64,000 nt of DNA from Lentisphaerota bacterium. GTDB taxonomy: Bacteria > Verrucomicrobiota > Kiritimatiellia > UBA8416 > VGWJ01. Below are positions 1 to 64,000 of this stretch, piece by piece. Both the position numbers and the translations under genes were made by a program. The stretch covers positions 1-64,000 of the forward strand of contig VGWJ01000011.1 of the NCBI GenBank assembly GCA_016873635.1, given 5' to 3'. Numbering within the stretch: position 1 is the first letter of the stretch; each line of letters starts with the position of its first letter. The notes under the pieces are model-generated. The model searched no databases. It was given only the letters and a program-made list of their open reading frames with translations, and was not told where the DNA came from.

Positions 1-102
1 CGTCATTCTTCCGGGAAAAAGTGCGGAAATCTTCGCCGGAAGGCGGAAGTCCCGAAGTTGACTCGGCCGGAACCGACTGATAGAGGGCAGCTTGTGAGGA
101 GG

Positions 103-122
103 GGACTATTTACCTGGCACCG
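103..122 (-). repeat. 20-nt motif CGGTGCCAGGTAAATAGTCC, inverted partner of 1185-1204
   Basis: Reverse complement of 103-122 matches 1185-1204 (CGGTGCCAGGCAAATAGTCC) at 19/20; it contains the stop codon of the PIN gene. Confidence 0.75.
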
Positions 123-577
123 GTTCGCGGGTTCCACGAGGGGCGTGTTCCGTCGTCCATCTTGAACGGGTTGCGGACGCGCACGCCGCGAATAACCTGG
201 CCGTCGTTCAGGTCCTCGGTCCATACCTCAGCGCAGGCGGCTTTGGCCGCGCTCACCACGATGAGGGCGTCCCAGAAGGAGATCCGATTGAGGATGCTGG
301 TGTCGATCGCTTCTTGAATCAAGGCGAAGTCCACCAACACCAACTCCAAGGCCTTGAGTTTGACGAGCGCTTCTTTTGCCGTGAGCGGTTCGATGCCCAG
401 TTTGGTCGTCGCCGCCACATAGCATTCCTGCAGGACCTGCGTGGAGACGACACCCCCGCCTTGGTCCTGCACGGAGCGAAGAACCTCGGCGGCTCGTTTG
501 CGCTTCTCCGGATAGCGGCTGTCCAACGCATAGACCAGAACATTGGCATCGAGGAAGATCTTGGATGATTCAGGCAC
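110..577 (-). CDS. PIN-domain protein (VapC-like toxin)
   Basis: N-terminal KIFLDANVLVYALD and a C-terminal acidic pattern typical of PIN domains; overlaps an upstream RHH gene by 8 nt. Confidence 0.85.
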   Translation of the reverse strand: MPESSKIFLDANVLVYALDSRYPEKRKRAAEVLRSVQDQGGGVVSTQVLQECYVAATTKLGIEPLTAKEALVKLKALELVLVDFALIQEAIDTSILNRISFWDALIVVSAAKAACAEVWTEDLNDGQVIRGVRVRNPFKMDDGTRPSWNPRTGAR

Positions 578-797
578 GGTAGAGATCCTCCCGTTTCCAA
601 CGGCGGCCCTGCGAGTCCCCTCCAGCCTTCGCGGCCAATTCCAGGAATTCGTCGGCCCAAGCGGTTCGCGACTTCCTGACCACCGTGCGCCGCAAGAGTT
701 CGCGAATCAGGTTGTTGAGCGACGTGTGGTGCGCGCTCGCGTATGCCCGGCTCGCCGCCAGGGTTTGATCATCCAGGGCGATGGTGACGTTCTTCAT
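570..797 (-). CDS. Ribbon-helix-helix antitoxin-like protein
   Basis: MKNVTIALDDQTLAASRAYASAHHTSLNNLIRELLRRT: short RHH/CopG-like protein immediately upstream of the PIN toxin. Confidence 0.8.
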   Translation of the reverse strand: MKNVTIALDDQTLAASRAYASAHHTSLNNLIRELLRRTVVRKSRTAWADEFLELAAKAGGDSQGRRWKREDLYRA

Positions 798-829
798 GCC
801 GAAAACCTCCTCACATCCATCAGTGCCAC

Positions 830-858
830 ATAATACGTGGACGCATATCATGTGTCAA
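830..858 (-). promoter_or_regulatory. Sigma70-type promoter for the toxin-antitoxin operon
   Basis: On the minus strand TTGACA (858-853), 17-nt spacer, TATTAT (835-830), 33 nt upstream of the antitoxin ATG (797). Confidence 0.6.
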
Positions 859-905
859 GCCGTCATTGTCGTAAGCGTTGTTCGGATCGTTATCGACAGC
901 ATTGG

Positions 906-1201
906 CGGATACGGTATGCGGGGGCGAAGTACCACCTGACGGGCCGCGGGAACGGACGGGACGTGGTCTTCGCCACGGCGGGGGATCACCAGCGATTCCT
1001 GTAACGCGGTACATCCACCTCAATCCGGTCAAGACGCAGCGGCACAGGGAGAAGACGGCAGAGGCGAAGCGGCGGATCCTGGAAGGGCATGCGTGGAGCA
1101 GCTACCGCGGATACGCTGGGCTGGGGCCGGCGGAAGAGATAGTGAACTACCGCTGGCTGAAGATGATGGAGCGGGAGCGGGAATCGGTGCCAGGCAAATA
1201 G
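906..1201 (+). pseudogene. REP-associated (Y1) transposase, internally deleted and frameshifted
   Basis: Frame of 912: RYAGAKYHLTGRGNGRDVVFATAGDHQRFL then TAA; the next frame continues TRYIHLNPVKT...HAWSSYRGYAG. N- and C-terminal RAYT motifs are present, but the HUH region between them is missing. Confidence 0.75.
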
Positions 1202-1204
1202 TCC
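1185..1204 (+). repeat. 20-nt motif CGGTGCCAGGCAAATAGTCC, inverted partner of 103-122
   Basis: 19/20 match to the reverse complement of 103-122; contains the stop codon of the RAYT remnant. Confidence 0.75.
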
Positions 1205-1400
1205 TGGCGCTCCCGCGGCGACCTCGGGCCGGGGGCTTTGCCGGGCGTTTGGGTGGCGTCGGCGGCTTCTCCTCGCGGGCCTGAGTTCGCCGGGGGCGTT
1301 TTGCGCGGCTTGTTTCGGCGGCGGGAGGGCAGGGCGGCCGCGACTTGGCCGTTCTTGAGCAGGCTCCGCCCTCGGAATGTTGGGATTCGGGGCGGCGCGG

Positions 1401-1586
1401 CTAATGGTTGCCCATGACCTGGAAGGCGAGCGGCTCGATAACGTACAGCTCGCACAGCCGTTTGAGCCGGTTGATGAACGCTTCCTTTTCCGTGGGGCCG
1501 AAGGGGAACTCGCCGGCGGAGCCGACAGTGCGGTTGTAGACGTGGACGAAGGTATCTTCCTGAGGCTTGATGCGCGGGTGTCTCAT
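1401..1586 (-). pseudogene. REP-associated (Y1) transposase N-terminal fragment
   Basis: MRHPRIKPQEDTFVHVYNRTVG...LAFQVMGNH followed directly by TAG where the HUH motif (NHFHL) would continue. Confidence 0.75.
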
Positions 1587-1633
1587 TCCGGTTGTCTCCA
1601 CCTTTCCCGAGGGACCGACACGGCCCTCTATCC

Positions 1634-2560
1634 CTACGGGTGATGGTCCACCGCGTGAAGCGTAAGCACGAGGTGCTCGAGGGTTCTGAGGATCTCGGGG
1701 ACGTATTCCTCGACGGCCTTCACGCTGCCGGGCAACGCGTAGATAAGCGTCCGGCGGGCCACCGCGGCCACGCTGCGGCTGAGAAGCGCGTTCGGCTTCT
1801 CCGCGCCGTACTTCACGCGGATGTGCTCCATGATGCCGGGGATGACCTTGTCGGCCACGGCCTGCACCGCCTCGGGCGTTACGTCGCGGGGCCCGATTCC
1901 CGTTCCGCCCGTCGTGAATACCACGTCCAGGCCGCGGTCGCGCGCCGCCTCGAGCTCGCGGACAAGCGCCGGCCGCTCGTCAGGCAGCACCCGCATTTCA
2001 AACTCCGGACGCCAGCGCCGCTCCCGCAGGAAACACGCCGTCAGCTCGCGGATCCGCGGCCCGCCGCGGTCCTCGTACACGCCCCGGCTGGCCCTGTCGC
2101 TCATGGTCACGATCCCGATGCGCAACGCCCGCGGACGATGCTCCAGCCGGTCGCCCGGCCGCAGGCTCCCGCCCCGGATCACGCGGCAGAAGACCCCCTC
2201 CCCGGGCATCACGCAGGCCCCGATCTCCCGGAAGATGGCGCAGCCGTCGCCGTGGCACGCCTTGCCGATCTGCGTGACCTCCAGCTCCAACCCCTCCGAC
2301 AGGAAGCGGTCCAACATGCACACCGCGCGCAGATCAGCGCCCTCGACGGTCACGTTCTCGGCCAACTCGCCCGGCTTGATCTCCCGCCCGAGACGCGGCT
2401 CGAACTCCGCGATAATCTCCCGCGACAGGATGCTCACCTGGCGATGCCAAGGCCCGGCGTGCGCGTCGCCCGCGACGCCCGCCTCGTCAATGCGGATCTC
2501 GGGCACGGGCCGCTTGGGGGTCCCCTTTTCCGCGGACACGTTGACGGACAGAACTCTCAT
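1634..2560 (-). CDS. MOSC-domain / MogA-MoaB fusion, molybdenum cofactor biosynthesis
   Basis: N-terminal MOSC (GDAHAGPWHRQVS, ENVTVEG, CHGDGCAIF) then MogA domain (IGIVTMSDRASRG, TTGGTGIGPRDVTPEA). Confidence 0.9.
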   Translation of the reverse strand: MRVLSVNVSAEKGTPKRPVPEIRIDEAGVAGDAHAGPWHRQVSILSREIIAEFEPRLGREIKPGELAENVTVEGADLRAVCMLDRFLSEGLELEVTQIGKACHGDGCAIFREIGACVMPGEGVFCRVIRGGSLRPGDRLEHRPRALRIGIVTMSDRASRGVYEDRGGPRIRELTACFLRERRWRPEFEMRVLPDERPALVRELEAARDRGLDVVFTTGGTGIGPRDVTPEAVQAVADKVIPGIMEHIRVKYGAEKPNALLSRSVAAVARRTLIYALPGSVKAVEEYVPEILRTLEHLVLTLHAVDHHP

Positions 2561-3009
2561 CGCTCCTTCCGCTTCTCCACCAGCCGTATCTCCTGAATGG
2601 CCATCTCGCCGTCCACGGCCTTGCACATGTCGTAGAGCGTCAGGGCGGCGACGGACACGGCCACCAGCGCCTCCATCTCGATGCCGGTCCTGTCCGTGCA
2701 GACGGCTTCGCTCTCGATCTCGACGCCGTCTTCGGCCGGGCGCAGGTCCACGCGGACGTGCTCGATCCCGATGTTGTGGCACAGCGGAATCAGGTCCCAG
2801 GTCTTCTTGGCGGCCGCGATTCCGGCCAGCCGGGCCGCGGCCAGCGCGTCGCCCTTCTGCAGCAGGTTCTCCCTGAGCAGCCGCACCGTCTCCGCCTTCA
2901 TCCGTATCCTGCCCCGGGCCCGGGCCGTGCGCCGCACGCGCGCCTTGCGCGAGACATCCACCATGCGCGCCGCGCCTTGCTTGTCCAGATGACTGAGATC
3001 CATTGGCAT
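2557..3009 (-). CDS. moaC: Cyclic pyranopterin monophosphate synthase MoaC
   Basis: MVDVSRKARVRRTARARGRIRM, KKTWDLIPLCHNIGIEHV, TGIEMEALVAVSVAALTLYDMCKAVD. Confidence 0.95.
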   Translation of the reverse strand: MPMDLSHLDKQGAARMVDVSRKARVRRTARARGRIRMKAETVRLLRENLLQKGDALAAARLAGIAAAKKTWDLIPLCHNIGIEHVRVDLRPAEDGVEIESEAVCTDRTGIEMEALVAVSVAALTLYDMCKAVDGEMAIQEIRLVEKRKER

Positions 3010-3093
3010 GCTCCCGTCTTCAGTCGTGGATGGAGAGATCAGGGTCCCATCCAGTCTTTCCCCCCTGATCTTTGCCCTCCCCCCCACCCCCCT

Positions 3094-3900
3094 CTACCCT
3101 CCGATCGCGCACATCTCCCGGTTGCGGCAGCGCGAGCCGCTTTCCGGCTTTGCCGCCACCGCCGCCCGTATCGAACCCCGCATATCCGTGAAGTCAACCG
3201 CGATTTCATCCTCGGAGAAAAGGCAGGGCTTCAGAAAGCCGTCCGAAGTGAGCCTGAGCCGGTTGCATTGCGCGCAGGACGGCGGCCGCTCGGCAAGGAA
3301 GCGCGCGCGCAGATCGCGCCGGTCGTAGAGCGAGAAATGCATGATCGTCTGCAGCCGCATGCCCCGGGCGTCGCAGAACCGCCGCATGCGCTCCACCTCG
3401 TCGACGCCGGTATCCTCGATGATCACCATGTTGATCTTGACCGGCGTCAGCCCCGCGGCGGCCGCCGCCTCAATGCCTCGCAGCACCTGTCCCAGATCGC
3501 CGCCGCGCGTCACGGCGCGATAGCGCTCCGGGTCGAGCGTGTCCAGCGACACGTTCACGCGCCCCAGGCCGCGCGCCTTCAGGACTCCCGCCATCGCGGC
3601 CAGCCGCGTCCCGTTCGTGGTCATGGCAAGCTCGCGCAGACCGCCGATGCGCGCGAGCCGGCCCACCAGCTCCTCGATGTTGTGCCGGACCAGCGGCTCG
3701 CCGCCGGTCAGGCGGATCTTCGTGACGCCCAGCGCAACGGCCTCGCGGGCCACGGCCTCGATCCGCGCGTACGACAGGATGGCGTCGCGCGGCTTGCAGG
3801 CGATGCCCTCCGCCGGCATGCAGTAGACGCATCGCAGGTCGCAGCGGTCCGTGACGGAGATCCGCAGGTAGTCGATTTGGCGCTCAAATCGGTCGTACAT
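3094..3900 (-). CDS. moaA: GTP 3',8-cyclase MoaA (short form)
   Basis: YLRISVTDRCDLRCVYCMP, LTGGEPLVR, C-terminal CAQCNRLRLTSDGFLKPCLF and terminal GG; 268 aa. Confidence 0.9.
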   Translation of the reverse strand: MYDRFERQIDYLRISVTDRCDLRCVYCMPAEGIACKPRDAILSYARIEAVAREAVALGVTKIRLTGGEPLVRHNIEELVGRLARIGGLRELAMTTNGTRLAAMAGVLKARGLGRVNVSLDTLDPERYRAVTRGGDLGQVLRGIEAAAAAGLTPVKINMVIIEDTGVDEVERMRRFCDARGMRLQTIMHFSLYDRRDLRARFLAERPPSCAQCNRLRLTSDGFLKPCLFSEDEIAVDFTDMRGSIRAAVAAKPESGSRCRNREMCAIGG

Positions 3901-5083
3901 CAACCAGCGTCCCTTCGGCGACTTCCGCAACGCCCTTCGGCACACGGATGAGCCCGTCCGCGGCGGTCACGGAAGTGACGTGGGCCGGGCCGTGATAGGC
4001 CACGGCGCGCACCGCGCCGCCCGCGTCGCGCCGCACGGGAATCCAGCCGTCGCGCGCGACGTCCTTCCGCACGATGCGTTCCGCCAGCGCCGCCCGGCCC
4101 GTAAAGGGCCGGAAATCGTGTCCCATGAGGGCAAACAGGAACGGCTTCACGAGGATCTCGAACACGACAAACGTGGAGACGGGATTCCCGGCCAGGCCGA
4201 AGAAGTACGCGTTGCCCTGCACTCCGAAGACCGTCGGCATGCCGGGCTTGACCGCGATCTTCCTGAAGAGCAGCCTGACGCCGTTCCGCTCCAGCGCGTC
4301 CGGCACCAGGTCGAACGCGCCCATCGAGACGCCGCCCGACACAAGCACCACGTCATTCGCGTCGCGCGCGGCACGCACGGCGGCGGCCAGGGCTTCCGTC
4401 CGATCCGCCGCCACGGCATACCGCCGGGGCGCGACGCCCATGGCGAGCGCCTGCGCGCAGAGCTGGCAGCCGTTGCTGTTCCGGATCTGCGACGGCCCCG
4501 GCCTGACGTCCGGCTCGACCAGCTCGTCGCCCGTGGGTATCACGCCGACCCGCGGCTGCCGGGCGACCCGCGGATGCGTGCAGCCCGCCGATGCGAGCAC
4601 GGCGATGTGCTGGGGACGCAGGCGTACGCCCCGGCGCAGCACAACGTCCCCGGCACGCACGTCCTCGCCCCGGGCGCAGATGTTGTCCGGCGTGCCGTCC
4701 GCGATGAAGCGGACCGCGTCCGGCCCCCCGTCCCGCGCGTCTTCGAGCCTTATGACGCAGTCGGCCCCTTCCGGGACCGCGGCGCCGGTCATGATCCTGG
4801 CGCACTCGCCGGGGCCGATCGCCCGCCCGGGCGCCTGCCCCGCCGGCACGGTTCCGACCACCCGCAGCTCGCCGCCCAGGTCCGCCCGCCGGCAGGCGTA
4901 GCCGTCCATGGCCGACTTGTCGAACGGCGGCATGTCCATGTCGGACCGCACGTCCTCGGCCAGGATTCTGTTCAGCGCATCGGCGATCGCGACGCTTTCC
5001 GCGTCCAGCACGCGGGCGCGGTCCAGCACGATGCGAAGGGCGTCTTCAAAGCTTGTCAGCGCGGGCGGCGACATGGGCGGCAT
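3884..5083 (-). CDS. moeA: Molybdopterin molybdenumtransferase MoeA
   Basis: MPPFDKSAMDGYACR, GVIPTGDELVEP, VSGGVSMGAFDLV, GLAGNPVSTFV. Confidence 0.95.
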   Translation of the reverse strand: MPPMSPPALTSFEDALRIVLDRARVLDAESVAIADALNRILAEDVRSDMDMPPFDKSAMDGYACRRADLGGELRVVGTVPAGQAPGRAIGPGECARIMTGAAVPEGADCVIRLEDARDGGPDAVRFIADGTPDNICARGEDVRAGDVVLRRGVRLRPQHIAVLASAGCTHPRVARQPRVGVIPTGDELVEPDVRPGPSQIRNSNGCQLCAQALAMGVAPRRYAVAADRTEALAAAVRAARDANDVVLVSGGVSMGAFDLVPDALERNGVRLLFRKIAVKPGMPTVFGVQGNAYFFGLAGNPVSTFVVFEILVKPFLFALMGHDFRPFTGRAALAERIVRKDVARDGWIPVRRDAGGAVRAVAYHGPAHVTSVTAADGLIRVPKGVAEVAEGTLVDVRPI

Positions 5084-6179
5084 ATTCCTCCCTGGTGTTC
5101 AGGTTGGCCGGCACGGCTTCTCCGGGCGGCAGGTCAACGTAGCGTGTGCGGCCTTTCGCGAAAAGCGCGCGCACCCTCCCCTCCCCGGCTCCCAGCAGCC
5201 GATGCGCCCGCGGCGCGAGGGACTTGCGGTAGACCGCAAACAGCGGCTCGACGGCACCCCCGGGGCCGCGCGGAACCACCGCGTCGCGGCCCGCGGCGCG
5301 GTCCAGCAGGCGATGCGCCAGCGCGATATTGAGATCGGGCGCATCGCAGGCCACCACGAAGTTGAGCTCGTGGGCGGACGCTTCCAGGGCCGAGGCAATG
5401 CCCATCAGCGGCCCGCGGCCGGGCGCGCGGTCCGGCACGGTGCGCAGCCCCAGGAAGGCGTGCTCCTCCGGCGTGTTGGTGCTGACCAGGACTTCGTCGA
5501 ACACGTCGCGCAGCTGGGCGCAGACGTGCTCGATCATGGGCCGCGCGCCGACCGGCAGCATGCTCTTGTCGCGCCCCATCCGCGTGCCGCGGCCGCCGGC
5601 CAGCACGATCGCGGTCGCGTGTTCCCTGAGCACCCAGCCGCGGCCGTCGCATGACAGGTCCGCCGGGTCGAGATCGAATCCGCCGCCGTCGAAGACAACG
5701 GTGCGGTCGGCGAACTCCCGCACCGCCCGGGCGGTGGCCTTCCAGGCGCGCGCGCCCTTCGCCCTGAGCATGAGAAACAGCCCGGGCTCGACCACGGTGC
5801 GCAGGCTGTTCGACTCGCAGACGCAGGGCCCGCGCCCGGCAACAGCCAGCAGGGCCGCCATCCCCTCGGCCAGGCGCCCGGTCCTGACCCGCAGCCAGAA
5901 GACCTTCTCCGCGCCGGCGGCCAGCAGGCGGCCCGTGTCCTTGGGCGAACGGGGGTTGTCCTCCTCCGTGATGCAGTAGTCGCCCTTCAGCGAGGCGCAC
6001 GCGCCGCAGCCCCGGCCGCCCCGCGGACAGGCGCCGCCGTTGCGGCGGATGGCCGTGACCTTCAGGCCCACGGCGCCGGCGGCGGCCGGCCGCCCTGCCA
6101 GAACCGCGCACGCCAGGGCGGTCTTGCCCGCATTGCGGCCCGCCGAGCCCAGCAGAAGCATGTTGGGAAGACGCATCAT
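5046..6179 (-). CDS. mobA: P-loop (MobB-like, Cys-rich) domain fused to MobA guanylyltransferase
   Basis: N-terminal GSAGRNAGKT P-loop with CPRGGRGCGACASLKGDYC; C-terminal AIVLAGGRGTRMGRDKSMLPVGARPMIEHV and FVVACDAPDLN. Confidence 0.85.
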   Translation of the reverse strand: MMRLPNMLLLGSAGRNAGKTALACAVLAGRPAAAGAVGLKVTAIRRNGGACPRGGRGCGACASLKGDYCITEEDNPRSPKDTGRLLAAGAEKVFWLRVRTGRLAEGMAALLAVAGRGPCVCESNSLRTVVEPGLFLMLRAKGARAWKATARAVREFADRTVVFDGGGFDLDPADLSCDGRGWVLREHATAIVLAGGRGTRMGRDKSMLPVGARPMIEHVCAQLRDVFDEVLVSTNTPEEHAFLGLRTVPDRAPGRGPLMGIASALEASAHELNFVVACDAPDLNIALAHRLLDRAAGRDAVVPRGPGGAVEPLFAVYRKSLAPRAHRLLGAGEGRVRALFAKGRTRYVDLPPGEAVPANLNTREEYAAHVAARADKL

Positions 6180-6227
6180 TTTCCGCTTGTCCTCAGAATA
6201 GCAGATCCGTATTTTGCCCGCAACGAC

Positions 6228-6250
6228 CGATATGCCCAGGGCGCATATCG
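6228..6250. promoter_or_regulatory. Perfect dyad CGATATGC-N7-GCATATCG, candidate ModE-like operator
   Basis: 8-bp arms, 7-nt spacer, in the 78-bp divergent region between the mob operon start (6179) and the ModE-like gene (6258). Confidence 0.55.
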
Positions 6251-6257
6251 CTTGGCA

Positions 6258-6614
6258 ATGAACGTCCGGACCAAAGCCTGGCTCGCGCGCAAGGGAGGCC
6301 TGTGTTTCGGGACGGGGCGGGCGGCCATCCTGCGGGCCGTGCAACGCACGGGGTCGCTCAGCGGCGCGGCCAGGGAGCTGCAGATGTCCTACCGCCACGC
6401 CTGGAGCTCAATCCGCGTCGCGGAGCAGCGCCTGGGCCGCAGACTGCTGGTCCGCCGCCGGGGCGGACCGGCCCGGGGCGGCGCCGCGCTGACCCCCTGC
6501 GCCCTGCGGCTCCTGGGGCGCTTCGAGCGGCTGGACCGGGATATCAGGGACTTCGCCGATCAGCGTTTTGCGGCGCTGTTCGGTCAAACCGGGAAAGGAG
6601 GCGGGAAGGTATGA
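6258..6614 (+). CDS. ModE-like winged-HTH regulator (no MOP domain)
   Basis: GRAAILRAVQRTGSLSGAARELQMSYRHAWSSIRVAEQRLGRRLLVRRRGG, typical ModE N-terminal HTH; protein ends after the wHTH. Confidence 0.85.
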   Translation: MNVRTKAWLARKGGLCFGTGRAAILRAVQRTGSLSGAARELQMSYRHAWSSIRVAEQRLGRRLLVRRRGGPARGGAALTPCALRLLGRFERLDRDIRDFADQRFAALFGQTGKGGGKV

Positions 6615-7921
6615 GACTGTGCGTGTCGATGTCAGCACTGGCTGCCGGCGCCCTCGTGTGCCTGGCCGAGACGGAAGGACCGGAAAAGCCCTGGAGCCTG
6701 GACGCCGGGACGGACAACCGGGCCCGCTACGAGGCGATGGGGCCCTTCCGGACCGCGGCCGACGACGCGGAGAGCGCCGTGGTCAACAGGCTCCGCATGC
6801 GCGCGGAGGCCAGGGGAGGCGACGCCGTCGCGCTGTTCGTCGAAGGGCTTGACGTGCGGGAATGGACGGCCGCCGGCCCCCAGGCCGCGAACACCGACGA
6901 CCTCGACCTGCACCAGGCCTATCTCGAAGTGAGCCGCGTCGCGGACGTGCCCCTGCGCGCCAGGCTCGGACGGCAGGAATTCAACTACGGCAGCAAGCGG
7001 ATCCTTTCGGCCCCCTCCTGGTCGAACAAGATCCGGTCCTTCGACGCCGCGCTGCTGGGCCTCGACCTGCCCGGATTCAAGGGCGACGTCTTCGGCGGCT
7101 ACCTCGTCAAGTACGTGTACGGCCGCTTCAACCCGCCGGACGAGAACGAGCGCCTGCTCGGCGCCTTCAACACGTTCCAGCGCGGCAAGGACGTGCTCGT
7201 TGACGCGTACGCGGTCAGCAAGCGCCGGCAGTCCGCCGCCGGCCCGGACCGGGAAGTGCGGGAACGGCACACCGCCGGCACGCGCCTGAACCTGAAGCCG
7301 CTCGCGGGCCTGACCCTGGAGGCCGAAGCCGCCTGGCAGTTCGGCCGGGACGCCGGCCTCGACGTGGGCGCCTACGCCGTGGCGCTCTGGGCGCAGAAGG
7401 CGTTTGAGACCGTCCTCGACCCCGCCGTGCGGGCGGAGTTCAATCTCGCCTCCGGCGATTCCGACCCGACGGACAAACGCTCCGAGACCTTCGAGCCCCC
7501 CTACCAGACGACCCACGGCCCTTACGGGATCATCGACTTCCTGCGGTGGCAGAACATGCGGGAGATCGCGCTCGCGTGTGTCCTGCACCCGACCGGAAAG
7601 CTGACCGTCCAGCCCGAAGCGCATGCCTACTGGCTCGACAGCACGTCCGACGCATGGTACCACGGCAGCGGCGCCAAACTGTGGCCGCCTCCGCCGGAAC
7701 AGGGCGACGGGCCGGAAGGCGCGGAGGCTGCCGCGGCGCCGCGCGCGGCGGCGGGCAGTCACGTCGGCTCCGAGCTCTCGCTGATCCTGACGCAGAAGCT
7801 GACGGGCAACGTCACGGCCGAGGCGGGCTATTCGGCCTTCGTCCCCGGCGCCGTCGCGAACGAAATCAGCGACCGGGACGTGGTGCACTTCGGCTACGTC
7901 CAGGTGGTCCTGAGTCTGTGA
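6611..7921 (+). CDS. Outer-membrane beta-barrel (alginate-export-like porin)
   Basis: Signal peptide followed by alternating beta-strand pattern; RARLGRQEFNYGSKRILSAPSWSNKIRSFDAALL is typical of the AlgE-like/alginate_exp family. Confidence 0.7.
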   Translation: MRLCVSMSALAAGALVCLAETEGPEKPWSLDAGTDNRARYEAMGPFRTAADDAESAVVNRLRMRAEARGGDAVALFVEGLDVREWTAAGPQAANTDDLDLHQAYLEVSRVADVPLRARLGRQEFNYGSKRILSAPSWSNKIRSFDAALLGLDLPGFKGDVFGGYLVKYVYGRFNPPDENERLLGAFNTFQRGKDVLVDAYAVSKRRQSAAGPDREVRERHTAGTRLNLKPLAGLTLEAEAAWQFGRDAGLDVGAYAVALWAQKAFETVLDPAVRAEFNLASGDSDPTDKRSETFEPPYQTTHGPYGIIDFLRWQNMREIALACVLHPTGKLTVQPEAHAYWLDSTSDAWYHGSGAKLWPPPPEQGDGPEGAEAAAAPRAAAGSHVGSELSLILTQKLTGNVTAEAGYSAFVPGAVANEISDRDVVHFGYVQVVLSL

Positions 7922-7935
7922 ACGGCAAGCGCAAG

Positions 7936-8745
7936 ATGACAGGAACGCTTCTGACCGGCATTGCGGCGTTGCTCGCGGCCGTTCAGGCGCACGCCGGGGA
8001 GACGCTCAGGCTGGCCACCACCACCAGCACCTATGAGACGGGGCTTCTCGACCGCGTCCTGCCGCCGTTCGAGAAGAAGCACAACGTGAAGATCCACGTC
8101 ATCTCCGTCGGCACGGGCAAGGCCGTCAAGATCGCCGAAAACGGCGACGTGGACGTCATCCTCGTCCACGCCCGCGCGGCGGAAGACAAGTTCGTGGCCG
8201 ACGGCTGCGGCGTCAACCGGCGGGACGTGATGTACAACGATTTCCTTCTGCTGGGGCCGGCGGGCGATCCCGCCGGGATTGACGGCCTGAAAAAAGCCGC
8301 GGAGGCCCTGGGGCGGATCATGGACAAGCGTGCGCCTTTCGTGTCGCGCGGGGACGAGTCCGGAACGCACATCAAGGAGAAGTCCCTCTGGGCCAAGGCG
8401 GACCGGAAACCGTCGGGCGGATGGTACATCGAGGCCGGGCAGGGGATGAGCGCCACGCTGCGCATGGCGGACGAGAAGAACGCCTACGTCCTGGCTGACC
8501 GGGCGACGTTCATCTTCCAGAGGGACAAGCTGCGCCTGAAGCCGATGGTCGAGGGCGATCCGGACCTCTTCAATCCCTACGGCATAATCGCGGTCAGCCC
8601 CTACAGGCACCCCCATGTGAAGTATGAACCGGCCATGGCGCTCGTGGCCTGGATGACTTCGCCGGCGTGCCAGGAGCTGATAGCCGCCTACCGCAAGGAG
8701 GGCGGGCAGCTCTACTTCCCCAATGCGGCCAATCCGGTCGAGTGA
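7936..8745 (+). CDS. tupA: Tungstate ABC transporter substrate-binding protein
   Basis: LATTTSTYETGLLDRVLPPFEKKHNVKIHVISVGTGKAVKIAENGDVDVILVHARAAEDKFV...MYNDFLLLGP. Confidence 0.92.
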   Translation: MTGTLLTGIAALLAAVQAHAGETLRLATTTSTYETGLLDRVLPPFEKKHNVKIHVISVGTGKAVKIAENGDVDVILVHARAAEDKFVADGCGVNRRDVMYNDFLLLGPAGDPAGIDGLKKAAEALGRIMDKRAPFVSRGDESGTHIKEKSLWAKADRKPSGGWYIEAGQGMSATLRMADEKNAYVLADRATFIFQRDKLRLKPMVEGDPDLFNPYGIIAVSPYRHPHVKYEPAMALVAWMTSPACQELIAAYRKEGGQLYFPNAANPVE

Positions 8746-8763
8746 GGAGCGCCGGGTCGCGGA

Positions 8764-9456
8764 ATGGAATACATCACCGAAGGATGCACCGGAGCGTTGC
8801 GCATCATCTTCCGGGCCGACCGCGAGTTCGTCGCGATCGTAAGCGTTTCCCTGTTGGTCGCGACCATCTCCACGTCGCTGGCCGCCGTCAGCGGCATCCC
8901 GTTCGGCGCGCTTCTCGCGCACAAGCGCTTCGCCGGCCGTGACGCCGTCATCACGGTGCTCAACACGCTGATGTCGCTGCCCACGGTCGTGGTCGGCCTG
9001 ATGGTCTACTCGTTCCTGTCCCGCCGCGGGCCGCTCGGTTCCCTGGGGTTGCTCTACACGCGCTCCGCCATGGTAATAGGCCAGTGGATTCTGGCCTTCC
9101 CGATCGTGGCCGGCCTCAGCGTCGCCGCCGTCAAGGGACTGGACCCGCGCATCCACGAAACGGCCGTTTCGCTCGGGGCGGACGCGGCCCAGGGCTTCCG
9201 CACGTTTCTGCGCGAGGCGCGTTTCGGCATCCTGGCCGCCCTGGTGGCGGGCTTCGGCCGCGTTTTCGCGGAGGTGGGCGTCTCCATGATGCTGGGCGGC
9301 AATATCCGCGGTTACACGCGCAACATCACCACGGCCATCGCGCTCGAAACGAGCAAGGGCGAGTTCGCGCTCGGCATTGCGCTGGGCCTCGTGCTGCTCG
9401 CGGTTGCCCTGGGCGTCAACGTCGTGTTCGGACTGCTCAGGAGGAGGTCGGCGTGA
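8764..9456 (+). CDS. tupB: Tungstate ABC transporter permease
   Basis: Multi-TM permease; EVGVSMMLGGNIRGYTRNITTAIALETSKGEF is characteristic of TupB-type permeases. Confidence 0.92.
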   Translation: MEYITEGCTGALRIIFRADREFVAIVSVSLLVATISTSLAAVSGIPFGALLAHKRFAGRDAVITVLNTLMSLPTVVVGLMVYSFLSRRGPLGSLGLLYTRSAMVIGQWILAFPIVAGLSVAAVKGLDPRIHETAVSLGADAAQGFRTFLREARFGILAALVAGFGRVFAEVGVSMMLGGNIRGYTRNITTAIALETSKGEFALGIALGLVLLAVALGVNVVFGLLRRRSA

Positions 9457-10463
9457 CCGTCTATGCTCTGGAGGACGCCGTGGCCGGCGCGGGCGAGTTC
9501 AGACTGCGCGTCCGCGATTGCGCCATCGAGCAGGGGCGGGTCTACGCGGTGGTGGGCCCCAACGGCTCGGGCAAGACCACGCTGCTGAGAATGCTGGCTT
9601 TCCGTCTGCGGCCCGTGCGCGGCCGCGTGGCGTTCCGGGGCGAAGTCGTGGATTACGCCGACCGGGCGGGGCTGCTGGCGCGCCGCCGCCGGGTCAGCGC
9701 GCTGCTTCAGACCCCCTACCTCTTCAACCTGAGCGTCCGCGAGAACATCGCCTACGGGTTGAAGGTGCGGGGCTTGCCGCGCCGCGAGGTCGCCTCGCGC
9801 GTCGGCGCGATCATGGAGCGCCTGGGACTGGCGGCCCTCGCCGCGCGGAACGCGCACGCGCTCTCGGGCGGAGAGGCCCAGCGCGTGGCCCTGGCGCGCG
9901 CCCTGGTCCTCGATACGGAGGTCTACCTGCTCGACGAGCCGACCGCCAACGTCGACCAGCGCCAGGTGCGCGCCGTGGAAGAGCTCATTCTGGAGTTCAA
10001 CCGGAAGAACGCGGCGACGATTGTGCTCTCGACGCATTCGCAGGACCAGGCCTGCCGCCTGTCGCATCACGTCGTTTCCGTCGTGGAGGGCGAGATCCGC
10101 GACATTGCCTACGAGAATGTCTTCGCCGGCGTGCTCCACGCCGATCCGGACGGCCTTCGCGGCATGGCGTTGCCGGGCGGCGCGCGGATCAGGGCCGCCA
10201 CGGCAAAGACGGGCGCCGCCACGATCGCCGTTGACCCGCGGGACATCATCCTGTCCCGTCAGGCCATTGACTCGAGCGCCCTCAACCGGCTCACGGGCAC
10301 GATCGTCAAGATCGAGGACGCGGACGGAACGTTGCGGGTTTTCGTGGACGCCGGCGCGCTGATCTGCGCCATGATCACGCGCCGCTCCTTCCTGGACATG
10401 GGGCTGAACGTCGGCGAACGCGTGTGGCTGACGTTCAAGGCCACCGCCGTGAAGGTCCTCTAG
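9453..10463 (+). CDS. tupC: Tungstate ABC transporter ATPase with C-terminal TOBE/MOP-like domain
   Basis: Walker A GPNGSGKTT, LSGGEAQRVALARAL, Walker B VYLLDEPTANVD; C-terminal NRLTGTIVKIEDADG...VWLTFKATAVKVL. GTG start overlaps the tupB stop. Confidence 0.9.
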   Translation: MTVYALEDAVAGAGEFRLRVRDCAIEQGRVYAVVGPNGSGKTTLLRMLAFRLRPVRGRVAFRGEVVDYADRAGLLARRRRVSALLQTPYLFNLSVRENIAYGLKVRGLPRREVASRVGAIMERLGLAALAARNAHALSGGEAQRVALARALVLDTEVYLLDEPTANVDQRQVRAVEELILEFNRKNAATIVLSTHSQDQACRLSHHVVSVVEGEIRDIAYENVFAGVLHADPDGLRGMALPGGARIRAATAKTGAATIAVDPRDIILSRQAIDSSALNRLTGTIVKIEDADGTLRVFVDAGALICAMITRRSFLDMGLNVGERVWLTFKATAVKVL

Positions 10464-11125
10464 TCTCCCGTCCCGGAATCCCGCGCCAGGTCAGCTCGCG
10501 CTTTGGACGCGTTCGGCCGCACGGATTCCCGGGCCGGCTCCCGTTCCGGCCCGAAAGCCGCCTCGTACTCGTGTATCAGTCGCGAGTTGTAAGTCGGGCA
10601 GGTGTCGCGGGAGCAGTCCGGACAGGCGAACGGCCGCGCCATTATGATGTCGGGGTCCATGGGGTCGTGGGAGACGGGCCTGAAACCGATCGCCCGGTAC
10701 ATGCGCCAGGCCGGCGCGTTGTCCCACGTCACCGAAAGCCACACGTCCCGCAGGCGAAGCCGGAGGCATCCCCACCACATCGCCGCCAGGAACAGTTCCC
10801 GCCCCCACCCCCGGTGCTGGAAGTCCTGGTGCACAAAGATGATGATCTCCTGCTCGTCCGGCGTGTGCGGGTAGTAGACCAGGGCGGCGTGGGCGGCTAT
10901 GCGGCCGTCGATCAGCAATACGAAATTCGTGTTCCGCTCGTTTTCGACAAGCGACGCCAGCCAGCGCCGGGTGACCGCCTCCTTGAACGGGGGCAGTCCC
11001 TGGTAGGCGGCCTTCGGCTCGAACGTGAGATACATGTCCAGGAGGGCGGGCCAGTGCCGGGCCTCATAACGTCCGAATACCGGGACGTCTTCCGCGTGAC
11101 GGAGGGCCATCCTTTGCGGCTCCAT
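10460..11125 (-). CDS. GNAT-family acetyltransferase
   Basis: FVHQDFQHRGWGRELFLAAMWWG...LSVTWDNAPAWRMYRAIGFRPV. Confidence 0.8.
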   Translation of the reverse strand: MEPQRMALRHAEDVPVFGRYEARHWPALLDMYLTFEPKAAYQGLPPFKEAVTRRWLASLVENERNTNFVLLIDGRIAAHAALVYYPHTPDEQEIIIFVHQDFQHRGWGRELFLAAMWWGCLRLRLRDVWLSVTWDNAPAWRMYRAIGFRPVSHDPMDPDIIMARPFACPDCSRDTCPTYNSRLIHEYEAAFGPEREPARESVRPNASKARADLARDSGTGD

Positions 11126-11285
11126 GATCCGGGGTATTTTCCCCCGCCCCGCCAGTCAAGTCAAGCCGCGCCGACTTTTGCCCTTCTTTTCTTCCAGCCT
11201 CCCGTTCCGCGACTCTCCCTGCGCTTGTCAGACCCGTGACGCCGCAGTATTGTGTGGCCTGTCCCGCAAGGAAGGGCTTGCGCGC

Positions 11286-11699
11286 ATGCCTCTCACCCGT
11301 TTCAGCGTGTCGCTGGACGCCGGCTTGGTCGAGCGGTTCGACCGCGAGATCAGGGCCCAGGGCTGCCCCACGCGGTCCAAGGCCGTGGGCGACCTGATCC
11401 GCGCCGGCCTGGTCCAGGCCGAATGGCGCCGCGGCGACGAAGTGGCCGGGGCGGTCGTCATGGTCTACGACCACCACAAGCGCGACATCCTCCGGAAGCT
11501 CACGCAGGTGCAGCACGACTGCCACGACGCCATCATATCGACCCAACACATCCATCTCGACCACGACAACTGCCTGGAAATCGTGGCCGTGCGCGGCAAA
11601 CGCGCCCGGGTCGAGAACGTCGTCAGGCGCCTGAAGGCGCTGAAGGGCCTGAAGCACGTTTCCCTCGCCGCCGGCACCACCGGCCGACGGCTGGCGTGA
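11286..11699 (+). CDS. nikR: Nickel-responsive regulator NikR
   Basis: RFSVSLDAGLVERFDREI RHH domain; Ni-site pattern STQHIHLDHDNCLEIVAVRG. Confidence 0.92.
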   Translation: MPLTRFSVSLDAGLVERFDREIRAQGCPTRSKAVGDLIRAGLVQAEWRRGDEVAGAVVMVYDHHKRDILRKLTQVQHDCHDAIISTQHIHLDHDNCLEIVAVRGKRARVENVVRRLKALKGLKHVSLAAGTTGRRLA

Positions 11700-11734
11700 G
11701 ACCGGCTCCGGAAAGCCGAGAAGGGCTCGCGGCT

Positions 11735-12226
11735 TCAGCCCAGTTTGCGCAGCTCCCTGACGAAAGCCACGATGTGCTTCTTTTCCTCGTCGATGATCTT
11801 CCGCAGCCAGTCGCCGCCCAGTTTTGCGGGAACCATATCCAGGAAGCCCTGGTAGAAGAGCACGGCGTTCTTTTCCATCTGCAGGCCGATCTTGAGGATG
11901 TCGCGCAGCGATTCCCTGCCCGTCAGCGCGGCGGCTGCCCTGGGCGCGCCTTCGATCCCGGCGCCGTCGACCATGGCCCCGAGATACAGCGCGGCTTCGT
12001 TGTCGGGGTCGAAGGCCGTCTCTTCGCGGGCGCCTTCGCCCAGCTCCCTGCGCATCGCCGCGAAGATCCGTTCGTGTTCCTTCTCCATATCCGCCAGCTT
12101 CAGCAGAAACGAACAGTCGGCCTCGCTGGCGTGCCGGTCGGCCGCCTTGCGGTAGAAAGCCACCGCCTCCTGCTCCGCCCGGATCGCCATTTGCAGCACT
12201 TCGTCGGCATTGAAACGGATGCCCAT
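11735..12226 (-). CDS. Ferritin-like/rubrerythrin-like diiron protein
   Basis: AIRAEQEAVAFYRKAADRHA...LKLADMEKEHERIF...GLQMEKNAVLFYQGF...IIDEEKKHIVAF: four-helix ExxH repeats. Confidence 0.8.
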   Translation of the reverse strand: MGIRFNADEVLQMAIRAEQEAVAFYRKAADRHASEADCSFLLKLADMEKEHERIFAAMRRELGEGAREETAFDPDNEAALYLGAMVDGAGIEGAPRAAAALTGRESLRDILKIGLQMEKNAVLFYQGFLDMVPAKLGGDWLRKIIDEEKKHIVAFVRELRKLG

Positions 12227-12340
12227 GGAAACCTCCTGTATCGCGGTTTTTTCTCCTTCAGACGTCCGAAGGTACGTCCTCAGCGCGCGTGTTTCAAGGA
12301 CAATGCGCCGAAGGCCGGTGAGGCGTGCGCGAATGCTTGA

Positions 12341-13288
12341 ATGCCGCGCCGTTTTCTGCCATTTTCCGCCAAGCTTGCGGACCGGACCGACGTGATGAAC
12401 ACGGCGTACATGCAGTTTCTGACGGCCGACTTCGTCAGCCGCGTGCTTCCGCGGCGGTTTGCCTACTGGGTCGGCCTGCGCGTCGCGGACGAATTTTACT
12501 GCCGCGACGCCAGGGGCCGGGCGGCCGTAAAGTCCAACCTGCGGCACGTCCTGGATTTCAGGGGGCTGAAAGCCTCGGACGAAACCCTGGAGCGAATGGC
12601 GCGGACGGTGTTCCAGAATTTCGGCAAGCACCTGGTTGATTTCTTCGGCTCGCGCCGGCTTTCGCGGCGGGAGGTGGACCGCATGGTGAGTCTCGAGCAT
12701 TCCGAGCACCTCGAGCAGGCGCGGGCGCTCGGCCAGGGCGTGATCGTGGTTACGGCGCACCTCGGCAACTGGGAGCTGGGCGGCGCGGTGCTGGGCGCGC
12801 TGGGCTGTCCGCTCAACGCGGTGATCCTGCCGGAGCGTGACCGCCGTATCAGGGCGCTTTTTCGCGCCCGGCGCGAAAGCCGGCTTCAGCGCGTCATCCC
12901 GCTGGGCAAGGCCGCGCGGGGCGTGCTGGAGGCGCTGGCGCGGAAGGAGTTCGTGGCCCTGCTGGCGGACCGCGACTACAGCGCGCGGGACGACCGGGTC
13001 GAGTTTTTCGGCAGGCCGGCCAGGATGCCGCGCGGCCCGGCGGCCATCAGCGCGCGCACGGGCTGTCCGGTTCTGCCGGGTTTTCTCCTGCGCCAGAAGG
13101 ACGACACTTTCCTGCTGCGGTTCCGTCCGCTGATCGTTCCCGCGGGGTATTCGTCCGAGCGGGAGATCCGCCTGCAGATATGTCGCGGCCTCGAAGAGGA
13201 GATCGGCGGACGTCCGGAGCAGTGGTTCATGTTCGAGGATTTCTGGAACGCGCGCGCCTGGCACGGCGGCAGGGGGGAGCAACGATGA
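12341..13288 (+). CDS. Lipid A acyltransferase, LpxL/HtrB-like
   Basis: GVIVVTAHLGNWELGG (HX4E-like), ALLADRDYSARDDRVEFFGRPARMPRGPA. Confidence 0.85.
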   Translation: MPRRFLPFSAKLADRTDVMNTAYMQFLTADFVSRVLPRRFAYWVGLRVADEFYCRDARGRAAVKSNLRHVLDFRGLKASDETLERMARTVFQNFGKHLVDFFGSRRLSRREVDRMVSLEHSEHLEQARALGQGVIVVTAHLGNWELGGAVLGALGCPLNAVILPERDRRIRALFRARRESRLQRVIPLGKAARGVLEALARKEFVALLADRDYSARDDRVEFFGRPARMPRGPAAISARTGCPVLPGFLLRQKDDTFLLRFRPLIVPAGYSSEREIRLQICRGLEEEIGGRPEQWFMFEDFWNARAWHGGRGEQR

Positions 13289-14001
13289 ACGGCGAGACGA
13301 GGAACGGGTCCCGGTTCTGCGTGATCGTGCCGGCGTACCAGGAGGAGGCGCGCGTGGGCGCCGCCGTGGGAGGCATCCGCGCGTACTGCCGGGACGTGGT
13401 CGTGGTCGACGACGGTTCCGCGGACCGCACCGCCGCGGAGGCGGACCGGGCCGGAGCGGTGGTGCTGAAACACGCCGTGAACCAGGGCAAGGGCGCGGCG
13501 ATCGCCACGGGAATGGCCTACGCCCTGGAGCACGGCTACGAATTCGTCGTGGCCATGGACGGCGACGGCCAGCACGCGCCCGAAGACATTCCGGCGTTCG
13601 TGGAGGCCTACGCGCGAACGGGCGACCCCGTGATCCTGGGCAACCGCATGGCGGATCCGCGCGGCATGCCGCTGGTGCGGCGCCTGACGAACCGCTTCAT
13701 GAGTTGGCTGCTCAGCCGGCGCATGGGCCGCCGCGTCCCCGACACGCAGTGCGGATTCCGGCTCTACCGGTGCGAGGGATTCCCCGCGGTTCCGGACGCG
13801 TCGCGCCGCTTCGACTACGACTCTGAGATACTGCTGCTTTACGCCGAGGCCGGCGCGCGCATCGGCGCGGTGCCGGTGCGGGTGATCTACGGCGACGAGA
13901 AGAGCAAGATATGTCCGGTCAAGGACACGCTGCGCTTCATCCGGATGCTGCGGCGGCACCAGCGGGCCCGGCGCGTCCGGGCGGGAAAGGGCAAAGCATG
14001 A
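13285..14001 (+). CDS. Family 2 glycosyltransferase (DPM1-like)
   Basis: CVIVPAYQEEARVGAAVGGIR...VVVVDDGSADRTAAEA...MDGDGQHAPEDIPAF. Confidence 0.85.
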   Translation: MNGETRNGSRFCVIVPAYQEEARVGAAVGGIRAYCRDVVVVDDGSADRTAAEADRAGAVVLKHAVNQGKGAAIATGMAYALEHGYEFVVAMDGDGQHAPEDIPAFVEAYARTGDPVILGNRMADPRGMPLVRRLTNRFMSWLLSRRMGRRVPDTQCGFRLYRCEGFPAVPDASRRFDYDSEILLLYAEAGARIGAVPVRVIYGDEKSKICPVKDTLRFIRMLRRHQRARRVRAGKGKA

Positions 14002-14540
14002 TTCGCGCGCTCGCCTGGCTGATTTTCCTCACGTTCCTTCCGGCGCTTGAGCTGCGGGCCTCCATTCCCGTGGGCATGCTTCCGGTCAAGATGCCTTTCA
14101 CGGAGGGCCGTATCAGCGACCTCATGGCGTGGCCGCTGGCGGTTGCGGTCTGCACGCTGGCCAACATCGCGCTGGGGTGGGCCGTGTTCCGGGTTCTGGG
14201 GCCGGTATTCACGGCCATGCGGCGCTGGGGCTGGTTCGAGCGCCGCGTCTGGCCGCGCCTCGAGCGGACGCGCCACCGTCTGCACCCCTACGTGGAAAAA
14301 TACGGCGAGCTGGGACTGGCCGTGTTCATCGGCATCCCCCTGCCCGGTTCCGGGGTCTACACGGGGGCTTTCGGAGCCTACCTGCTGGGCTTCGACCGGC
14401 GCCGGTTCGCCGTGGCCAACGCAATCGGCGTGCTCATCGCCGCCGCGGCGGTGACGACGCTGTGCCTCCTGCTTCTGCACGGGGTGATCGGCGAAGAGAG
14501 CTGGGCGGCCCGGCTCTTTCTCAAGCTGCACGGCGGCTGA
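13998..14540 (+). CDS. Small multidrug export protein family (COG2426-like) membrane protein
   Basis: LELRASIPVGM...YGELGLAVFIGIPLPGSGVYTGAFGAYLLGFDRRRFAVANAIGV. Confidence 0.75.
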   Translation: MIRALAWLIFLTFLPALELRASIPVGMLPVKMPFTEGRISDLMAWPLAVAVCTLANIALGWAVFRVLGPVFTAMRRWGWFERRVWPRLERTRHRLHPYVEKYGELGLAVFIGIPLPGSGVYTGAFGAYLLGFDRRRFAVANAIGVLIAAAAVTTLCLLLLHGVIGEESWAARLFLKLHGG

Positions 14541-14551
14541 GACGCGCTTTT

Positions 14552-14896
14552 CTACGCGTGCCGCGCGACGACGCTCAGCAGCTCCGCGGATTCGCAGGGC
14601 TGGATCAGGTGGTCCGCCGCGCCCAGCTGCTGCGACTGGAAGACGGACTTGCTTTCGCCCTTGGCGGTGAGCATCACGACGGGGATGTTCTTCGTAAGCT
14701 CCAGGCGCTGGAGTCGCTTGAGCACCGCGAAACCGTCCATCTTCGGCGTCATCACGTCCGGCAGGATCAGGTGCGGCTTCTCCGCGGCGGCCTTGGCCAG
14801 GCCTTCTTCGCCGTCATACGCGGTCACGACTTCGTAGTCGTTCGCTTCCAGCCGCATCTTGATCATTTCAACATGGTCCGGTTCATCGTCGATCAT
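14552..14896 (-). CDS. Response regulator receiver-domain protein, 5' end possibly truncated
   Basis: (KKRIL)MIDDEPDHVEMIKMRLEANDYEVVTAYDGEEGL...LILPDVMTPKMDGFAVLKRL...VVMLTAKGE; in-frame TGA only a few codons upstream. Confidence 0.8.
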   Translation of the reverse strand: MIDDEPDHVEMIKMRLEANDYEVVTAYDGEEGLAKAAAEKPHLILPDVMTPKMDGFAVLKRLQRLELTKNIPVVMLTAKGESKSVFQSQQLGAADHLIQPCESAELLSVVARHA

Positions 14897-14916
14897 CAGA
14901 ATCCGCTTCTTCCGTC

Positions 14917-15234
14917 AGTGACGGTGTGCGGCAACACCGTGACCGGCAGCGCCCCGGACAAGTGTTCAGTCTGCGGGGCGCCGAAGGCCAGGTTCGCCGA
15001 GGTCAAGTAGCCGGAACGACGGCATGCCATGAGCCGCTTCCGGACGCGGGAACGCCGGCGGCCGGTGGCGGCGCAGGGCGCGTGGTGGTCCTGGGTGGCG
15101 GCATTGCGGGAATCTCGGCCGTCGAGTCGTTGCGGCAGACCCGGATTTCGGAGTGTGCCCTCGCCGACGCCAACGCGGCCCTGGCCGCGCTGCGCGACGG
15201 CGCGCCGGCGGGCGCCGCGGCGCTGAGGCCGTGA
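14917..15234 (+). pseudogene. Remnant of a rubredoxin-domain / FAD-dependent oxidoreductase gene(s)
   Basis: VTVCGNTVTGSAPDKCSVCGAPKARFAEVK* (rubredoxin-like zinc/iron ribbon without a start) then in another frame GGAGRVVVLGGGIAGISAVESLRQT (Rossmann GxGxxG) truncated to a short tail. Confidence 0.6.
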
Positions 15235-15331
15235 CCGGCCGGATGTGGGATTGCCCGCGCTTGACACCCGCCCCGCCTTCGTCAAGATTCTACGGTTCGT
15301 TCCCTGGACGGGAGAAAGCCGGAGGAAAACC

Positions 15332-16132
15332 ATGGTCCGTGACTGCAAGGCGCTGGCGGCGTTCGTGTGCGAGGAGATCGGCAAACGTGTGGATACGGCC
15401 GTGGTCGGCCTCAGCGGCGGGGCGGATTCGTCCCTCGTCGCCATCCTGAGCGCGCGGGCCCTGGGCAGGGACAACGTCTATGGCGTGAGCATGCCGTACA
15501 ACGAGGTGGACGTGCGCACGTTCAACGCGCGCTCCACGCGCCTGGCCGAGCGCCTCGGCATTCGCCACCTGGTCCGGCCGGTTGCGGCCATCGCCGACGC
15601 CATCACGGCGCAGATGGCCGTGGACCAAAGCGATGTCCTCACGGCCGCGAACAAGGGCAACGCGCGCAGCCGCGCGCGCATGTGCGTGCTTTACGGACTG
15701 GCCCACGCGCTGGGCACCCGACTGCCCGGCCGGCGCGTGCGGGTGATGGGCACCGGCAACCTGTCCGAGGATTTCATCGGCTACGACACCAAGGGCGGCG
15801 ACGCGCTGGCCGACCTGTTCCCCATCGGCGAGCTGTTCAAGTCCGAGGTGTACCAGATGCTCGGGTATTTCGTCGCGCAGGGCGTCATCGGCGAGGACCT
15901 GATCGACCGCATCCCTTCCGCCGGCCTGGAGGAGAACCAGACCGACGAGGGGGACCTGGGCCACAGCTACAACGCCATGGAGCATGGCGTGCGCTTCTGC
16001 CTGGCGCACTACCGCGACATGCCCGCCGAGGCCCCGGACGCGATCACGGCCTTCGTGTGGGAGCGTCATCTGGCCCACAGGCACAAGCACGAGGCTCCGC
16101 CCGTGGTGCGCCTGCGGCATCTCTGCGACTGA
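15332..16132 (+). CDS. nadE: NAD(+) synthase (ammonia-dependent)
   Basis: TAVVGLSGGADSSLVAILSARALG; GTGNLSEDFIGYDTKGGDALADLFPIGELFKSEVYQM. Confidence 0.92.
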   Translation: MVRDCKALAAFVCEEIGKRVDTAVVGLSGGADSSLVAILSARALGRDNVYGVSMPYNEVDVRTFNARSTRLAERLGIRHLVRPVAAIADAITAQMAVDQSDVLTAANKGNARSRARMCVLYGLAHALGTRLPGRRVRVMGTGNLSEDFIGYDTKGGDALADLFPIGELFKSEVYQMLGYFVAQGVIGEDLIDRIPSAGLEENQTDEGDLGHSYNAMEHGVRFCLAHYRDMPAEAPDAITAFVWERHLAHRHKHEAPPVVRLRHLCD

Positions 16133-17123
16133 GCATCTCCAGCGCCACCTCCCCCACCTGCTCGGGCGTGACCCCCTGCAGGCACGGCACGCCGGGCTGC
16201 CGGCACGCGCGCGAGAAGCAGGGCTGACAGGGAAGCGACGCCGTAACCACGCGGTGGCCCGCGCCGTAGGGGCCGTTGCGCGCCGGATCGGTCGAGGCGA
16301 ATATCGCCAGGACCGGCACGCCGACGGCGGCGGCCATGTGCGCCGGTCCGGAATCGTTCGACACCACCAGGTCCATCTGCGCCAGCGTGCCGCCCAGCGC
16401 GGCAAAATCGAGCCTGCCGGACAGGTCTTCCGCGGCCCCGCCGGCGGCGGCGGCGATCCGACCGCAGACTTCCCGGTCCTCCTGTCCGCCGAACAGGTAC
16501 ACCGACGCCCCGCGCGTGCGCGCCAGCCGCCGCGCCACGTCCGCAAAACAGGATTCGGGCCACGTCTTGTTGGGCCGGCGCGACATCGGCACGATGCCCA
16601 CCCGCGGCCGGGGCAGAGCCGCCTGCCGCGGCGGAAAGCGCACCGGGAAGACGGGCGCCATGCGTTGCAGCTTCAGCGCGTCAACTACGTCCAGGCACTG
16701 CTCCACGACGTGGCGGCCCTCGCGCCGCCGCCCCGCCAGGCGGGGATACAGGAAGCGCGTTCCCTCGCGCGCGAAGGAGGGTCCGATCCGCAGGCGGCCG
16801 CGCGCCATCAAGGCGATCATCGCGCTTTTCAGCAGTCCGTGCAGGTCGATCACGTAGTCGTATTCCGCGGCGCGCAGGTCCGCGAGGAACGGGCGCAGAT
16901 TCGACCAGAAGGCGCGGCGGCGGAAAGGGATCACCCGGGCGACGTCGGTGAAGCACTCGCGCAGCAGCCCCGCGTAGGTATCCGCGACGACCCAGTGGAT
17001 CTCCGCGCCGAGTCCTTCTTTAAGATTGTGCACCGCGGGCAGCGCATGAAACAGGTCTCCCAGCGAGCTCAACTTGACGATCAGCACCTTCACTCGGCCG
17101 CCCTCCCTGGCCCGCGCACTCAC
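16044..17123 (-). CDS. Heptosyltransferase-like family 9 glycosyltransferase (start possibly GTG 17093)
   Basis: VKVLIVKLSSLGDLFHALPAVHNLK; VSNDSGPAHMAAAVGVPVLAIFASTDPARNGPYG. Confidence 0.88.
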   Translation of the reverse strand: MSARAREGGRVKVLIVKLSSLGDLFHALPAVHNLKEGLGAEIHWVVADTYAGLLRECFTDVARVIPFRRRAFWSNLRPFLADLRAAEYDYVIDLHGLLKSAMIALMARGRLRIGPSFAREGTRFLYPRLAGRRREGRHVVEQCLDVVDALKLQRMAPVFPVRFPPRQAALPRPRVGIVPMSRRPNKTWPESCFADVARRLARTRGASVYLFGGQEDREVCGRIAAAAGGAAEDLSGRLDFAALGGTLAQMDLVVSNDSGPAHMAAAVGVPVLAIFASTDPARNGPYGAGHRVVTASLPCQPCFSRACRQPGVPCLQGVTPEQVGEVALEMLSRRDAAGAPRAEPRACACGPDDAPTRRP

Positions 17124-18595
17124 GCCTGCCCGCCGCCGCCCAGCGCTCCGCGGATCGCCGCCGCCAGCCGCGGCCCGACGCCGTCAACTTCGCGGATCTC
17201 CGCCTCGCCGGCGGCGGCGATCCGCCGCACCGACCCGAAACGCGCCAGCAGGCGCTCCTTGATCCGCGGCCCGACCCCCGGTATCTCGTCCAGCGCCGAT
17301 TCCCGGATACGGCGGCCGCGCAGGTCGTGGTGGTAAGCCACGGCGAAGCGGTGGGCCTCGTCCCGCAGCCGCTGCAGCACGTGCAGCGCAGCCGAGTCCT
17401 TCGGCAGCCTCAGCGGCGGTTTGCCGGCCTCCCGGTACAACTCCTCGCGGCGCTTGGCCAGCCCGGCCACCGGCACGGCGCCCGCGCCGACTGCCGCCAG
17501 GGCCGCGCGCGCGGCCTGCACCTGCGTCCGGCCGCCGTCGACCAGCACCAGGTCCGGCGCCGCGCCGCCTTCGACGGCCAGGCGCGCAAAACGGCGTCGC
17601 ACGACTTCGGCCATCATAGCCGGGTCGTCGCTGCCGCGCACGGTTTTGATGCGGAAGCGGCGGTAACGGTTGCGGTGCGGCATGCCGTCCACGCAACAGA
17701 CCATGCCGGCCACCGCGAAGGCGCCGGCGATGTTGGAGACGTCGAATGCCTCGATTACGCGCGGCGGCCCGGCGAGCCCGAGGGACGCCTGCAGCGCCCG
17801 CACGCCGGCCAGGGCTTCCTCCTTCCTCATGTCCGGGCTCTTTTCGGAAACGCCCTGGCGCCGCAGCGCCGCGCGCAGGTACAGCAGCGTGTCCCGCAGC
17901 GCCGCCGCGCGCTCGAAATCCATGGCCGCCGAGGCCTCCCGCATGGCCGCCGCCACGGCATCGGTCACGGCCGGCCGCCGGCCGCGCAGGAACGCGCACG
18001 CCTCGTCGAAGCGGCGGCGGTATTCCTCTTCCGTCACGCGCGCGACGCATGGCGCGGAGCAGTAGCGGATGATGTCGTTCAGGCAGCGCCGGTAGGTCTC
18101 CGCGTCGGGCGCGCGGGGCGCGCACTCGCGCAGGCCGAACGTCTTCGCGGCGAAGTCCAGCGTCGCCCGCGCCGCCGCGGCCGAGGCGTAGGGGCCGAAG
18201 TACAGGCGCCCGTCTTCGCGGCGGATCCGGCTGAAGGCGAAACGCGGCAGCGGCTCGCGCGGATCGGCCGCAAGCAGGAGAAAACGCTTGTCGTCGGTGA
18301 AGCTGACGTTGAAACGGGGACGGTATTCCTTGAGCAGGCGCCCCTCGACGAGGATCGCCTCGGTCTCGCTGCGCGTCACCACGTGGTCGATGTCGTCCAC
18401 GCTGTTGACCAGGCTGCGCAGCCTGGGCGACCCGCGCCGCAGCGCCGCCTGGCGGAAATAGGAGCGCACGCGCTTGCGCAGGGACACGGCCTTGCCCACG
18501 TAGATAATGCGGCCGCGGCCGTCGCGCATGAGATAGCAGCCGGGAGCGTCCGGCAGCTCGTCGAGCCTGGCGCGAACTTTGTCCGGAATACGCAC
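17120..18595 (-). CDS. uvrC: Excinuclease ABC subunit C
   Basis: LPDAPGCYLMRDGRGRIIYVGKAVSLRKRVRSYF; VIEAFDVSNIAGAFAVAGMVC; C-terminal helix-hairpin-helix repeats. Confidence 0.95.
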   Translation of the reverse strand: MRIPDKVRARLDELPDAPGCYLMRDGRGRIIYVGKAVSLRKRVRSYFRQAALRRGSPRLRSLVNSVDDIDHVVTRSETEAILVEGRLLKEYRPRFNVSFTDDKRFLLLAADPREPLPRFAFSRIRREDGRLYFGPYASAAAARATLDFAAKTFGLRECAPRAPDAETYRRCLNDIIRYCSAPCVARVTEEEYRRRFDEACAFLRGRRPAVTDAVAAAMREASAAMDFERAAALRDTLLYLRAALRRQGVSEKSPDMRKEEALAGVRALQASLGLAGPPRVIEAFDVSNIAGAFAVAGMVCCVDGMPHRNRYRRFRIKTVRGSDDPAMMAEVVRRRFARLAVEGGAAPDLVLVDGGRTQVQAARAALAAVGAGAVPVAGLAKRREELYREAGKPPLRLPKDSAALHVLQRLRDEAHRFAVAYHHDLRGRRIRESALDEIPGVGPRIKERLLARFGSVRRIAAAGEAEIREVDGVGPRLAAAIRGALGGGGQA

Positions 18596-18613
18596 GGCGG
18601 CGGACGCCCGCTG

Positions 18614-20050
<1,437 letters not shown>

Positions 20051-20153
20051 GCCATCTCCTTTCCCTGTTACTATAGCGGGTTCCAGCGAGGCATTTCAAG
20101 TTTCCGCTGATCTCTCCCGGACAGGCCGCGCCAGCGCAGATTCATAGTCCGCG

Positions 20154-21368
20154 CTAGAACGTGTGCACGAGCAGTCCCGAGCGCGGCTTGGGATCGAACC
20201 ATGTGCTCTTGGGAGGCATCAGGCGGCCCGCGTCCGCCACGGCCATCATCTGCTCTAGGGCCACGGGGAACATGGAAAAGGCCACCGCCGCCCGGCCCGC
20301 GTCCACTTCGCGCGCGAGCGCCTCCGGGCCGCGGCTGCCGCCCACGAAAGCGATGCGCGCGTCGCGGGTGGGATCGCCAATGCCCAGCACGGGGCCCAGC
20401 AGGCGTTCCTGCAGAACGCTCACGTCCAGCGCGGCAACCGGATCGCCGGCGGCGGACGGTTCCCACGCCAGGCCGTGCCACGCGCCTTGCAGGTACATCG
20501 ATATGCGGGCCGGCCCCGGCGGCCGCGGCCCGGCCCCGGCGCTCAGCGCAAACCGCTCGCCGACGGCGGCCGTGAACGCGGCGGGCAAAAGACCGTTGAG
20601 GTCCGCGACGCAGCGGTTGTAAGGCAGGATGCGCAGCTGCCCCGCCGGGTACAGGATGCCCAGGAACCAGTCGCTCTCGTCCCGCGGCGACCCCGCGCCG
20701 CGCCGGCGCGCGCATTCCGCCTGCACGTCCGCCGCGGCCGCCGCCCGGTGATGGCCGTCCGCGATGTACGCGGCGGGCACGGCGTCCAGCGCCTCAACCA
20801 GCGTCCCGGGCGGAGACACGCGCCACACCGTGTGTCCCACGCCGTCCGCCGCCACGAAATCGAAAAGCGGCGCGCCTGCCGCGGCCTCCGCCACGATCGC
20901 GTTCACGGCCGGACTGTCGCCGCAGGTAAGGAACACCGGACCCGTGTGGGCGCGCGCGGCCAGCATGAGGCGCGCGCGGTCAACCTGCTTGTCCGGCCGC
21001 GTCAGCTCGTGCCTGCGGATGACGCCGCGCAGGTAATCGTCAACGGCGAAGCAGGCGACCACGCCGGTCTGACTGTGCCCGCCGGCGCGCTGCCGGTACA
21101 GGTAGACCGACGGCCCTTCTTCGCGCACCAGCACGCCTTCGCGCTCCAGCGCCCGCAGCCGCTCCGCGCCCGCCGCGTAGACCTCCGCCGACGCGGGATC
21201 GCTTGACGGCAGGTTGATCTCGGGCCGCACGACGCGCATGAAACTGCGGGGGTTGCCCGCGGCCTCGGCCGCGGCCTCGGCCGTGTCCACCGTGTCGTAC
21301 GGCACGCAGGCTACGGACGCGGCCGCGTCCGGCCGGGGCCGCAACGCTCTGAAGGCCTTGACGCGCAT
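20154..21368 (-). CDS. DUF1015-family protein
   Basis: MRVKAFRALRPRPDAAASVACVPYDTVDTAEA...NPRSFMRVVRPE...IADGHHRAAAA. Confidence 0.85.
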   Translation of the reverse strand: MRVKAFRALRPRPDAAASVACVPYDTVDTAEAAAEAAGNPRSFMRVVRPEINLPSSDPASAEVYAAGAERLRALEREGVLVREEGPSVYLYRQRAGGHSQTGVVACFAVDDYLRGVIRRHELTRPDKQVDRARLMLAARAHTGPVFLTCGDSPAVNAIVAEAAAGAPLFDFVAADGVGHTVWRVSPPGTLVEALDAVPAAYIADGHHRAAAAADVQAECARRRGAGSPRDESDWFLGILYPAGQLRILPYNRCVADLNGLLPAAFTAAVGERFALSAGAGPRPPGPARISMYLQGAWHGLAWEPSAAGDPVAALDVSVLQERLLGPVLGIGDPTRDARIAFVGGSRGPEALAREVDAGRAAVAFSMFPVALEQMMAVADAGRLMPPKSTWFDPKPRSGLLVHTF

Positions 21369-21490
21369 TCTCCGGGTCCTTTCCGCCGCCGAAAACCAAC
21401 CTAATTACACCCGGACCGCCCGCCTGTCAACGCGCCCGCCGCTTCCGCGCTCGACACCGTCTCTCCCCAGGCGCTACCCTTGCCGCGCCC

Positions 21491-22381
21491 GTGAGCTGCA
21501 CCCGACAGGATCTGATCGCCTTCCGCCCCGGCCACGCCTACTTCGTCGCGGTCGACTCGGACGGCTGCGTCTTCGACACGATGGAGCTCAAACAGCGCCG
21601 CTGCTTCCACCCGCTGATCGTGTCCCACTGGCGCCTCGAGGCCGTGGCCGACGCGGTGCGGGAAACCGCGGCGTTCGTGGGTCTCTATTCCCGGACCCGC
21701 GGATCGAACCGGTTCCCGGCCCTGCTGCGCGTGTTCGACCTGCTGCGCCGCCGCCCCGACGCGCGCGCCGCGGGCGTGCCCGTGCCCGACCTGCCCGCGC
21801 TGCGCCGCTTCGTTCAAAGCGGCGCAGCGCTGGGCGAGCCGGCCCTCGAACGCGCCGCCGCGGAAACGGGCGACCCGGAGCTGGCCGACGTGCTGGCGTG
21901 GAGCCGCGCGGTCAACGCCTGCATCGCCGCGGAAGCCGGCGGCGTGCGGGTGTTTCCCGGAGCCGCCGAGGGCCTGCGCCTGATGCGCCGACGTGCCGAC
22001 GTGCTGTGCGTCTCCCAGACGCCCGCGGCGGCCCTGGAGCGGGAATGGGCCCAGCACGGGCTCGCCGACTGTGCGGCCCTGATCGCCGGGCAGGAACTGG
22101 GCACGAAGGCCGAACATATCGCCGCCGCCGCCGCCGGCAAGTACCGGGCCGGCCGCATGCTCGTGGTGGGCGACGCGCCGGGCGACCGCGAGGCCGCGCG
22201 CCGCACCGGCGCGCTGTTCTATCCGATCAACCCCGGCCGCGAGGAGACTTCCTGGCGCCGCCTGCGCGACGAGGACTGGACGCGGTTCCTCGCCGGCGAA
22301 TACGCCGGACCGCCGGAAGCCGCGCGCATCGCCGAATTCGACGCGCTGCTCCCGGAAACGCCGCCCTGGGAAAAGAAGTGA
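21491..22381 (+). CDS. HAD-superfamily hydrolase
   Basis: YFVAVDSDGCVFDTMELKQ...VSQTPAAALEREW...MLVVGDAPGDREAARRTGALFYPI; GTG start. Confidence 0.8.
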   Translation: MSCTRQDLIAFRPGHAYFVAVDSDGCVFDTMELKQRRCFHPLIVSHWRLEAVADAVRETAAFVGLYSRTRGSNRFPALLRVFDLLRRRPDARAAGVPVPDLPALRRFVQSGAALGEPALERAAAETGDPELADVLAWSRAVNACIAAEAGGVRVFPGAAEGLRLMRRRADVLCVSQTPAAALEREWAQHGLADCAALIAGQELGTKAEHIAAAAAGKYRAGRMLVVGDAPGDREAARRTGALFYPINPGREETSWRRLRDEDWTRFLAGEYAGPPEAARIAEFDALLPETPPWEKK

Positions 22382-22415
22382 CATCCGGCGTCCGACATTC
22401 GACACTCGTCGCGGC

Positions 22416-22931
22416 ATGAAGGGCCGCATCCAGGTCTATACCGGCGACGGCAAAGGCAAGACCTCCGCCGCGCTGGGGCTGATCGTGCGCGCGGCCGGCG
22501 CGGGGCTGCGGGTCTACCTCGGCCAGTTCTGCAAACGCGGCGACTCCCCCGAGATCCGGGTGCTGCGCGAGCGCTTTCCCGAGGCGACCGCGGCAGCCTT
22601 CGGCTGCGGCGGATTCATCCGCAACGCGCCGTCCGAGGCGGACATCCGCGCCGCGCGCGCGGGGCTGGCCGCGCTGCGCGCGGCCCTCACCGGCGGCGCG
22701 TACGACGTGGTCATCGCCGACGAGGCCGGACCGGCGGTCAAGGCCGGCGTGATCGCGGAGTCCGACCTCGCCGACCTCGCCGCCTGCCGGCCCGACGCCG
22801 TGGAACTGGTGTTCACCGGCCGCGACATGCCCGCCTCCATCATCGCGCGGGCCGATCTGGTCACCGAGATGAAGGCCGTCCGCCACTACTTCGACCGCGG
22901 CGTGCCCGCCCGCCCCGGCATCGAGCGATGA
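22416..22931 (+). CDS. cobO: Corrinoid adenosyltransferase (CobO/BtuR/CobA type)
   Basis: IQVYTGDGKGKTSAALGLIVRAAGAGLRVYLGQF...YDVVIADEAGPAVKAGVI...LVFTGRDMP. Confidence 0.9.
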   Translation: MKGRIQVYTGDGKGKTSAALGLIVRAAGAGLRVYLGQFCKRGDSPEIRVLRERFPEATAAAFGCGGFIRNAPSEADIRAARAGLAALRAALTGGAYDVVIADEAGPAVKAGVIAESDLADLAACRPDAVELVFTGRDMPASIIARADLVTEMKAVRHYFDRGVPARPGIER

Positions 22932-23030
22932 CCGCGGGTTGACTTTCTTCCCTTGCTTGCGGTATGGTCGCGTCGGCAACCGACGTTCGGTATGCTCAAG
23001 ACGTAACCGGCAAGAGGAAGGACGGCAGAC

Positions 23031-23366
23031 ATGAAGAAATGGAAATGCGGCGTCTGCGGCTTCATCCATGACGGCGATAACGCTCCGGAAAAATGCCCGA
23101 AGTGCGGCGCGCCGAAAGAGAAATTCGTCCTGCTGGACGAGGCGGCGGCGAAACTCGTGGAACGCTCGCGCCACACCAACACGCTGCACACGCGGGCCAT
23201 CACCCTGGCGCGCGACCTGGAAGCCGTCTGCAAGGAGGGCATCAAGGACAACCTGGACCCCGCCTGCGTGGACGTGTTCAACAAATCGCTGGCCCACGCC
23301 TACGAGATGATGAAGCTTTCCATGACGGAAATCCAGGGGCACATGAACAAAGGCAAGTGGGGTTGA
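23031..23366 (+). CDS. Rubredoxin-like domain protein with helical C-terminus
   Basis: MKKWKCGVCGFIHDGDNAPEKCPKCGAPKEKF: CxxCG..CPxCG rubredoxin-like site. Confidence 0.85.
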   Translation: MKKWKCGVCGFIHDGDNAPEKCPKCGAPKEKFVLLDEAAAKLVERSRHTNTLHTRAITLARDLEAVCKEGIKDNLDPACVDVFNKSLAHAYEMMKLSMTEIQGHMNKGKWG

Positions 23367-23449
23367 TGCCGGCGACCCCGGCGTCCCGCGGGAAGAACGT
23401 CGCTCGCGTTCATGAACAAGCCAGGCTAAGATGACATGAAACAAGCGTC

Positions 23450-25174
23450 TTGATTACCGGGCATTCCCGCGCAGGCAGTCCGGGTCCGGGTCGGTTTCCG
23501 ACCGCCACGCGGGTTTTCTCGACAGTCGCGTTGGAGAATGTTCCGTCCGTGCCGGCCCCCGATGCGCTGATAATCGCCGGAGACGACCCCCAGGAGGTGC
23601 TGGGATCGCGGGAACGCGATACGGCGCGGCTGCGCGTGGACGGCACGGCCGCCGCGCTGCCTTTTCTGGACGCCTACTTTCGCGCGGGGCGGGACGCGGC
23701 CGCCGCGCGGGCGCTGCTCCGCGGCGAAAGCGCGCCGTTCCTTTCGCTGAACGGCGCCTACCTGTGCCAGTTTCTCGAGGCCCGCGGCTTCACGGCGGCG
23801 CTGGCGCCGGACCGCGCGCCGAACGGGGAGGCCCTGCGGGCCGCGCTCGCCGCCGGGCCGCGCGCGGTTGTGATCTCCACCACCTTCCTGCCCTTCGCCG
23901 CGCAGATCGACGCGCTGGCCGCGTTCGCCAAGCGGCATGCGCCCGGCGCCGCGGTGATCGCGGGCGGCATCCAGGTCTGGAAGTCGTACCGCCACGACCG
24001 CCTGCTCGCCCCCGGAAGCATAGGTTCCGAGCTGCGCGGCGCCGTCAGCGAACACAGCTACCTGATGGACGCGCATCTCGCTTCGCCGGTCGACCTGTTC
24101 ATCGTCAGCAACAGCGGCGAAGAAACGCTGGCCCGCGTCCTGGCCTGCCTGCGGGACGGCGGCGACGCCCGTCGCCTGGACAACGTGGCCTGGATCGCCG
24201 GCGGAAAATGGCGCGTGAACCCCGTCGCGCCCGAGCCGTTTCACGAGGTGCGCGTCGACTGGACGCGCTTCCTGGGGCGACCCACGTCCGCCTTCGTGCC
24301 CGTGCAGGCCGGCCTGGGCTGCGGTTTCCGCTGCGCGTTCTGCGATTTCGCCGGCCTGCGGCCCGTGCGTACGAGGTCCCTCGCCTCGCTCCTTGAGGAG
24401 ATCCGCACCATTCCGCCGTGCGACGGCGTGCGCCGCGTCTATTTCACCGACGACAATCTCTTCCCCACCCGCCGCCGCGCCGTGGAGCTGTGCCGCGCCC
24501 TTATTGCGTCCGGTCTCGGCGTGCGCTGGCGCGGCCTGGCGCGCGTGGCCGTCGTGGACGACGAAACGGCCGATCTGATGGCGCGTTCCGGCTGTCTCGA
24601 GGTGCTGCTCGGCGTCGAGTCGGGGGATCCGGGCATGCTGCGGCGCATGAACAAGCGTGTCTCGCCGGAGCAAATCCTCTCCGGGATCGCCTGCCTTGGG
24701 CGGCGCGGCATCAGCACGAAGAGCACCTTCATCGTCGGCTTTCCGGGCGAAACCGAGGACACGATCCGCAACACGATCGCCCTGCTCAACGCCTATCCCG
24801 CCGACGCGCCGGCGCTGCACCGCTACATGTTCTTCCTGTTCGCGGTGCTGCCGCTCTCCGCGGCGGCCGGGCCGGAAGCGCGGCGGCGCTACGGGCTCAC
24901 GGGCTACGGCTACGACTGGAAACACGCCACCATGGATGCCCCGACCGCCGCGCGCTGGATCGCGTCCATGCCGGACGCGCTCAAGCCCGAGCTGTGCCCG
25001 AGCTACGTGGGTGAGGTGCCGGAGCTGCCCGGGCTGGACGTGGAGACGCTCAAGCGCGTCGTGGTGCTGCGCAACCGCCTGGCCGGGCTGCATCGCGGCC
25101 GCGCGACGGCGGGGGCGAAGGCGGAGGAACTGTGGGACGAGCTGGAACGGTGCTTTGACCGGCGGACGTCGTGA
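23450..25174 (+). CDS. B12-binding-domain radical SAM protein
   Basis: CGFRCAFCDF (CX3CX2C), YFTDDNLFPTRRRAVELC, LLGVESGDPGMLRRMNKRVS, FIVGFPGETEDTI; N-terminal cobalamin-binding-like Rossmann region. Exact start uncertain. Confidence 0.82.
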   Translation: MITGHSRAGSPGPGRFPTATRVFSTVALENVPSVPAPDALIIAGDDPQEVLGSRERDTARLRVDGTAAALPFLDAYFRAGRDAAAARALLRGESAPFLSLNGAYLCQFLEARGFTAALAPDRAPNGEALRAALAAGPRAVVISTTFLPFAAQIDALAAFAKRHAPGAAVIAGGIQVWKSYRHDRLLAPGSIGSELRGAVSEHSYLMDAHLASPVDLFIVSNSGEETLARVLACLRDGGDARRLDNVAWIAGGKWRVNPVAPEPFHEVRVDWTRFLGRPTSAFVPVQAGLGCGFRCAFCDFAGLRPVRTRSLASLLEEIRTIPPCDGVRRVYFTDDNLFPTRRRAVELCRALIASGLGVRWRGLARVAVVDDETADLMARSGCLEVLLGVESGDPGMLRRMNKRVSPEQILSGIACLGRRGISTKSTFIVGFPGETEDTIRNTIALLNAYPADAPALHRYMFFLFAVLPLSAAAGPEARRRYGLTGYGYDWKHATMDAPTAARWIASMPDALKPELCPSYVGEVPELPGLDVETLKRVVVLRNRLAGLHRGRATAGAKAEELWDELERCFDRRTS

Positions 25175-25290
25175 ACCGACGGCTTTGCCGGACATCCGGC
25201 GGGCCGGCGGCGGCTCCCCCGCCCATCCGTTGCCTCGCGCCCGCGAGGGGCGAGCCGCCTGCCCCGCTCGATCCGGCGCGTCCATGCGTG

Positions 25291-26085
25291 TCAGAAGAAT
25301 GCCGAGAACGAAATGCTGTAGAAAAACTTGTCCGCAACGCCGCCCTCCGCTTCCACCGCGGCCCGCAGGCCGCGGTCGACCAGGGTCATGTACTCGAACC
25401 CCGGCGTCAGAATCCACTGCGGCCTGACGTGTATCGGTATCAGCGCCGCGCCCACCAGGTCCACCGGCGCGGCATGCCGGTATGCCGGTCCCTGCTCCGT
25501 CTTCTCCCGCCGGCCGCGGAAGTCGAAGATTCCGTTCAGATAGCCGGGATCGGCCGCGCCCAGATGAAGGTCCAGGTCCAGGGCCGCGAGATCACGGCAA
25601 AGCTCGAAAGAATGGCTCAACGACACCGTGCCGTAGGCGCCGTCGATGCGGTCGATGTCATAGTACAGAATCGCCGTGGGCAGAAGCGGCACGTCGACCG
25701 TGTAGCCGAGCATGGCTTCCCATGTGTCCTTCGACTGGCCGCGCGGACCGTCGTGGTATATGTACGCGATCAGCCCGGCCGACAAGATCTGAATGCCCCG
25801 CTCCCAGGCGTAGCGGCCCCTGACGTCGATGCGGTTCCGCTCCCACGTGTCATCGTCGGCCACCAGGTCGAGCGTGCCCCACACGTCCAGGTTGAAGTTG
25901 CCGGCGGAGAACAAGAGGGCCGGCTGCAGGCAGGGCAAGTCGTTGATGACTTGTCCCCGCCAGACATAAGCGCTGGTGAGACCAACTTCCGCCTCGATGC
26001 CCGCGTCCAGGGAAACGCCCCGGGCCGTTGCGGCGCAGACGGAAATGGCGGAAAGCAGCGTCCATACCCGCATTCTCATGGTCAT
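25291..26085 (-). CDS. Outer-membrane beta-barrel-like protein, signal peptide and C-terminal Phe
   Basis: Signal peptide, VGLTSAYVWRGQVINDLPCLQPALLFSAGNFNLDVWG, ends SISFSAFF. Confidence 0.65.
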   Translation of the reverse strand: MTMRMRVWTLLSAISVCAATARGVSLDAGIEAEVGLTSAYVWRGQVINDLPCLQPALLFSAGNFNLDVWGTLDLVADDDTWERNRIDVRGRYAWERGIQILSAGLIAYIYHDGPRGQSKDTWEAMLGYTVDVPLLPTAILYYDIDRIDGAYGTVSLSHSFELCRDLAALDLDLHLGAADPGYLNGIFDFRGRREKTEQGPAYRHAAPVDLVGAALIPIHVRPQWILTPGFEYMTLVDRGLRAAVEAEGGVADKFFYSISFSAFF

Positions 26086-26136
26086 CTCCTCCGTTACCTG
26101 CCCTCTGCCCCCTGACTCCCCGGCCGACTCCCCGTA

Positions 26137-27015
26137 TCATCCCCACAGCGCGCGCGGATAGACGCCCGCCTCCACGAGCGCGGCAATCTCCTTGACCACC
26201 CGCTCGCGGTCCTTCGGGTTGGTGATACCCATCCAGGCCTCCGGCGTGCGCAGCACCCGGACCGTTGCCTCGCCGGATCGCACCAGCCCGTTCACGACTT
26301 CCGGCAGATAGAACTCATCGGCGCTCCGGTCGGCCGACCGGTCGAGGAAACGGACAAACTCCCGCTCAAGATAAGGGAACAGCGACGGCTTGAATGCCCA
26401 CGCGTTCATGGATACCGGCTCCGCGCCGGTCAGCCCGCGCGCAACCAGCGTTTCCGCGGCCAGGTCGGTCGTCTCGGTCACTTGCGTCAACCGGCCGGCC
26501 CCGTCGGTGCGGCAGACGCCGCGGGACACGGCGCCATGGGGCGACAGCGTCCGCGCCAGCACGAAACCCACCATGGCGTAGGCGCACGGATCGGCCTGCG
26601 TCTCGCGCAGGAACCCGCCGAGGGCCGCGTAGGCGCGCGGCCCGTAGTAATCGTCGGCGTTGATCACGGCAAAGGAGCCGCTCACCCGGGCGGCCGCGGC
26701 AAGCACGGCGTGCCCCGTTCCCCAGGGTTTGCGGCGGTCGGGCGGAACGACCCAGCCGGCGGGAAGATCCGCGACCGATTGGAAGACCGTTTCCATCCGC
26801 CCCCCCCGCCGGAGGCGCTGCATCACGACCGATTCGAAGTCCGCCGCAATGTCGTCGCGGATCACAAAAACAAAGCGCCCGAACCCCGCGCGCAGCGCGT
26901 CGTAAACGGCATAGTCCAGGAGGAATTCACCCGAGGGACCGACCGGCTCCATCTGTTTCAGGCCGCCGTAACGGCTGCCCATGCCCGCGGCGAGAACAAC
27001 CAGGGTGTGATCCAT
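26137..27015 (-). CDS. NTP-transferase-type nucleotidyltransferase
   Basis: VVLAAGMGSRYGGLKQMEPVGPSGEFLLDYAVYDAL; VINADDYYG. Confidence 0.85.
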   Translation of the reverse strand: MDHTLVVLAAGMGSRYGGLKQMEPVGPSGEFLLDYAVYDALRAGFGRFVFVIRDDIAADFESVVMQRLRRGGRMETVFQSVADLPAGWVVPPDRRKPWGTGHAVLAAAARVSGSFAVINADDYYGPRAYAALGGFLRETQADPCAYAMVGFVLARTLSPHGAVSRGVCRTDGAGRLTQVTETTDLAAETLVARGLTGAEPVSMNAWAFKPSLFPYLEREFVRFLDRSADRSADEFYLPEVVNGLVRSGEATVRVLRTPEAWMGITNPKDRERVVKEIAALVEAGVYPRALWG

Positions 27016-27356
27016 GACGCCTTGCAGGCTACGCGCAGCGCGACCGCTTGTCGAGATGGTTTCGCCCCCGCGCGCGCGGCCCGCGGGAAAAGGAGGGGAG
27101 GCTCCGGCCGAGCCGAGCCGGAGGTCCGTCCGGTCAACGGCGGACACACGGCGCATCGTCGTCTTTTGTTGTTCTTTCTTGCCCTTATGCCCCCCGGCGC
27201 ATACGGTTTCGGTCATGGGGTGGCGCGTTGCCGCCCTCGAGGAGCAAGGAGGCATGAATGCGACGACAACCCGAATCTCGACTATGCGGAAGCGGCGCGC
27301 GCAGGTAAGAACCGGCTGGAAAGGGAATCGGCATGAGCATGATAAAGGAAACTGAA

Positions 27357-27899
27357 ATGAGACGCGTGTTTGTATTGTGTGCGGCGATCCTCGCCGGCGG
27401 GTGCAGCGCCGTCTACAGCCCCGTTCCGCTCGGAGACAAGCCGGTGAACATTGAGGGCGAGCGGGGCGAATGGGAGGGGACGTGGATGCACGCGGACGGC
27501 GCGATGACCGTCAAGGTGATGGATGGGCCGAACGGCGTGCTGAAAGTCGGATGGATTGAGGACAAACAGGACGACTTGAAGCATGAGACGGCATCGGTGT
27601 TCCTGCGAAACGGCGCGGGCTGGACATTTGCCAGCATCAGGCCGCAAGACGAAACGAACGAAAACCGCTATGTGTGGGCAAGGATCGAGAAGAAGGCAAG
27701 ACTCGCGATTCTATGGGGGCCGGACGTGAAGAAGTTCAAGGCCCTCGTCCAGGACGGAAGGCTTCCCGGCGAAGTCGACGGCAGCGACGTTGTTCTGGGA
27801 AGCCTTACCTCGAACCACCTTGCCCTGATCGCGTCCGAAACGAACGGGGTCCTTTTCTACTGGGACGAGCCCTTTGTTCTGATCAAGTCAGGCAAATAG
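27357..27899 (+). CDS. Putative lipoprotein
   Basis: MRRVFVLCAAILAGGCSAVYSPVP lipobox (LAGGC); no recognised domain. Confidence 0.7.
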   Translation: MRRVFVLCAAILAGGCSAVYSPVPLGDKPVNIEGERGEWEGTWMHADGAMTVKVMDGPNGVLKVGWIEDKQDDLKHETASVFLRNGAGWTFASIRPQDETNENRYVWARIEKKARLAILWGPDVKKFKALVQDGRLPGEVDGSDVVLGSLTSNHLALIASETNGVLFYWDEPFVLIKSGK

Positions 27900-27960
27900 C
27901 GGGCGGCCGATACAAGCCATCCCTGCTCGCCGTTCAACGGCCCCGTGGCCTGCCTGATAC

Positions 27961-29379
27961 TCATTTGAGACGCACGTCACGCACGAAATCCTTCACGCTG
28001 AACCGGGCGTCGTCCATGGTGCGCACGCGCCGGCCGTTGATCCGCAGGTTCTCGATGGTGACGTCCCGCACCATGTGCTCCGCGTCCAGGCCGGCAAAGT
28101 ACAACTCCGGCACGGTCCAGGCGGTCACATCGATGTCCTGGAAACGGATGTCGTCCACGCGTCCGCGGACGGTGTCCTTGCTCCACATCGTGGCGGAGGT
28201 CACCAGCACAATCAGCTGCGAAACATGCCGCGCGGTCTCGGCATACACCTGGTCTTTCTCCTTCTGGTAGACCGGTCGCGTCTGGTCGTCGTCGAGTTCC
28301 ACGCGGATATTCCTGAAAAGCAGGTCGTGGCAGCGCGCGCGATCGCCGTTCTGCACTTCCATGGCGACGTCCAGGCTGTGAATCACGTCGCAGTCGTCGA
28401 AGCGCAGGCCGGCGATCTCGTCGGCCACGGTTTCGGCCCCGATTTCCAGCGCCCGCCCCCAGTCGCACCACAGGACGCAGCGCCGCACGCGGATATCGGC
28501 CACCGGCGCGCAGCCGCAGGAAGCCCCGGCCCAGCTCTTCAGCCCCTTGAAGACGATGCAGTCGTCGAAGGACCGCACGAAGCTGTCTTCCACGCTGCAG
28601 TCCCGGCTGTTGACGAAGTCTATGCCGTCGGCGTTGTAGCGCCACAGGCCCACCAGCTTGACGTTGCGGATCCGCACGTCGCTGCTCAGCACGGGAACGA
28701 GCGTCCAGCCGGGAGGGTCGCGCAGCGTAATGCCTTCGATGTCCACGTGGCGGCAGCCGATCGTGTTGATCAGTCCGCGGGTCTCGCCGCGCGCCAGCCT
28801 GCCGCCGTCGAGTATGCCGCGGCCGCGAATGGCGATGTTCTCGGCCTTCTCGGCCGCGAACGCCCCGTATACCACGGCTCCGCCCGCGATGTAGACGGTC
28901 TGCCCGCCGGTCATGCGGACGATGCCGGGACTGTGAACGCCGGGCCCGAAGTAGAGAACGGAGGGATCGTTCGGGTCCGGCGCGTCCGCTTCCGGCGGAT
29001 CGGCGAAAAGATGCAGGGCCCGGCGCATGCCGTTGACCTCGACGCTGAGCTGGCCCGGCCGCTCCAGCCTGAACCGCAGGACGTTGCCGTCCGTCGACGG
29101 CTTGATTCCCCGGGAAGAGGGCCGCACCCTGGCGTCGCGCATCGGACGCGCGCTGGTCACCGCAACCTCAACCGGCCCGCGCATGTCCCAGGACGCGAAA
29201 GCCGCGATCTCGGTCTGCCCGACCGGCCGTTGATAGCCCGGCCAGACCTGGTTGATGGGCTGCGCCGAAACCCGCGCCTGGTGAACGAAGACCGGCCGGC
29301 CGTTGACGGTCACGGTGTAGTCGGCGGAAGCCGGCGACTCCGCCGGCGCCGGATGCACAGTTACGGTTTCCGTCGTCAT
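27961..29379 (-). CDS. Right-handed beta-helix / glycoside hydrolase 28-like protein
   Basis: NIAIRGRGILDGG...HVDIEGITLRDPPGWTLVPV...YNADGIDFVNSRDCSVEDSFVRSFDDCIVFKG. Confidence 0.8.
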   Translation of the reverse strand: MTTETVTVHPAPAESPASADYTVTVNGRPVFVHQARVSAQPINQVWPGYQRPVGQTEIAAFASWDMRGPVEVAVTSARPMRDARVRPSSRGIKPSTDGNVLRFRLERPGQLSVEVNGMRRALHLFADPPEADAPDPNDPSVLYFGPGVHSPGIVRMTGGQTVYIAGGAVVYGAFAAEKAENIAIRGRGILDGGRLARGETRGLINTIGCRHVDIEGITLRDPPGWTLVPVLSSDVRIRNVKLVGLWRYNADGIDFVNSRDCSVEDSFVRSFDDCIVFKGLKSWAGASCGCAPVADIRVRRCVLWCDWGRALEIGAETVADEIAGLRFDDCDVIHSLDVAMEVQNGDRARCHDLLFRNIRVELDDDQTRPVYQKEKDQVYAETARHVSQLIVLVTSATMWSKDTVRGRVDDIRFQDIDVTAWTVPELYFAGLDAEHMVRDVTIENLRINGRRVRTMDDARFSVKDFVRDVRLK

Positions 29380-29560
29380 TTCATCTCCCTTCCTGCTTCT
29401 TCCGCGATGGCTCGTCGCAGGCCCGGAATCTAGCCGGCGCGCGCCGCAAGGGCAATTGCTAACGCGGCGGCCGCGTATGAAGTGGCGGCCGCGGCATGTC
29501 CGGGTTATGCTTGCTTCGCGCGGAAGGGACCGCGAACCGGGTGCGACTGGGGCGCGAGCG

Positions 29561-29995
29561 ATGGATGCGCAACGCATGAGACACCTTGAACGCCGATGGC
29601 TGGCGCTCACCGCGGGCGCCGCCGCCAACCTGCCCTGGATCGCCGTGTGGGGACACGCCGCGCTGAATCCGGAACGGCTGCACACCCACGTCCCCGTGCT
29701 GTTCATGCTCCTGGCCCTGGGCATCAGCGCCGCGGTCGCGCTGCCCTGCCTGATCGTGTCGGGATTGCTGGTCCGCCGCTGGTTCCTGATCGCCATGCTG
29801 TCCTTCGTCAACGTGTACTGGCCCCTGCGCTGGATCGAGCTGCATGCCGCGGGCGGATACGGCTTTCCCGGCCGTCAGGCCGGCCTGACCGTCTATCTGG
29901 CCCTGATGTTTGTATCGTCGGCAGCCGCCGGCGCGGTCTACTGGATCGCCGACCGCGCCTTGACCGCGTTCCGGAAGCGGCTGCGGTTGCGGTAG
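29561..29995 (+). CDS. Small membrane protein of unknown function
   Basis: Four hydrophobic segments, no recognised domain. Confidence 0.55.
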   Translation: MDAQRMRHLERRWLALTAGAAANLPWIAVWGHAALNPERLHTHVPVLFMLLALGISAAVALPCLIVSGLLVRRWFLIAMLSFVNVYWPLRWIELHAAGGYGFPGRQAGLTVYLALMFVSSAAAGAVYWIADRALTAFRKRLRLR

Positions 29996-30142
29996 CGCGG
30001 CTCGAATCGGTTGCGTCTGCGTCGCCGCACGCGGCGCCGACAACCGGATATTCCACGCAACCGAGAGACGACACACGATTCGCGCCGCGCTGCCGCAACC
30101 GCGACCTTTGCCCCCTCCCCATCCTTACGCGCGGAACCATCC

Positions 30143-32752
30143 TCAAGCAGTGAACACGAACTCCCCGCCCTTCGCGTCGGCGCGCACCTTGCCGCCTTCG
30201 ACCGCCTCGCCGCCCACGATCCGCCGCGCGATCGGCGTCTCGATCTCCCGCTGAATCAGACGCTTGAGCGGCCGCGCGCCGTACACCGGGTCGTAGCCCC
30301 GCTCGGCCAGCAGCCTGCGCGCCGCCGGCGTAACATCCGCCTTCAGCCCGCGCGCGTCCAGTCGCGCGACCAGCTCCGCGAGCTGCAGGTCCACGATGGC
30401 CGCGATCTCCTCGCCGGTCAGAGGCTTGAAGAGCACCACGTCGTCCACGCGGTTGAGGAACTCCGGCCGGAATTCCGTGCGCAGTTCGCGCATCACCAGC
30501 TCCCGCACGTCGTCGCGGATGTGCCCCTTCGCGTCGATACCCTCCAGCAGGTGCGGCGACCCGATGTTGCTGGTCATGATCACGATCGTGTTCTTGAAGT
30601 CCACGGTGCGGCCGTGGGCGTCCGTCAGCCGGCCGTCTTCCAGGATCTGCAGCAGGATGTTGAACACATCGTGGTGCGCTTTCTCGATCTCGTCGAGCAG
30701 CACCACGCTGTAGGGCTTGCGGCGGATGGCCTCGGTGAGCTGTCCGCCTTCGTCATAGCCGATGTACCCGGGCGGGGCGCCCACCAGCCGCGACACGGCG
30801 TGCTTCTCCATGTATTCGCTCATGTCGATGCGCACCATGTTCTCCTCGCCGTCGAACAGCTCCGCGGCCAGCGCCCGCGCCAGCTCGGTCTTGCCCACGC
30901 CCGTCGGCCCCAGGAAGACGAACGACCCGATCGGCCGCCGCGGGTTCTTGATCCCCGCGCGCGCCCGCAGCACCGCGTCGGCCACGGCGCCGACGGCCTC
31001 GCCCTGGCCGATCACGCGCCGGTGCAGCGCTTCGTCCAGCTTCATCAGTTTTTCGCGTTCGCCTTCGAGCAGACGCGTCAGCGGAATGCCCGTCCAGCGC
31101 GAAACCACCTCCGCGATCTCCTCCTCCGAGACCTCCTCCCGCAGCAGCGTCTTGCCGCCCTGCTTGCCGCTCATGGCCTGCTCAAGCGCCGCCAGCTCCG
31201 CCTCGAGCCTGGGGATCACGCCGTGGCGCAGCTCGGCCACCTTGTTCAGGTCGTAGGCCCGTTCCGCTTCCGCGCTGGCGTGGCGCGCCTGCTCCAGCCT
31301 GCCGCGGCATTCGCGCACCTTCTCGATGGCCGCCTTCTCCGACTCCCACTGCGCCCGCATGGCGTCGGCCTGCGCCCGGGCGTCCGCCAGTTCCTTGCGC
31401 AGCACCTTCAGCCGCTCCCTGCTGGCCTTGTCCTTCTCCTTCTTGAGGGCCGTCTCCTCGATCTCCAGACGCATCACCTTGCGCGTGATCTCGTCGAGTT
31501 CCGCCGGCATGGAGTCGATCTCCGTGCGGATGGACGCGCAGGCCTCGTCCATCAGGTCGATGGCCTTGTCGGGCAGGAAACGGTCGCTGATGTAGCGGTC
31601 GGACTGCACCGCCGCGGCCACCAGCGCGGCGTCCTGGATGCGGACGCCGTGATGCACTTCGAACCGCTCGCGCAGCCCGCGCAGGATGGAAACCGTGTCC
31701 TCCACCGAGGGCGCGTCCACCACAACGGGCTGGAACCGGCGCTCCAGCGCCGCGTCCTTCTCCACGTACTTGCGGTACTCGTCCAGGGTCGTGGCCCCGA
31801 TGCAGTGCAGCTCGCCGCGCGCCAGCATGGGTTTCAGCATGTTGCCGGCATCGGTGGAGCCCTCGGTCCGGCCCGCGCCGACGATGTTGTGCACCTCGTC
31901 AATGAAAAGAATGATGCGCCCCTCCGACTGCTTGATCTCCGTCAGAACCGCCTTGAGGCGCTCTTCGAACTCCCCGCGGTACTTGGCGCCCGCCATGAGC
32001 GCCGTCATGTCCAGGGCGAAGATGGTCCTGTCCTTGAGCCCCTCCGGAACGTCGCCCCGCAGGACGCGATGGGCCAAGCCTTCCACGATGGCGGTCTTGC
32101 CCGTGCCCGGCTCGCCGATGAGCACGGGATTGTTCTTGGTCTTGCGCGAGAGAATGCGCACGACGCTGCGGATCTCCGTGTCCCGGCCGATCACCGGGTC
32201 GAGCTTGCCGCCCCTGGCGAGCGCCACGAGGTCAACGCCGTACTTGGTCAGGGCCTCGTAGCTGCCTTCGGGCGCGTCGCTGGTCACGCGCTGATGTCCG
32301 CGCACGCGCCGGAGCTCCTCGAGCACACCGTCGCGGTCCACGCCCAGCTCGGCGAGGATCCGCCCCGCCGGCGTGCCGCGGCCTTCATCCACCACGGCCA
32401 GCAGCAGGTGCTCCACGGAAATGTACTCGTCCTTGAGCCGCGCGGCTTCGTCGCCGGCCTTCAACATCAGCCGGTTCAGCCGCTGCGTGACGTAGACCTT
32501 GCCTGCCTCGACCGCCCCGCCGCTGACGCGCGGCAGCTTGTCCAACTCCTGCTCCAGGCGCGCCTTCAACGACGCGACGTCCGCGCCCATCTTCTCAAGC
32601 AGCCGCGGCACAAGACCGTCCGCCTGCTCAACCATGGCCAGCAACAAGTGCTCGCCATCGACTTCCTGATGGCCGCCGCGCAGGGATCCGGCCTGCGCCG
32701 CCTGCAAGGCCTCACGGGCTTTCTGCGTCAACTCACTGACCGTCGCGCTCAC
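30143..32752 (-). CDS. clpB: ATP-dependent chaperone ClpB
   Basis: Two AAA modules ([38 protein letters not shown]), coiled-coil middle domain, N-terminal Clp repeats. Confidence 0.95.
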
Positions 32753-32847
32753 TGTTTGTTCCTCCGCATGAAAACGTCTTTGACAGGACAGTCAGCAATA
32801 GCCGTGCCATATCAACACGACCGCCTCCGCCATGGTCCTACGTCTTT

Positions 32848-32869
32848 CAGGCACAGACTGTTGTGCCTG
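32848..32869. promoter_or_regulatory. Perfect dyad CAGGCACA-N6-TGTGCCTG upstream of clpB
   Basis: 8-bp perfect arms in the intergenic region between clpB and the divergent ABC operon. Confidence 0.4.
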
Positions 32870-33106
32870 TCAGTCGCATACGCCCCATCCGCCGTATCTC
32901 CCTGAATTTGCGCCATACTGTCCCACCTCGGCGCCGACTGTACGGGATTCTCTTCGCCCCCCTGTCGCCCACAAAGCCCTTGAAAAACCCATCCTGATCT
33001 CTAAGAATCAGAGCCCCGTTTTCGTAAAGGGATGATAGGACGAAAGGCCGCGGCGGCGCGCCGCATCGACCGGAAGGCCCGGCATACGGATACAGCGAGG
33101 ACAGGG

Positions 33107-33841
33107 ATGATCACAACCAGCAACCTTCACAAACACTTCGGCCGCATTCACGCCGTGCGCGGCGTGTCCTTCTCCGTGCAGAAGGGCGAGGTCCTGGGTT
33201 TCCTGGGGCCCAACGGCGCCGGCAAGACCACAACCATGCGCATGATCACCGGTTTCCTGCCGCCCAGTTCCGGTACGGCCACGGTCTGCGGGCACGACGT
33301 GAGCGATGCCCCCGTCGAGGCCAAGCGCGTGATCGGATACCTGCCCGAAAACGCGCCGCTGTACGGCTCGATGACCGTGCGCGACCTGCTCACGTTCGCC
33401 GCGGAGATCCGCGGCTTCCGCGGCAAGGCGCGCGCGGCGCGGGTCGATGCCGCGATCGAGAAATGCCGGCTGGGCAGCGTACGCAACCAGTCCGTCGCAA
33501 CGCTGTCCAAGGGCTATCGCCAGCGCACCTGCTTCGCCCAGGCGGTCCTGCACGACCCGCCCGTGCTGATCATGGACGAGCCTACCGACGGCCTGGATCC
33601 CAACCAGAAACACGTCGTGCGCCTGATGATCCGGGAGATGGCCGCCGAGAAGGCCATCATCGTGTCGACCCACATTCTCGAGGAAGTGGACGCCGTATGC
33701 ACGCGCGCCATCATCATCAGCAACGGGACCGTGGTGGCGAACGGCACGCCGGACGAGCTCAGGGCCCGCAGCGGCAGCGGACGGCTGGACGACGTCTTCA
33801 GGAAACTCACGCTCGGCGAGGAGGATGTGACCAATGGATAG
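33107..33841 (+). CDS. ABC transporter ATP-binding protein (GldA-like)
   Basis: GPNGAGKTTTMRMITGFLPPSSGTATVCGHDV; LIMDEPTDGLDPNQ. Confidence 0.9.
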   Translation: MITTSNLHKHFGRIHAVRGVSFSVQKGEVLGFLGPNGAGKTTTMRMITGFLPPSSGTATVCGHDVSDAPVEAKRVIGYLPENAPLYGSMTVRDLLTFAAEIRGFRGKARAARVDAAIEKCRLGSVRNQSVATLSKGYRQRTCFAQAVLHDPPVLIMDEPTDGLDPNQKHVVRLMIREMAAEKAIIVSTHILEEVDAVCTRAIIISNGTVVANGTPDELRARSGSGRLDDVFRKLTLGEEDVTNG

Positions 33842-34577
33842 CCTGAGAGTCTCAATGGCCGTGTTCAAGAGGGAGTTGCGCTCGTATTTCGAGTCGCCGG
33901 TGGCTTATGTGTTCATCGTCGCCTTTCTGCTGCTCACGGGTTTTCTGACCTTCTCCGTGACGCAGTTCTACGAGCGGGGCGTTGCCGACCTTCAGCCTTT
34001 CTTCTTCTGGCACCCCTGGGTCTATCTGCTGCTGATCCCGGCGGCCACGATGGGCCTGTGGGCCGAGGAACGGCGGTCGGGCACGATCGAGTTGCTGCTG
34101 ACCATGCCCGTGACCATGACGCAAGCCATCATGGGCAAGTTCCTGGCGGCCTGGCTGTTCATCACGCTGGCGATCGCGCTCACCCTGCCGGTGGTCTTTA
34201 CGACGGGCTACCTGGGCGACCCGGACCTGGGCGTGGCGTTTTCGGGCTACCTCGGATCGGCGCTGCTGGCCGGCGCCTGCGTCGCCATCGGCATGCTGGC
34301 TTCGTCGACCACGCGCAGCCAGGTCATCGCGTTCGTCGTCTCGCTGATCGTCTGCCTGGTTTTGCTCCTGGCCGGCTGGCCCCCGGTCACCGGTTTCTTC
34401 GTGCGCTGGGCGCCGACCTGGCTGGTCGACGCGATAGCGGCGTTCAGCCTCATGCCGCACTTCGAGTCCATGCAGCGCGGCGTGGTCGACCTTGCGGACA
34501 TCGGCTACTACGTGAGCGTGATCGTATTCATGCTCTTCGCGACCCACCTGGTAATCAACAACCGCAAATCCGCCTGA
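33834..34577 (+). CDS. ABC-2-type permease (GldF-like)
   Basis: Multi-TM; FKRELRSYFESPVAYVFIVAFLLLTGFLTF; EERRSGTIELLLTMPVTMTQAIMGKFLAAW. Confidence 0.88.
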   Translation: MDSLRVSMAVFKRELRSYFESPVAYVFIVAFLLLTGFLTFSVTQFYERGVADLQPFFFWHPWVYLLLIPAATMGLWAEERRSGTIELLLTMPVTMTQAIMGKFLAAWLFITLAIALTLPVVFTTGYLGDPDLGVAFSGYLGSALLAGACVAIGMLASSTTRSQVIAFVVSLIVCLVLLLAGWPPVTGFFVRWAPTWLVDAIAAFSLMPHFESMQRGVVDLADIGYYVSVIVFMLFATHLVINNRKSA

Positions 34578-34590
34578 GGAGCGCGCACCC

Positions 34591-36507
34591 ATGACGACAA
34601 AGAAGAAAGGACGCGATACGCTGACCCGGGCCACGACCGGCGCCGCCGGACTGCTCATCCTGCTGGCCATCCTGATCGCCGCCAACGTGGTCCTGCGGAA
34701 CCTGCGTCTCCGGGCGGACCTCACCGAGCAGAAGCTCTACACCCTCTCCGAGGGAACCCGCAACATCCTGCGCGGGCTTGACCGCGACGTCACGCTCAAG
34801 CTGTTCTTCAACAGCAGTTCGCCCGAAGCGCCCGTGGCGCTGAAAAGCTACGCGCGGCAGGTCGAGGATCTTCTCCGGGAATACCGGCTGCGCTCGGGCG
34901 GACGGATCACCGTCGAAACCTTCGATCCGAAGCCCGACTCCGACGCCGAGGAATGGGCCCAGCGCTACGGCATTCAGGGCTGGCAGCTCGGCATGCTGAG
35001 CGCGCCGCTGATGTTGGGCCTGGTGGCCGTGTCCGGAGGCGCCGAAGCCGTGATCCCGGCGCTCGATCCGCGCCTGGAGACGCTGCTGGAATACCACGTC
35101 ACGCGTCTGATCTACCGCGTGGCGCACCCCGAGAAACCGGTCGTCGGCGTCATAAGCAGCCTGCCCGTGCTCGGCGCGCGCGGCCCCATGTACCCCATGC
35201 CCGGCCAGCCGCCCGGCGGCGCGCCGCCCTGGATCGCCTTCCGCAACCTGCGGGAAGACTACGACCTCCGCGCGATCGATCCCGCCGCCGCGGAAATCGC
35301 CCCCGACGTCCAGGCCCTGATCGTTATCCACCCCAAGGACCCCTCGCCCGAGACGCTGTTCGCCATCGATCAGTTCGTCCTGCGCGGCGGACACCTCATG
35401 GCGTTTCTCGATCCCGCCAGCCTCGTCGAAACCGAGCTCAGCGGCGTTTCGCCCCTGGCCGGCCGCGGCGCCGGCTCGAACCTGGGCCGCCTGCTGGAAA
35501 CCTGGGGCGTGGGGTACGACGCCTCGAAGGTGCTTGCCGACCTCCGCGCCGTCTCGCGCGTGCGCGGCCCGCAGAACCGCGTCGAGGAAAGTCCGGTGTG
35601 GCTGAGCCTGCGCGCCGCGAACGTGAACGCCGGCGACCTGCTCACCTCTCAGCTCGAGTCGCTGCTGATGCCCTACGCCGGCGTCTTCTCCGACCGCACT
35701 TCTTCCGACCTGGAATTCACGCCTCTGATCACCTCCTCCGACAGCATCGGCGTGGTCTCGGCCATGACGGCGCAATTCGGCAGCGAGGCGATCCGGCGCG
35801 ACTTCAAGCCCGAGCCGACGCCCGCGCACGTGGCCGTGAAGCTCAGCGGGAAGTTCACGACCGCGTTCCCGGACGGCAAGCCCGGGAAGACGGGACCCCC
35901 ATCGGAGGCCGAAGGCTCCGGCCAGGACGAAGCCGGGACCAGCCCCCCCGCCCTCACGGAAGGCAGGTCCATGGTCATTCTCGTGGGCGACGCGGACATG
36001 CTCTACGACCGCTTCTGCGTTCAGCAGATGGACTTCCTCGGCTTCGCGGCCTACCAGCCCATGAACAACAACCTCGATTTCCTGGACAACGCCGTGGAAC
36101 TGGCTTCCGGCAGCTCGGACCTCATTGCCATCCGCTCGCGGGGCAAGTTCACGCGGCCCTTCGACCGGGTGCTCGCCCTGGAATCCGCCGCGCGCCGGGA
36201 GTGGCAGTCCCGCGAGGACGATCTCTCGGACAAGCTGCGCGAGGCGCAGCGCCAGTTGCGCGAGCTGCAGACGGAAAAGGACTCCAGCCAGCGCTTCATC
36301 CTGAGCGCGCGCCAGAAGGAAGCCGTCGAGCGCTTCCGCGAAGAGGAGCTCCGCATCAAGCAGGAGCTCAAGGAAGTGCGCAAGAATCTGCGGCGCGATA
36401 TCGAGCGGCTGGGCGTGGCGGTCAAGGTGATCAATATCGGTCTGATGCCGCTTGCCGTGAGCCTCGCCGGCGTGGGCTACGCCCTGCTGCGCCGCAAGGC
36501 AAAATGA
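34591..36507 (+). CDS. GldG-family ABC-type accessory protein
   Basis: N- and C-terminal TMs; DLTEQKLYTLSEGTRNILRGLDRDVTLKLFFNSS; MVILVGDADMLYDRFC. Confidence 0.85.
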   Translation: MTTKKKGRDTLTRATTGAAGLLILLAILIAANVVLRNLRLRADLTEQKLYTLSEGTRNILRGLDRDVTLKLFFNSSSPEAPVALKSYARQVEDLLREYRLRSGGRITVETFDPKPDSDAEEWAQRYGIQGWQLGMLSAPLMLGLVAVSGGAEAVIPALDPRLETLLEYHVTRLIYRVAHPEKPVVGVISSLPVLGARGPMYPMPGQPPGGAPPWIAFRNLREDYDLRAIDPAAAEIAPDVQALIVIHPKDPSPETLFAIDQFVLRGGHLMAFLDPASLVETELSGVSPLAGRGAGSNLGRLLETWGVGYDASKVLADLRAVSRVRGPQNRVEESPVWLSLRAANVNAGDLLTSQLESLLMPYAGVFSDRTSSDLEFTPLITSSDSIGVVSAMTAQFGSEAIRRDFKPEPTPAHVAVKLSGKFTTAFPDGKPGKTGPPSEAEGSGQDEAGTSPPALTEGRSMVILVGDADMLYDRFCVQQMDFLGFAAYQPMNNNLDFLDNAVELASGSSDLIAIRSRGKFTRPFDRVLALESAARREWQSREDDLSDKLREAQRQLRELQTEKDSSQRFILSARQKEAVERFREEELRIKQELKEVRKNLRRDIERLGVAVKVINIGLMPLAVSLAGVGYALLRRKAK

Positions 36508-36534
36508 CCGCACGGCATCCGAGGAGGGCAAACC

Positions 36535-37830
36535 ATGAAGTCCCGAACGCTTGTTATTCTGACCGCGCTGGCCGCCGTGCTGGTCGCGCTGGCCGCGCTG
36601 ACGTCCCGGGAGCGAAGGGCGGCGGAACCGCGGGAGCTGGGCCGGCCGGTGCTGCCCGGCCTGCAGGTGAACGACGTCACGGCCGTCCGCATCGTCTCGC
36701 CCGCGGGCACGTCCGCCGTGGCGCGCGCCGATGAGCTGTGGACGGTGCCCGACCGCTACGGGTACCCGGCCGATTTCACGAAAGTGAAGGAGCTCCTCCT
36801 GAAGCTGTCGGAGATGAAGATCGGCCAGACGGTGCGGGCCGACGAGCGGCAGCTCCGCAAGCTGCGCGTGCTGCCGCCCGGCTCGGGCGCCGCCGCGGAA
36901 GAAACCGGCACGCTTGTCGAACTGAAGGGGGCGTCGGGCGCCGCGGCGGCGAACCTGCTGGTGGGCGCGCCGCACAGCCGCACGCCGTCCGAACCGGGCG
37001 CATACGGCGGCTATCCGGACGGAACCTACGTGTCGCCGGACAACGGACGGCGCGTCTACCTGGTGGCCGATCTGTTCGACGACCTGCCCGGCACACCCCA
37101 GGAGTGGATGGACGCGGAGCTGCTCAATGTTCCGGCGAACGATGTCGCGCGCATCACCATAACCGGCCCCGGACGCAAGGACGTCCGGCTCAGCCGGAAC
37201 GCCGAGAGCAACCAGCTCGCGCTCGACGACCTCGCCGCGAACGAACAGCTCGACTCATCCGGGCTCTACGCCGTGGAATCGGCCCTCAGCTACCTGCGCC
37301 TGGAGGACGTGGCCGACCCTTCGCTGGACGCCGCGGCGACAGGCCTCGCCGAGCCGATCGTGTTCAGCCTCGAAACCGCCAAAGGCGAAATCTACACCGT
37401 GCGCCTGGGAACCAATGCGCCCGGCGACGCCGATTCCGGTCTCCGCTACGCGCGGATCGCCGTTGCCCCGGGCGAGCCGCCCGCCACGGAAGAAACCCCG
37501 GAAGACAAGGCCGCGGAGGACGAAGAAGCCCCGGCGACCGACAAGGGACGGGCCGAGCGCGCCGAACTGGAGAAGAAGGTCGCCGACCTTAACAAACGCC
37601 TGGCGGGGTGGACCTATCTGCTCTCGTCCTACAAGGCCGAAGGCCTGGCCAGGACGCGCGAAGAGCTCGCAAAGCCGAAGGAAGAAGAAAAGCAGGAGAC
37701 GCAGAACGAAGAGGCGGGAGACGCCGCGCAAACGGAAGCCGGCAGCGAGAGCGCGGACGCGGAAGAGACCAGCGCCCCGCGGGAAGACGCGAAAGCCGCG
37801 AGCGGAGAGCCGACGACGACGACGGAGTAA
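36535..37830 (+). CDS. DUF4340-like protein with charged low-complexity C-terminus
   Basis: Follows the GldG gene; N-terminal TM; pattern EPRELGRPVLPGLQVNDVTAVRIVSPAGTSAVAR...WTVPDRYGYPADFTKVKELL. Confidence 0.75.
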   Translation: MKSRTLVILTALAAVLVALAALTSRERRAAEPRELGRPVLPGLQVNDVTAVRIVSPAGTSAVARADELWTVPDRYGYPADFTKVKELLLKLSEMKIGQTVRADERQLRKLRVLPPGSGAAAEETGTLVELKGASGAAAANLLVGAPHSRTPSEPGAYGGYPDGTYVSPDNGRRVYLVADLFDDLPGTPQEWMDAELLNVPANDVARITITGPGRKDVRLSRNAESNQLALDDLAANEQLDSSGLYAVESALSYLRLEDVADPSLDAAATGLAEPIVFSLETAKGEIYTVRLGTNAPGDADSGLRYARIAVAPGEPPATEETPEDKAAEDEEAPATDKGRAERAELEKKVADLNKRLAGWTYLLSSYKAEGLARTREELAKPKEEEKQETQNEEAGDAAQTEAGSESADAEETSAPREDAKAASGEPTTTTE

Positions 37831-38091
37831 CGCCGCGCCGCGAGGAAAGCGACGGCGGGCGGCCCGGGAAGCCGCGGCCCCTCCCCGGCGCCGGCGGATC
37901 CTGTTCCGGAAGGGACAGCGGCGCCCGGCCGTCCTCGACTGCTTCGCACTGCCCGGGCCGCCAGGGCCGGGGGAAAGCGGCCGCACGGGCGGGAACGCGA
38001 CCCTCTCAGCCTGTGCCTGCAAGGCCGCCGCCTCTAAGCGCGACGACTTGCGAAACGTTTTCTTGTTTGGGAACCAACGAGAGGAACAGCC

Positions 38092-39075
38092 ATGACCGAC
38101 ATCGCCGGAACCACCAACCTTGTCGCCGACCAGGCCCGCGTCGTGGAGCGCCTGCGGCAGGAAGTCACCAAAGTGCTGGTGGGGCAGGAAAACCTGCTCA
38201 CGCGCATGCTGATCGCCCTGATCACGGGCGGGCACATCCTGCTGGAAGGCGTGCCGGGACTGGCCAAGACGACCGCCGTCAAGACTCTGGCGCAGGCCCT
38301 GGGCCTGAAATTCCAGCGCATCTCCTTCACGCCCGACCTCCTGCCGGCCGACGTCATCGGCACCATGATCTATAACCCCAAGGACGGCGCTTTCAGCCCG
38401 CGCCAGGGGCCCGTCTTCACGAACCTGCTGCTGGCCGACGAGATCAACCGCGCGCCGGCCAAGGTGCAGTCCGCCCTGCTGGAAGCCATGCAGGAACACC
38501 AGGTCACGATCGGCGACCGCACCTACGCCATCCCCGAGCCCTTCATGGTCATGGCCACGCAGAACCCGATCGAACAGGAAGGCACCTACCCCCTGCCCGA
38601 GGCGCAGGTCGACCGCTTCATGCTGAAGTGCATCATACGGTATCCCTCCAAGGACGACGAGCGGCGCATCATGGATCGCTTCGCGCGCCGCGCGGCGATC
38701 AGCGTCGACCCGGTGATCGACGCCGACCAGCTCGCCGCCATGCGCGGCGTTCTCGACCAGGTCTACTGCGACGAGAAGGTCGGCGATTACATTCTCGACA
38801 TCGTGTTTGCCACGCGCAAGCCGTCGCAGTACGGACTGCCCATCGATCACCAGATCGAGTACGGCGCCTCGCCGCGCGCGACGCTGTATCTCAACCTCGC
38901 CGCCCGGGCCAACGCCATGCTGCACGGCCGCGCCTACGCCACGCCGCAGGACGTCAAGGAAATCGCCTACGACGTGCTCCGGCACCGCATCATTCTCACC
39001 TACGAAGCCGAGGCCGAGGAGGTGGCCAGCGAAGACATTGTCCGCCGCATCCTCGACCAGATACCGGTGCCGTAG
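38092..39075 (+). CDS. MoxR-family AAA ATPase
   Basis: GGHILLEGVPGLAKTTAVKTLAQALGLKFQRISFTPDLLPADVIGT; LLADEINRAPAKVQSALLEAMQE. Confidence 0.95.
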   Translation: MTDIAGTTNLVADQARVVERLRQEVTKVLVGQENLLTRMLIALITGGHILLEGVPGLAKTTAVKTLAQALGLKFQRISFTPDLLPADVIGTMIYNPKDGAFSPRQGPVFTNLLLADEINRAPAKVQSALLEAMQEHQVTIGDRTYAIPEPFMVMATQNPIEQEGTYPLPEAQVDRFMLKCIIRYPSKDDERRIMDRFARRAAISVDPVIDADQLAAMRGVLDQVYCDEKVGDYILDIVFATRKPSQYGLPIDHQIEYGASPRATLYLNLAARANAMLHGRAYATPQDVKEIAYDVLRHRIILTYEAEAEEVASEDIVRRILDQIPVP

Positions 39076-39086
39076 CGCGAGAGGAA

Positions 39087-39190
39087 GTGTTCAGTATTCA
39101 GTGTTCAGTATTCAGTGTTCAGTATTCAATGCTCATCAGCAGAACACTGAACACTGAATACTGAATACTGAATACTGAATACTGAATACT
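39087..39190. repeat. Heptamer inverted/tandem repeat: (GTGTTCAGTATTCA)x3 - 14-nt loop - (AACACTG)x2(AATACTG)x4 + partial
   Basis: Direct reading: 42-nt left array 39087-39128, loop 39129-39142, right array 39143-39190; lies between moxR stop and the DUF58 start. Confidence 0.95.
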
Positions 39191-39207
39191 CATCACGGAC
39201 CAAGGCC

Positions 39208-40098
39208 ATGCCCATCGACACAAAGGAACTGATGCGCCAGGTGGGCCGCATACGGATCGTCACCAGCCGCCTGGTCGACGAACACCTCTCCGGCGAATAC
39301 CACTCCGTCTTCAAGGGCCAGGGCATCGAGTTCGACGAAGTCCGCGAGTACGTGCCCGGCGACGACGTCCGCTCCATCGACTGGAACGTCACCGCGCGCA
39401 TGGGGCACCCGTTTGTGAAGCGCTTTTGCGAGGAGCGCGAACTGACCGTCATATTCATGGTCGACGTCTCCGGCTCGCAGTGCTTCGGCTCGGGCGCGCG
39501 CTCGAAGGCGGAAGTCGCCGCGGAGATCGCCTGCCTGCTGGCGCTTTCCGCCATCAAGAACCAGGACCAGGTGGGGCTTGTTCTGTTCAGCGACCGCATC
39601 GAGAAGTCCGTTCCGCCGCGCAAAGGGCGCACCGCCGTCATGCGCCTCGTGCGGGAAGTCCTGGCCGCCGAGGAAACCCGGCACGGCACCGACATCGCCG
39701 CGGCGTTCCGCTTCCTGAACAACGTGCAGAAGAAGCGCGCCGTGGTTTTCCTGATCTCCGATTTCATCGCCTCCGGCTACGAGCGCGAACTGCGCGTGGC
39801 CTGCCGCAAGCACGACGTCATCGCCTGCCCGATCTCGGACCCGCGCGAACTGGAGCTGCCTGACGCCGGCTTGATCGAGATCCAGGATCCCGAAAGCGGC
39901 GCGCTGCTGCTGGCCGACACCGGCTCGCCGCGCGTCCGCGCCGCCTTCCGCCGTCGCGCGGCAGAAGAGCAGCGGCGGCTGGTGGATATGTTGAAGCGTT
40001 TGAGGATAGACTCCATCCCGGTCTCCACGGCGCGGCCGTTCGTTGACGACGTGCGACGGCTCTTCCGCCGCCGCCAGGTCCGCGCAAGGCGTGGTTGA
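39208..40098 (+). CDS. DUF58-domain protein (Bat/MoxR operon)
   Basis: GEYHSVFKGQGIEFDEVREYVPGDDVRSIDWNVTARMGHPFVKRFCEERELTV. Confidence 0.92.
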   Translation: MPIDTKELMRQVGRIRIVTSRLVDEHLSGEYHSVFKGQGIEFDEVREYVPGDDVRSIDWNVTARMGHPFVKRFCEERELTVIFMVDVSGSQCFGSGARSKAEVAAEIACLLALSAIKNQDQVGLVLFSDRIEKSVPPRKGRTAVMRLVREVLAAEETRHGTDIAAAFRFLNNVQKKRAVVFLISDFIASGYERELRVACRKHDVIACPISDPRELELPDAGLIEIQDPESGALLLADTGSPRVRAAFRRRAAEEQRRLVDMLKRLRIDSIPVSTARPFVDDVRRLFRRRQVRARRG

Positions 40099-40109
40099 GG
40101 GCGATCCGC

Positions 40110-41240
40110 ATGACCGTGCGACCGTCAGGTGCACAAGGGCTTTCCGGAAGCGCAAGGAAAGGCGAGGCTCCGACCCTGCCCGTCCGTGCGCCCGTCGCGG
40201 GTGGGGCGCGCGCGCCGCACGCGCCTCTCTTCCTTGCCCCGGCATTCTGCCTCGCGCTGTTTCTCCCCGCCTGTCGCAACGGAACACCGCCCAAGGGCGC
40301 CGCCCCCGGCATTCTTACCCGCGAGGCCGGACGCGGGCCCGTGCGCGCCGTGGTCGCCGCCGCGCCTTCCCCGTTCCGCTACGAGTCCGATGTCCTCCTG
40401 ACCCTGACCGTCAGCGCGCCGGCCGGCGTGGACGTCGTTCTGCCGCCGCTCGAAGACCGCCTGCAGGGCTTCGCGCTGAACGGATCGTTCAGCGACGAGC
40501 CGCGCGCGGCGCCGGACGGCGCCGTCAGCCGCGCCCATCACTTCCGGCTGACGCCCGTGGTTGCGCCGCGCCATCGCGTGGCGCCTATTCCCGTGACCTA
40601 CACCGACCGCCGCACCGCCCCGCCCGCGACAGGCTGGTTCCCGACGCCGCCCCTGACGCTGGAGGCGGCCCCGGCCGCGCCGGGCGCGCCGGGCGCGGAT
40701 ATTGCCGGCGATCTGCGTCCCGTGCGCATCGCCCCTTCGCCGCGCGCTTTCCTGCTGCCGGCGGTGGTCGCCGCCGCGGCCGCGGCCGCGCTCGCCGGCG
40801 CCTTCCTGCTCGCGCGCCGGCTGCGCCGAAGCGCCGCCCTGCGCCGGCTCTCGCCGCGCGAGCGCGCGCTGCGCGAGCTCGACGCGCTGCTGGCCCGCGA
40901 CCTCGTGGCCGCCGGCCGGATCAAGGACTTCTACGTGGAGCTCACCATGGTCGTCCGCCGCTACATCGAACGCGCCCACGGCATCCGGGCCCCCGAACAG
41001 ACCACCGAGGAGTTCCTGGCGGCGGCGGCCGGCAACGCCCGCTTTGCGGCGCGCGTCGTAGCGACGCTGCGCGAATTCCTGCAGGCCGCGGACCTGGTCA
41101 AGTTCGCCGCCTACCGGCCCGGGCGCCCCGCCGTCGACAGCGCCGTTTCCACGGCCCGGGCCTACATCGAAACCGACGCGGCGGCGGCGAACGGGCCGCG
41201 GGCCGCCGACAACCGACCACCGACAACCGACAACCGATAA
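40110..41240 (+). CDS. Bat-operon lipoprotein-like membrane protein of unknown function
   Basis: Hydrophobic CLALFLPAC lipobox-like site preceded by a low-complexity N-terminal extension; C-terminal KDFYVELTMVVRRYIERAHGI segment. Confidence 0.7.
   Translation: MTVRPSGAQGLSGSARKGEAPTLPVRAPVAGGARAPHAPLFLAPAFCLALFLPACRNGTPPKGAAPGILTREAGRGPVRAVVAAAPSPFRYESDVLLTLTVSAPAGVDVVLPPLEDRLQGFALNGSFSDEPRAAPDGAVSRAHHFRLTPVVAPRHRVAPIPVTYTDRRTAPPATGWFPTPPLTLEAAPAAPGAPGADIAGDLRPVRIAPSPRAFLLPAVVAAAAAAALAGAFLLARRLRRSAALRRLSPRERALRELDALLARDLVAAGRIKDFYVELTMVVRRYIERAHGIRAPEQTTEEFLAAAAGNARFAARVVATLREFLQAADLVKFAAYRPGRPAVDSAVSTARAYIETDAAAANGPRAADNRPPTTDNR
41206..41239 (+). repeat. Heptamer tandem repeat (CCGACAA)n: CCGACAA CCGACCA CCGACAA CCGACAA CCGATAA
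   Basis: Period 7, five units; encodes the C-terminal tail ADNRPPTTDNR and supplies the stop codon. Confidence 0.85.
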
Positions 41241-41244
41241 ACCT

Positions 41245-42291
41245 ATGTTCCGTTTCGCCAATCCTGTCTTCTTTGCGCTGTTCGCGCCCCTGGCGCTGGC
41301 GGCATGGTTTGTGTTCCGCAGGCGGCGCAGCTCCGGACTGCTCTTCGCGCCCGTCCATCGCCTCGCCGGCGCCGGCGGCACCTGGCGCGCGCGCGCCGCC
41401 GCCGTTCTTCCCGCATGCTTCCTGGCGGGCCTGGCCCTGGCCGTCATCGCCCTGGCGCGGCCGCAGACGCTCCTCTCGCGTTCCCCGCGCACCGCCGACG
41501 CCATTGCGGTTGAGATGGTGGTCGACGTCTCCGGCTCGATGGAGGCGCTGGACATGTCCGACGGCGCCGGCGGCGGCGGGCGCTTCCGCACCCGGCTGGA
41601 CGCGGTCAAGGAGACGTTCGCCGAGTTCGTGCGGGCGCGGCCCGACGATCTGATCGGCCTGGTGACGTTCGGCGGCTTCGCCGCCACCCGCGCGCCTCTG
41701 ACCGCGGACCACGAGGCCCTGCTGCACGTGCTGGAAGGCGTCGAGATACCGTCACGACAGTACGACGACGCGCGGCGGATCCTGAACCAGGAAGAGCTCC
41801 TCACCGCCGTCGGCGACGCGCTGGCCACGGCCTGCGCCCGGCTCGAACACGCCGCAACCGCGTCCAGGATCATCGTGCTGCTCAGCGACGGCGAGTCGAA
41901 CACGGGCCTGATCGAGCCCGCCGCCGCCGTGCGCATGGCCGAGAAGATGGGGGTGCGCGTATACACCATCGGCGTGGGCACCACCGGCCAGGCGCCGTTC
42001 CTGGGCCGCGACGCCTTCGGACGCCAGGTCGTGTACCGCGCTTTCGTCACGCTGGACGAGGAGCTGCTGCGCGACGTCGCGAAGAAGACGGGCGGCCGCT
42101 ACTTCAACGTCCGCGATCCGAACGGCCTGCAAACCGCGCTGGGCGAGATCGACCGCCTGGAAAAAACGCGGATCGAGCGCGAGCTGTACGAGCGCTACAA
42201 CGAGCTGTTTCCGCGTTTCCTCGTTCCGGCCGCGGCTCTGGCGGCTCTCGGCGCCGCGTTGAACGTCGGCGTGGCAAGGAGAATCGTGTGA
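41245..42291 (+). CDS. batA: VWA-domain protein BatA-like
   Basis: MVVDVSGSMEALDM, VTFGGFAATRAPLT, C-terminal TM; follows the MoxR/DUF58 genes. Confidence 0.88.
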   Translation: MFRFANPVFFALFAPLALAAWFVFRRRRSSGLLFAPVHRLAGAGGTWRARAAAVLPACFLAGLALAVIALARPQTLLSRSPRTADAIAVEMVVDVSGSMEALDMSDGAGGGGRFRTRLDAVKETFAEFVRARPDDLIGLVTFGGFAATRAPLTADHEALLHVLEGVEIPSRQYDDARRILNQEELLTAVGDALATACARLEHAATASRIIVLLSDGESNTGLIEPAAAVRMAEKMGVRVYTIGVGTTGQAPFLGRDAFGRQVVYRAFVTLDEELLRDVAKKTGGRYFNVRDPNGLQTALGEIDRLEKTRIERELYERYNELFPRFLVPAAALAALGAALNVGVARRIV

Positions 42292-45038
42292 ACCTGCAGT
42301 TCGCCAACCCGACGGCGCTGTTGCTGCTGTGGATCGTGCCGCTGGCCGCCGCCGCGTGGATGTGGTCCGCGCGCCGGCGCGAGACGCGCCTGGCGCGCCT
42401 GGTCTCGGCCCGCATGCAGCGCAAGCTGCGGCCGCCGTCCGCCGCCGCCCGCGCGGCCTGGCAGACCGCCCTGACGGCCATGGGCCTGGTGCTGGCGCTG
42501 GCGGCCGCGGCCCGGCCGCGCTGGGGCGCGCGCGAGGAAACCGTGTATGCCCGCGGCCGCAGCCTGATCATCGCCGTGGACGTGTCGCGGTCCATGCTCG
42601 CGGCCGACGTGCATCCCAGCCGCCTGGAACGGGCCAAGGCCGACGTTCTGGACCTGGTCAGGGAGCTGCGCGGCGACCGCGCCGGCCTGATCGCCTTCCG
42701 CCACAAGGCCGCGCTGCTGTGCCCGCTGACGACGGACTACGCCTTCCTCGCCCAGGCGGTTGACGCCATGGACATCGACTCCGCCCCGCGCGGGGCGACG
42801 GACATTGCCGACGCCATCCTCAAGGCCCTCGACGCCTTCAGGGAGGAGGAGGGTTCGCATCGGGCAGTCGTGCTCATTTCCGACGGGGAGGACCTCACCG
42901 GCAGGGCGCTTTCCGCGGCGGAAGAGGCCGGCCGGCGGGGCGTTCCCATCTTCACCGTGGGGCTGGGCAACCGCGAGGGGACGCACATTCCCGACGAGCA
43001 GGGGCGGTTCGTGACGTACCAGGGGGCGAACGTCGTTACGCGGCTCCAGCACGAGACCCTGCACGCCATCGCCACGGCCACGGGCGGCGCCTATGTGCCC
43101 GTGGAAACCGCCGGCATGACCACCGTGACCCTGGGCACGCTATACAGCGAACACCTCCGCCGGATCTCGGCGCAGGAATCGCGGGAACGGCGGGAACTCA
43201 CCCACGTGGAGCGCTACCAGCTGTTCCTGCTGCCCGCCGTGCTGGCTCTGCTCGGAGCGGCCTTCCTGAGCCGCGGCCGGCTCATGCGGTCGGCGGCGCC
43301 GCCGGCCGCGCCGTCGGCCTTGAAGGATCTCAACCCGCCACCGACGGCGCTGCGCGATATCAGCGGCGGCCAGGGCGCCCGGCCCGCGATTCCGGAACGC
43401 GCCCCGGCCCCGACCGAAGGGCGGGGCCACCCCTCCCGGGAGGGGACCGTCCGGTCCACTTCCTCTCTCCTGCCCCCTCCCCGGAGGGGCGCCGCCGCAC
43501 CAGCGGCAGCGGGGTGGGTTCTCGCGTCCGCCTTGACCCTCGCCTTCCACGTCCGGGCGGAGACCAACGCCCCGCCCCCGTCCGTTCCGGCGGGACGCGA
43601 GGGCGGGCGCGCGGCCCAGGCCCTGTTCGACGCGGGCGACTATCCCGCGGCCGCCGCGGCCTACGAGCAGGCCGCCCGGGACGCCGGCGCTGAATTGCGG
43701 CGCGATCTGCGCTACAACGCGGCCGTGGCGTTGTACGAGGCGGGCAGGTTCGACGAGGCCGCCGCCAGACTCAGGGACCTGGCCGCTTCGGACGACGCGG
43801 CCGGAACCTGCTCGGCGCTGGGAACGGCGCTGTATCGATCCGCGGAGCACAGCGCCACGAACGCGGCCGCGCGCGCCGCTCTCCTGCGCGAGGCCGGCGA
43901 AGCCTTCCGCCGCGCCGCGCGCGCCGCGCGCGACCCGGCCGGCCCCCGCCGCGATCTGGACGTGGTGCTCGACCGCTATCCGCGGGCCGACGAAGAGGCC
44001 AGGATCGAGCGACTCATGGAGCAGCACGGCCGGAAGCCCGCCCACGAGATCGCCGGCGACATGCTCGCCGGCCAGCGCGACGTGCTCGCCGCCTTGCGCG
44101 CCGCCGCCACAAACGACAGCCCCTCCCGCGTCGGACAGATGGAGCGCGCCGCCGAGCGACAGGCCGCCGCGGCCGACCTGTGGATCCCGCTGAAGAGCAA
44201 GCTGCTCGCGGAAAACCGGGACCCCGACAAGCAGGCGGTGCTGGCCGACGTTATCGAGAGCACGCGCGACCAGATGCTCGCCGCCGCCGATGTCCTGCGC
44301 GACCTGGACGACGCGCGCGCCGCGGCCGCGGCCGACGCCTCGGGCCGCCGCGTGTACGAGTTCTGGAAGAGCGTCGCGCCCTACGCGCCCCTGCTGGATG
44401 AGGATCTCTGGCGGCAGACCAACACGCTCGCGGCCGTGGACGCCGAACCCGTCAACGGTCAGGCCCTCCGGGAAGCGCAGTCCGACCAGGCGGAAGCCCG
44501 CGAGCTGACGCGCCTCTTCGGCGAGCGCTTCGCCGCCGCCGTCCCCGAGGGCGGCGAGCCGGACGGCGACGGGACCAACGCCGCGCCGCGCATTACCGCC
44601 GAGACAAGGCAGAAAATACTCAACCTGGCCGAGCAGGCGGCCGCGGCGCAGGAAACGGCCGCCGCGGCTCTGGAGCGCTCCGCGATCGCCGACGCCCGGC
44701 CGGAACAGCGCCGCGCCGCCGTGATTCTGCAGGAAATCCGCGACCTGCTGCCCAAGGACCGCGGGCAGGCCCAGCAGGAACAACCGCAGCAGGATCAATC
44801 GGACAAGTCGGACAAGTCGGACCAGCCCGACCTCCAGCCGCAGGAGCAGCCGGCCGAACAGCCGCGGGAGCAGCCCGCGGAGAAGCCCGGACAACCCGAA
44901 CCCAAGCCGGGCGAACTCTCCCGGAAAGAGCTGGAACGTTTGCTGGAAAAGGCCTTGCGGCGCGAGAAAGAACACGAAGACGAGCTGCGCCAACGCATCC
45001 GCCGGATTCCGATGTCGCCGTCGGAAAGGGATTGGTAG
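42288..45038 (+). CDS. BatB-like VWA protein fused to BatC-like TPR protein
   Basis: IIAVDVSRSMLAADVHPSRLERAKADVLDL; after the terminal TM an element-encoded linker, then signal-peptide-like WVLASALTLAFHVRAE and TPR (AQALFDAGDYPAAAAAYEQAARD). GTG start. Confidence 0.85.
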   Translation: MNLQFANPTALLLLWIVPLAAAAWMWSARRRETRLARLVSARMQRKLRPPSAAARAAWQTALTAMGLVLALAAAARPRWGAREETVYARGRSLIIAVDVSRSMLAADVHPSRLERAKADVLDLVRELRGDRAGLIAFRHKAALLCPLTTDYAFLAQAVDAMDIDSAPRGATDIADAILKALDAFREEEGSHRAVVLISDGEDLTGRALSAAEEAGRRGVPIFTVGLGNREGTHIPDEQGRFVTYQGANVVTRLQHETLHAIATATGGAYVPVETAGMTTVTLGTLYSEHLRRISAQESRERRELTHVERYQLFLLPAVLALLGAAFLSRGRLMRSAAPPAAPSALKDLNPPPTALRDISGGQGARPAIPERAPAPTEGRGHPSREGTVRSTSSLLPPPRRGAAAPAAAGWVLASALTLAFHVRAETNAPPPSVPAGREGGRAAQALFDAGDYPAAAAAYEQAARDAGAELRRDLRYNAAVALYEAGRFDEAAARLRDLAASDDAAGTCSALGTALYRSAEHSATNAAARAALLREAGEAFRRAARAARDPAGPRRDLDVVLDRYPRADEEARIERLMEQHGRKPAHEIAGDMLAGQRDVLAALRAAATNDSPSRVGQMERAAERQAAAADLWIPLKSKLLAENRDPDKQAVLADVIESTRDQMLAAADVLRDLDDARAAAAADASGRRVYEFWKSVAPYAPLLDEDLWRQTNTLAAVDAEPVNGQALREAQSDQAEARELTRLFGERFAAAVPEGGEPDGDGTNAAPRITAETRQKILNLAEQAAAAQETAAAALERSAIADARPEQRRAAVILQEIRDLLPKDRGQAQQEQPQQDQSDKSDKSDQPDLQPQEQPAEQPREQPAEKPGQPEPKPGELSRKELERLLEKALRREKEHEDELRQRIRRIPMSPSERDW
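43386..43518 (+). repeat. Nested GC-rich hairpin element, copy A (inside CDS)
   Basis: GCGATTCCGGAAC..GGCCCCG..CGGGGCCACCCCTCCCGGGAGGGGA .. CCCCTCCCCGGAGGGGCGCCGCCGCACCAGCGGCAGCGGGGTGGG. Confidence 0.85.
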
Positions 45039-45186
45039 TTGTGGAGCAATCGGAACGATTCGGCTCCGGGCTCAGGCACGGACGTTCGCCATGCACAGGC
45101 ACCGGGCAAGCAATACGTTGACGGATCAGCGACCATGCGTGGTCCGGTCGCAGTCGGTCACCCGGGGAGCGGACCGGCTCAAGCCC

Positions 45187-47790
45187 ATGCTCGTCGGCGT
45201 CTTCATTTCCGCTTTCATCCTCCTGTCCGCCGCCGGCGCCGCCGCCGACCTCTCGCTCGAGGTTTCCGCCGACCGCAATCGCATCTACCTCGGCGAAGCG
45301 GTGATCCTCACGGTCAGCGTTAACGGCGACATAAACCCCCCCGAACCGGATCTTTCAGGCATCCAGGGCGCCGCGGTGCGCCCGCTCGGCAGCCAGGCCC
45401 ACAGCTTCACCAGCGCAAGCTTCGCCAACGGGCGCTTGCAGCGAACCAGCGTGGTCGGACGCAAGTTCACCTACGCCGTCGCCCCGGCTGCCGCCGGGCG
45501 GTTCACGGCGGGACCCGTCGTTCTGGAGACCGACGGCCGTACGCTGCGCGAGGAAGGGCCGGTTGTCGAAGTGGTGGGCGTGGCGGCGCAGAACGACGTC
45601 CTCGTCTCCGTGCGCGCTTCGCGCGAAACCGTGCTCGTGGATGAGCCGTTCGACATCGTTCTCGCCGTGGCCGTCCGGCAGCTGCCCGGCGAATACGCGC
45701 CGCGCGAGCCGCTGGACGGCGCCGCCCCGCCGGCCCTGAACGTCCCTTACCTGGCACAGACGCCCGACGGCCTGGACGGCCCCGATCTCGAAGCGGTTCT
45801 GCGGCGTCTGCACGAGCCGCGCGGCGACCGCCCCGGTTTTTCCATCAACGACATTCCCGCGCGCCAGGATCCCTTCGACCCGGACGGCTTCTTCGGCGGC
45901 GGGATGGACGACTTCTTCCGGCCCCGCCCCGCACGGTTCCGCCTGGAACAAAGAGTCGTGGAGAAGGACTCCGGCTCATACGTCGCGTACAGCCTGGCGC
46001 TGCGTTACGTGCCCCGAAAGGAAGGCGACTACACTTTCGGGCCGGTCACGTTCAAGGGTCCGATCGTTGCCGCGACCGACCGTGGCGCGCAGCTTGTGCG
46101 GCAGGGCTTCTTCGCGGTCGGCCCGGCCTGCACGGTGCGCGTCGTGCCGCCTCCCGAGGAGGGCCGCCCTCCCACTTTCATCGGCGCGGTGGGCGCCGGC
46201 ATGGCGGCCGAGGCGGCGCTGGACGCGCAGACGTGCAACGTCGGCGATCCCCTCAAGCTCACGCTGCGCGTCTCGGGCGGCGTGAACACGGAAAACGTAC
46301 GCCCGCCGGTCCTCGCCGCGCAGACCAACCTCACGCGCCTGTTCCGGACTTATGACGGCACCGTGCAGACGGCGTCGCGCGACGGGGCCAAGGAATTCAC
46401 TTACACGGTCCGGCCCGTCACGCCGGGCACCATCGAGCTGCCGCCCGTCGCGCTTTCCTACTACAATTCCGAGCGCCGCGCCTACGAGACGGTGCTGACA
46501 AGACCCGTTCCGCTGCGCGTGAACGAGACGGCGCAGGTGGGCTACGAGATGGTCATAGCCGCGGGCACCAACGGCCCCGGGCGCGAAGCGGCGGCGGCGC
46601 CGCGCGTAATGGCTCCGCTTGACGTCAGCCCGGAGGGGGCCGTCCCGGTCGCCCTGGGTCTGCGCGCCTGGCAGCGAACCGTGTGCCTGCTGAGCCCGAT
46701 CGCGTATTTCCTGGGGCTGGCCTGGCGCGCGCTCCGCGCGCCGCTCGCGGCCTTCCGCGCGCGCCGGCGGCGCGGCGGAGCGCTGGGCGCGGCGCTGGAC
46801 GCGCTGCGCGAGGCCGGCGCGGCCGGCGGCGACGATCCGCATGCGGCCGCCCGGCTCGTCTGCCGGGCCGTGTCCGGCTACCTCGCGCGCCGCTTCGACG
46901 TGCGGGGCGAAGGCATGACGCCGGCCGACGCCGTCGAGCTTCTGCGGCAGCGCGGCGCGCCCGCCGAAATCGTCGCGGAATTCGAGCGCCTACACCGGCG
47001 CGGTTTCGAGGCCGCGTACGCGGCGCGCGCGGAAGCTTCCTACGCGGCGCGCGACGAGACCGCGTTGGCCGACCGGACGCTGCGCCGGCTGGATAAAGCG
47101 CTCGGCGTCCGCCGCCGGCGCTCCGCGCGCGCAACCGCGGCCCCCGCGCTGCTCGTGCTTGCGCTGCTGACCCGCAACGCCTCCGGCCTCGGCGAAACCG
47201 AACGGCGTTTCAGGTGGAACGAAGCCAACGCCGCCCTGGCGGCCGCGGCCACGCCGGAGGAAGCGCTCGCCGCCGCGCGCAAGTACCGCGAACTGGCGGC
47301 GGACGGCGTCAGGAACGGGCCGCTCTTCTACAACTGCGGCACGGCCATGCTGCGCGCCCGGCGCTATGACGAAGCCGTCGCCCTGCTGCTGCGGGCGGAA
47401 CGGTATTGCGGGAGCAACGACGAGATCAAACGCAACATGCTGCTGGCGATTGCGGCGCGCGACGGCAGCGACGACGCCGCGCTGCCCTGGTATCGCGGCC
47501 TGCTCTTCTGGCACTACGACCTGGGCATCTCCACGCGCATCGCCATCGCTGTCCTGGCGTTCGCGGCGGTCTGGCCCGCTCTGCTGGCCCGGGCATTCGG
47601 GCGGGCGCGCATCGCCGCGCCCCTGCTGACGACGGCCCTGGCGGTCCTCATCGTCTTCGGCAGCAGCGCGCTTGCCACGCTGCACCAGGAGCGCAGCGAG
47701 CGCCTGAACCCGGTGGCCGTGGCGGACGAGGCGGAGGCCGCGCCGAAAGCGGGCGCGGGAGCCGGGGAGGAGGTCGCATCGAAGCCATGA
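45187..47790 (+). CDS. batD: BatD-like protein with C-terminal BatE-like TPR segment
   Basis: Signal peptide, LSLEVSADRNRIYLGEAVILTVSVNGD; VLVDEPFDIVLAVAVRQLPGEY; C-terminal NGPLFYNCGTAMLRARRYDEAVALLLRAE. Confidence 0.82.
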   Translation: MLVGVFISAFILLSAAGAAADLSLEVSADRNRIYLGEAVILTVSVNGDINPPEPDLSGIQGAAVRPLGSQAHSFTSASFANGRLQRTSVVGRKFTYAVAPAAAGRFTAGPVVLETDGRTLREEGPVVEVVGVAAQNDVLVSVRASRETVLVDEPFDIVLAVAVRQLPGEYAPREPLDGAAPPALNVPYLAQTPDGLDGPDLEAVLRRLHEPRGDRPGFSINDIPARQDPFDPDGFFGGGMDDFFRPRPARFRLEQRVVEKDSGSYVAYSLALRYVPRKEGDYTFGPVTFKGPIVAATDRGAQLVRQGFFAVGPACTVRVVPPPEEGRPPTFIGAVGAGMAAEAALDAQTCNVGDPLKLTLRVSGGVNTENVRPPVLAAQTNLTRLFRTYDGTVQTASRDGAKEFTYTVRPVTPGTIELPPVALSYYNSERRAYETVLTRPVPLRVNETAQVGYEMVIAAGTNGPGREAAAAPRVMAPLDVSPEGAVPVALGLRAWQRTVCLLSPIAYFLGLAWRALRAPLAAFRARRRRGGALGAALDALREAGAAGGDDPHAAARLVCRAVSGYLARRFDVRGEGMTPADAVELLRQRGAPAEIVAEFERLHRRGFEAAYAARAEASYAARDETALADRTLRRLDKALGVRRRRSARATAAPALLVLALLTRNASGLGETERRFRWNEANAALAAAATPEEALAAARKYRELAADGVRNGPLFYNCGTAMLRARRYDEAVALLLRAERYCGSNDEIKRNMLLAIAARDGSDDAALPWYRGLLFWHYDLGISTRIAIAVLAFAAVWPALLARAFGRARIAAPLLTTALAVLIVFGSSALATLHQERSERLNPVAVADEAEAAPKAGAGAGEEVASKP

Positions 47791-49244
47791 ATACGCGCGC
47801 CTTCTCTTCGTCCGGGGCGGGTCGCTGCGATTCCGGAACCCACCCCGGCCCCGCCCGGTGGGCGGGGGCACCCCTCCCGGGAGGGGAACCCACCCCGCCC
47901 CCGCTTCCAGCGGGGGCACCCCTCCCGGGAGGGGATTGTCCTGTTACCTGCCTCTCTCAGATCCCCTCCTCGGAGGGGTGCCGCCGCGCAGGCGGCGGCG
48001 GGGTGGGTCTTTTCTCCCTCGCCCTTTTCTCCGGCTTCGTCCTCCTCTTCACGCCGGCCGCGACGCGCGCCCAGTTCCCCGCGCCGCTGGTTGCGGCGGA
48101 ACTCACGGCGGAACGCGCGGATATCTACGTCAACGAACATTTCAGCGTGGTTCTGGAGGTTCGCGCCGGCGGCGCGCCGATCCGCCCCAGCTTCAAGCTG
48201 ACGTCCCTGCCTCCTCCCGGCGTGCTGACCTTCGACCAATTCCGCGAACTGCGGGCCGAACGCCGTATCGAGGATGGCCGCGCGGTGGATGTGCGACGCT
48301 TCCGGACCGCCGCCCGGGCGCCCGCGGCGGGCCCCGTCGAGGCAGCCCCGACGCTGATCGTGGAGTCCTTCATGCCGGGCCGCGCCTACGAAGTGCCCGT
48401 GACGCCGCTGCGCCTGAACGTGCGCGAACTGCCCGCCGAGGGAAGGCCCGACGATTTCTCGGGCGCGGTCGGCACATTCCGCCTGGAGGCCGGCGTGACG
48501 CCGGCCGAGATTGTTCTGGGCGACCTGGTGACCGCGCGAATCACGGTCTCGGGCACGGGGCATTTTCCGGAGCGTGCGCCCGCCGTTGTTGCTGACGCGC
48601 CCGGCCTCTTCAAGATCTACGAGCCGTCACTCGTCTCCCGGGAGGAGAACAGGCTGGTCTATGAGCAGGTCATCGTGCCGCAGGGCACCAACGCCGCGGC
48701 GGTGCCGGCGGTGCGTTTGTCGTTTTTCGAGCCGCTGTCCGGCGCGTACGTCAACCTCAGCCAGGGACCCTTCCCCCTGACCTACGCGCCGAAACGCGAG
48801 GGCGCGGCCTTCGCGCGCTACCGCCCGGCGGAGCAAGCGGGCGTCGGCGACGCAAGGCGGCCGGGACGGACCGCGTCCCTGGGTTACGCCGCCCGCATGG
48901 CGCTGGCCGCCGTCGCCTATTGGATCCTCGCCGCGGGCGCCGCGTTCGCGGCGGCCGTGCGGGCCGCACGCAAGCGCGCCGCGGCGCTTGCGGCCCTGCT
49001 TGCGGCGGCGGCGCTGTTCGCGCCTTTCCGCGCGGGCCTGCGCGCCCTGCTCGCCCCGCCGCGGAACGCCGTCATGGCGCGCGACGCCACCGCCCGCTTC
49101 GCGCCGGCGCACGCGTCCGTCGCCGGGTTCGAGCTCTCCGCCGGCACGGCCGTGCGGCTCGTCGAAACGTCCGGCGACTGGGCCAAGATCGAGTCCCGGG
49201 GCAATCGCGGCTGGGTGCCGCGCGCGAGCCTCGAGGCGCGGTGA
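47787..49244 (+). CDS. Second BatD-like protein with C-terminal bacterial SH3 domain (alternative GTG start at 48003)
   Basis: ADIYVNEHFSVVLEVRAGGAPIRPSFKLTSLPP...; C-terminal SAGTAVRLVETSGDWAKIESRGNRGWVPRASLE. ATGA overlap with the upstream gene. Confidence 0.78.
   Translation: MNTRAFSSSGAGRCDSGTHPGPARWAGAPLPGGEPTPPPLPAGAPLPGGDCPVTCLSQIPSSEGCRRAGGGGVGLFSLALFSGFVLLFTPAATRAQFPAPLVAAELTAERADIYVNEHFSVVLEVRAGGAPIRPSFKLTSLPPPGVLTFDQFRELRAERRIEDGRAVDVRRFRTAARAPAAGPVEAAPTLIVESFMPGRAYEVPVTPLRLNVRELPAEGRPDDFSGAVGTFRLEAGVTPAEIVLGDLVTARITVSGTGHFPERAPAVVADAPGLFKIYEPSLVSREENRLVYEQVIVPQGTNAAAVPAVRLSFFEPLSGAYVNLSQGPFPLTYAPKREGAAFARYRPAEQAGVGDARRPGRTASLGYAARMALAAVAYWILAAGAAFAAAVRAARKRAAALAALLAAAALFAPFRAGLRALLAPPRNAVMARDATARFAPAHASVAGFELSAGTAVRLVETSGDWAKIESRGNRGWVPRASLEAR
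47827..48007 (+). repeat. Nested GC-rich hairpin element, copy B (between ATG and signal peptide)
   Basis: Two forward modules CCCACCCCG-[stem]-CACCCCTCCCGGGAGGGGA and one inverted module TCCCCTCCTCGGAGGGGTG-[stem]-CGGGGTGGG. Confidence 0.92.
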
Positions 49245-49425
49245 AGCGGCTGCCGTAACAGCCTGCCGCGCGTCTTTCGTTTGCACCGCGCCGCGTCCCG
49301 GCCGTCGAAACCGGTCACCCGCGCCGCGGACACCGCCCTCCCCTGTTTCACCGGCCCGGCGTCAGGGCCGTTCCCCGCTTTTTGTTTTGAAAACCGCCCC
49401 TGGCAAGGTATCCTGAGAGGTTGCG

Positions 49426-49647
49426 ATGAAGTTTGCCGTACGCATTGACTCGGAACGCTGTAAGGGTTGTGAGCTCTGCATTTCCGTCTGCCCCGAGAAG
49501 GTGCTGGCCATGTGCGGGAAGCTCAACGCGCGCGGTCAGCATTTTCCGGAAGTCGTCAAAGCCGAGGCCTGCACCGGCTGTGCCCGCTGCGCCGTAATAT
49601 GCCCCGACACGGCCATCCGGATTGACGCGGAGGAGGATGACCGATGA
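49426..49647 (+). CDS. 4Fe-4S ferredoxin, 2-oxoacid:ferredoxin oxidoreductase delta-type subunit
   Basis: [16 protein letters not shown] and [16 protein letters not shown]; followed by the alpha/beta/gamma subunits. Confidence 0.92.
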
Positions 49648-50713
49648 CCGTGGGCCGGGCAGCGCCGCGCGTGCTCATGACGGGCAACGAGGCCATGGCT
49701 GAAGGCGCCATCCGCGCCGGGTGCGACGCCTACTACGGCTACCCCATCACCCCGCAGAACGAGTTCACGGCCTACATGGCCCGGCACATGCCGGCGCGCG
49801 GGCGCGTGTTCATCCAGGCCGAAAGCGAAATCGCCGCGATCAACATGGTCTTCGGAACCGCCGTGGCCGGCAAGCGGGCCATGACCAGCTCCTCCTCGCC
49901 CGGCATCAGCCTCAAGCAGGAGGGTATCTCCTACCTGGCGGGCGCCGAACTGCCTGCCGTCATCGCCAATATCCAGCGCGGCGGTCCCGGGCTGGGCAAT
50001 ATCGCGCCGGCGCAAGCCGACTACTTCCAGGCGGTCAAAGGCGGAGGGCACGGGGACTATCACCAGGTTGTGCTGGCGCCGTGGTCGGTGCAGGAAATGC
50101 ACGACCTGGCGGTCCTGGCTTTCGACCTCGCGGATCGCTACCGCACTCCCGTGCTGCTTCTGGCGGACGGACGGCTCGGCCAGATGATGGAACCGGTGAC
50201 GCTCTACGAAGGTCCGCCGCCGCCGGTTCCGCCGAAGCCCTGGGCGTTGACGGGCGCCGCCGGCCGCGCCCCCAACATGATCCGGTCGCTGTATCTCGCC
50301 GAAACCGATCTCGAACAGGTCAACATCAGGCTGCAGGCCATGTACCGTCGCATCATTGCCAACGAAGTCCGCTGGGAGGAGCAGGCCACGGACGATTGCG
50401 ACCTGCTGATCGTCGCCTACGGCACCAGCGCCCGCATCGCCGCCGGCGCGGCAAGCGCCGCCGCCGCAAACGGCCTGCGGGTCGGGCTCCTGCGCCCGGT
50501 GACGCTCTGGCCTTTCCCCTCCGCGCGCCTGGCCGAGCTCGCCGGGCGCGTGAGCGGCGTGCTGGTCGTCGAAATGAGCAGCGGACAGATGCTGGAAGAC
50601 GTGCGCCTCGCGGTCGAGGGGCGCGTGCCCGTTCATTTTGAAGGGCGCATGGGCGGAATCGTGCCCACCGAGAAGGACGTTCTGCTGGCCCTTTCCGGAA
50701 TCCGTAACAAGCC

Positions 50714-50717
<4 letters not shown>
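49644..50717 (+). CDS. 2-oxoacid:acceptor oxidoreductase alpha subunit (KorA/VorB-like)
   Basis: [83 protein letters not shown]. Confidence 0.92.
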
Positions 50718-51464
<747 letters not shown>

Positions 51465-51472
<8 letters not shown>

Positions 51473-51986
51473 GCGTCTCGTCATCGCCGGCTCCGGGGGA
51501 CAGGGCATTCTCCTGGTCGGCCGCATTCTGGCCGGCGTCGCCGTGGACGAGGTCCCGCATGTAACCTTCTTCCCCGCCTACGGCGCGGAGGTGCGCGGCG
51601 GCGCCTCCAACTGCGAGATTGTGCTTTCGTCCGATCCGATCTCCTCTCCCGTATCCGACGAGTTCGACTCCATGCTGCTGATGAACGAGGAAAGCGCGCG
51701 GAAATACCTCGCGCGCCGCGCGCGCAACTGCCTGGTCATCCTGAACGGCTCGCTGTGCCCGGCCGTTGACGACCCGTCTACCGTGTCGGTCGCGGCCACG
51801 GAGCTGGCCGATCGCCTGGGAGACACGCGCGCCGCCAATTTCATCATGCTTGGCGCTTACATCGCGCGCAAACCCGTTGTTCCGGCCGCGGCCCTGGAGG
51901 CCGGCATACGGGCGCACCTGGCCGCCAAGGCGGCCGCAAGCACCAATCTGAACATCCGGGCCCTGCGCGCGGGTTTGTCGGCATGA
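51465..51986 (+). CDS. 2-oxoacid:acceptor oxidoreductase gamma subunit
   Basis: LVIAGSGGQGILLVGRILAGVAVDEVPHVTFFPAYGAEVRGGASNCEIVLS. Confidence 0.92.
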
Positions 51987-53473
51987 AAACGGAAGGCCTG
52001 CGTGTCGCCTTGAGCGCCGCCATGGCCGGCGCCCTCCTTGTCCCGGGTCGCTCCGCGCGCGCGGCCGCGATTCACGACGCCGCCCGGGCCAACGACCCGC
52101 GCGGCATCGCGGCCGCGCTTGCATCCGCGGGACCCGGCGCGGTCAACGCTTCGGCCGGGCCCGGCATTACGCCCCTGCACGTCGCCGCCGGCCTCAACCG
52201 CCGCGCGGCCGCCGCGACGCTGATCGAAAACGGCGCCGCCCTGAACGCGCGGACGGCCGGCGGCTTCACGCCCCTGCACTGGGCCGCCAGCCGCGACGCC
52301 GCGGATGCGGCGCGCCTGCTCATCGGCGCCGGCGCCGACGCCGGCGCGCGCGCCGCGCAGGGCATCACGCCCCTGCACTGGGCCGCCGCGCGCAACGCCA
52401 CCAACGTGCTCGCGCTGCTGCTGGCCGCCGGCGCCGACCACGCCGCGCCCACCGCCGCCGGTCTCACCCCCCTGCACTGGGCCGTGGAACACGGCCGCAA
52501 TGAAGCCGCCGTTCTGCTCGCGGCCGCGACGGTCGACCGCGAAACGGCCGCGGCCGGAACCCCGCCCGCGGCGGCGCCCGCGGAAGACGCGCAGGACTCC
52601 GCCCCCCCCGAGAACATCGTTGCGACAGTCTCGGAATACCAGGCGCTGCTCAGGACCATCGCCGCGGAGAACGGCGCCGCGGCGGCGGCCGACGCCGCCG
52701 ACCGCTCGGGGACCGCGGACCCGGGCGGCGCCGAAGCCGCGCCGGCGGCCGGGGACGTGCCGCTGACGGCGCCCACGCACGCCAGGCCCGCCTTCGGCAA
52801 GATCCTGCGGGTGCCCATCGGGATCGACGAAGAGCTTGTCTTCGTCTGGATCGAACCCCTCGGCATATGGGTCGGAGAATACGAGGTCACCAACGGCCAG
52901 TATCGCTGCTTCCGCCCGCGGCACCGCAGCCTGTTCTTCGAACGGCACTCGCTTGACGGCGACGACCAGCCGGTCGTCAACGTCAGCTGGAACGACGCCG
53001 CGGATTACTGCGCCTGGCTGAACAAGTTCTGCGGCGACCGCATCCCGCTGCACAGCGCGTACCGTCTGCCCACCGACCGCGAGTGGACGGCGTTCGCGCG
53101 TTGCGGCACCGAACGCAAGTATCCCTGGGGGGATGCCATGCCGCCCGCCTACGGCAACTATTCGGACTTTTCCGCGCGCGCGCTTCCGGGCTGGCGCGGA
53201 TTCGCCGATTACAATGACGGCTTCGCCGTATCCTGCCCCGTCAGCCGCAGCGGCGCCAACGAATGGGGCCTTTACGGCGTGGGCGGCAACGTGTGGGAGT
53301 GGTGCGCGGACCGCTTCGACGCGGCCGACCCGGCCAGGAGCCGGCGCGGCGGGTGCTGGGATTTCGACGGCGAGACCGCGCTGCGCGTGGAATGGCGCGG
53401 AGTCGACCGCCCTGAAGCCCGCTACGATACGATCGGCTTCCGGATCGTCGTGGCGAAGAAGGCGCACGAGTGA
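51983..53473 (+). CDS. Secreted ankyrin-repeat protein with C-terminal FGE-sulfatase (SUMF1-like) domain
   Basis: Signal peptide; about four ankyrin repeats (GFTPLHWAASRDAADAARLLIGAGADAGAR); WVGEYEVTNGQYRCF...QPVVNVSWNDAADYCAWLN...RLPTDREWTAFARCG...GLYGVGGNVWEWCAD. Confidence 0.88.
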   Translation: MKTEGLRVALSAAMAGALLVPGRSARAAAIHDAARANDPRGIAAALASAGPGAVNASAGPGITPLHVAAGLNRRAAAATLIENGAALNARTAGGFTPLHWAASRDAADAARLLIGAGADAGARAAQGITPLHWAAARNATNVLALLLAAGADHAAPTAAGLTPLHWAVEHGRNEAAVLLAAATVDRETAAAGTPPAAAPAEDAQDSAPPENIVATVSEYQALLRTIAAENGAAAAADAADRSGTADPGGAEAAPAAGDVPLTAPTHARPAFGKILRVPIGIDEELVFVWIEPLGIWVGEYEVTNGQYRCFRPRHRSLFFERHSLDGDDQPVVNVSWNDAADYCAWLNKFCGDRIPLHSAYRLPTDREWTAFARCGTERKYPWGDAMPPAYGNYSDFSARALPGWRGFADYNDGFAVSCPVSRSGANEWGLYGVGGNVWEWCADRFDAADPARSRRGGCWDFDGETALRVEWRGVDRPEARYDTIGFRIVVAKKAHE

Positions 53474-53493
53474 CCTCCGCGCCACGATCTCCA

Positions 53494-53602
53494 GGCGGCC
53501 CCGCCCTACCCGCCGCCTTCGGCACACAACGGCAGGGCGCGGGCGCCCTCCTTCGCGCCATGCGCTTCGGAGGGCAAGCCGCGCGCGCCTCTCTTTCCTC
53601 GG
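53494..53602. repeat. GGTAGGGCG/GCGCCCTCCTTCGCGC-family palindromic element, copy D
   Basis: GGCGGCCCCGCCCTACC..GCAGGGCGCGGGCGCCCTCCTTCGCGCCATGCGCTTCGGAGGGCAAGCCGCGCGCGCCTC; fills a convergent intergenic gap. Confidence 0.85.
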
Positions 53603-53606
53603 CAGG

Positions 53607-54751
53607 CTACCCCGCCGGTCCGAGCCGCGCTTTGAAATCCTCGTAGCCGAACTCGCGCACGACCCGAAGCTCGCCCTTCCCGGGGCTCCACACGGCCAGC
53701 GACGGAAGCCGCACCCCGTTGAAGGTGTTGTTCTTCACCACGGTGTAGTGCGCCATGTCCATGAAGACCAGCCGCGCACCGACCTCGAGCGGTTCCCGGA
53801 AGGAATACTCCCCGATGACGTCGCCCGCCAGACAAGTCACGCCCGCCAGCTCGTAGGTGTGGGCGAACTCGCCGGGCGCGCCCGCGCCGGCCACCGCCGG
53901 CCGATAGGGCATCTCCAGCACGTCGGGCATGTGCGCGGCGGCGGAGGTGTCGAGGATGGCGATGGACTTCTCGTTCCGCACGATGTCCAGCACGCGCGCC
54001 ACCAGCACCCCCGCGTTGAGCGCCACCGCCTCGCCCGGCTCCAGGTAGACCGTGACGCCGTGCCGCGCGCGGAAATCCGCCACGATCCGGCAGAGACGGT
54101 CCACGTCGTAGTCCTCGCGCGTGATGAGATGCCCGCCCCCGAAATTCACCCACGCCATGCGCGACAGGAATTCGCCGAACCGGCTCTCGAACGCGGCCAG
54201 AACGCGCTCCAAGGCGTCGGCGTTCAGCTCGCACAACGCGTGGAAGTGCAGTCCGTCGATGCCGTCGAGGCCGCGCGCGTCGAACGCCGCGCGCGTAACC
54301 CCCAGGCGCGAGCCCGGACGGCAGGGGTCGTAGGCCGCGGTGCGCACCTCGGAGTGCTCGGGGTTGACGCGAATGCCGCAAGCCACCGGGCGGCCGGCCT
54401 CCGCCACGCGCGGCTTGAAGCGGCGCCACTGCGCGAACGAGTTGAACACGATGTGGTCGGCGCGCGCCAGCAGCTCCGGAAATTCGTCATCGGCGTAGGC
54501 CGGCGCGCAGACATGCACTTCGCCGCCGAACTCCTCCGCCGCCAGCCGGGTTTCGTGCAGCGAGCTCGCCGTCGCCCCCGCCAGGTAGCGCCGCGCCAGC
54601 GGAAACACGGGGAAGAACGCGAACCCCTTGAGCGCGAGCAGGATCCGGCAGCCGGCGCGCTCCTGGACGTCCGCCAGGCGCCGCAGGTTGCGCTCCAGCG
54701 CCGCTTCGTCCAGAACGTAGCACGGCGTGGGCACCTGACGCCAGTCCGGGT

Positions 54752-54755
<4 letters not shown>
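53607..54755 (-). CDS. nspC: Carboxynorspermidine decarboxylase
   Basis: TPCYVLDEAALERNLRRL; LLALKGFAFFPVF; HFHALCELNADALERVL; NFGGGHLITREDYD; GTG start overlapping the upstream gene stop. Confidence 0.88.
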
Positions 54756-55927
<1,172 letters not shown>

Positions 55928-55950
55928 TCGCGTTCTCCTCTCCTGCTTCC

Positions 55951-56057
55951 GGCGGGGCGAGACGCCCCGCCCTACCGTCTCGCCCGCCAATTACGGTAGG
56001 GCGCGGGCGCCCTCCTTCGCGCGAGGCGCTTCGGCGGGCAAGCCGGCGGCTCCGCCC
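55951..56057. repeat. GGTAGGGCG/GCGCCCTCCTTCGCGC-family palindromic element, copy E
   Basis: GGCGGGGCGAGACGCCCCGCCCTACCGTCTCGCCCGCCAATTACGGTAGGGCGCGGGCGCCCTCCTTCGCGCGAGGCGCTTCGGCGGGCAAGCCGGCGGC; intergenic. Confidence 0.88.
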
Positions 56058-56059
56058 TC

Positions 56060-57445
56060 TCACGCCAGAAGCAGGTCCCCCTCCACCCGCATGCCCGGCT
56101 TCACCTTGCCCCGCAAATCGGCCGGACCCGGCGCAAAGCACGGGTCAATCTCAATCCTGTGCCGCGGCAGGCCCTGCGCGTCCCGCGGCACGGTCACGCC
56201 GCACTGCTCCAGCCGCCGCGCCTGCTTGCGCATCATGTCGCGCCGGGCCGTGTCGGGGGAGTCGTCCCCCCGGGCATTCTTGACGGGCGAAAACTCCTCT
56301 TCCCGGGCGAATTCCACGTTGACGACACGTTCGGCGTCGGGGAGGACGTCGAAGATGAACTTCTCGAACTTGAAGGCGTTCGGGCGGTCCGGAGCCACCG
56401 TCTGCCCGCCGGCATCGCAGTACGGCACCTTCTTGTGCGCAATGTGAACGGGCAGGCGCCGCGCGCACTCCTGGCGGAGAAAGTCCAGGGAGAAGACGTG
56501 AATTGCCACGCTGCCGTAAAGGAAGAGGAGCCGACCCCCGGAGCCGGTCGCCTCCTTCTGCGCGTCCGTCAGCTCCGAGTATTCGACGATGGCGTTGCGC
56601 CCGCCGCGTTCGACCGCGACGCCGAGGCCTTCGGCCGGATGCTTCTTGGCGCATACCTTCACCGAGGCGTCCGCTTCCCGCCGACGATGCAGACCGATGA
56701 AACCGGGATCGGCAATCTCAACAAGCGGGTTGTCCACCTGGAAATAGAAAAGGAACTCCACCCCGCGCCGGGACATGTCGTCAAATGAACCGTCGGCTTC
56801 AAGGGCGTCGAGAATTCCGCCGTGACCGTCGGGACTCTCGAACACGTGGTCCGGCGCGTCGAGCAGGAGCTGTCCGTCCGCGGTCAACGCGGGCCACATC
56901 CCCTGCACGAAGAAACGCACGGCGCCGGCCGGCAGGCCGAAGCGGCCGTGCCGCTCGAAGAAATCCCTGGTCGCGGCGTCGTTCGCGCGGCTGGTCATCA
57001 CGTAGAGCGGCAGGTCGGCGCCGTACGCGCGCTGCAACGCCAGGATCTTCCGCGCGTGTATCTCGAAAAGCGTCGCGCCCGTGATCGGCGCCAGCGGAAA
57101 CATGCCCTTGGGCCCTTCGAAGCCCAGGCGCGATCCCTGCCCCCCCGCCACCAGCAGAACGCCCACGCGTCCGGCGCGGAGCGCATCCCGGCCCGCGCGC
57201 ACGTTGGCGGCGTCCGCAAGCTCCAAGCCCGGCAGCACCGTCGCGGGCGCTATATCGGCGTGCGCCGGTCCGGCGGAGCCTCTCGGCGTCAGGAGGCGCG
57301 CCAGACGACTCACGTTATCCAGGTCAATGCGCCCGATCTGGGCCAGCAGCCTTCGACGCCCTTCGGCGTCGAGCTTGTTCCAGAACCGGAGCGCTCCTTC
57401 CTGGCCGTGGGCCTTCAGGCGCGCCAGGGCTTCGTCATAGGTCAT
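56060..57445 (-). CDS. UDPGP-family UTP--sugar-1-phosphate uridylyltransferase / UDP-GlcNAc pyrophosphorylase-like
   Basis: VGVLLVAGGQGSRLGFEGPKGMFPLAPITGATLFEIHARKI; FYFQVDNPLVEIADPGFIG. Confidence 0.9.
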   Translation of the reverse strand: MTYDEALARLKAHGQEGALRFWNKLDAEGRRRLLAQIGRIDLDNVSRLARLLTPRGSAGPAHADIAPATVLPGLELADAANVRAGRDALRAGRVGVLLVAGGQGSRLGFEGPKGMFPLAPITGATLFEIHARKILALQRAYGADLPLYVMTSRANDAATRDFFERHGRFGLPAGAVRFFVQGMWPALTADGQLLLDAPDHVFESPDGHGGILDALEADGSFDDMSRRGVEFLFYFQVDNPLVEIADPGFIGLHRRREADASVKVCAKKHPAEGLGVAVERGGRNAIVEYSELTDAQKEATGSGGRLLFLYGSVAIHVFSLDFLRQECARRLPVHIAHKKVPYCDAGGQTVAPDRPNAFKFEKFIFDVLPDAERVVNVEFAREEEFSPVKNARGDDSPDTARRDMMRKQARRLEQCGVTVPRDAQGLPRHRIEIDPCFAPGPADLRGKVKPGMRVEGDLLLA

Positions 57446-57504
57446 GGCGTATCGTGCTCAGGTCGACGCCCTCACCTCAACGGTCGTTCCGCGGGCGACG
57501 CCAA

Positions 57505-57683
57505 CCCACCCCGCCCCCGCCGGAGGCGGGGACACCCCTCTTGGGAGGGGAGAACCCACCCCGCCCGCGCTTGCGCGCGGGCACCCCTCCCAGGAGGGGA
57601 TCTGTCATTGTCGATGCGATCGCTTTCCCAAGATCCCCTCCTGCGGAGGGGTGGCCCCGCCCACAGGGCGGGGCCGGGGTGGG
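57505..57683. repeat. Nested GC-rich hairpin element, copy C (intergenic)
   Basis: Same architecture as copy B: two CCCACCCCG-[stem]-CACCCCTC..GAGGGGA modules plus one inverted module ending CCGGGGTGGG. Confidence 0.93.
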
Positions 57684-57714
57684 TCCCCCATAGTGAAGCT
57701 TCCGCGCCGCCTCT

Positions 57715-60700
57715 TCACTGCCGCTCCCGTGCCCGACGATACATGCGACGCACATCGTCCAGCCGGTCTTGCTCCCGCTGCGGCAGCTCGCGACGCCTCC
57801 GCTCCAGCACATCGAGCAGGTCTGCGGCGCCATCCAGCTTGCCAAGGCGCACGCGCACCTCGGCGAGATGCAGCATCGCGGGCAGTTCGTCTTGCGATTG
57901 CCCGACCGCGCGCTCCATGGCCTCCTCCGCCTCGTCAGGCCGGCCCAGCTTCATCAGGACGACGCCCAGCGTGTCCCATGCGCCCGGCGTATTCGCGTCG
58001 AGCGCAAGCGCGCGCCGGACCAGCTCCTCGCCCTCCGCGCAGTCGCCGCGCTCCTGCACGATCCAGGCCAGATTGTTGAGCACTTCGGCGGTCTCCCGCA
58101 CGGCCAGAGCGCGCCGCAGGAACTGCTCCGCCAGGACGAATTCGTTCTTCAGAAGATACGCGGATCCCAGCACGTAGTTGCCCATGCCGTTGGCCGGGGC
58201 GATTTCCAGCATGACGCGCGCGTGCTGGGTCGCATCGTCATAACGGCCCAGCGCCATGGCGGCCTGCATCAGAAATTCCAGCACGCGCGGATCGCGTGGG
58301 AAGATCCGAAGGGCCCGCTCCGCGTTGTCCAACGCGGCAACGAGATCGCCCTGCAGCGCGCTCAGACGGGCCCGCGCAAAGTATATCACGCGATCGGAGC
58401 CGCCGCCCTTCTCCATCTTCTCAATCGCCTCCGCGAGCCCGTCGGCGTCCCGCTGCAGCGCGATCACGTCGGTAAGAAGCTCCCACGCCTCCGTCATGCG
58501 CGGCTGCAGGTCAACCAGCTCCTGGAGCACGATGCGGGCCTGGTCCAGGTCTCCGGACCGCAGATGCAGCAGGGCGTATTCCAGCGAAACGCGCGTCTTG
58601 GATATCCCGGCTTTCTCGGCCTGTTCGAGCAGCTCTCGGGCGGCTTCAATGTTGCCTTCGAGCGTCCGGACGCGGTACAGCCCGAGCAGCGCCTCCCCGT
58701 CTTTCGGGTTGGCGGCCAGCATCTCGCGGTACATGTCTCCGCTGCGGACGGTCTCGCCCATCCGCAGATACATCTCGGCCAGCGTTTGCGCGAGGCGGTT
58801 GCGTCCGGCCTCGGGCGCCAGTTCCATGGCTTTCCTGATCCCGGAAACGGCCAGGCCCGGGCGGCCGGACAGAGCCCAGGTCATGCCCAGGTCGGCGTAG
58901 GCCTGCGCCATCCGGACATAGCCGTCGTGCCGCGAGAGGGCCCAGACGCGATACTTGCCCTTCAAATCGGCCACGAAATCGCGCGTGGCTTCCCGGATCT
59001 TGTCCGCGTCGGCCGGCTGATACCCGCCGTTGAGCATGCCGTTGAGGTTGAGCAGCGCGCTCACGTTTTCGGGATTGATCTCCCGCGCCCTGGCGTACGC
59101 CGCATAGGCCTCGTCTTTGCGCCCGATGTCTTCCATGAATACGCCCAGGTTGTTGGCCCCCAGGCTGAGCCGCGTCAGCAGGAAGGACGCAAGCTTCGCG
59201 ATCGGCGACCCTTCCGCCGAGGCGCGCCTCAGCGCCGGAACGAGTTCGTCCCAGATCGCCGCATTGCGGCCCATCAGCGCGTCCGCATCGACATCTTCCG
59301 GCCGGCGCGTTCCCAGGAATACCACGCCCTCCGGAAGCATGCTGCAGCCGGCGGCCATCCACAGATCCGCCGGCCAGATCACGGCCACGGACCGGTCCAC
59401 GTCCGGCTTCGTATCGAACCACCGGCGCAGCAGAGCCACCATGCTCACGGACGCGGCGCTCCGCAGGTCCGGCTCATCCGCAAGCTGCATGCGCAGGTAG
59501 TTCATGTACAGCTCGCTGTTCCCGGCGCCGACGTTCACCAGCCGCGGCGCGCGGCCCCGGTCCCGCGCCAGGATCAGCAGGTGCATGTCCAGCGCTCCGT
59601 CGCTGACGATCCATTCCACCCCGGCGCTGCGGTCCAGAATGCGACGGGCATACGCGTCCGCCACGCCGCCGGGCCGCGCGTCGGCCCGCGCCAGATTGCG
59701 GAACGCCGCCAGGCACGCCAGCGCCAGCGCGGGCGCCACGAAGACCCAGCCCAGGTGACGGCTCAACCGGCGCGCCGAACGGCGCTCAGGGTCCGGCCAC
59801 CATGTCCCCGGCAGAAAGAGCCAGTAGGCGAGGAGATATCCGAACAGGGCCGCGCCGAGCACGTAGGGCGTCACCAGGAACCGTTCCTCGCCCAGCATGG
59901 CCCACGGCGCCATACGGTGGTTGAGCAGCACCAGAACCGCGATCGCCGTCAGCAACACGTGCAGCGCGTAGTAGGTCAGATCGCGCTCGTCGTTAAGCGC
60001 CCGCCGCGCCACGAGCGCCGCCACCAGCCCGGGCACGACTCCCACGAACAGCACCACCAGCCAGCCCACGCGCGGCAGCCCGCGCGTGATGAGCAGGTAT
60101 TCCTCGCGCCATATGAACCAGACGACCTTGAAGAAGCCCGTGTACTCGCGCGCCACGTAACCCGGCGAGCCGTGGAAATCCCAGGCCGCCACGAGATAGA
60201 GGCACAGCCCGGCCAGCGTCGACACAACCAGCGCAATGATGCGCGCCGGCGTGGCCTCGCCGCGCCGCCACATCGCGAAAAGCAGCGCCGGGCCGAAAAG
60301 CGGCGCGAAAACGATCAGCGTCGCCGACTCCGTAACGCCGATCCCGCAGGCCAGCCCAAACACCGGCGCCAGCCAGCCCGGACCGCCGCTTACATAGCGG
60401 TAGAAGATCGCCGTCACCGCCAGCAGCAGCAGCGTGTCGAACGCGGCCACGCCCGCGCGGTTGGAGGCGATCCAGAACGGTATGCTGAAAGCCAGGTACA
60501 GTCCGGCTCCAACGCCGGCAATCCGGCCGGCCAGCGCCGCGCGTGGGCGTTGCGGGTCATCCAGACGCGCCACCCGCCGCACCGTGCCGGAGACCAGGCC
60601 GTATAGAAATACAACGGACGCGGCGCCGCACAGCGCGCTGAAGACATTGAGACGCGCCGCCAGGCCGCCGAACGGGAGGGCGTCAACCGCGCGCGCCGCA

Positions 60701-60897
60701 AGGGTATACAGAAAACGATAGGCGGTCCCCTGGTAGAAGAGCCCGGTATGCGCCGCGATCTGGTAGGCGGAAAGACCCGGATACGCCCCCGGACAAAGCG
60801 TCGCCGCATAGGCCGCCAGCGCAACAAGACCCAGCAGCGCGCCGATGATCAGGTCAGGCCGCTTGTTGGTATCCGAAGCGATCATCTGGTGTCCCAT
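57715..60897 (-). CDS. DUF2723-like polytopic membrane protein with C-terminal TPR array
   Basis: LCPGAYPGLSAYQIAAHTGLFYQGTAYRFLYTLAARAVDALPFGG; multi-TM N-terminal half; TPR units in the C-terminal half. Confidence 0.82.
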   Translation of the reverse strand: MGHQMIASDTNKRPDLIIGALLGLVALAAYAATLCPGAYPGLSAYQIAAHTGLFYQGTAYRFLYTLAARAVDALPFGGLAARLNVFSALCGAASVVFLYGLVSGTVRRVARLDDPQRPRAALAGRIAGVGAGLYLAFSIPFWIASNRAGVAAFDTLLLLAVTAIFYRYVSGGPGWLAPVFGLACGIGVTESATLIVFAPLFGPALLFAMWRRGEATPARIIALVVSTLAGLCLYLVAAWDFHGSPGYVAREYTGFFKVVWFIWREEYLLITRGLPRVGWLVVLFVGVVPGLVAALVARRALNDERDLTYYALHVLLTAIAVLVLLNHRMAPWAMLGEERFLVTPYVLGAALFGYLLAYWLFLPGTWWPDPERRSARRLSRHLGWVFVAPALALACLAAFRNLARADARPGGVADAYARRILDRSAGVEWIVSDGALDMHLLILARDRGRAPRLVNVGAGNSELYMNYLRMQLADEPDLRSAASVSMVALLRRWFDTKPDVDRSVAVIWPADLWMAAGCSMLPEGVVFLGTRRPEDVDADALMGRNAAIWDELVPALRRASAEGSPIAKLASFLLTRLSLGANNLGVFMEDIGRKDEAYAAYARAREINPENVSALLNLNGMLNGGYQPADADKIREATRDFVADLKGKYRVWALSRHDGYVRMAQAYADLGMTWALSGRPGLAVSGIRKAMELAPEAGRNRLAQTLAEMYLRMGETVRSGDMYREMLAANPKDGEALLGLYRVRTLEGNIEAARELLEQAEKAGISKTRVSLEYALLHLRSGDLDQARIVLQELVDLQPRMTEAWELLTDVIALQRDADGLAEAIEKMEKGGGSDRVIYFARARLSALQGDLVAALDNAERALRIFPRDPRVLEFLMQAAMALGRYDDATQHARVMLEIAPANGMGNYVLGSAYLLKNEFVLAEQFLRRALAVRETAEVLNNLAWIVQERGDCAEGEELVRRALALDANTPGAWDTLGVVLMKLGRPDEAEEAMERAVGQSQDELPAMLHLAEVRVRLGKLDGAADLLDVLERRRRELPQREQDRLDDVRRMYRRARERQ

Positions 60898-60995
60898 ATA
60901 GCGAAGCGGGGATGGCTTGACAACGGTATTCGTTGGCGGACAACAGAATCGTCTTGGCGAGCCTGGCGTCTTGGCGAGAGAATCACCAAACGTCG

Positions 60996-62171
60996 ATGAG
61001 TTCACGCGCCATTCGTCTGCAGAAGTATCTCGCCGAGCGCGGCGTGGCATCGCGCCGGGCCTGTGAAGCCCTCATGGCGGCCGGCCGCGTAACCGTGAAC
61101 GGAGAAGTCGTCACGCGGCCCGGCACGCGCGTGGATCCGGATCGCGACGCGGTAACGGTTGACGGCACGCCCCTGGCGGCCGCGCCGAAACGGCGCACGA
61201 TCATGCTTTACAAGCCGCGCGGCTACATCTGCAGCGCATCGGCGAAACAAGGGCGGACGGTGTATGAGCTGCTGCCGGAGGGTCTGCATCCTACCCGCAA
61301 TCTGGCGAGCAGGCAGTCGTCCCCGGGCGGCCCGCGACCGACCCATGGTGGCCCGCGACCGACCCATGGTGGCCCGCGACCGACCCATGGTGGCCCGCGA
61401 CCTCCGGGCGCGGGCGGCCAAGAAGCAGCGCCTGAATTGCCTTTGCCCGCGCCCGGAGGTCGCGGGCCACCCGATGCCGCGCGGCCGCGAGAAGGGCTCG
61501 TTCCCATAGGAAGGCTGGACAAGGACAGCGAAGGGCTGCTGCTGATGTCCAATGACGGCGAGCTGGTGCACCGCCTGAGTCATCCGCGGTTTGAGCATGC
61601 GAAGACGTATCGCGTCACGGTTAGTGCGCTCCCGGGCGGTAGGGCGGGGCCGCCGGACCCGCCGGAAACGGAACAGTCTCGCGGCCCGGATTCGGCGCGG
61701 CCCGCCTTCGCCGGGAAGCTTCGGCGGGGCAAGCCGGAGGCCCTGCCCTACCCGTCTTCCACACCCAGCACAGGTAGGGCGCGGGCGCCCTCCTTCGCGC
61801 GAAGCGCTTCGGAGGGCAAGCCGCACGCGCCTGTTTCGGGGCGCCCGCGCCCCACCGGCGAAGACGTTGATACGGCCCGCGGCGTGGTCACCGACGAGAT
61901 GCTGCAGCGCCTCCGGCAGCCGTTCGTTCTCGACGGCTATCGAACGCGACCGACCGACGTGCGGGTGATTGGGCCGGGCCTCGTGCTCGAATTCGTCCTC
62001 AAAGAGGGCCGCAAGCGTCAAATCCGGCGCATGTGTGAACATGTCGGCCTGCGCGTGGAGCGGCTGATGCGTGTCGGCGTCGGTCCGTTGGAACTGGGAA
62101 ATCTGTGTCCAGGCCGGTGGCGTGAGTTGTCGTCGAGGGAGGTAGAGCAACTCACGGAGAGCCGGGGCTGA
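60996..62171 (+). CDS. RluB-type pseudouridine synthase carrying two long in-frame inserts
   Basis: S4 domain RLQKYLAERGVASRRACEALMAAGRVTVNGEVV; LVPIGRLDKDSEGLLLMSNDGELVHRLSHPRFEHAKTYRVTVS; GRKRQIRRMCEHVGLRVERLMRVGVGPLELG. Confidence 0.93.
   Translation: MSSRAIRLQKYLAERGVASRRACEALMAAGRVTVNGEVVTRPGTRVDPDRDAVTVDGTPLAAAPKRRTIMLYKPRGYICSASAKQGRTVYELLPEGLHPTRNLASRQSSPGGPRPTHGGPRPTHGGPRPTHGGPRPPGAGGQEAAPELPLPAPGGRGPPDAARPREGLVPIGRLDKDSEGLLLMSNDGELVHRLSHPRFEHAKTYRVTVSALPGGRAGPPDPPETEQSRGPDSARPAFAGKLRRGKPEALPYPSSTPSTGRARAPSFARSASEGKPHAPVSGRPRPTGEDVDTARGVVTDEMLQRLRQPFVLDGYRTRPTDVRVIGPGLVLEFVLKEGRKRQIRRMCEHVGLRVERLMRVGVGPLELGNLCPGRWRELSSREVEQLTESRG
61331..61471. repeat. In-gene element: 21-bp direct repeat x3 plus 27-bp perfect inverted repeat
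   Basis: CCCGCGACCGACCCATGGTGG at 61331, 61352, 61373; arms GGTGGCCCGCGACCTCCGGGCGCGGGC (61389-61415) and its perfect reverse complement (61445-61471). Confidence 0.97.
61635..61858. repeat. GGTAGGGCG/GCGCCCTCCTTCGCGC-family palindromic element, copy F (inside rluB, two units)
   Basis: CCCGCCTTCGCCGGGAAGCTTCGGCGGGGCAAGCCGGAGGCCCTGCCCTACC..AGGTAGGGCGCGGGCGCCCTCCTTCGCGCGAAGCGCTTCGGAGGGCAAGCCGCACGCGCC. Confidence 0.9.
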
Positions 62172-62805
62172 CGTCCGAACGCTCGGCCTCCCGGGCCTGA
62201 GCCGACAATCCGAGCGTCTTGACGCGCTCGGCGGCACATATGGAACAGGGCGGACACAGCCCGCGCCCCTTCGCGTCTAACTCGGCTAGGTCCCTGTGGC
62301 CGGAAAGCGGACACCGGGGGAACGGACACTCCGGCAGCGCGAGGAGACCGGCAACGGCACGCAGGGCCTCCCTCTCGGCCCGTTCGTTGAAGAGCTGTCG
62401 CTGAAGGTCCGACTGTTGCCGCGCATCACGAAGGGTCGCGAGATTCAGGGCAGACACGGTCGCCGTCAGCCTTTGAATCGACTTGTCCGGCTCGCCCTCC
62501 GCGGGTGGCGAGTCGACAATGAGCAGCACCAAGCGTTTTTTCGCCACGTCCCCGCGTATCCTCCTGGTGAGAAAGTCCGCCGGAAGTCCTTCCGAAAGCC
62601 CCGCCTCCTCGCGCTGTTCGACGGAGATGCCGTACCAACGCTCGACCCATGCCACCATGCGTGCCGCTAGATCGCCAGGGATGCCGGGAGCGTACAGGAC
62701 CAGAACAGAGTCCTGTGTCTTCACCGCTTCCCCGCTGTCGGGTTGAGCGCCCTGGCCCAGGGCCGCTGCCGCGAGAACCGATGCCATCAGAGTCAGACGT
62801 TTCAT
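62152..62805 (-). CDS. Archaemetzincin-like protein lacking the catalytic HExxH
   Basis: Signal peptide; C-terminal RAVAGLLALPECPFPRCPLSGHRDLAELDAKGRGLCPPC retains the CX4C...CXXC zinc site of archaemetzincins with the HExxH positions replaced. Confidence 0.65.
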   Translation of the reverse strand: MKRLTLMASVLAAAALGQGAQPDSGEAVKTQDSVLVLYAPGIPGDLAARMVAWVERWYGISVEQREEAGLSEGLPADFLTRRIRGDVAKKRLVLLIVDSPPAEGEPDKSIQRLTATVSALNLATLRDARQQSDLQRQLFNERAEREALRAVAGLLALPECPFPRCPLSGHRDLAELDAKGRGLCPPCSICAAERVKTLGLSAQAREAERSDVSPGSP

Positions 62806-64000
62806 TCCGGCAGCCCTCCAGCCTTCTCTCGCGCCGCCGCGGCACCCCGTGCGTCACCCGCGGCCGCAAGGAACAGGGCGTAGTCCTCCCATAAATCGCG
62901 TCTTTCCGGGAGCTTGTCAATGGCTTGTCTGAGATCCGCAACGGCTCCGGCGATGTCGCCTAGAGTGCCACGATACCGTCCGCGCAGGGCAATCATCATC
63001 GGCGATCGCGGATAGGCGGCCAGCGCCCGGTCCAGGAAGACCTGCGCGACATCCGCTTTGCCGGCCCGCATCGCAAGCGTCGCAAGATAGTACAACGCCC
63101 AGAACTCGCGAGGACTGTAGTGGGCGGCAATCTGGTATTGGAAGAAGGCGTCCGCCAGTTTCCCCGAGAGCCGCAGGTTGTCGGCCGATGACAGCACGGT
63201 GGCGACGAGCTCCGTCCGTATGACGGGATTCTCCGGGGCCGTCGTCACGGCCTGCAGCAAAAGCTCCACGCATTCCTCGCCCTTGCCTTCCTCGCGCAGG
63301 ACACCGGCGCGCAGGGTGTCGCGCAACGCGCTTCGGCCCCGCCGCATGCTGTCCAGATCCTCCGGCGCGAGCGCCGCCGTCCACCCCTCCGGGAACGCCG
63401 TGAAATGCTCAAGCAGGAGTTCTTGATTACGGTCCGGCATGTACCGCAGCGCGCTGAGCGGCGCGGAAAACTCGATGATCGGCCGGTCGTCCGTGTTCAG
63501 GGGACCGGCCCCCGCCAACGCGCGGTCTTGGGACATGTCCGTCACCATCAGCCCGAGAATCGCCGCGTGGTCCTTGAAACCGATCTCCGCGAGCGACGCC
63601 TGCGCCGCCGGTATCGCCATGCGCGCCCGCATCGCGCCGGGGTCGAGACGAATACCGTCGCGGAATCCGATCAGAATCGTATCAAACCCGGTGAAGAAGA
63701 GCAGGCTCTGCGGAAACGCGCGGACAAAGGAACGGATGATCGTCAGGCAGTCGCGGCCGGACAGCTCGTAGAGCGGCAGGTACTGCGCCATGACGCCGCC
63801 GGCGGCCAGACGCCTCCGGCAGATCTCGAAATGCTCCACAGTGTAGAGCGCCGCCGCGCCGGTCATGACGGGCTCGAAGGGATCGGACGTAATCACGTCA
63901 TAGACTTCGCGCGTGGCGAGCATGTGGTTGCGGCCGTCGTTGATCGTGATCTTGAGATCCTGGCGGTCGAGCACGTTGTGGTTCCGGCCGCCCCACAGCC
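62802..64000 (-). CDS. Spermidine-synthase-like methyltransferase-fold protein with C-terminal TPR (5' end beyond window)
   Basis: NHNVLDRQDLKITINDGRNHMLATREVYDVITSDPFEPVMTGAAALYTVEHFEICRRRLAAGGVMAQYLPLYEL; C-terminal TPR. Confidence 0.8.
   Translation of the reverse strand, partial: LWGGRNHNVLDRQDLKITINDGRNHMLATREVYDVITSDPFEPVMTGAAALYTVEHFEICRRRLAAGGVMAQYLPLYELSGRDCLTIIRSFVRAFPQSLLFFTGFDTILIGFRDGIRLDPGAMRARMAIPAAQASLAEIGFKDHAAILGLMVTDMSQDRALAGAGPLNTDDRPIIEFSAPLSALRYMPDRNQELLLEHFTAFPEGWTAALAPEDLDSMRRGRSALRDTLRAGVLREEGKGEECVELLLQAVTTAPENPVIRTELVATVLSSADNLRLSGKLADAFFQYQIAAHYSPREFWALYYLATLAMRAGKADVAQVFLDRALAAYPRSPMMIALRGRYRGTLGDIAGAVADLRQAIDKLPERRDLWEDYALFLAAAGDARGAAAAREKAGGLPE

Follow-up and report, generated by a model that had tools for sequence, protein, structure and literature searches.

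The BoxC/PIT/TM_ECO repeats of E. coli form a triplex in vitro and have been linked to genome instability (PMC4666352, Holder et al. 2015), but the triplex was not seen by in vivo footprinting (PMC4666352). The repeats of the Methanomicrobiaceae fold as an antiparallel triplex or as a G-quadruplex; here CD and S1 probing support the triplex (PMC8044849). Concerning the question whether bacterial intrastrand triplexes act, in vitro folding is thus known and in vivo footprinting was negative. The family described below adds comparative evidence. Its modules are in our judgement probably class II (purine-motif) intrastrand-triplex DNA elements, capped by a hairpin and spread as non-autonomous units.

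Modules in the window

The window, that is the whole 64-kb stretch of DNA that was analysed, contains three composite clusters (43386-43518, 47827-48007, and 57505-57683) with conserved boxes and self-complementary apical stems at the places given in an earlier note on this DNA. Eight modules were found across the three clusters, in agreement with the "eight or so" claimed there. The described arrangement of two forward modules and one inverted module holds for clusters 2 and 3, whereas cluster 1 consists of one forward and one inverted module, the forward module having a decayed outer box (CGCGCCCC). In the following list the strand is the one which reads pyrimidine arm (Y), purine arm (R), hairpin, and outer box (H).

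43398..43445, minus strand: module 1a, H box decayed to GGGGCGCG
43474..43519, plus strand: module 1b, CCCCTCC-CC-GGAGGGG, apical hairpin, GGGGTGG
47827..48010, no strand assigned: composite cluster 2, made up of two forward modules and, beyond a spacer, an inverted one
47838..47886, minus strand: module 2a
47888..47934, minus strand: module 2b, head-to-tail behind module 2a
47963..48008, plus strand: module 2c, partner of 2a/2b in inverted orientation, separated from them by about 28 nt
57504..57550, minus strand: module 3a, with the Y-R stem reduced to 6 bp (CCCCTC/GAGGGG)
57554..57599, minus strand: module 3b
57635..57684, plus strand: module 3c, inverted partner, with the longest apical stem (10 bp)

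The palindromic core sequence CCCTCCCGGGAGGGG was matched 14 times in the window when up to two mismatches were allowed (7 sites on both strands, 0.75 matches expected), a count reached in none of 100 shuffles. Folded as single-stranded DNA, the G-rich strand of five of the eight modules beat shuffled sequences (z from -3.0 to -3.9); the stretches 47836-47888, 43397-43448, and 43473-43520 were not above shuffles (z from -0.3 to -1.1). For the entire 184-nt cluster 2 a z of -7.1 was obtained.

Cluster 1 (43386-43518) lies inside a 916-aa ORF, between its VWA and TPR parts, and cluster 2 (47827-48010) is situated in a 485-aa ORF just ahead of a hydrophobic, signal-peptide-like stretch. Open frames occur frequently in DNA of such G+C content, so the frame running through clusters 1 and 2 does not prove an in-frame insertion.

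The outer box as a proposed third strand

On the G-rich strand a module consists of Y (CCCCTCC), usually 2 nt, R (GGAGGGG), a T, a variable hairpin, H (GGGGTGG), and GT. The single T after GGGG is a linker ahead of the stem in nearly all copies. H is the reverse complement of nothing in its own module; instead it mirrors R, with T opposite A, and hence suits the role of third strand in a DNA triplex. The basal boxes are conserved, as had been noted before, but they are not merely a hairpin plus a spare repeat, since the outer box mirrors the purine arm.

We searched the window for class II triplexes by a motif-free rule, in which the third strand is antiparallel to the purine arm, with G placed on G:C and either T or A placed on A:T. 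Seven matches were found, all inside the three clusters; six of them are modules, and the seventh combines the arms of one module with boxes that belong to the adjacent one. The same search with a second loop of 1-6 nt gave no match in the 64-kb window, and there was none in 60 dinucleotide shuffles of the window. The class II intrastrand order is present, with Y, R, and H on one strand and H antiparallel-compatible with R. A separate comparison of antiparallel with parallel third strands did not discriminate between the two for near-symmetric G-rich boxes.

We propose that Y (CCCCTCC) would pair with R (GGAGGGG) on the G-rich strand, that the one T and the variable hairpin, which often has a GNA or GNNA loop, would turn the strand back, and that H (GGGGTGG) would run antiparallel along R, so that six G.G:C triplets and a single T.A:T triplet would form. 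In cells the triplex would probably be transient only, forming on single-stranded DNA in replication or transposition, and selection would act on the triplex fold.

Changes in the purine arm and in H

When Y-R hairpins were fetched without requiring H, an H box was present in 29 of 29 cases, compared with about 15% by chance. With the T/A positions freed, the T opposite A:T was retained in 45 of the 46 listed copies. The informative variants come from other genomes: where R reads AGAGGGG, H was GGGGTGT in 7/7 cases, a form found in 0/191 of the modules with R GGAGGGG; the latter had GGGGTGG in 184/191. The same pairing of AGAGGGG with GGGGTGT was counted by hand in 44/44 listed copies of the Aminicenantes and 80/80 of the Nitrospinota, together 124/124, and in a Nitrospinota genome the AGAGGGG and GGAGGGG subfamilies occur side by side with no mixtures. 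Because this compensated variant sits in paralogues of two phyla, it may have arisen by no more than one or two independent switches.

In 24 copies Y has a T but R keeps its G. In all 24 of them (hand count) H likewise retains G, so that H follows R; a plainer reading of these copies is that the Y base is a mere loop change. Four Cytophagales copies (genome G102) form a counter-case, as they have CCCCGCC/GGCGGGG, where the central base of R is a pyrimidine, and H nevertheless retains T. Taken as a whole, matched change in all three strands suggests a fold preserved by evolution. The naturally occurring matched R/H variants are the most useful outcome, as they make triplex function testable.

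The modules could alternatively be read as transcribed RNA structures, acting as regulatory elements or bidirectional terminators. Their hairpins are strong and copies adjoin genes on either strand, as this reading would have it, but the window gave 0 Rfam matches and the orientations of neighbouring genes are mixed. Moreover, RNA is reported not to support purine-motif triplexes (PMC4666352), and the covariation of H and R therefore points to DNA. We regard an RNA element as very unlikely.

Apical hairpins

According to the earlier note the apical stems differ and yet stay self-complementary. This was confirmed in the window, and across genomes the stems were paired above control: for 84 distinct apical sequences 85.5% of cells were paired, compared with 74.9 +/- 1.3% after the 3' halves had been dealt anew among stems of equal length (pair counts made by script). 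A looser test on the window genome alone gave 115 pairs versus 99.3 +/- 5.0, a weaker result in which spurious matches are included. The concern that pairing might not exceed base composition can be set aside, since across genomes the covariation of the stems goes further than composition would give.

In Chamaesiphon, the apical position of a single orthologous site is occupied by GCCCTTTGGGC, GAATGCAGCCTTGCGGCTGATTC, and GATAGAGCCTGCGGCTCTATC, which are wholly different, each being self-complementary. Template switching at quasi-palindromes, which keeps stems perfect without selection on structure, would also produce stems of this kind. It leaves unexplained, however, the mirror-type H, the constancy of H across phyla, and the joint change of Y, R, and H, and we consider it very unlikely to account for the family. 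Of selection and a copying mechanism, the two causes named in the earlier note, non-selective copying could give rise to palindromic stems but would not lead one to expect the third-strand changes.

The apical hairpins also bear on which strand folds. G.A or A.G mismatches number 40 on the G-rich strand and 3 on the opposite strand, and the apical loops of the G-rich strand are mostly GNA or GNNA. Such loops, as well as tandem G.A pairs, are stable in DNA. The mismatch bias and the loops point to the G-rich strand as the one that folds.

Distribution

The family is not confined to the contig of the window, on which its standing as a family had been made to depend: further copies were found on five other contigs of the same genome (C48, C66, C94, C113, and C127). 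The strict pattern occurred in 6/338 sampled genomes of the window's phylum, and the Y-R core was matched in 12/95 relatives. A scan of GTDB genomes matched at least 118 stretches. Among the listed matches are Binatota, Cyanobacteria, Acidobacteriota, Aminicenantes, Kiritimatiellia and other PVC bacteria, as well as Nitrospinota, Ignavibacteria, Chloroflexi, Bacteroidetes, and others. By a freer pattern 1 to 145 copies per genome were counted in 40 genomes, mostly chosen as carriers. Many of the records are MAGs and single occurrences may therefore be binning errors. On these counts the family is patchy within its phylum yet spread over many phyla.

Viral carriage was limited to 4 matching IMG/VR contigs. 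A plasmid search with a 40-nt consensus gave no match, for which the low-complexity filter may matter. Gene families recurring beside the elements formed clusters of at most 4 loci, with nothing consistent among them.

Some individual loci were observed in addition. On contig C48 of the window genome (G000:C48, L006 1499-1680) a 63-bp unit is repeated three times in tandem, with one module each and nearly identical apical stems. In another genome (G094:C5, L021 92-1171) a direct repeat of about 150 bp that includes a degenerate module lies on both sides of two small genes, which, judged by eye, resemble a toxin-antitoxin pair. Chamaesiphon G382 (L283, L263) contains further triplex-compatible repeat families with short second loops, one combining R GGAGAGGGG with H GGGGTGAGG, the other reading AGGGGGA in both R and H.

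Module pairs and mobility

Single modules make up 163 of the 194 clusters. There are 29 inverted module pairs, 20 with H outward and 9 with H inward. The occurrence of such REPIN-like pairs fits a REP/REPIN-type element, whose hairpins would be recognition sites of a Y1/HUH transposase (RAYT, TnpA-REP) with part of GGGGTGG as guide sequence. Y1_Tnp genes are in fact present in the window genome and in 14 of the 15 element-bearing genomes searched. However, at 34 Y1_Tnp loci there was no full module within about 1.5 kb, one locus having a bare Y-R hairpin about 1.4 kb off, and a genome with about 90 copies gave no Y1_Tnp match. REPs are defined by a GT[AG]G foot on the 5' side of the hairpin base (PMC6006769, PMC3733652), which the modules do not regularly have, and they did not pass as REPs when tested for the foot tags GT[AG]G or CGTC. 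This alternative is unlikely. The search for a Y1_Tnp/RAYT partner covered the window genome and the 15 element-bearing genomes and gave no such gene near a full module.

Returning to triplex modules spread as non-autonomous units, their vehicle may be visible in the Nitrospinota. In genome G103 a module pair lies inside a unit of 250-360 bp with terminal inverted repeats AGAAGCTGTCTTGAAAA... (L354-L368), and a 3-bp TTA/TAA repeat is found at the ends of about 4 of 7 complete copies. The end sequence AGCTGTCTTGAAAAAA has 72 exact matches in this genome. By these features the unit appears to be a MITE. A search for an autonomous copy found both ends on one contig at a distance of about 290-330 bp and none longer. 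In Chamaesiphon a composite framed by inverted ends GCGGAGATCT combines a hairpin-capped with a short-loop triplex unit; at one site four species carry it and two others (G388, G389) do not, although the gap is not base-precise.

Around the copies of the window genome neither an outer inverted repeat nor a target duplication was found, and we infer mobility there only from the multiple similar composites. We suggest that the modules would spread as non-autonomous units, that in at least one lineage they would be cargo of MITEs moved in trans by a putative transposase, and that the copies of the window genome would have spread by a similar route. Of the non-autonomous mobile or regulatory element proposed earlier, the dispersed, structure-conserved, and non-autonomous character is upheld by the other contigs and by the Nitrospinota MITEs, whereas a regulatory role is unsupported.

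Comparison with known repeat systems

Read from sequence, the Y-R-H anatomy, the apical covariation, the joint change of Y, R, and H, the patchy multi-copy spread, and the MITE-like ends in the Nitrospinota are evident. On this basis the family appears to be a real and widespread hairpin-capped variant of the known intrastrand-triplex repeats. More tentatively, and with less than even confidence, these could be pan-bacterial dispersed DNA elements whose selected triplex and cap form on cellular single-stranded DNA and are recognised by a dedicated enzyme or by the replication fork; three-strand covariation would then mark a DNA triplex that has a biological role. Triplex repeats with a long hairpin loop fall outside the published loop-limited searches, and the class is therefore probably larger than catalogued. 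A search of the open-licence literature by sequence words found no description of the exact repeat.

With BoxC/PIT/TM_ECO the family shares the arrangement Y-R-H within a single strand, purine-motif triplets in which T or A faces A, and dispersed copies with inverted pairs among them. In TM_ECO, however, the arms CCCTCNCCC are 9 nt and the second loop 3 nt long, whereas the modules of the window family have 7-nt arms and a covarying hairpin as second loop; accordingly, they do not match the TM_ECO consensus CCCTCNCCC-N3-6-GGGNGAGGG-N3-GGGNGAGGG with its 3-nt second loop. Besides the arm sequence, it is chiefly the cap that sets the window family apart. H points inward in 4 of 5 E. coli pairs (Table 1, PMC4666352), whereas the outward orientation is commoner in the window family. 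The Methanomicrobiaceae repeats are alike in that a third strand GGGGTGGGG lies against GGGGAGGGG with T opposite A, but they are archaeal, have short loops, and follow the reverse order H-R-Y (class I) instead of Y-R-H.

REP and REPIN sequences (PMC2817692, PMC3116915, PMC3733652) are likewise short and palindromic, occur in many copies with a patchy distribution, and often form inverted pairs. The window family differs from them by its third-strand box and by being without the GTAG/CGTC foot tag and, at the loci searched, without an adjoining Y1 transposase. MITEs, finally, are resembled by the Nitrospinota pairs, which lie in units bounded by terminal inverted repeats, with short repeats of the target; in contrast to a MITE as such, the triplex modules are internal and common to units whose outer sequences differ between phyla.
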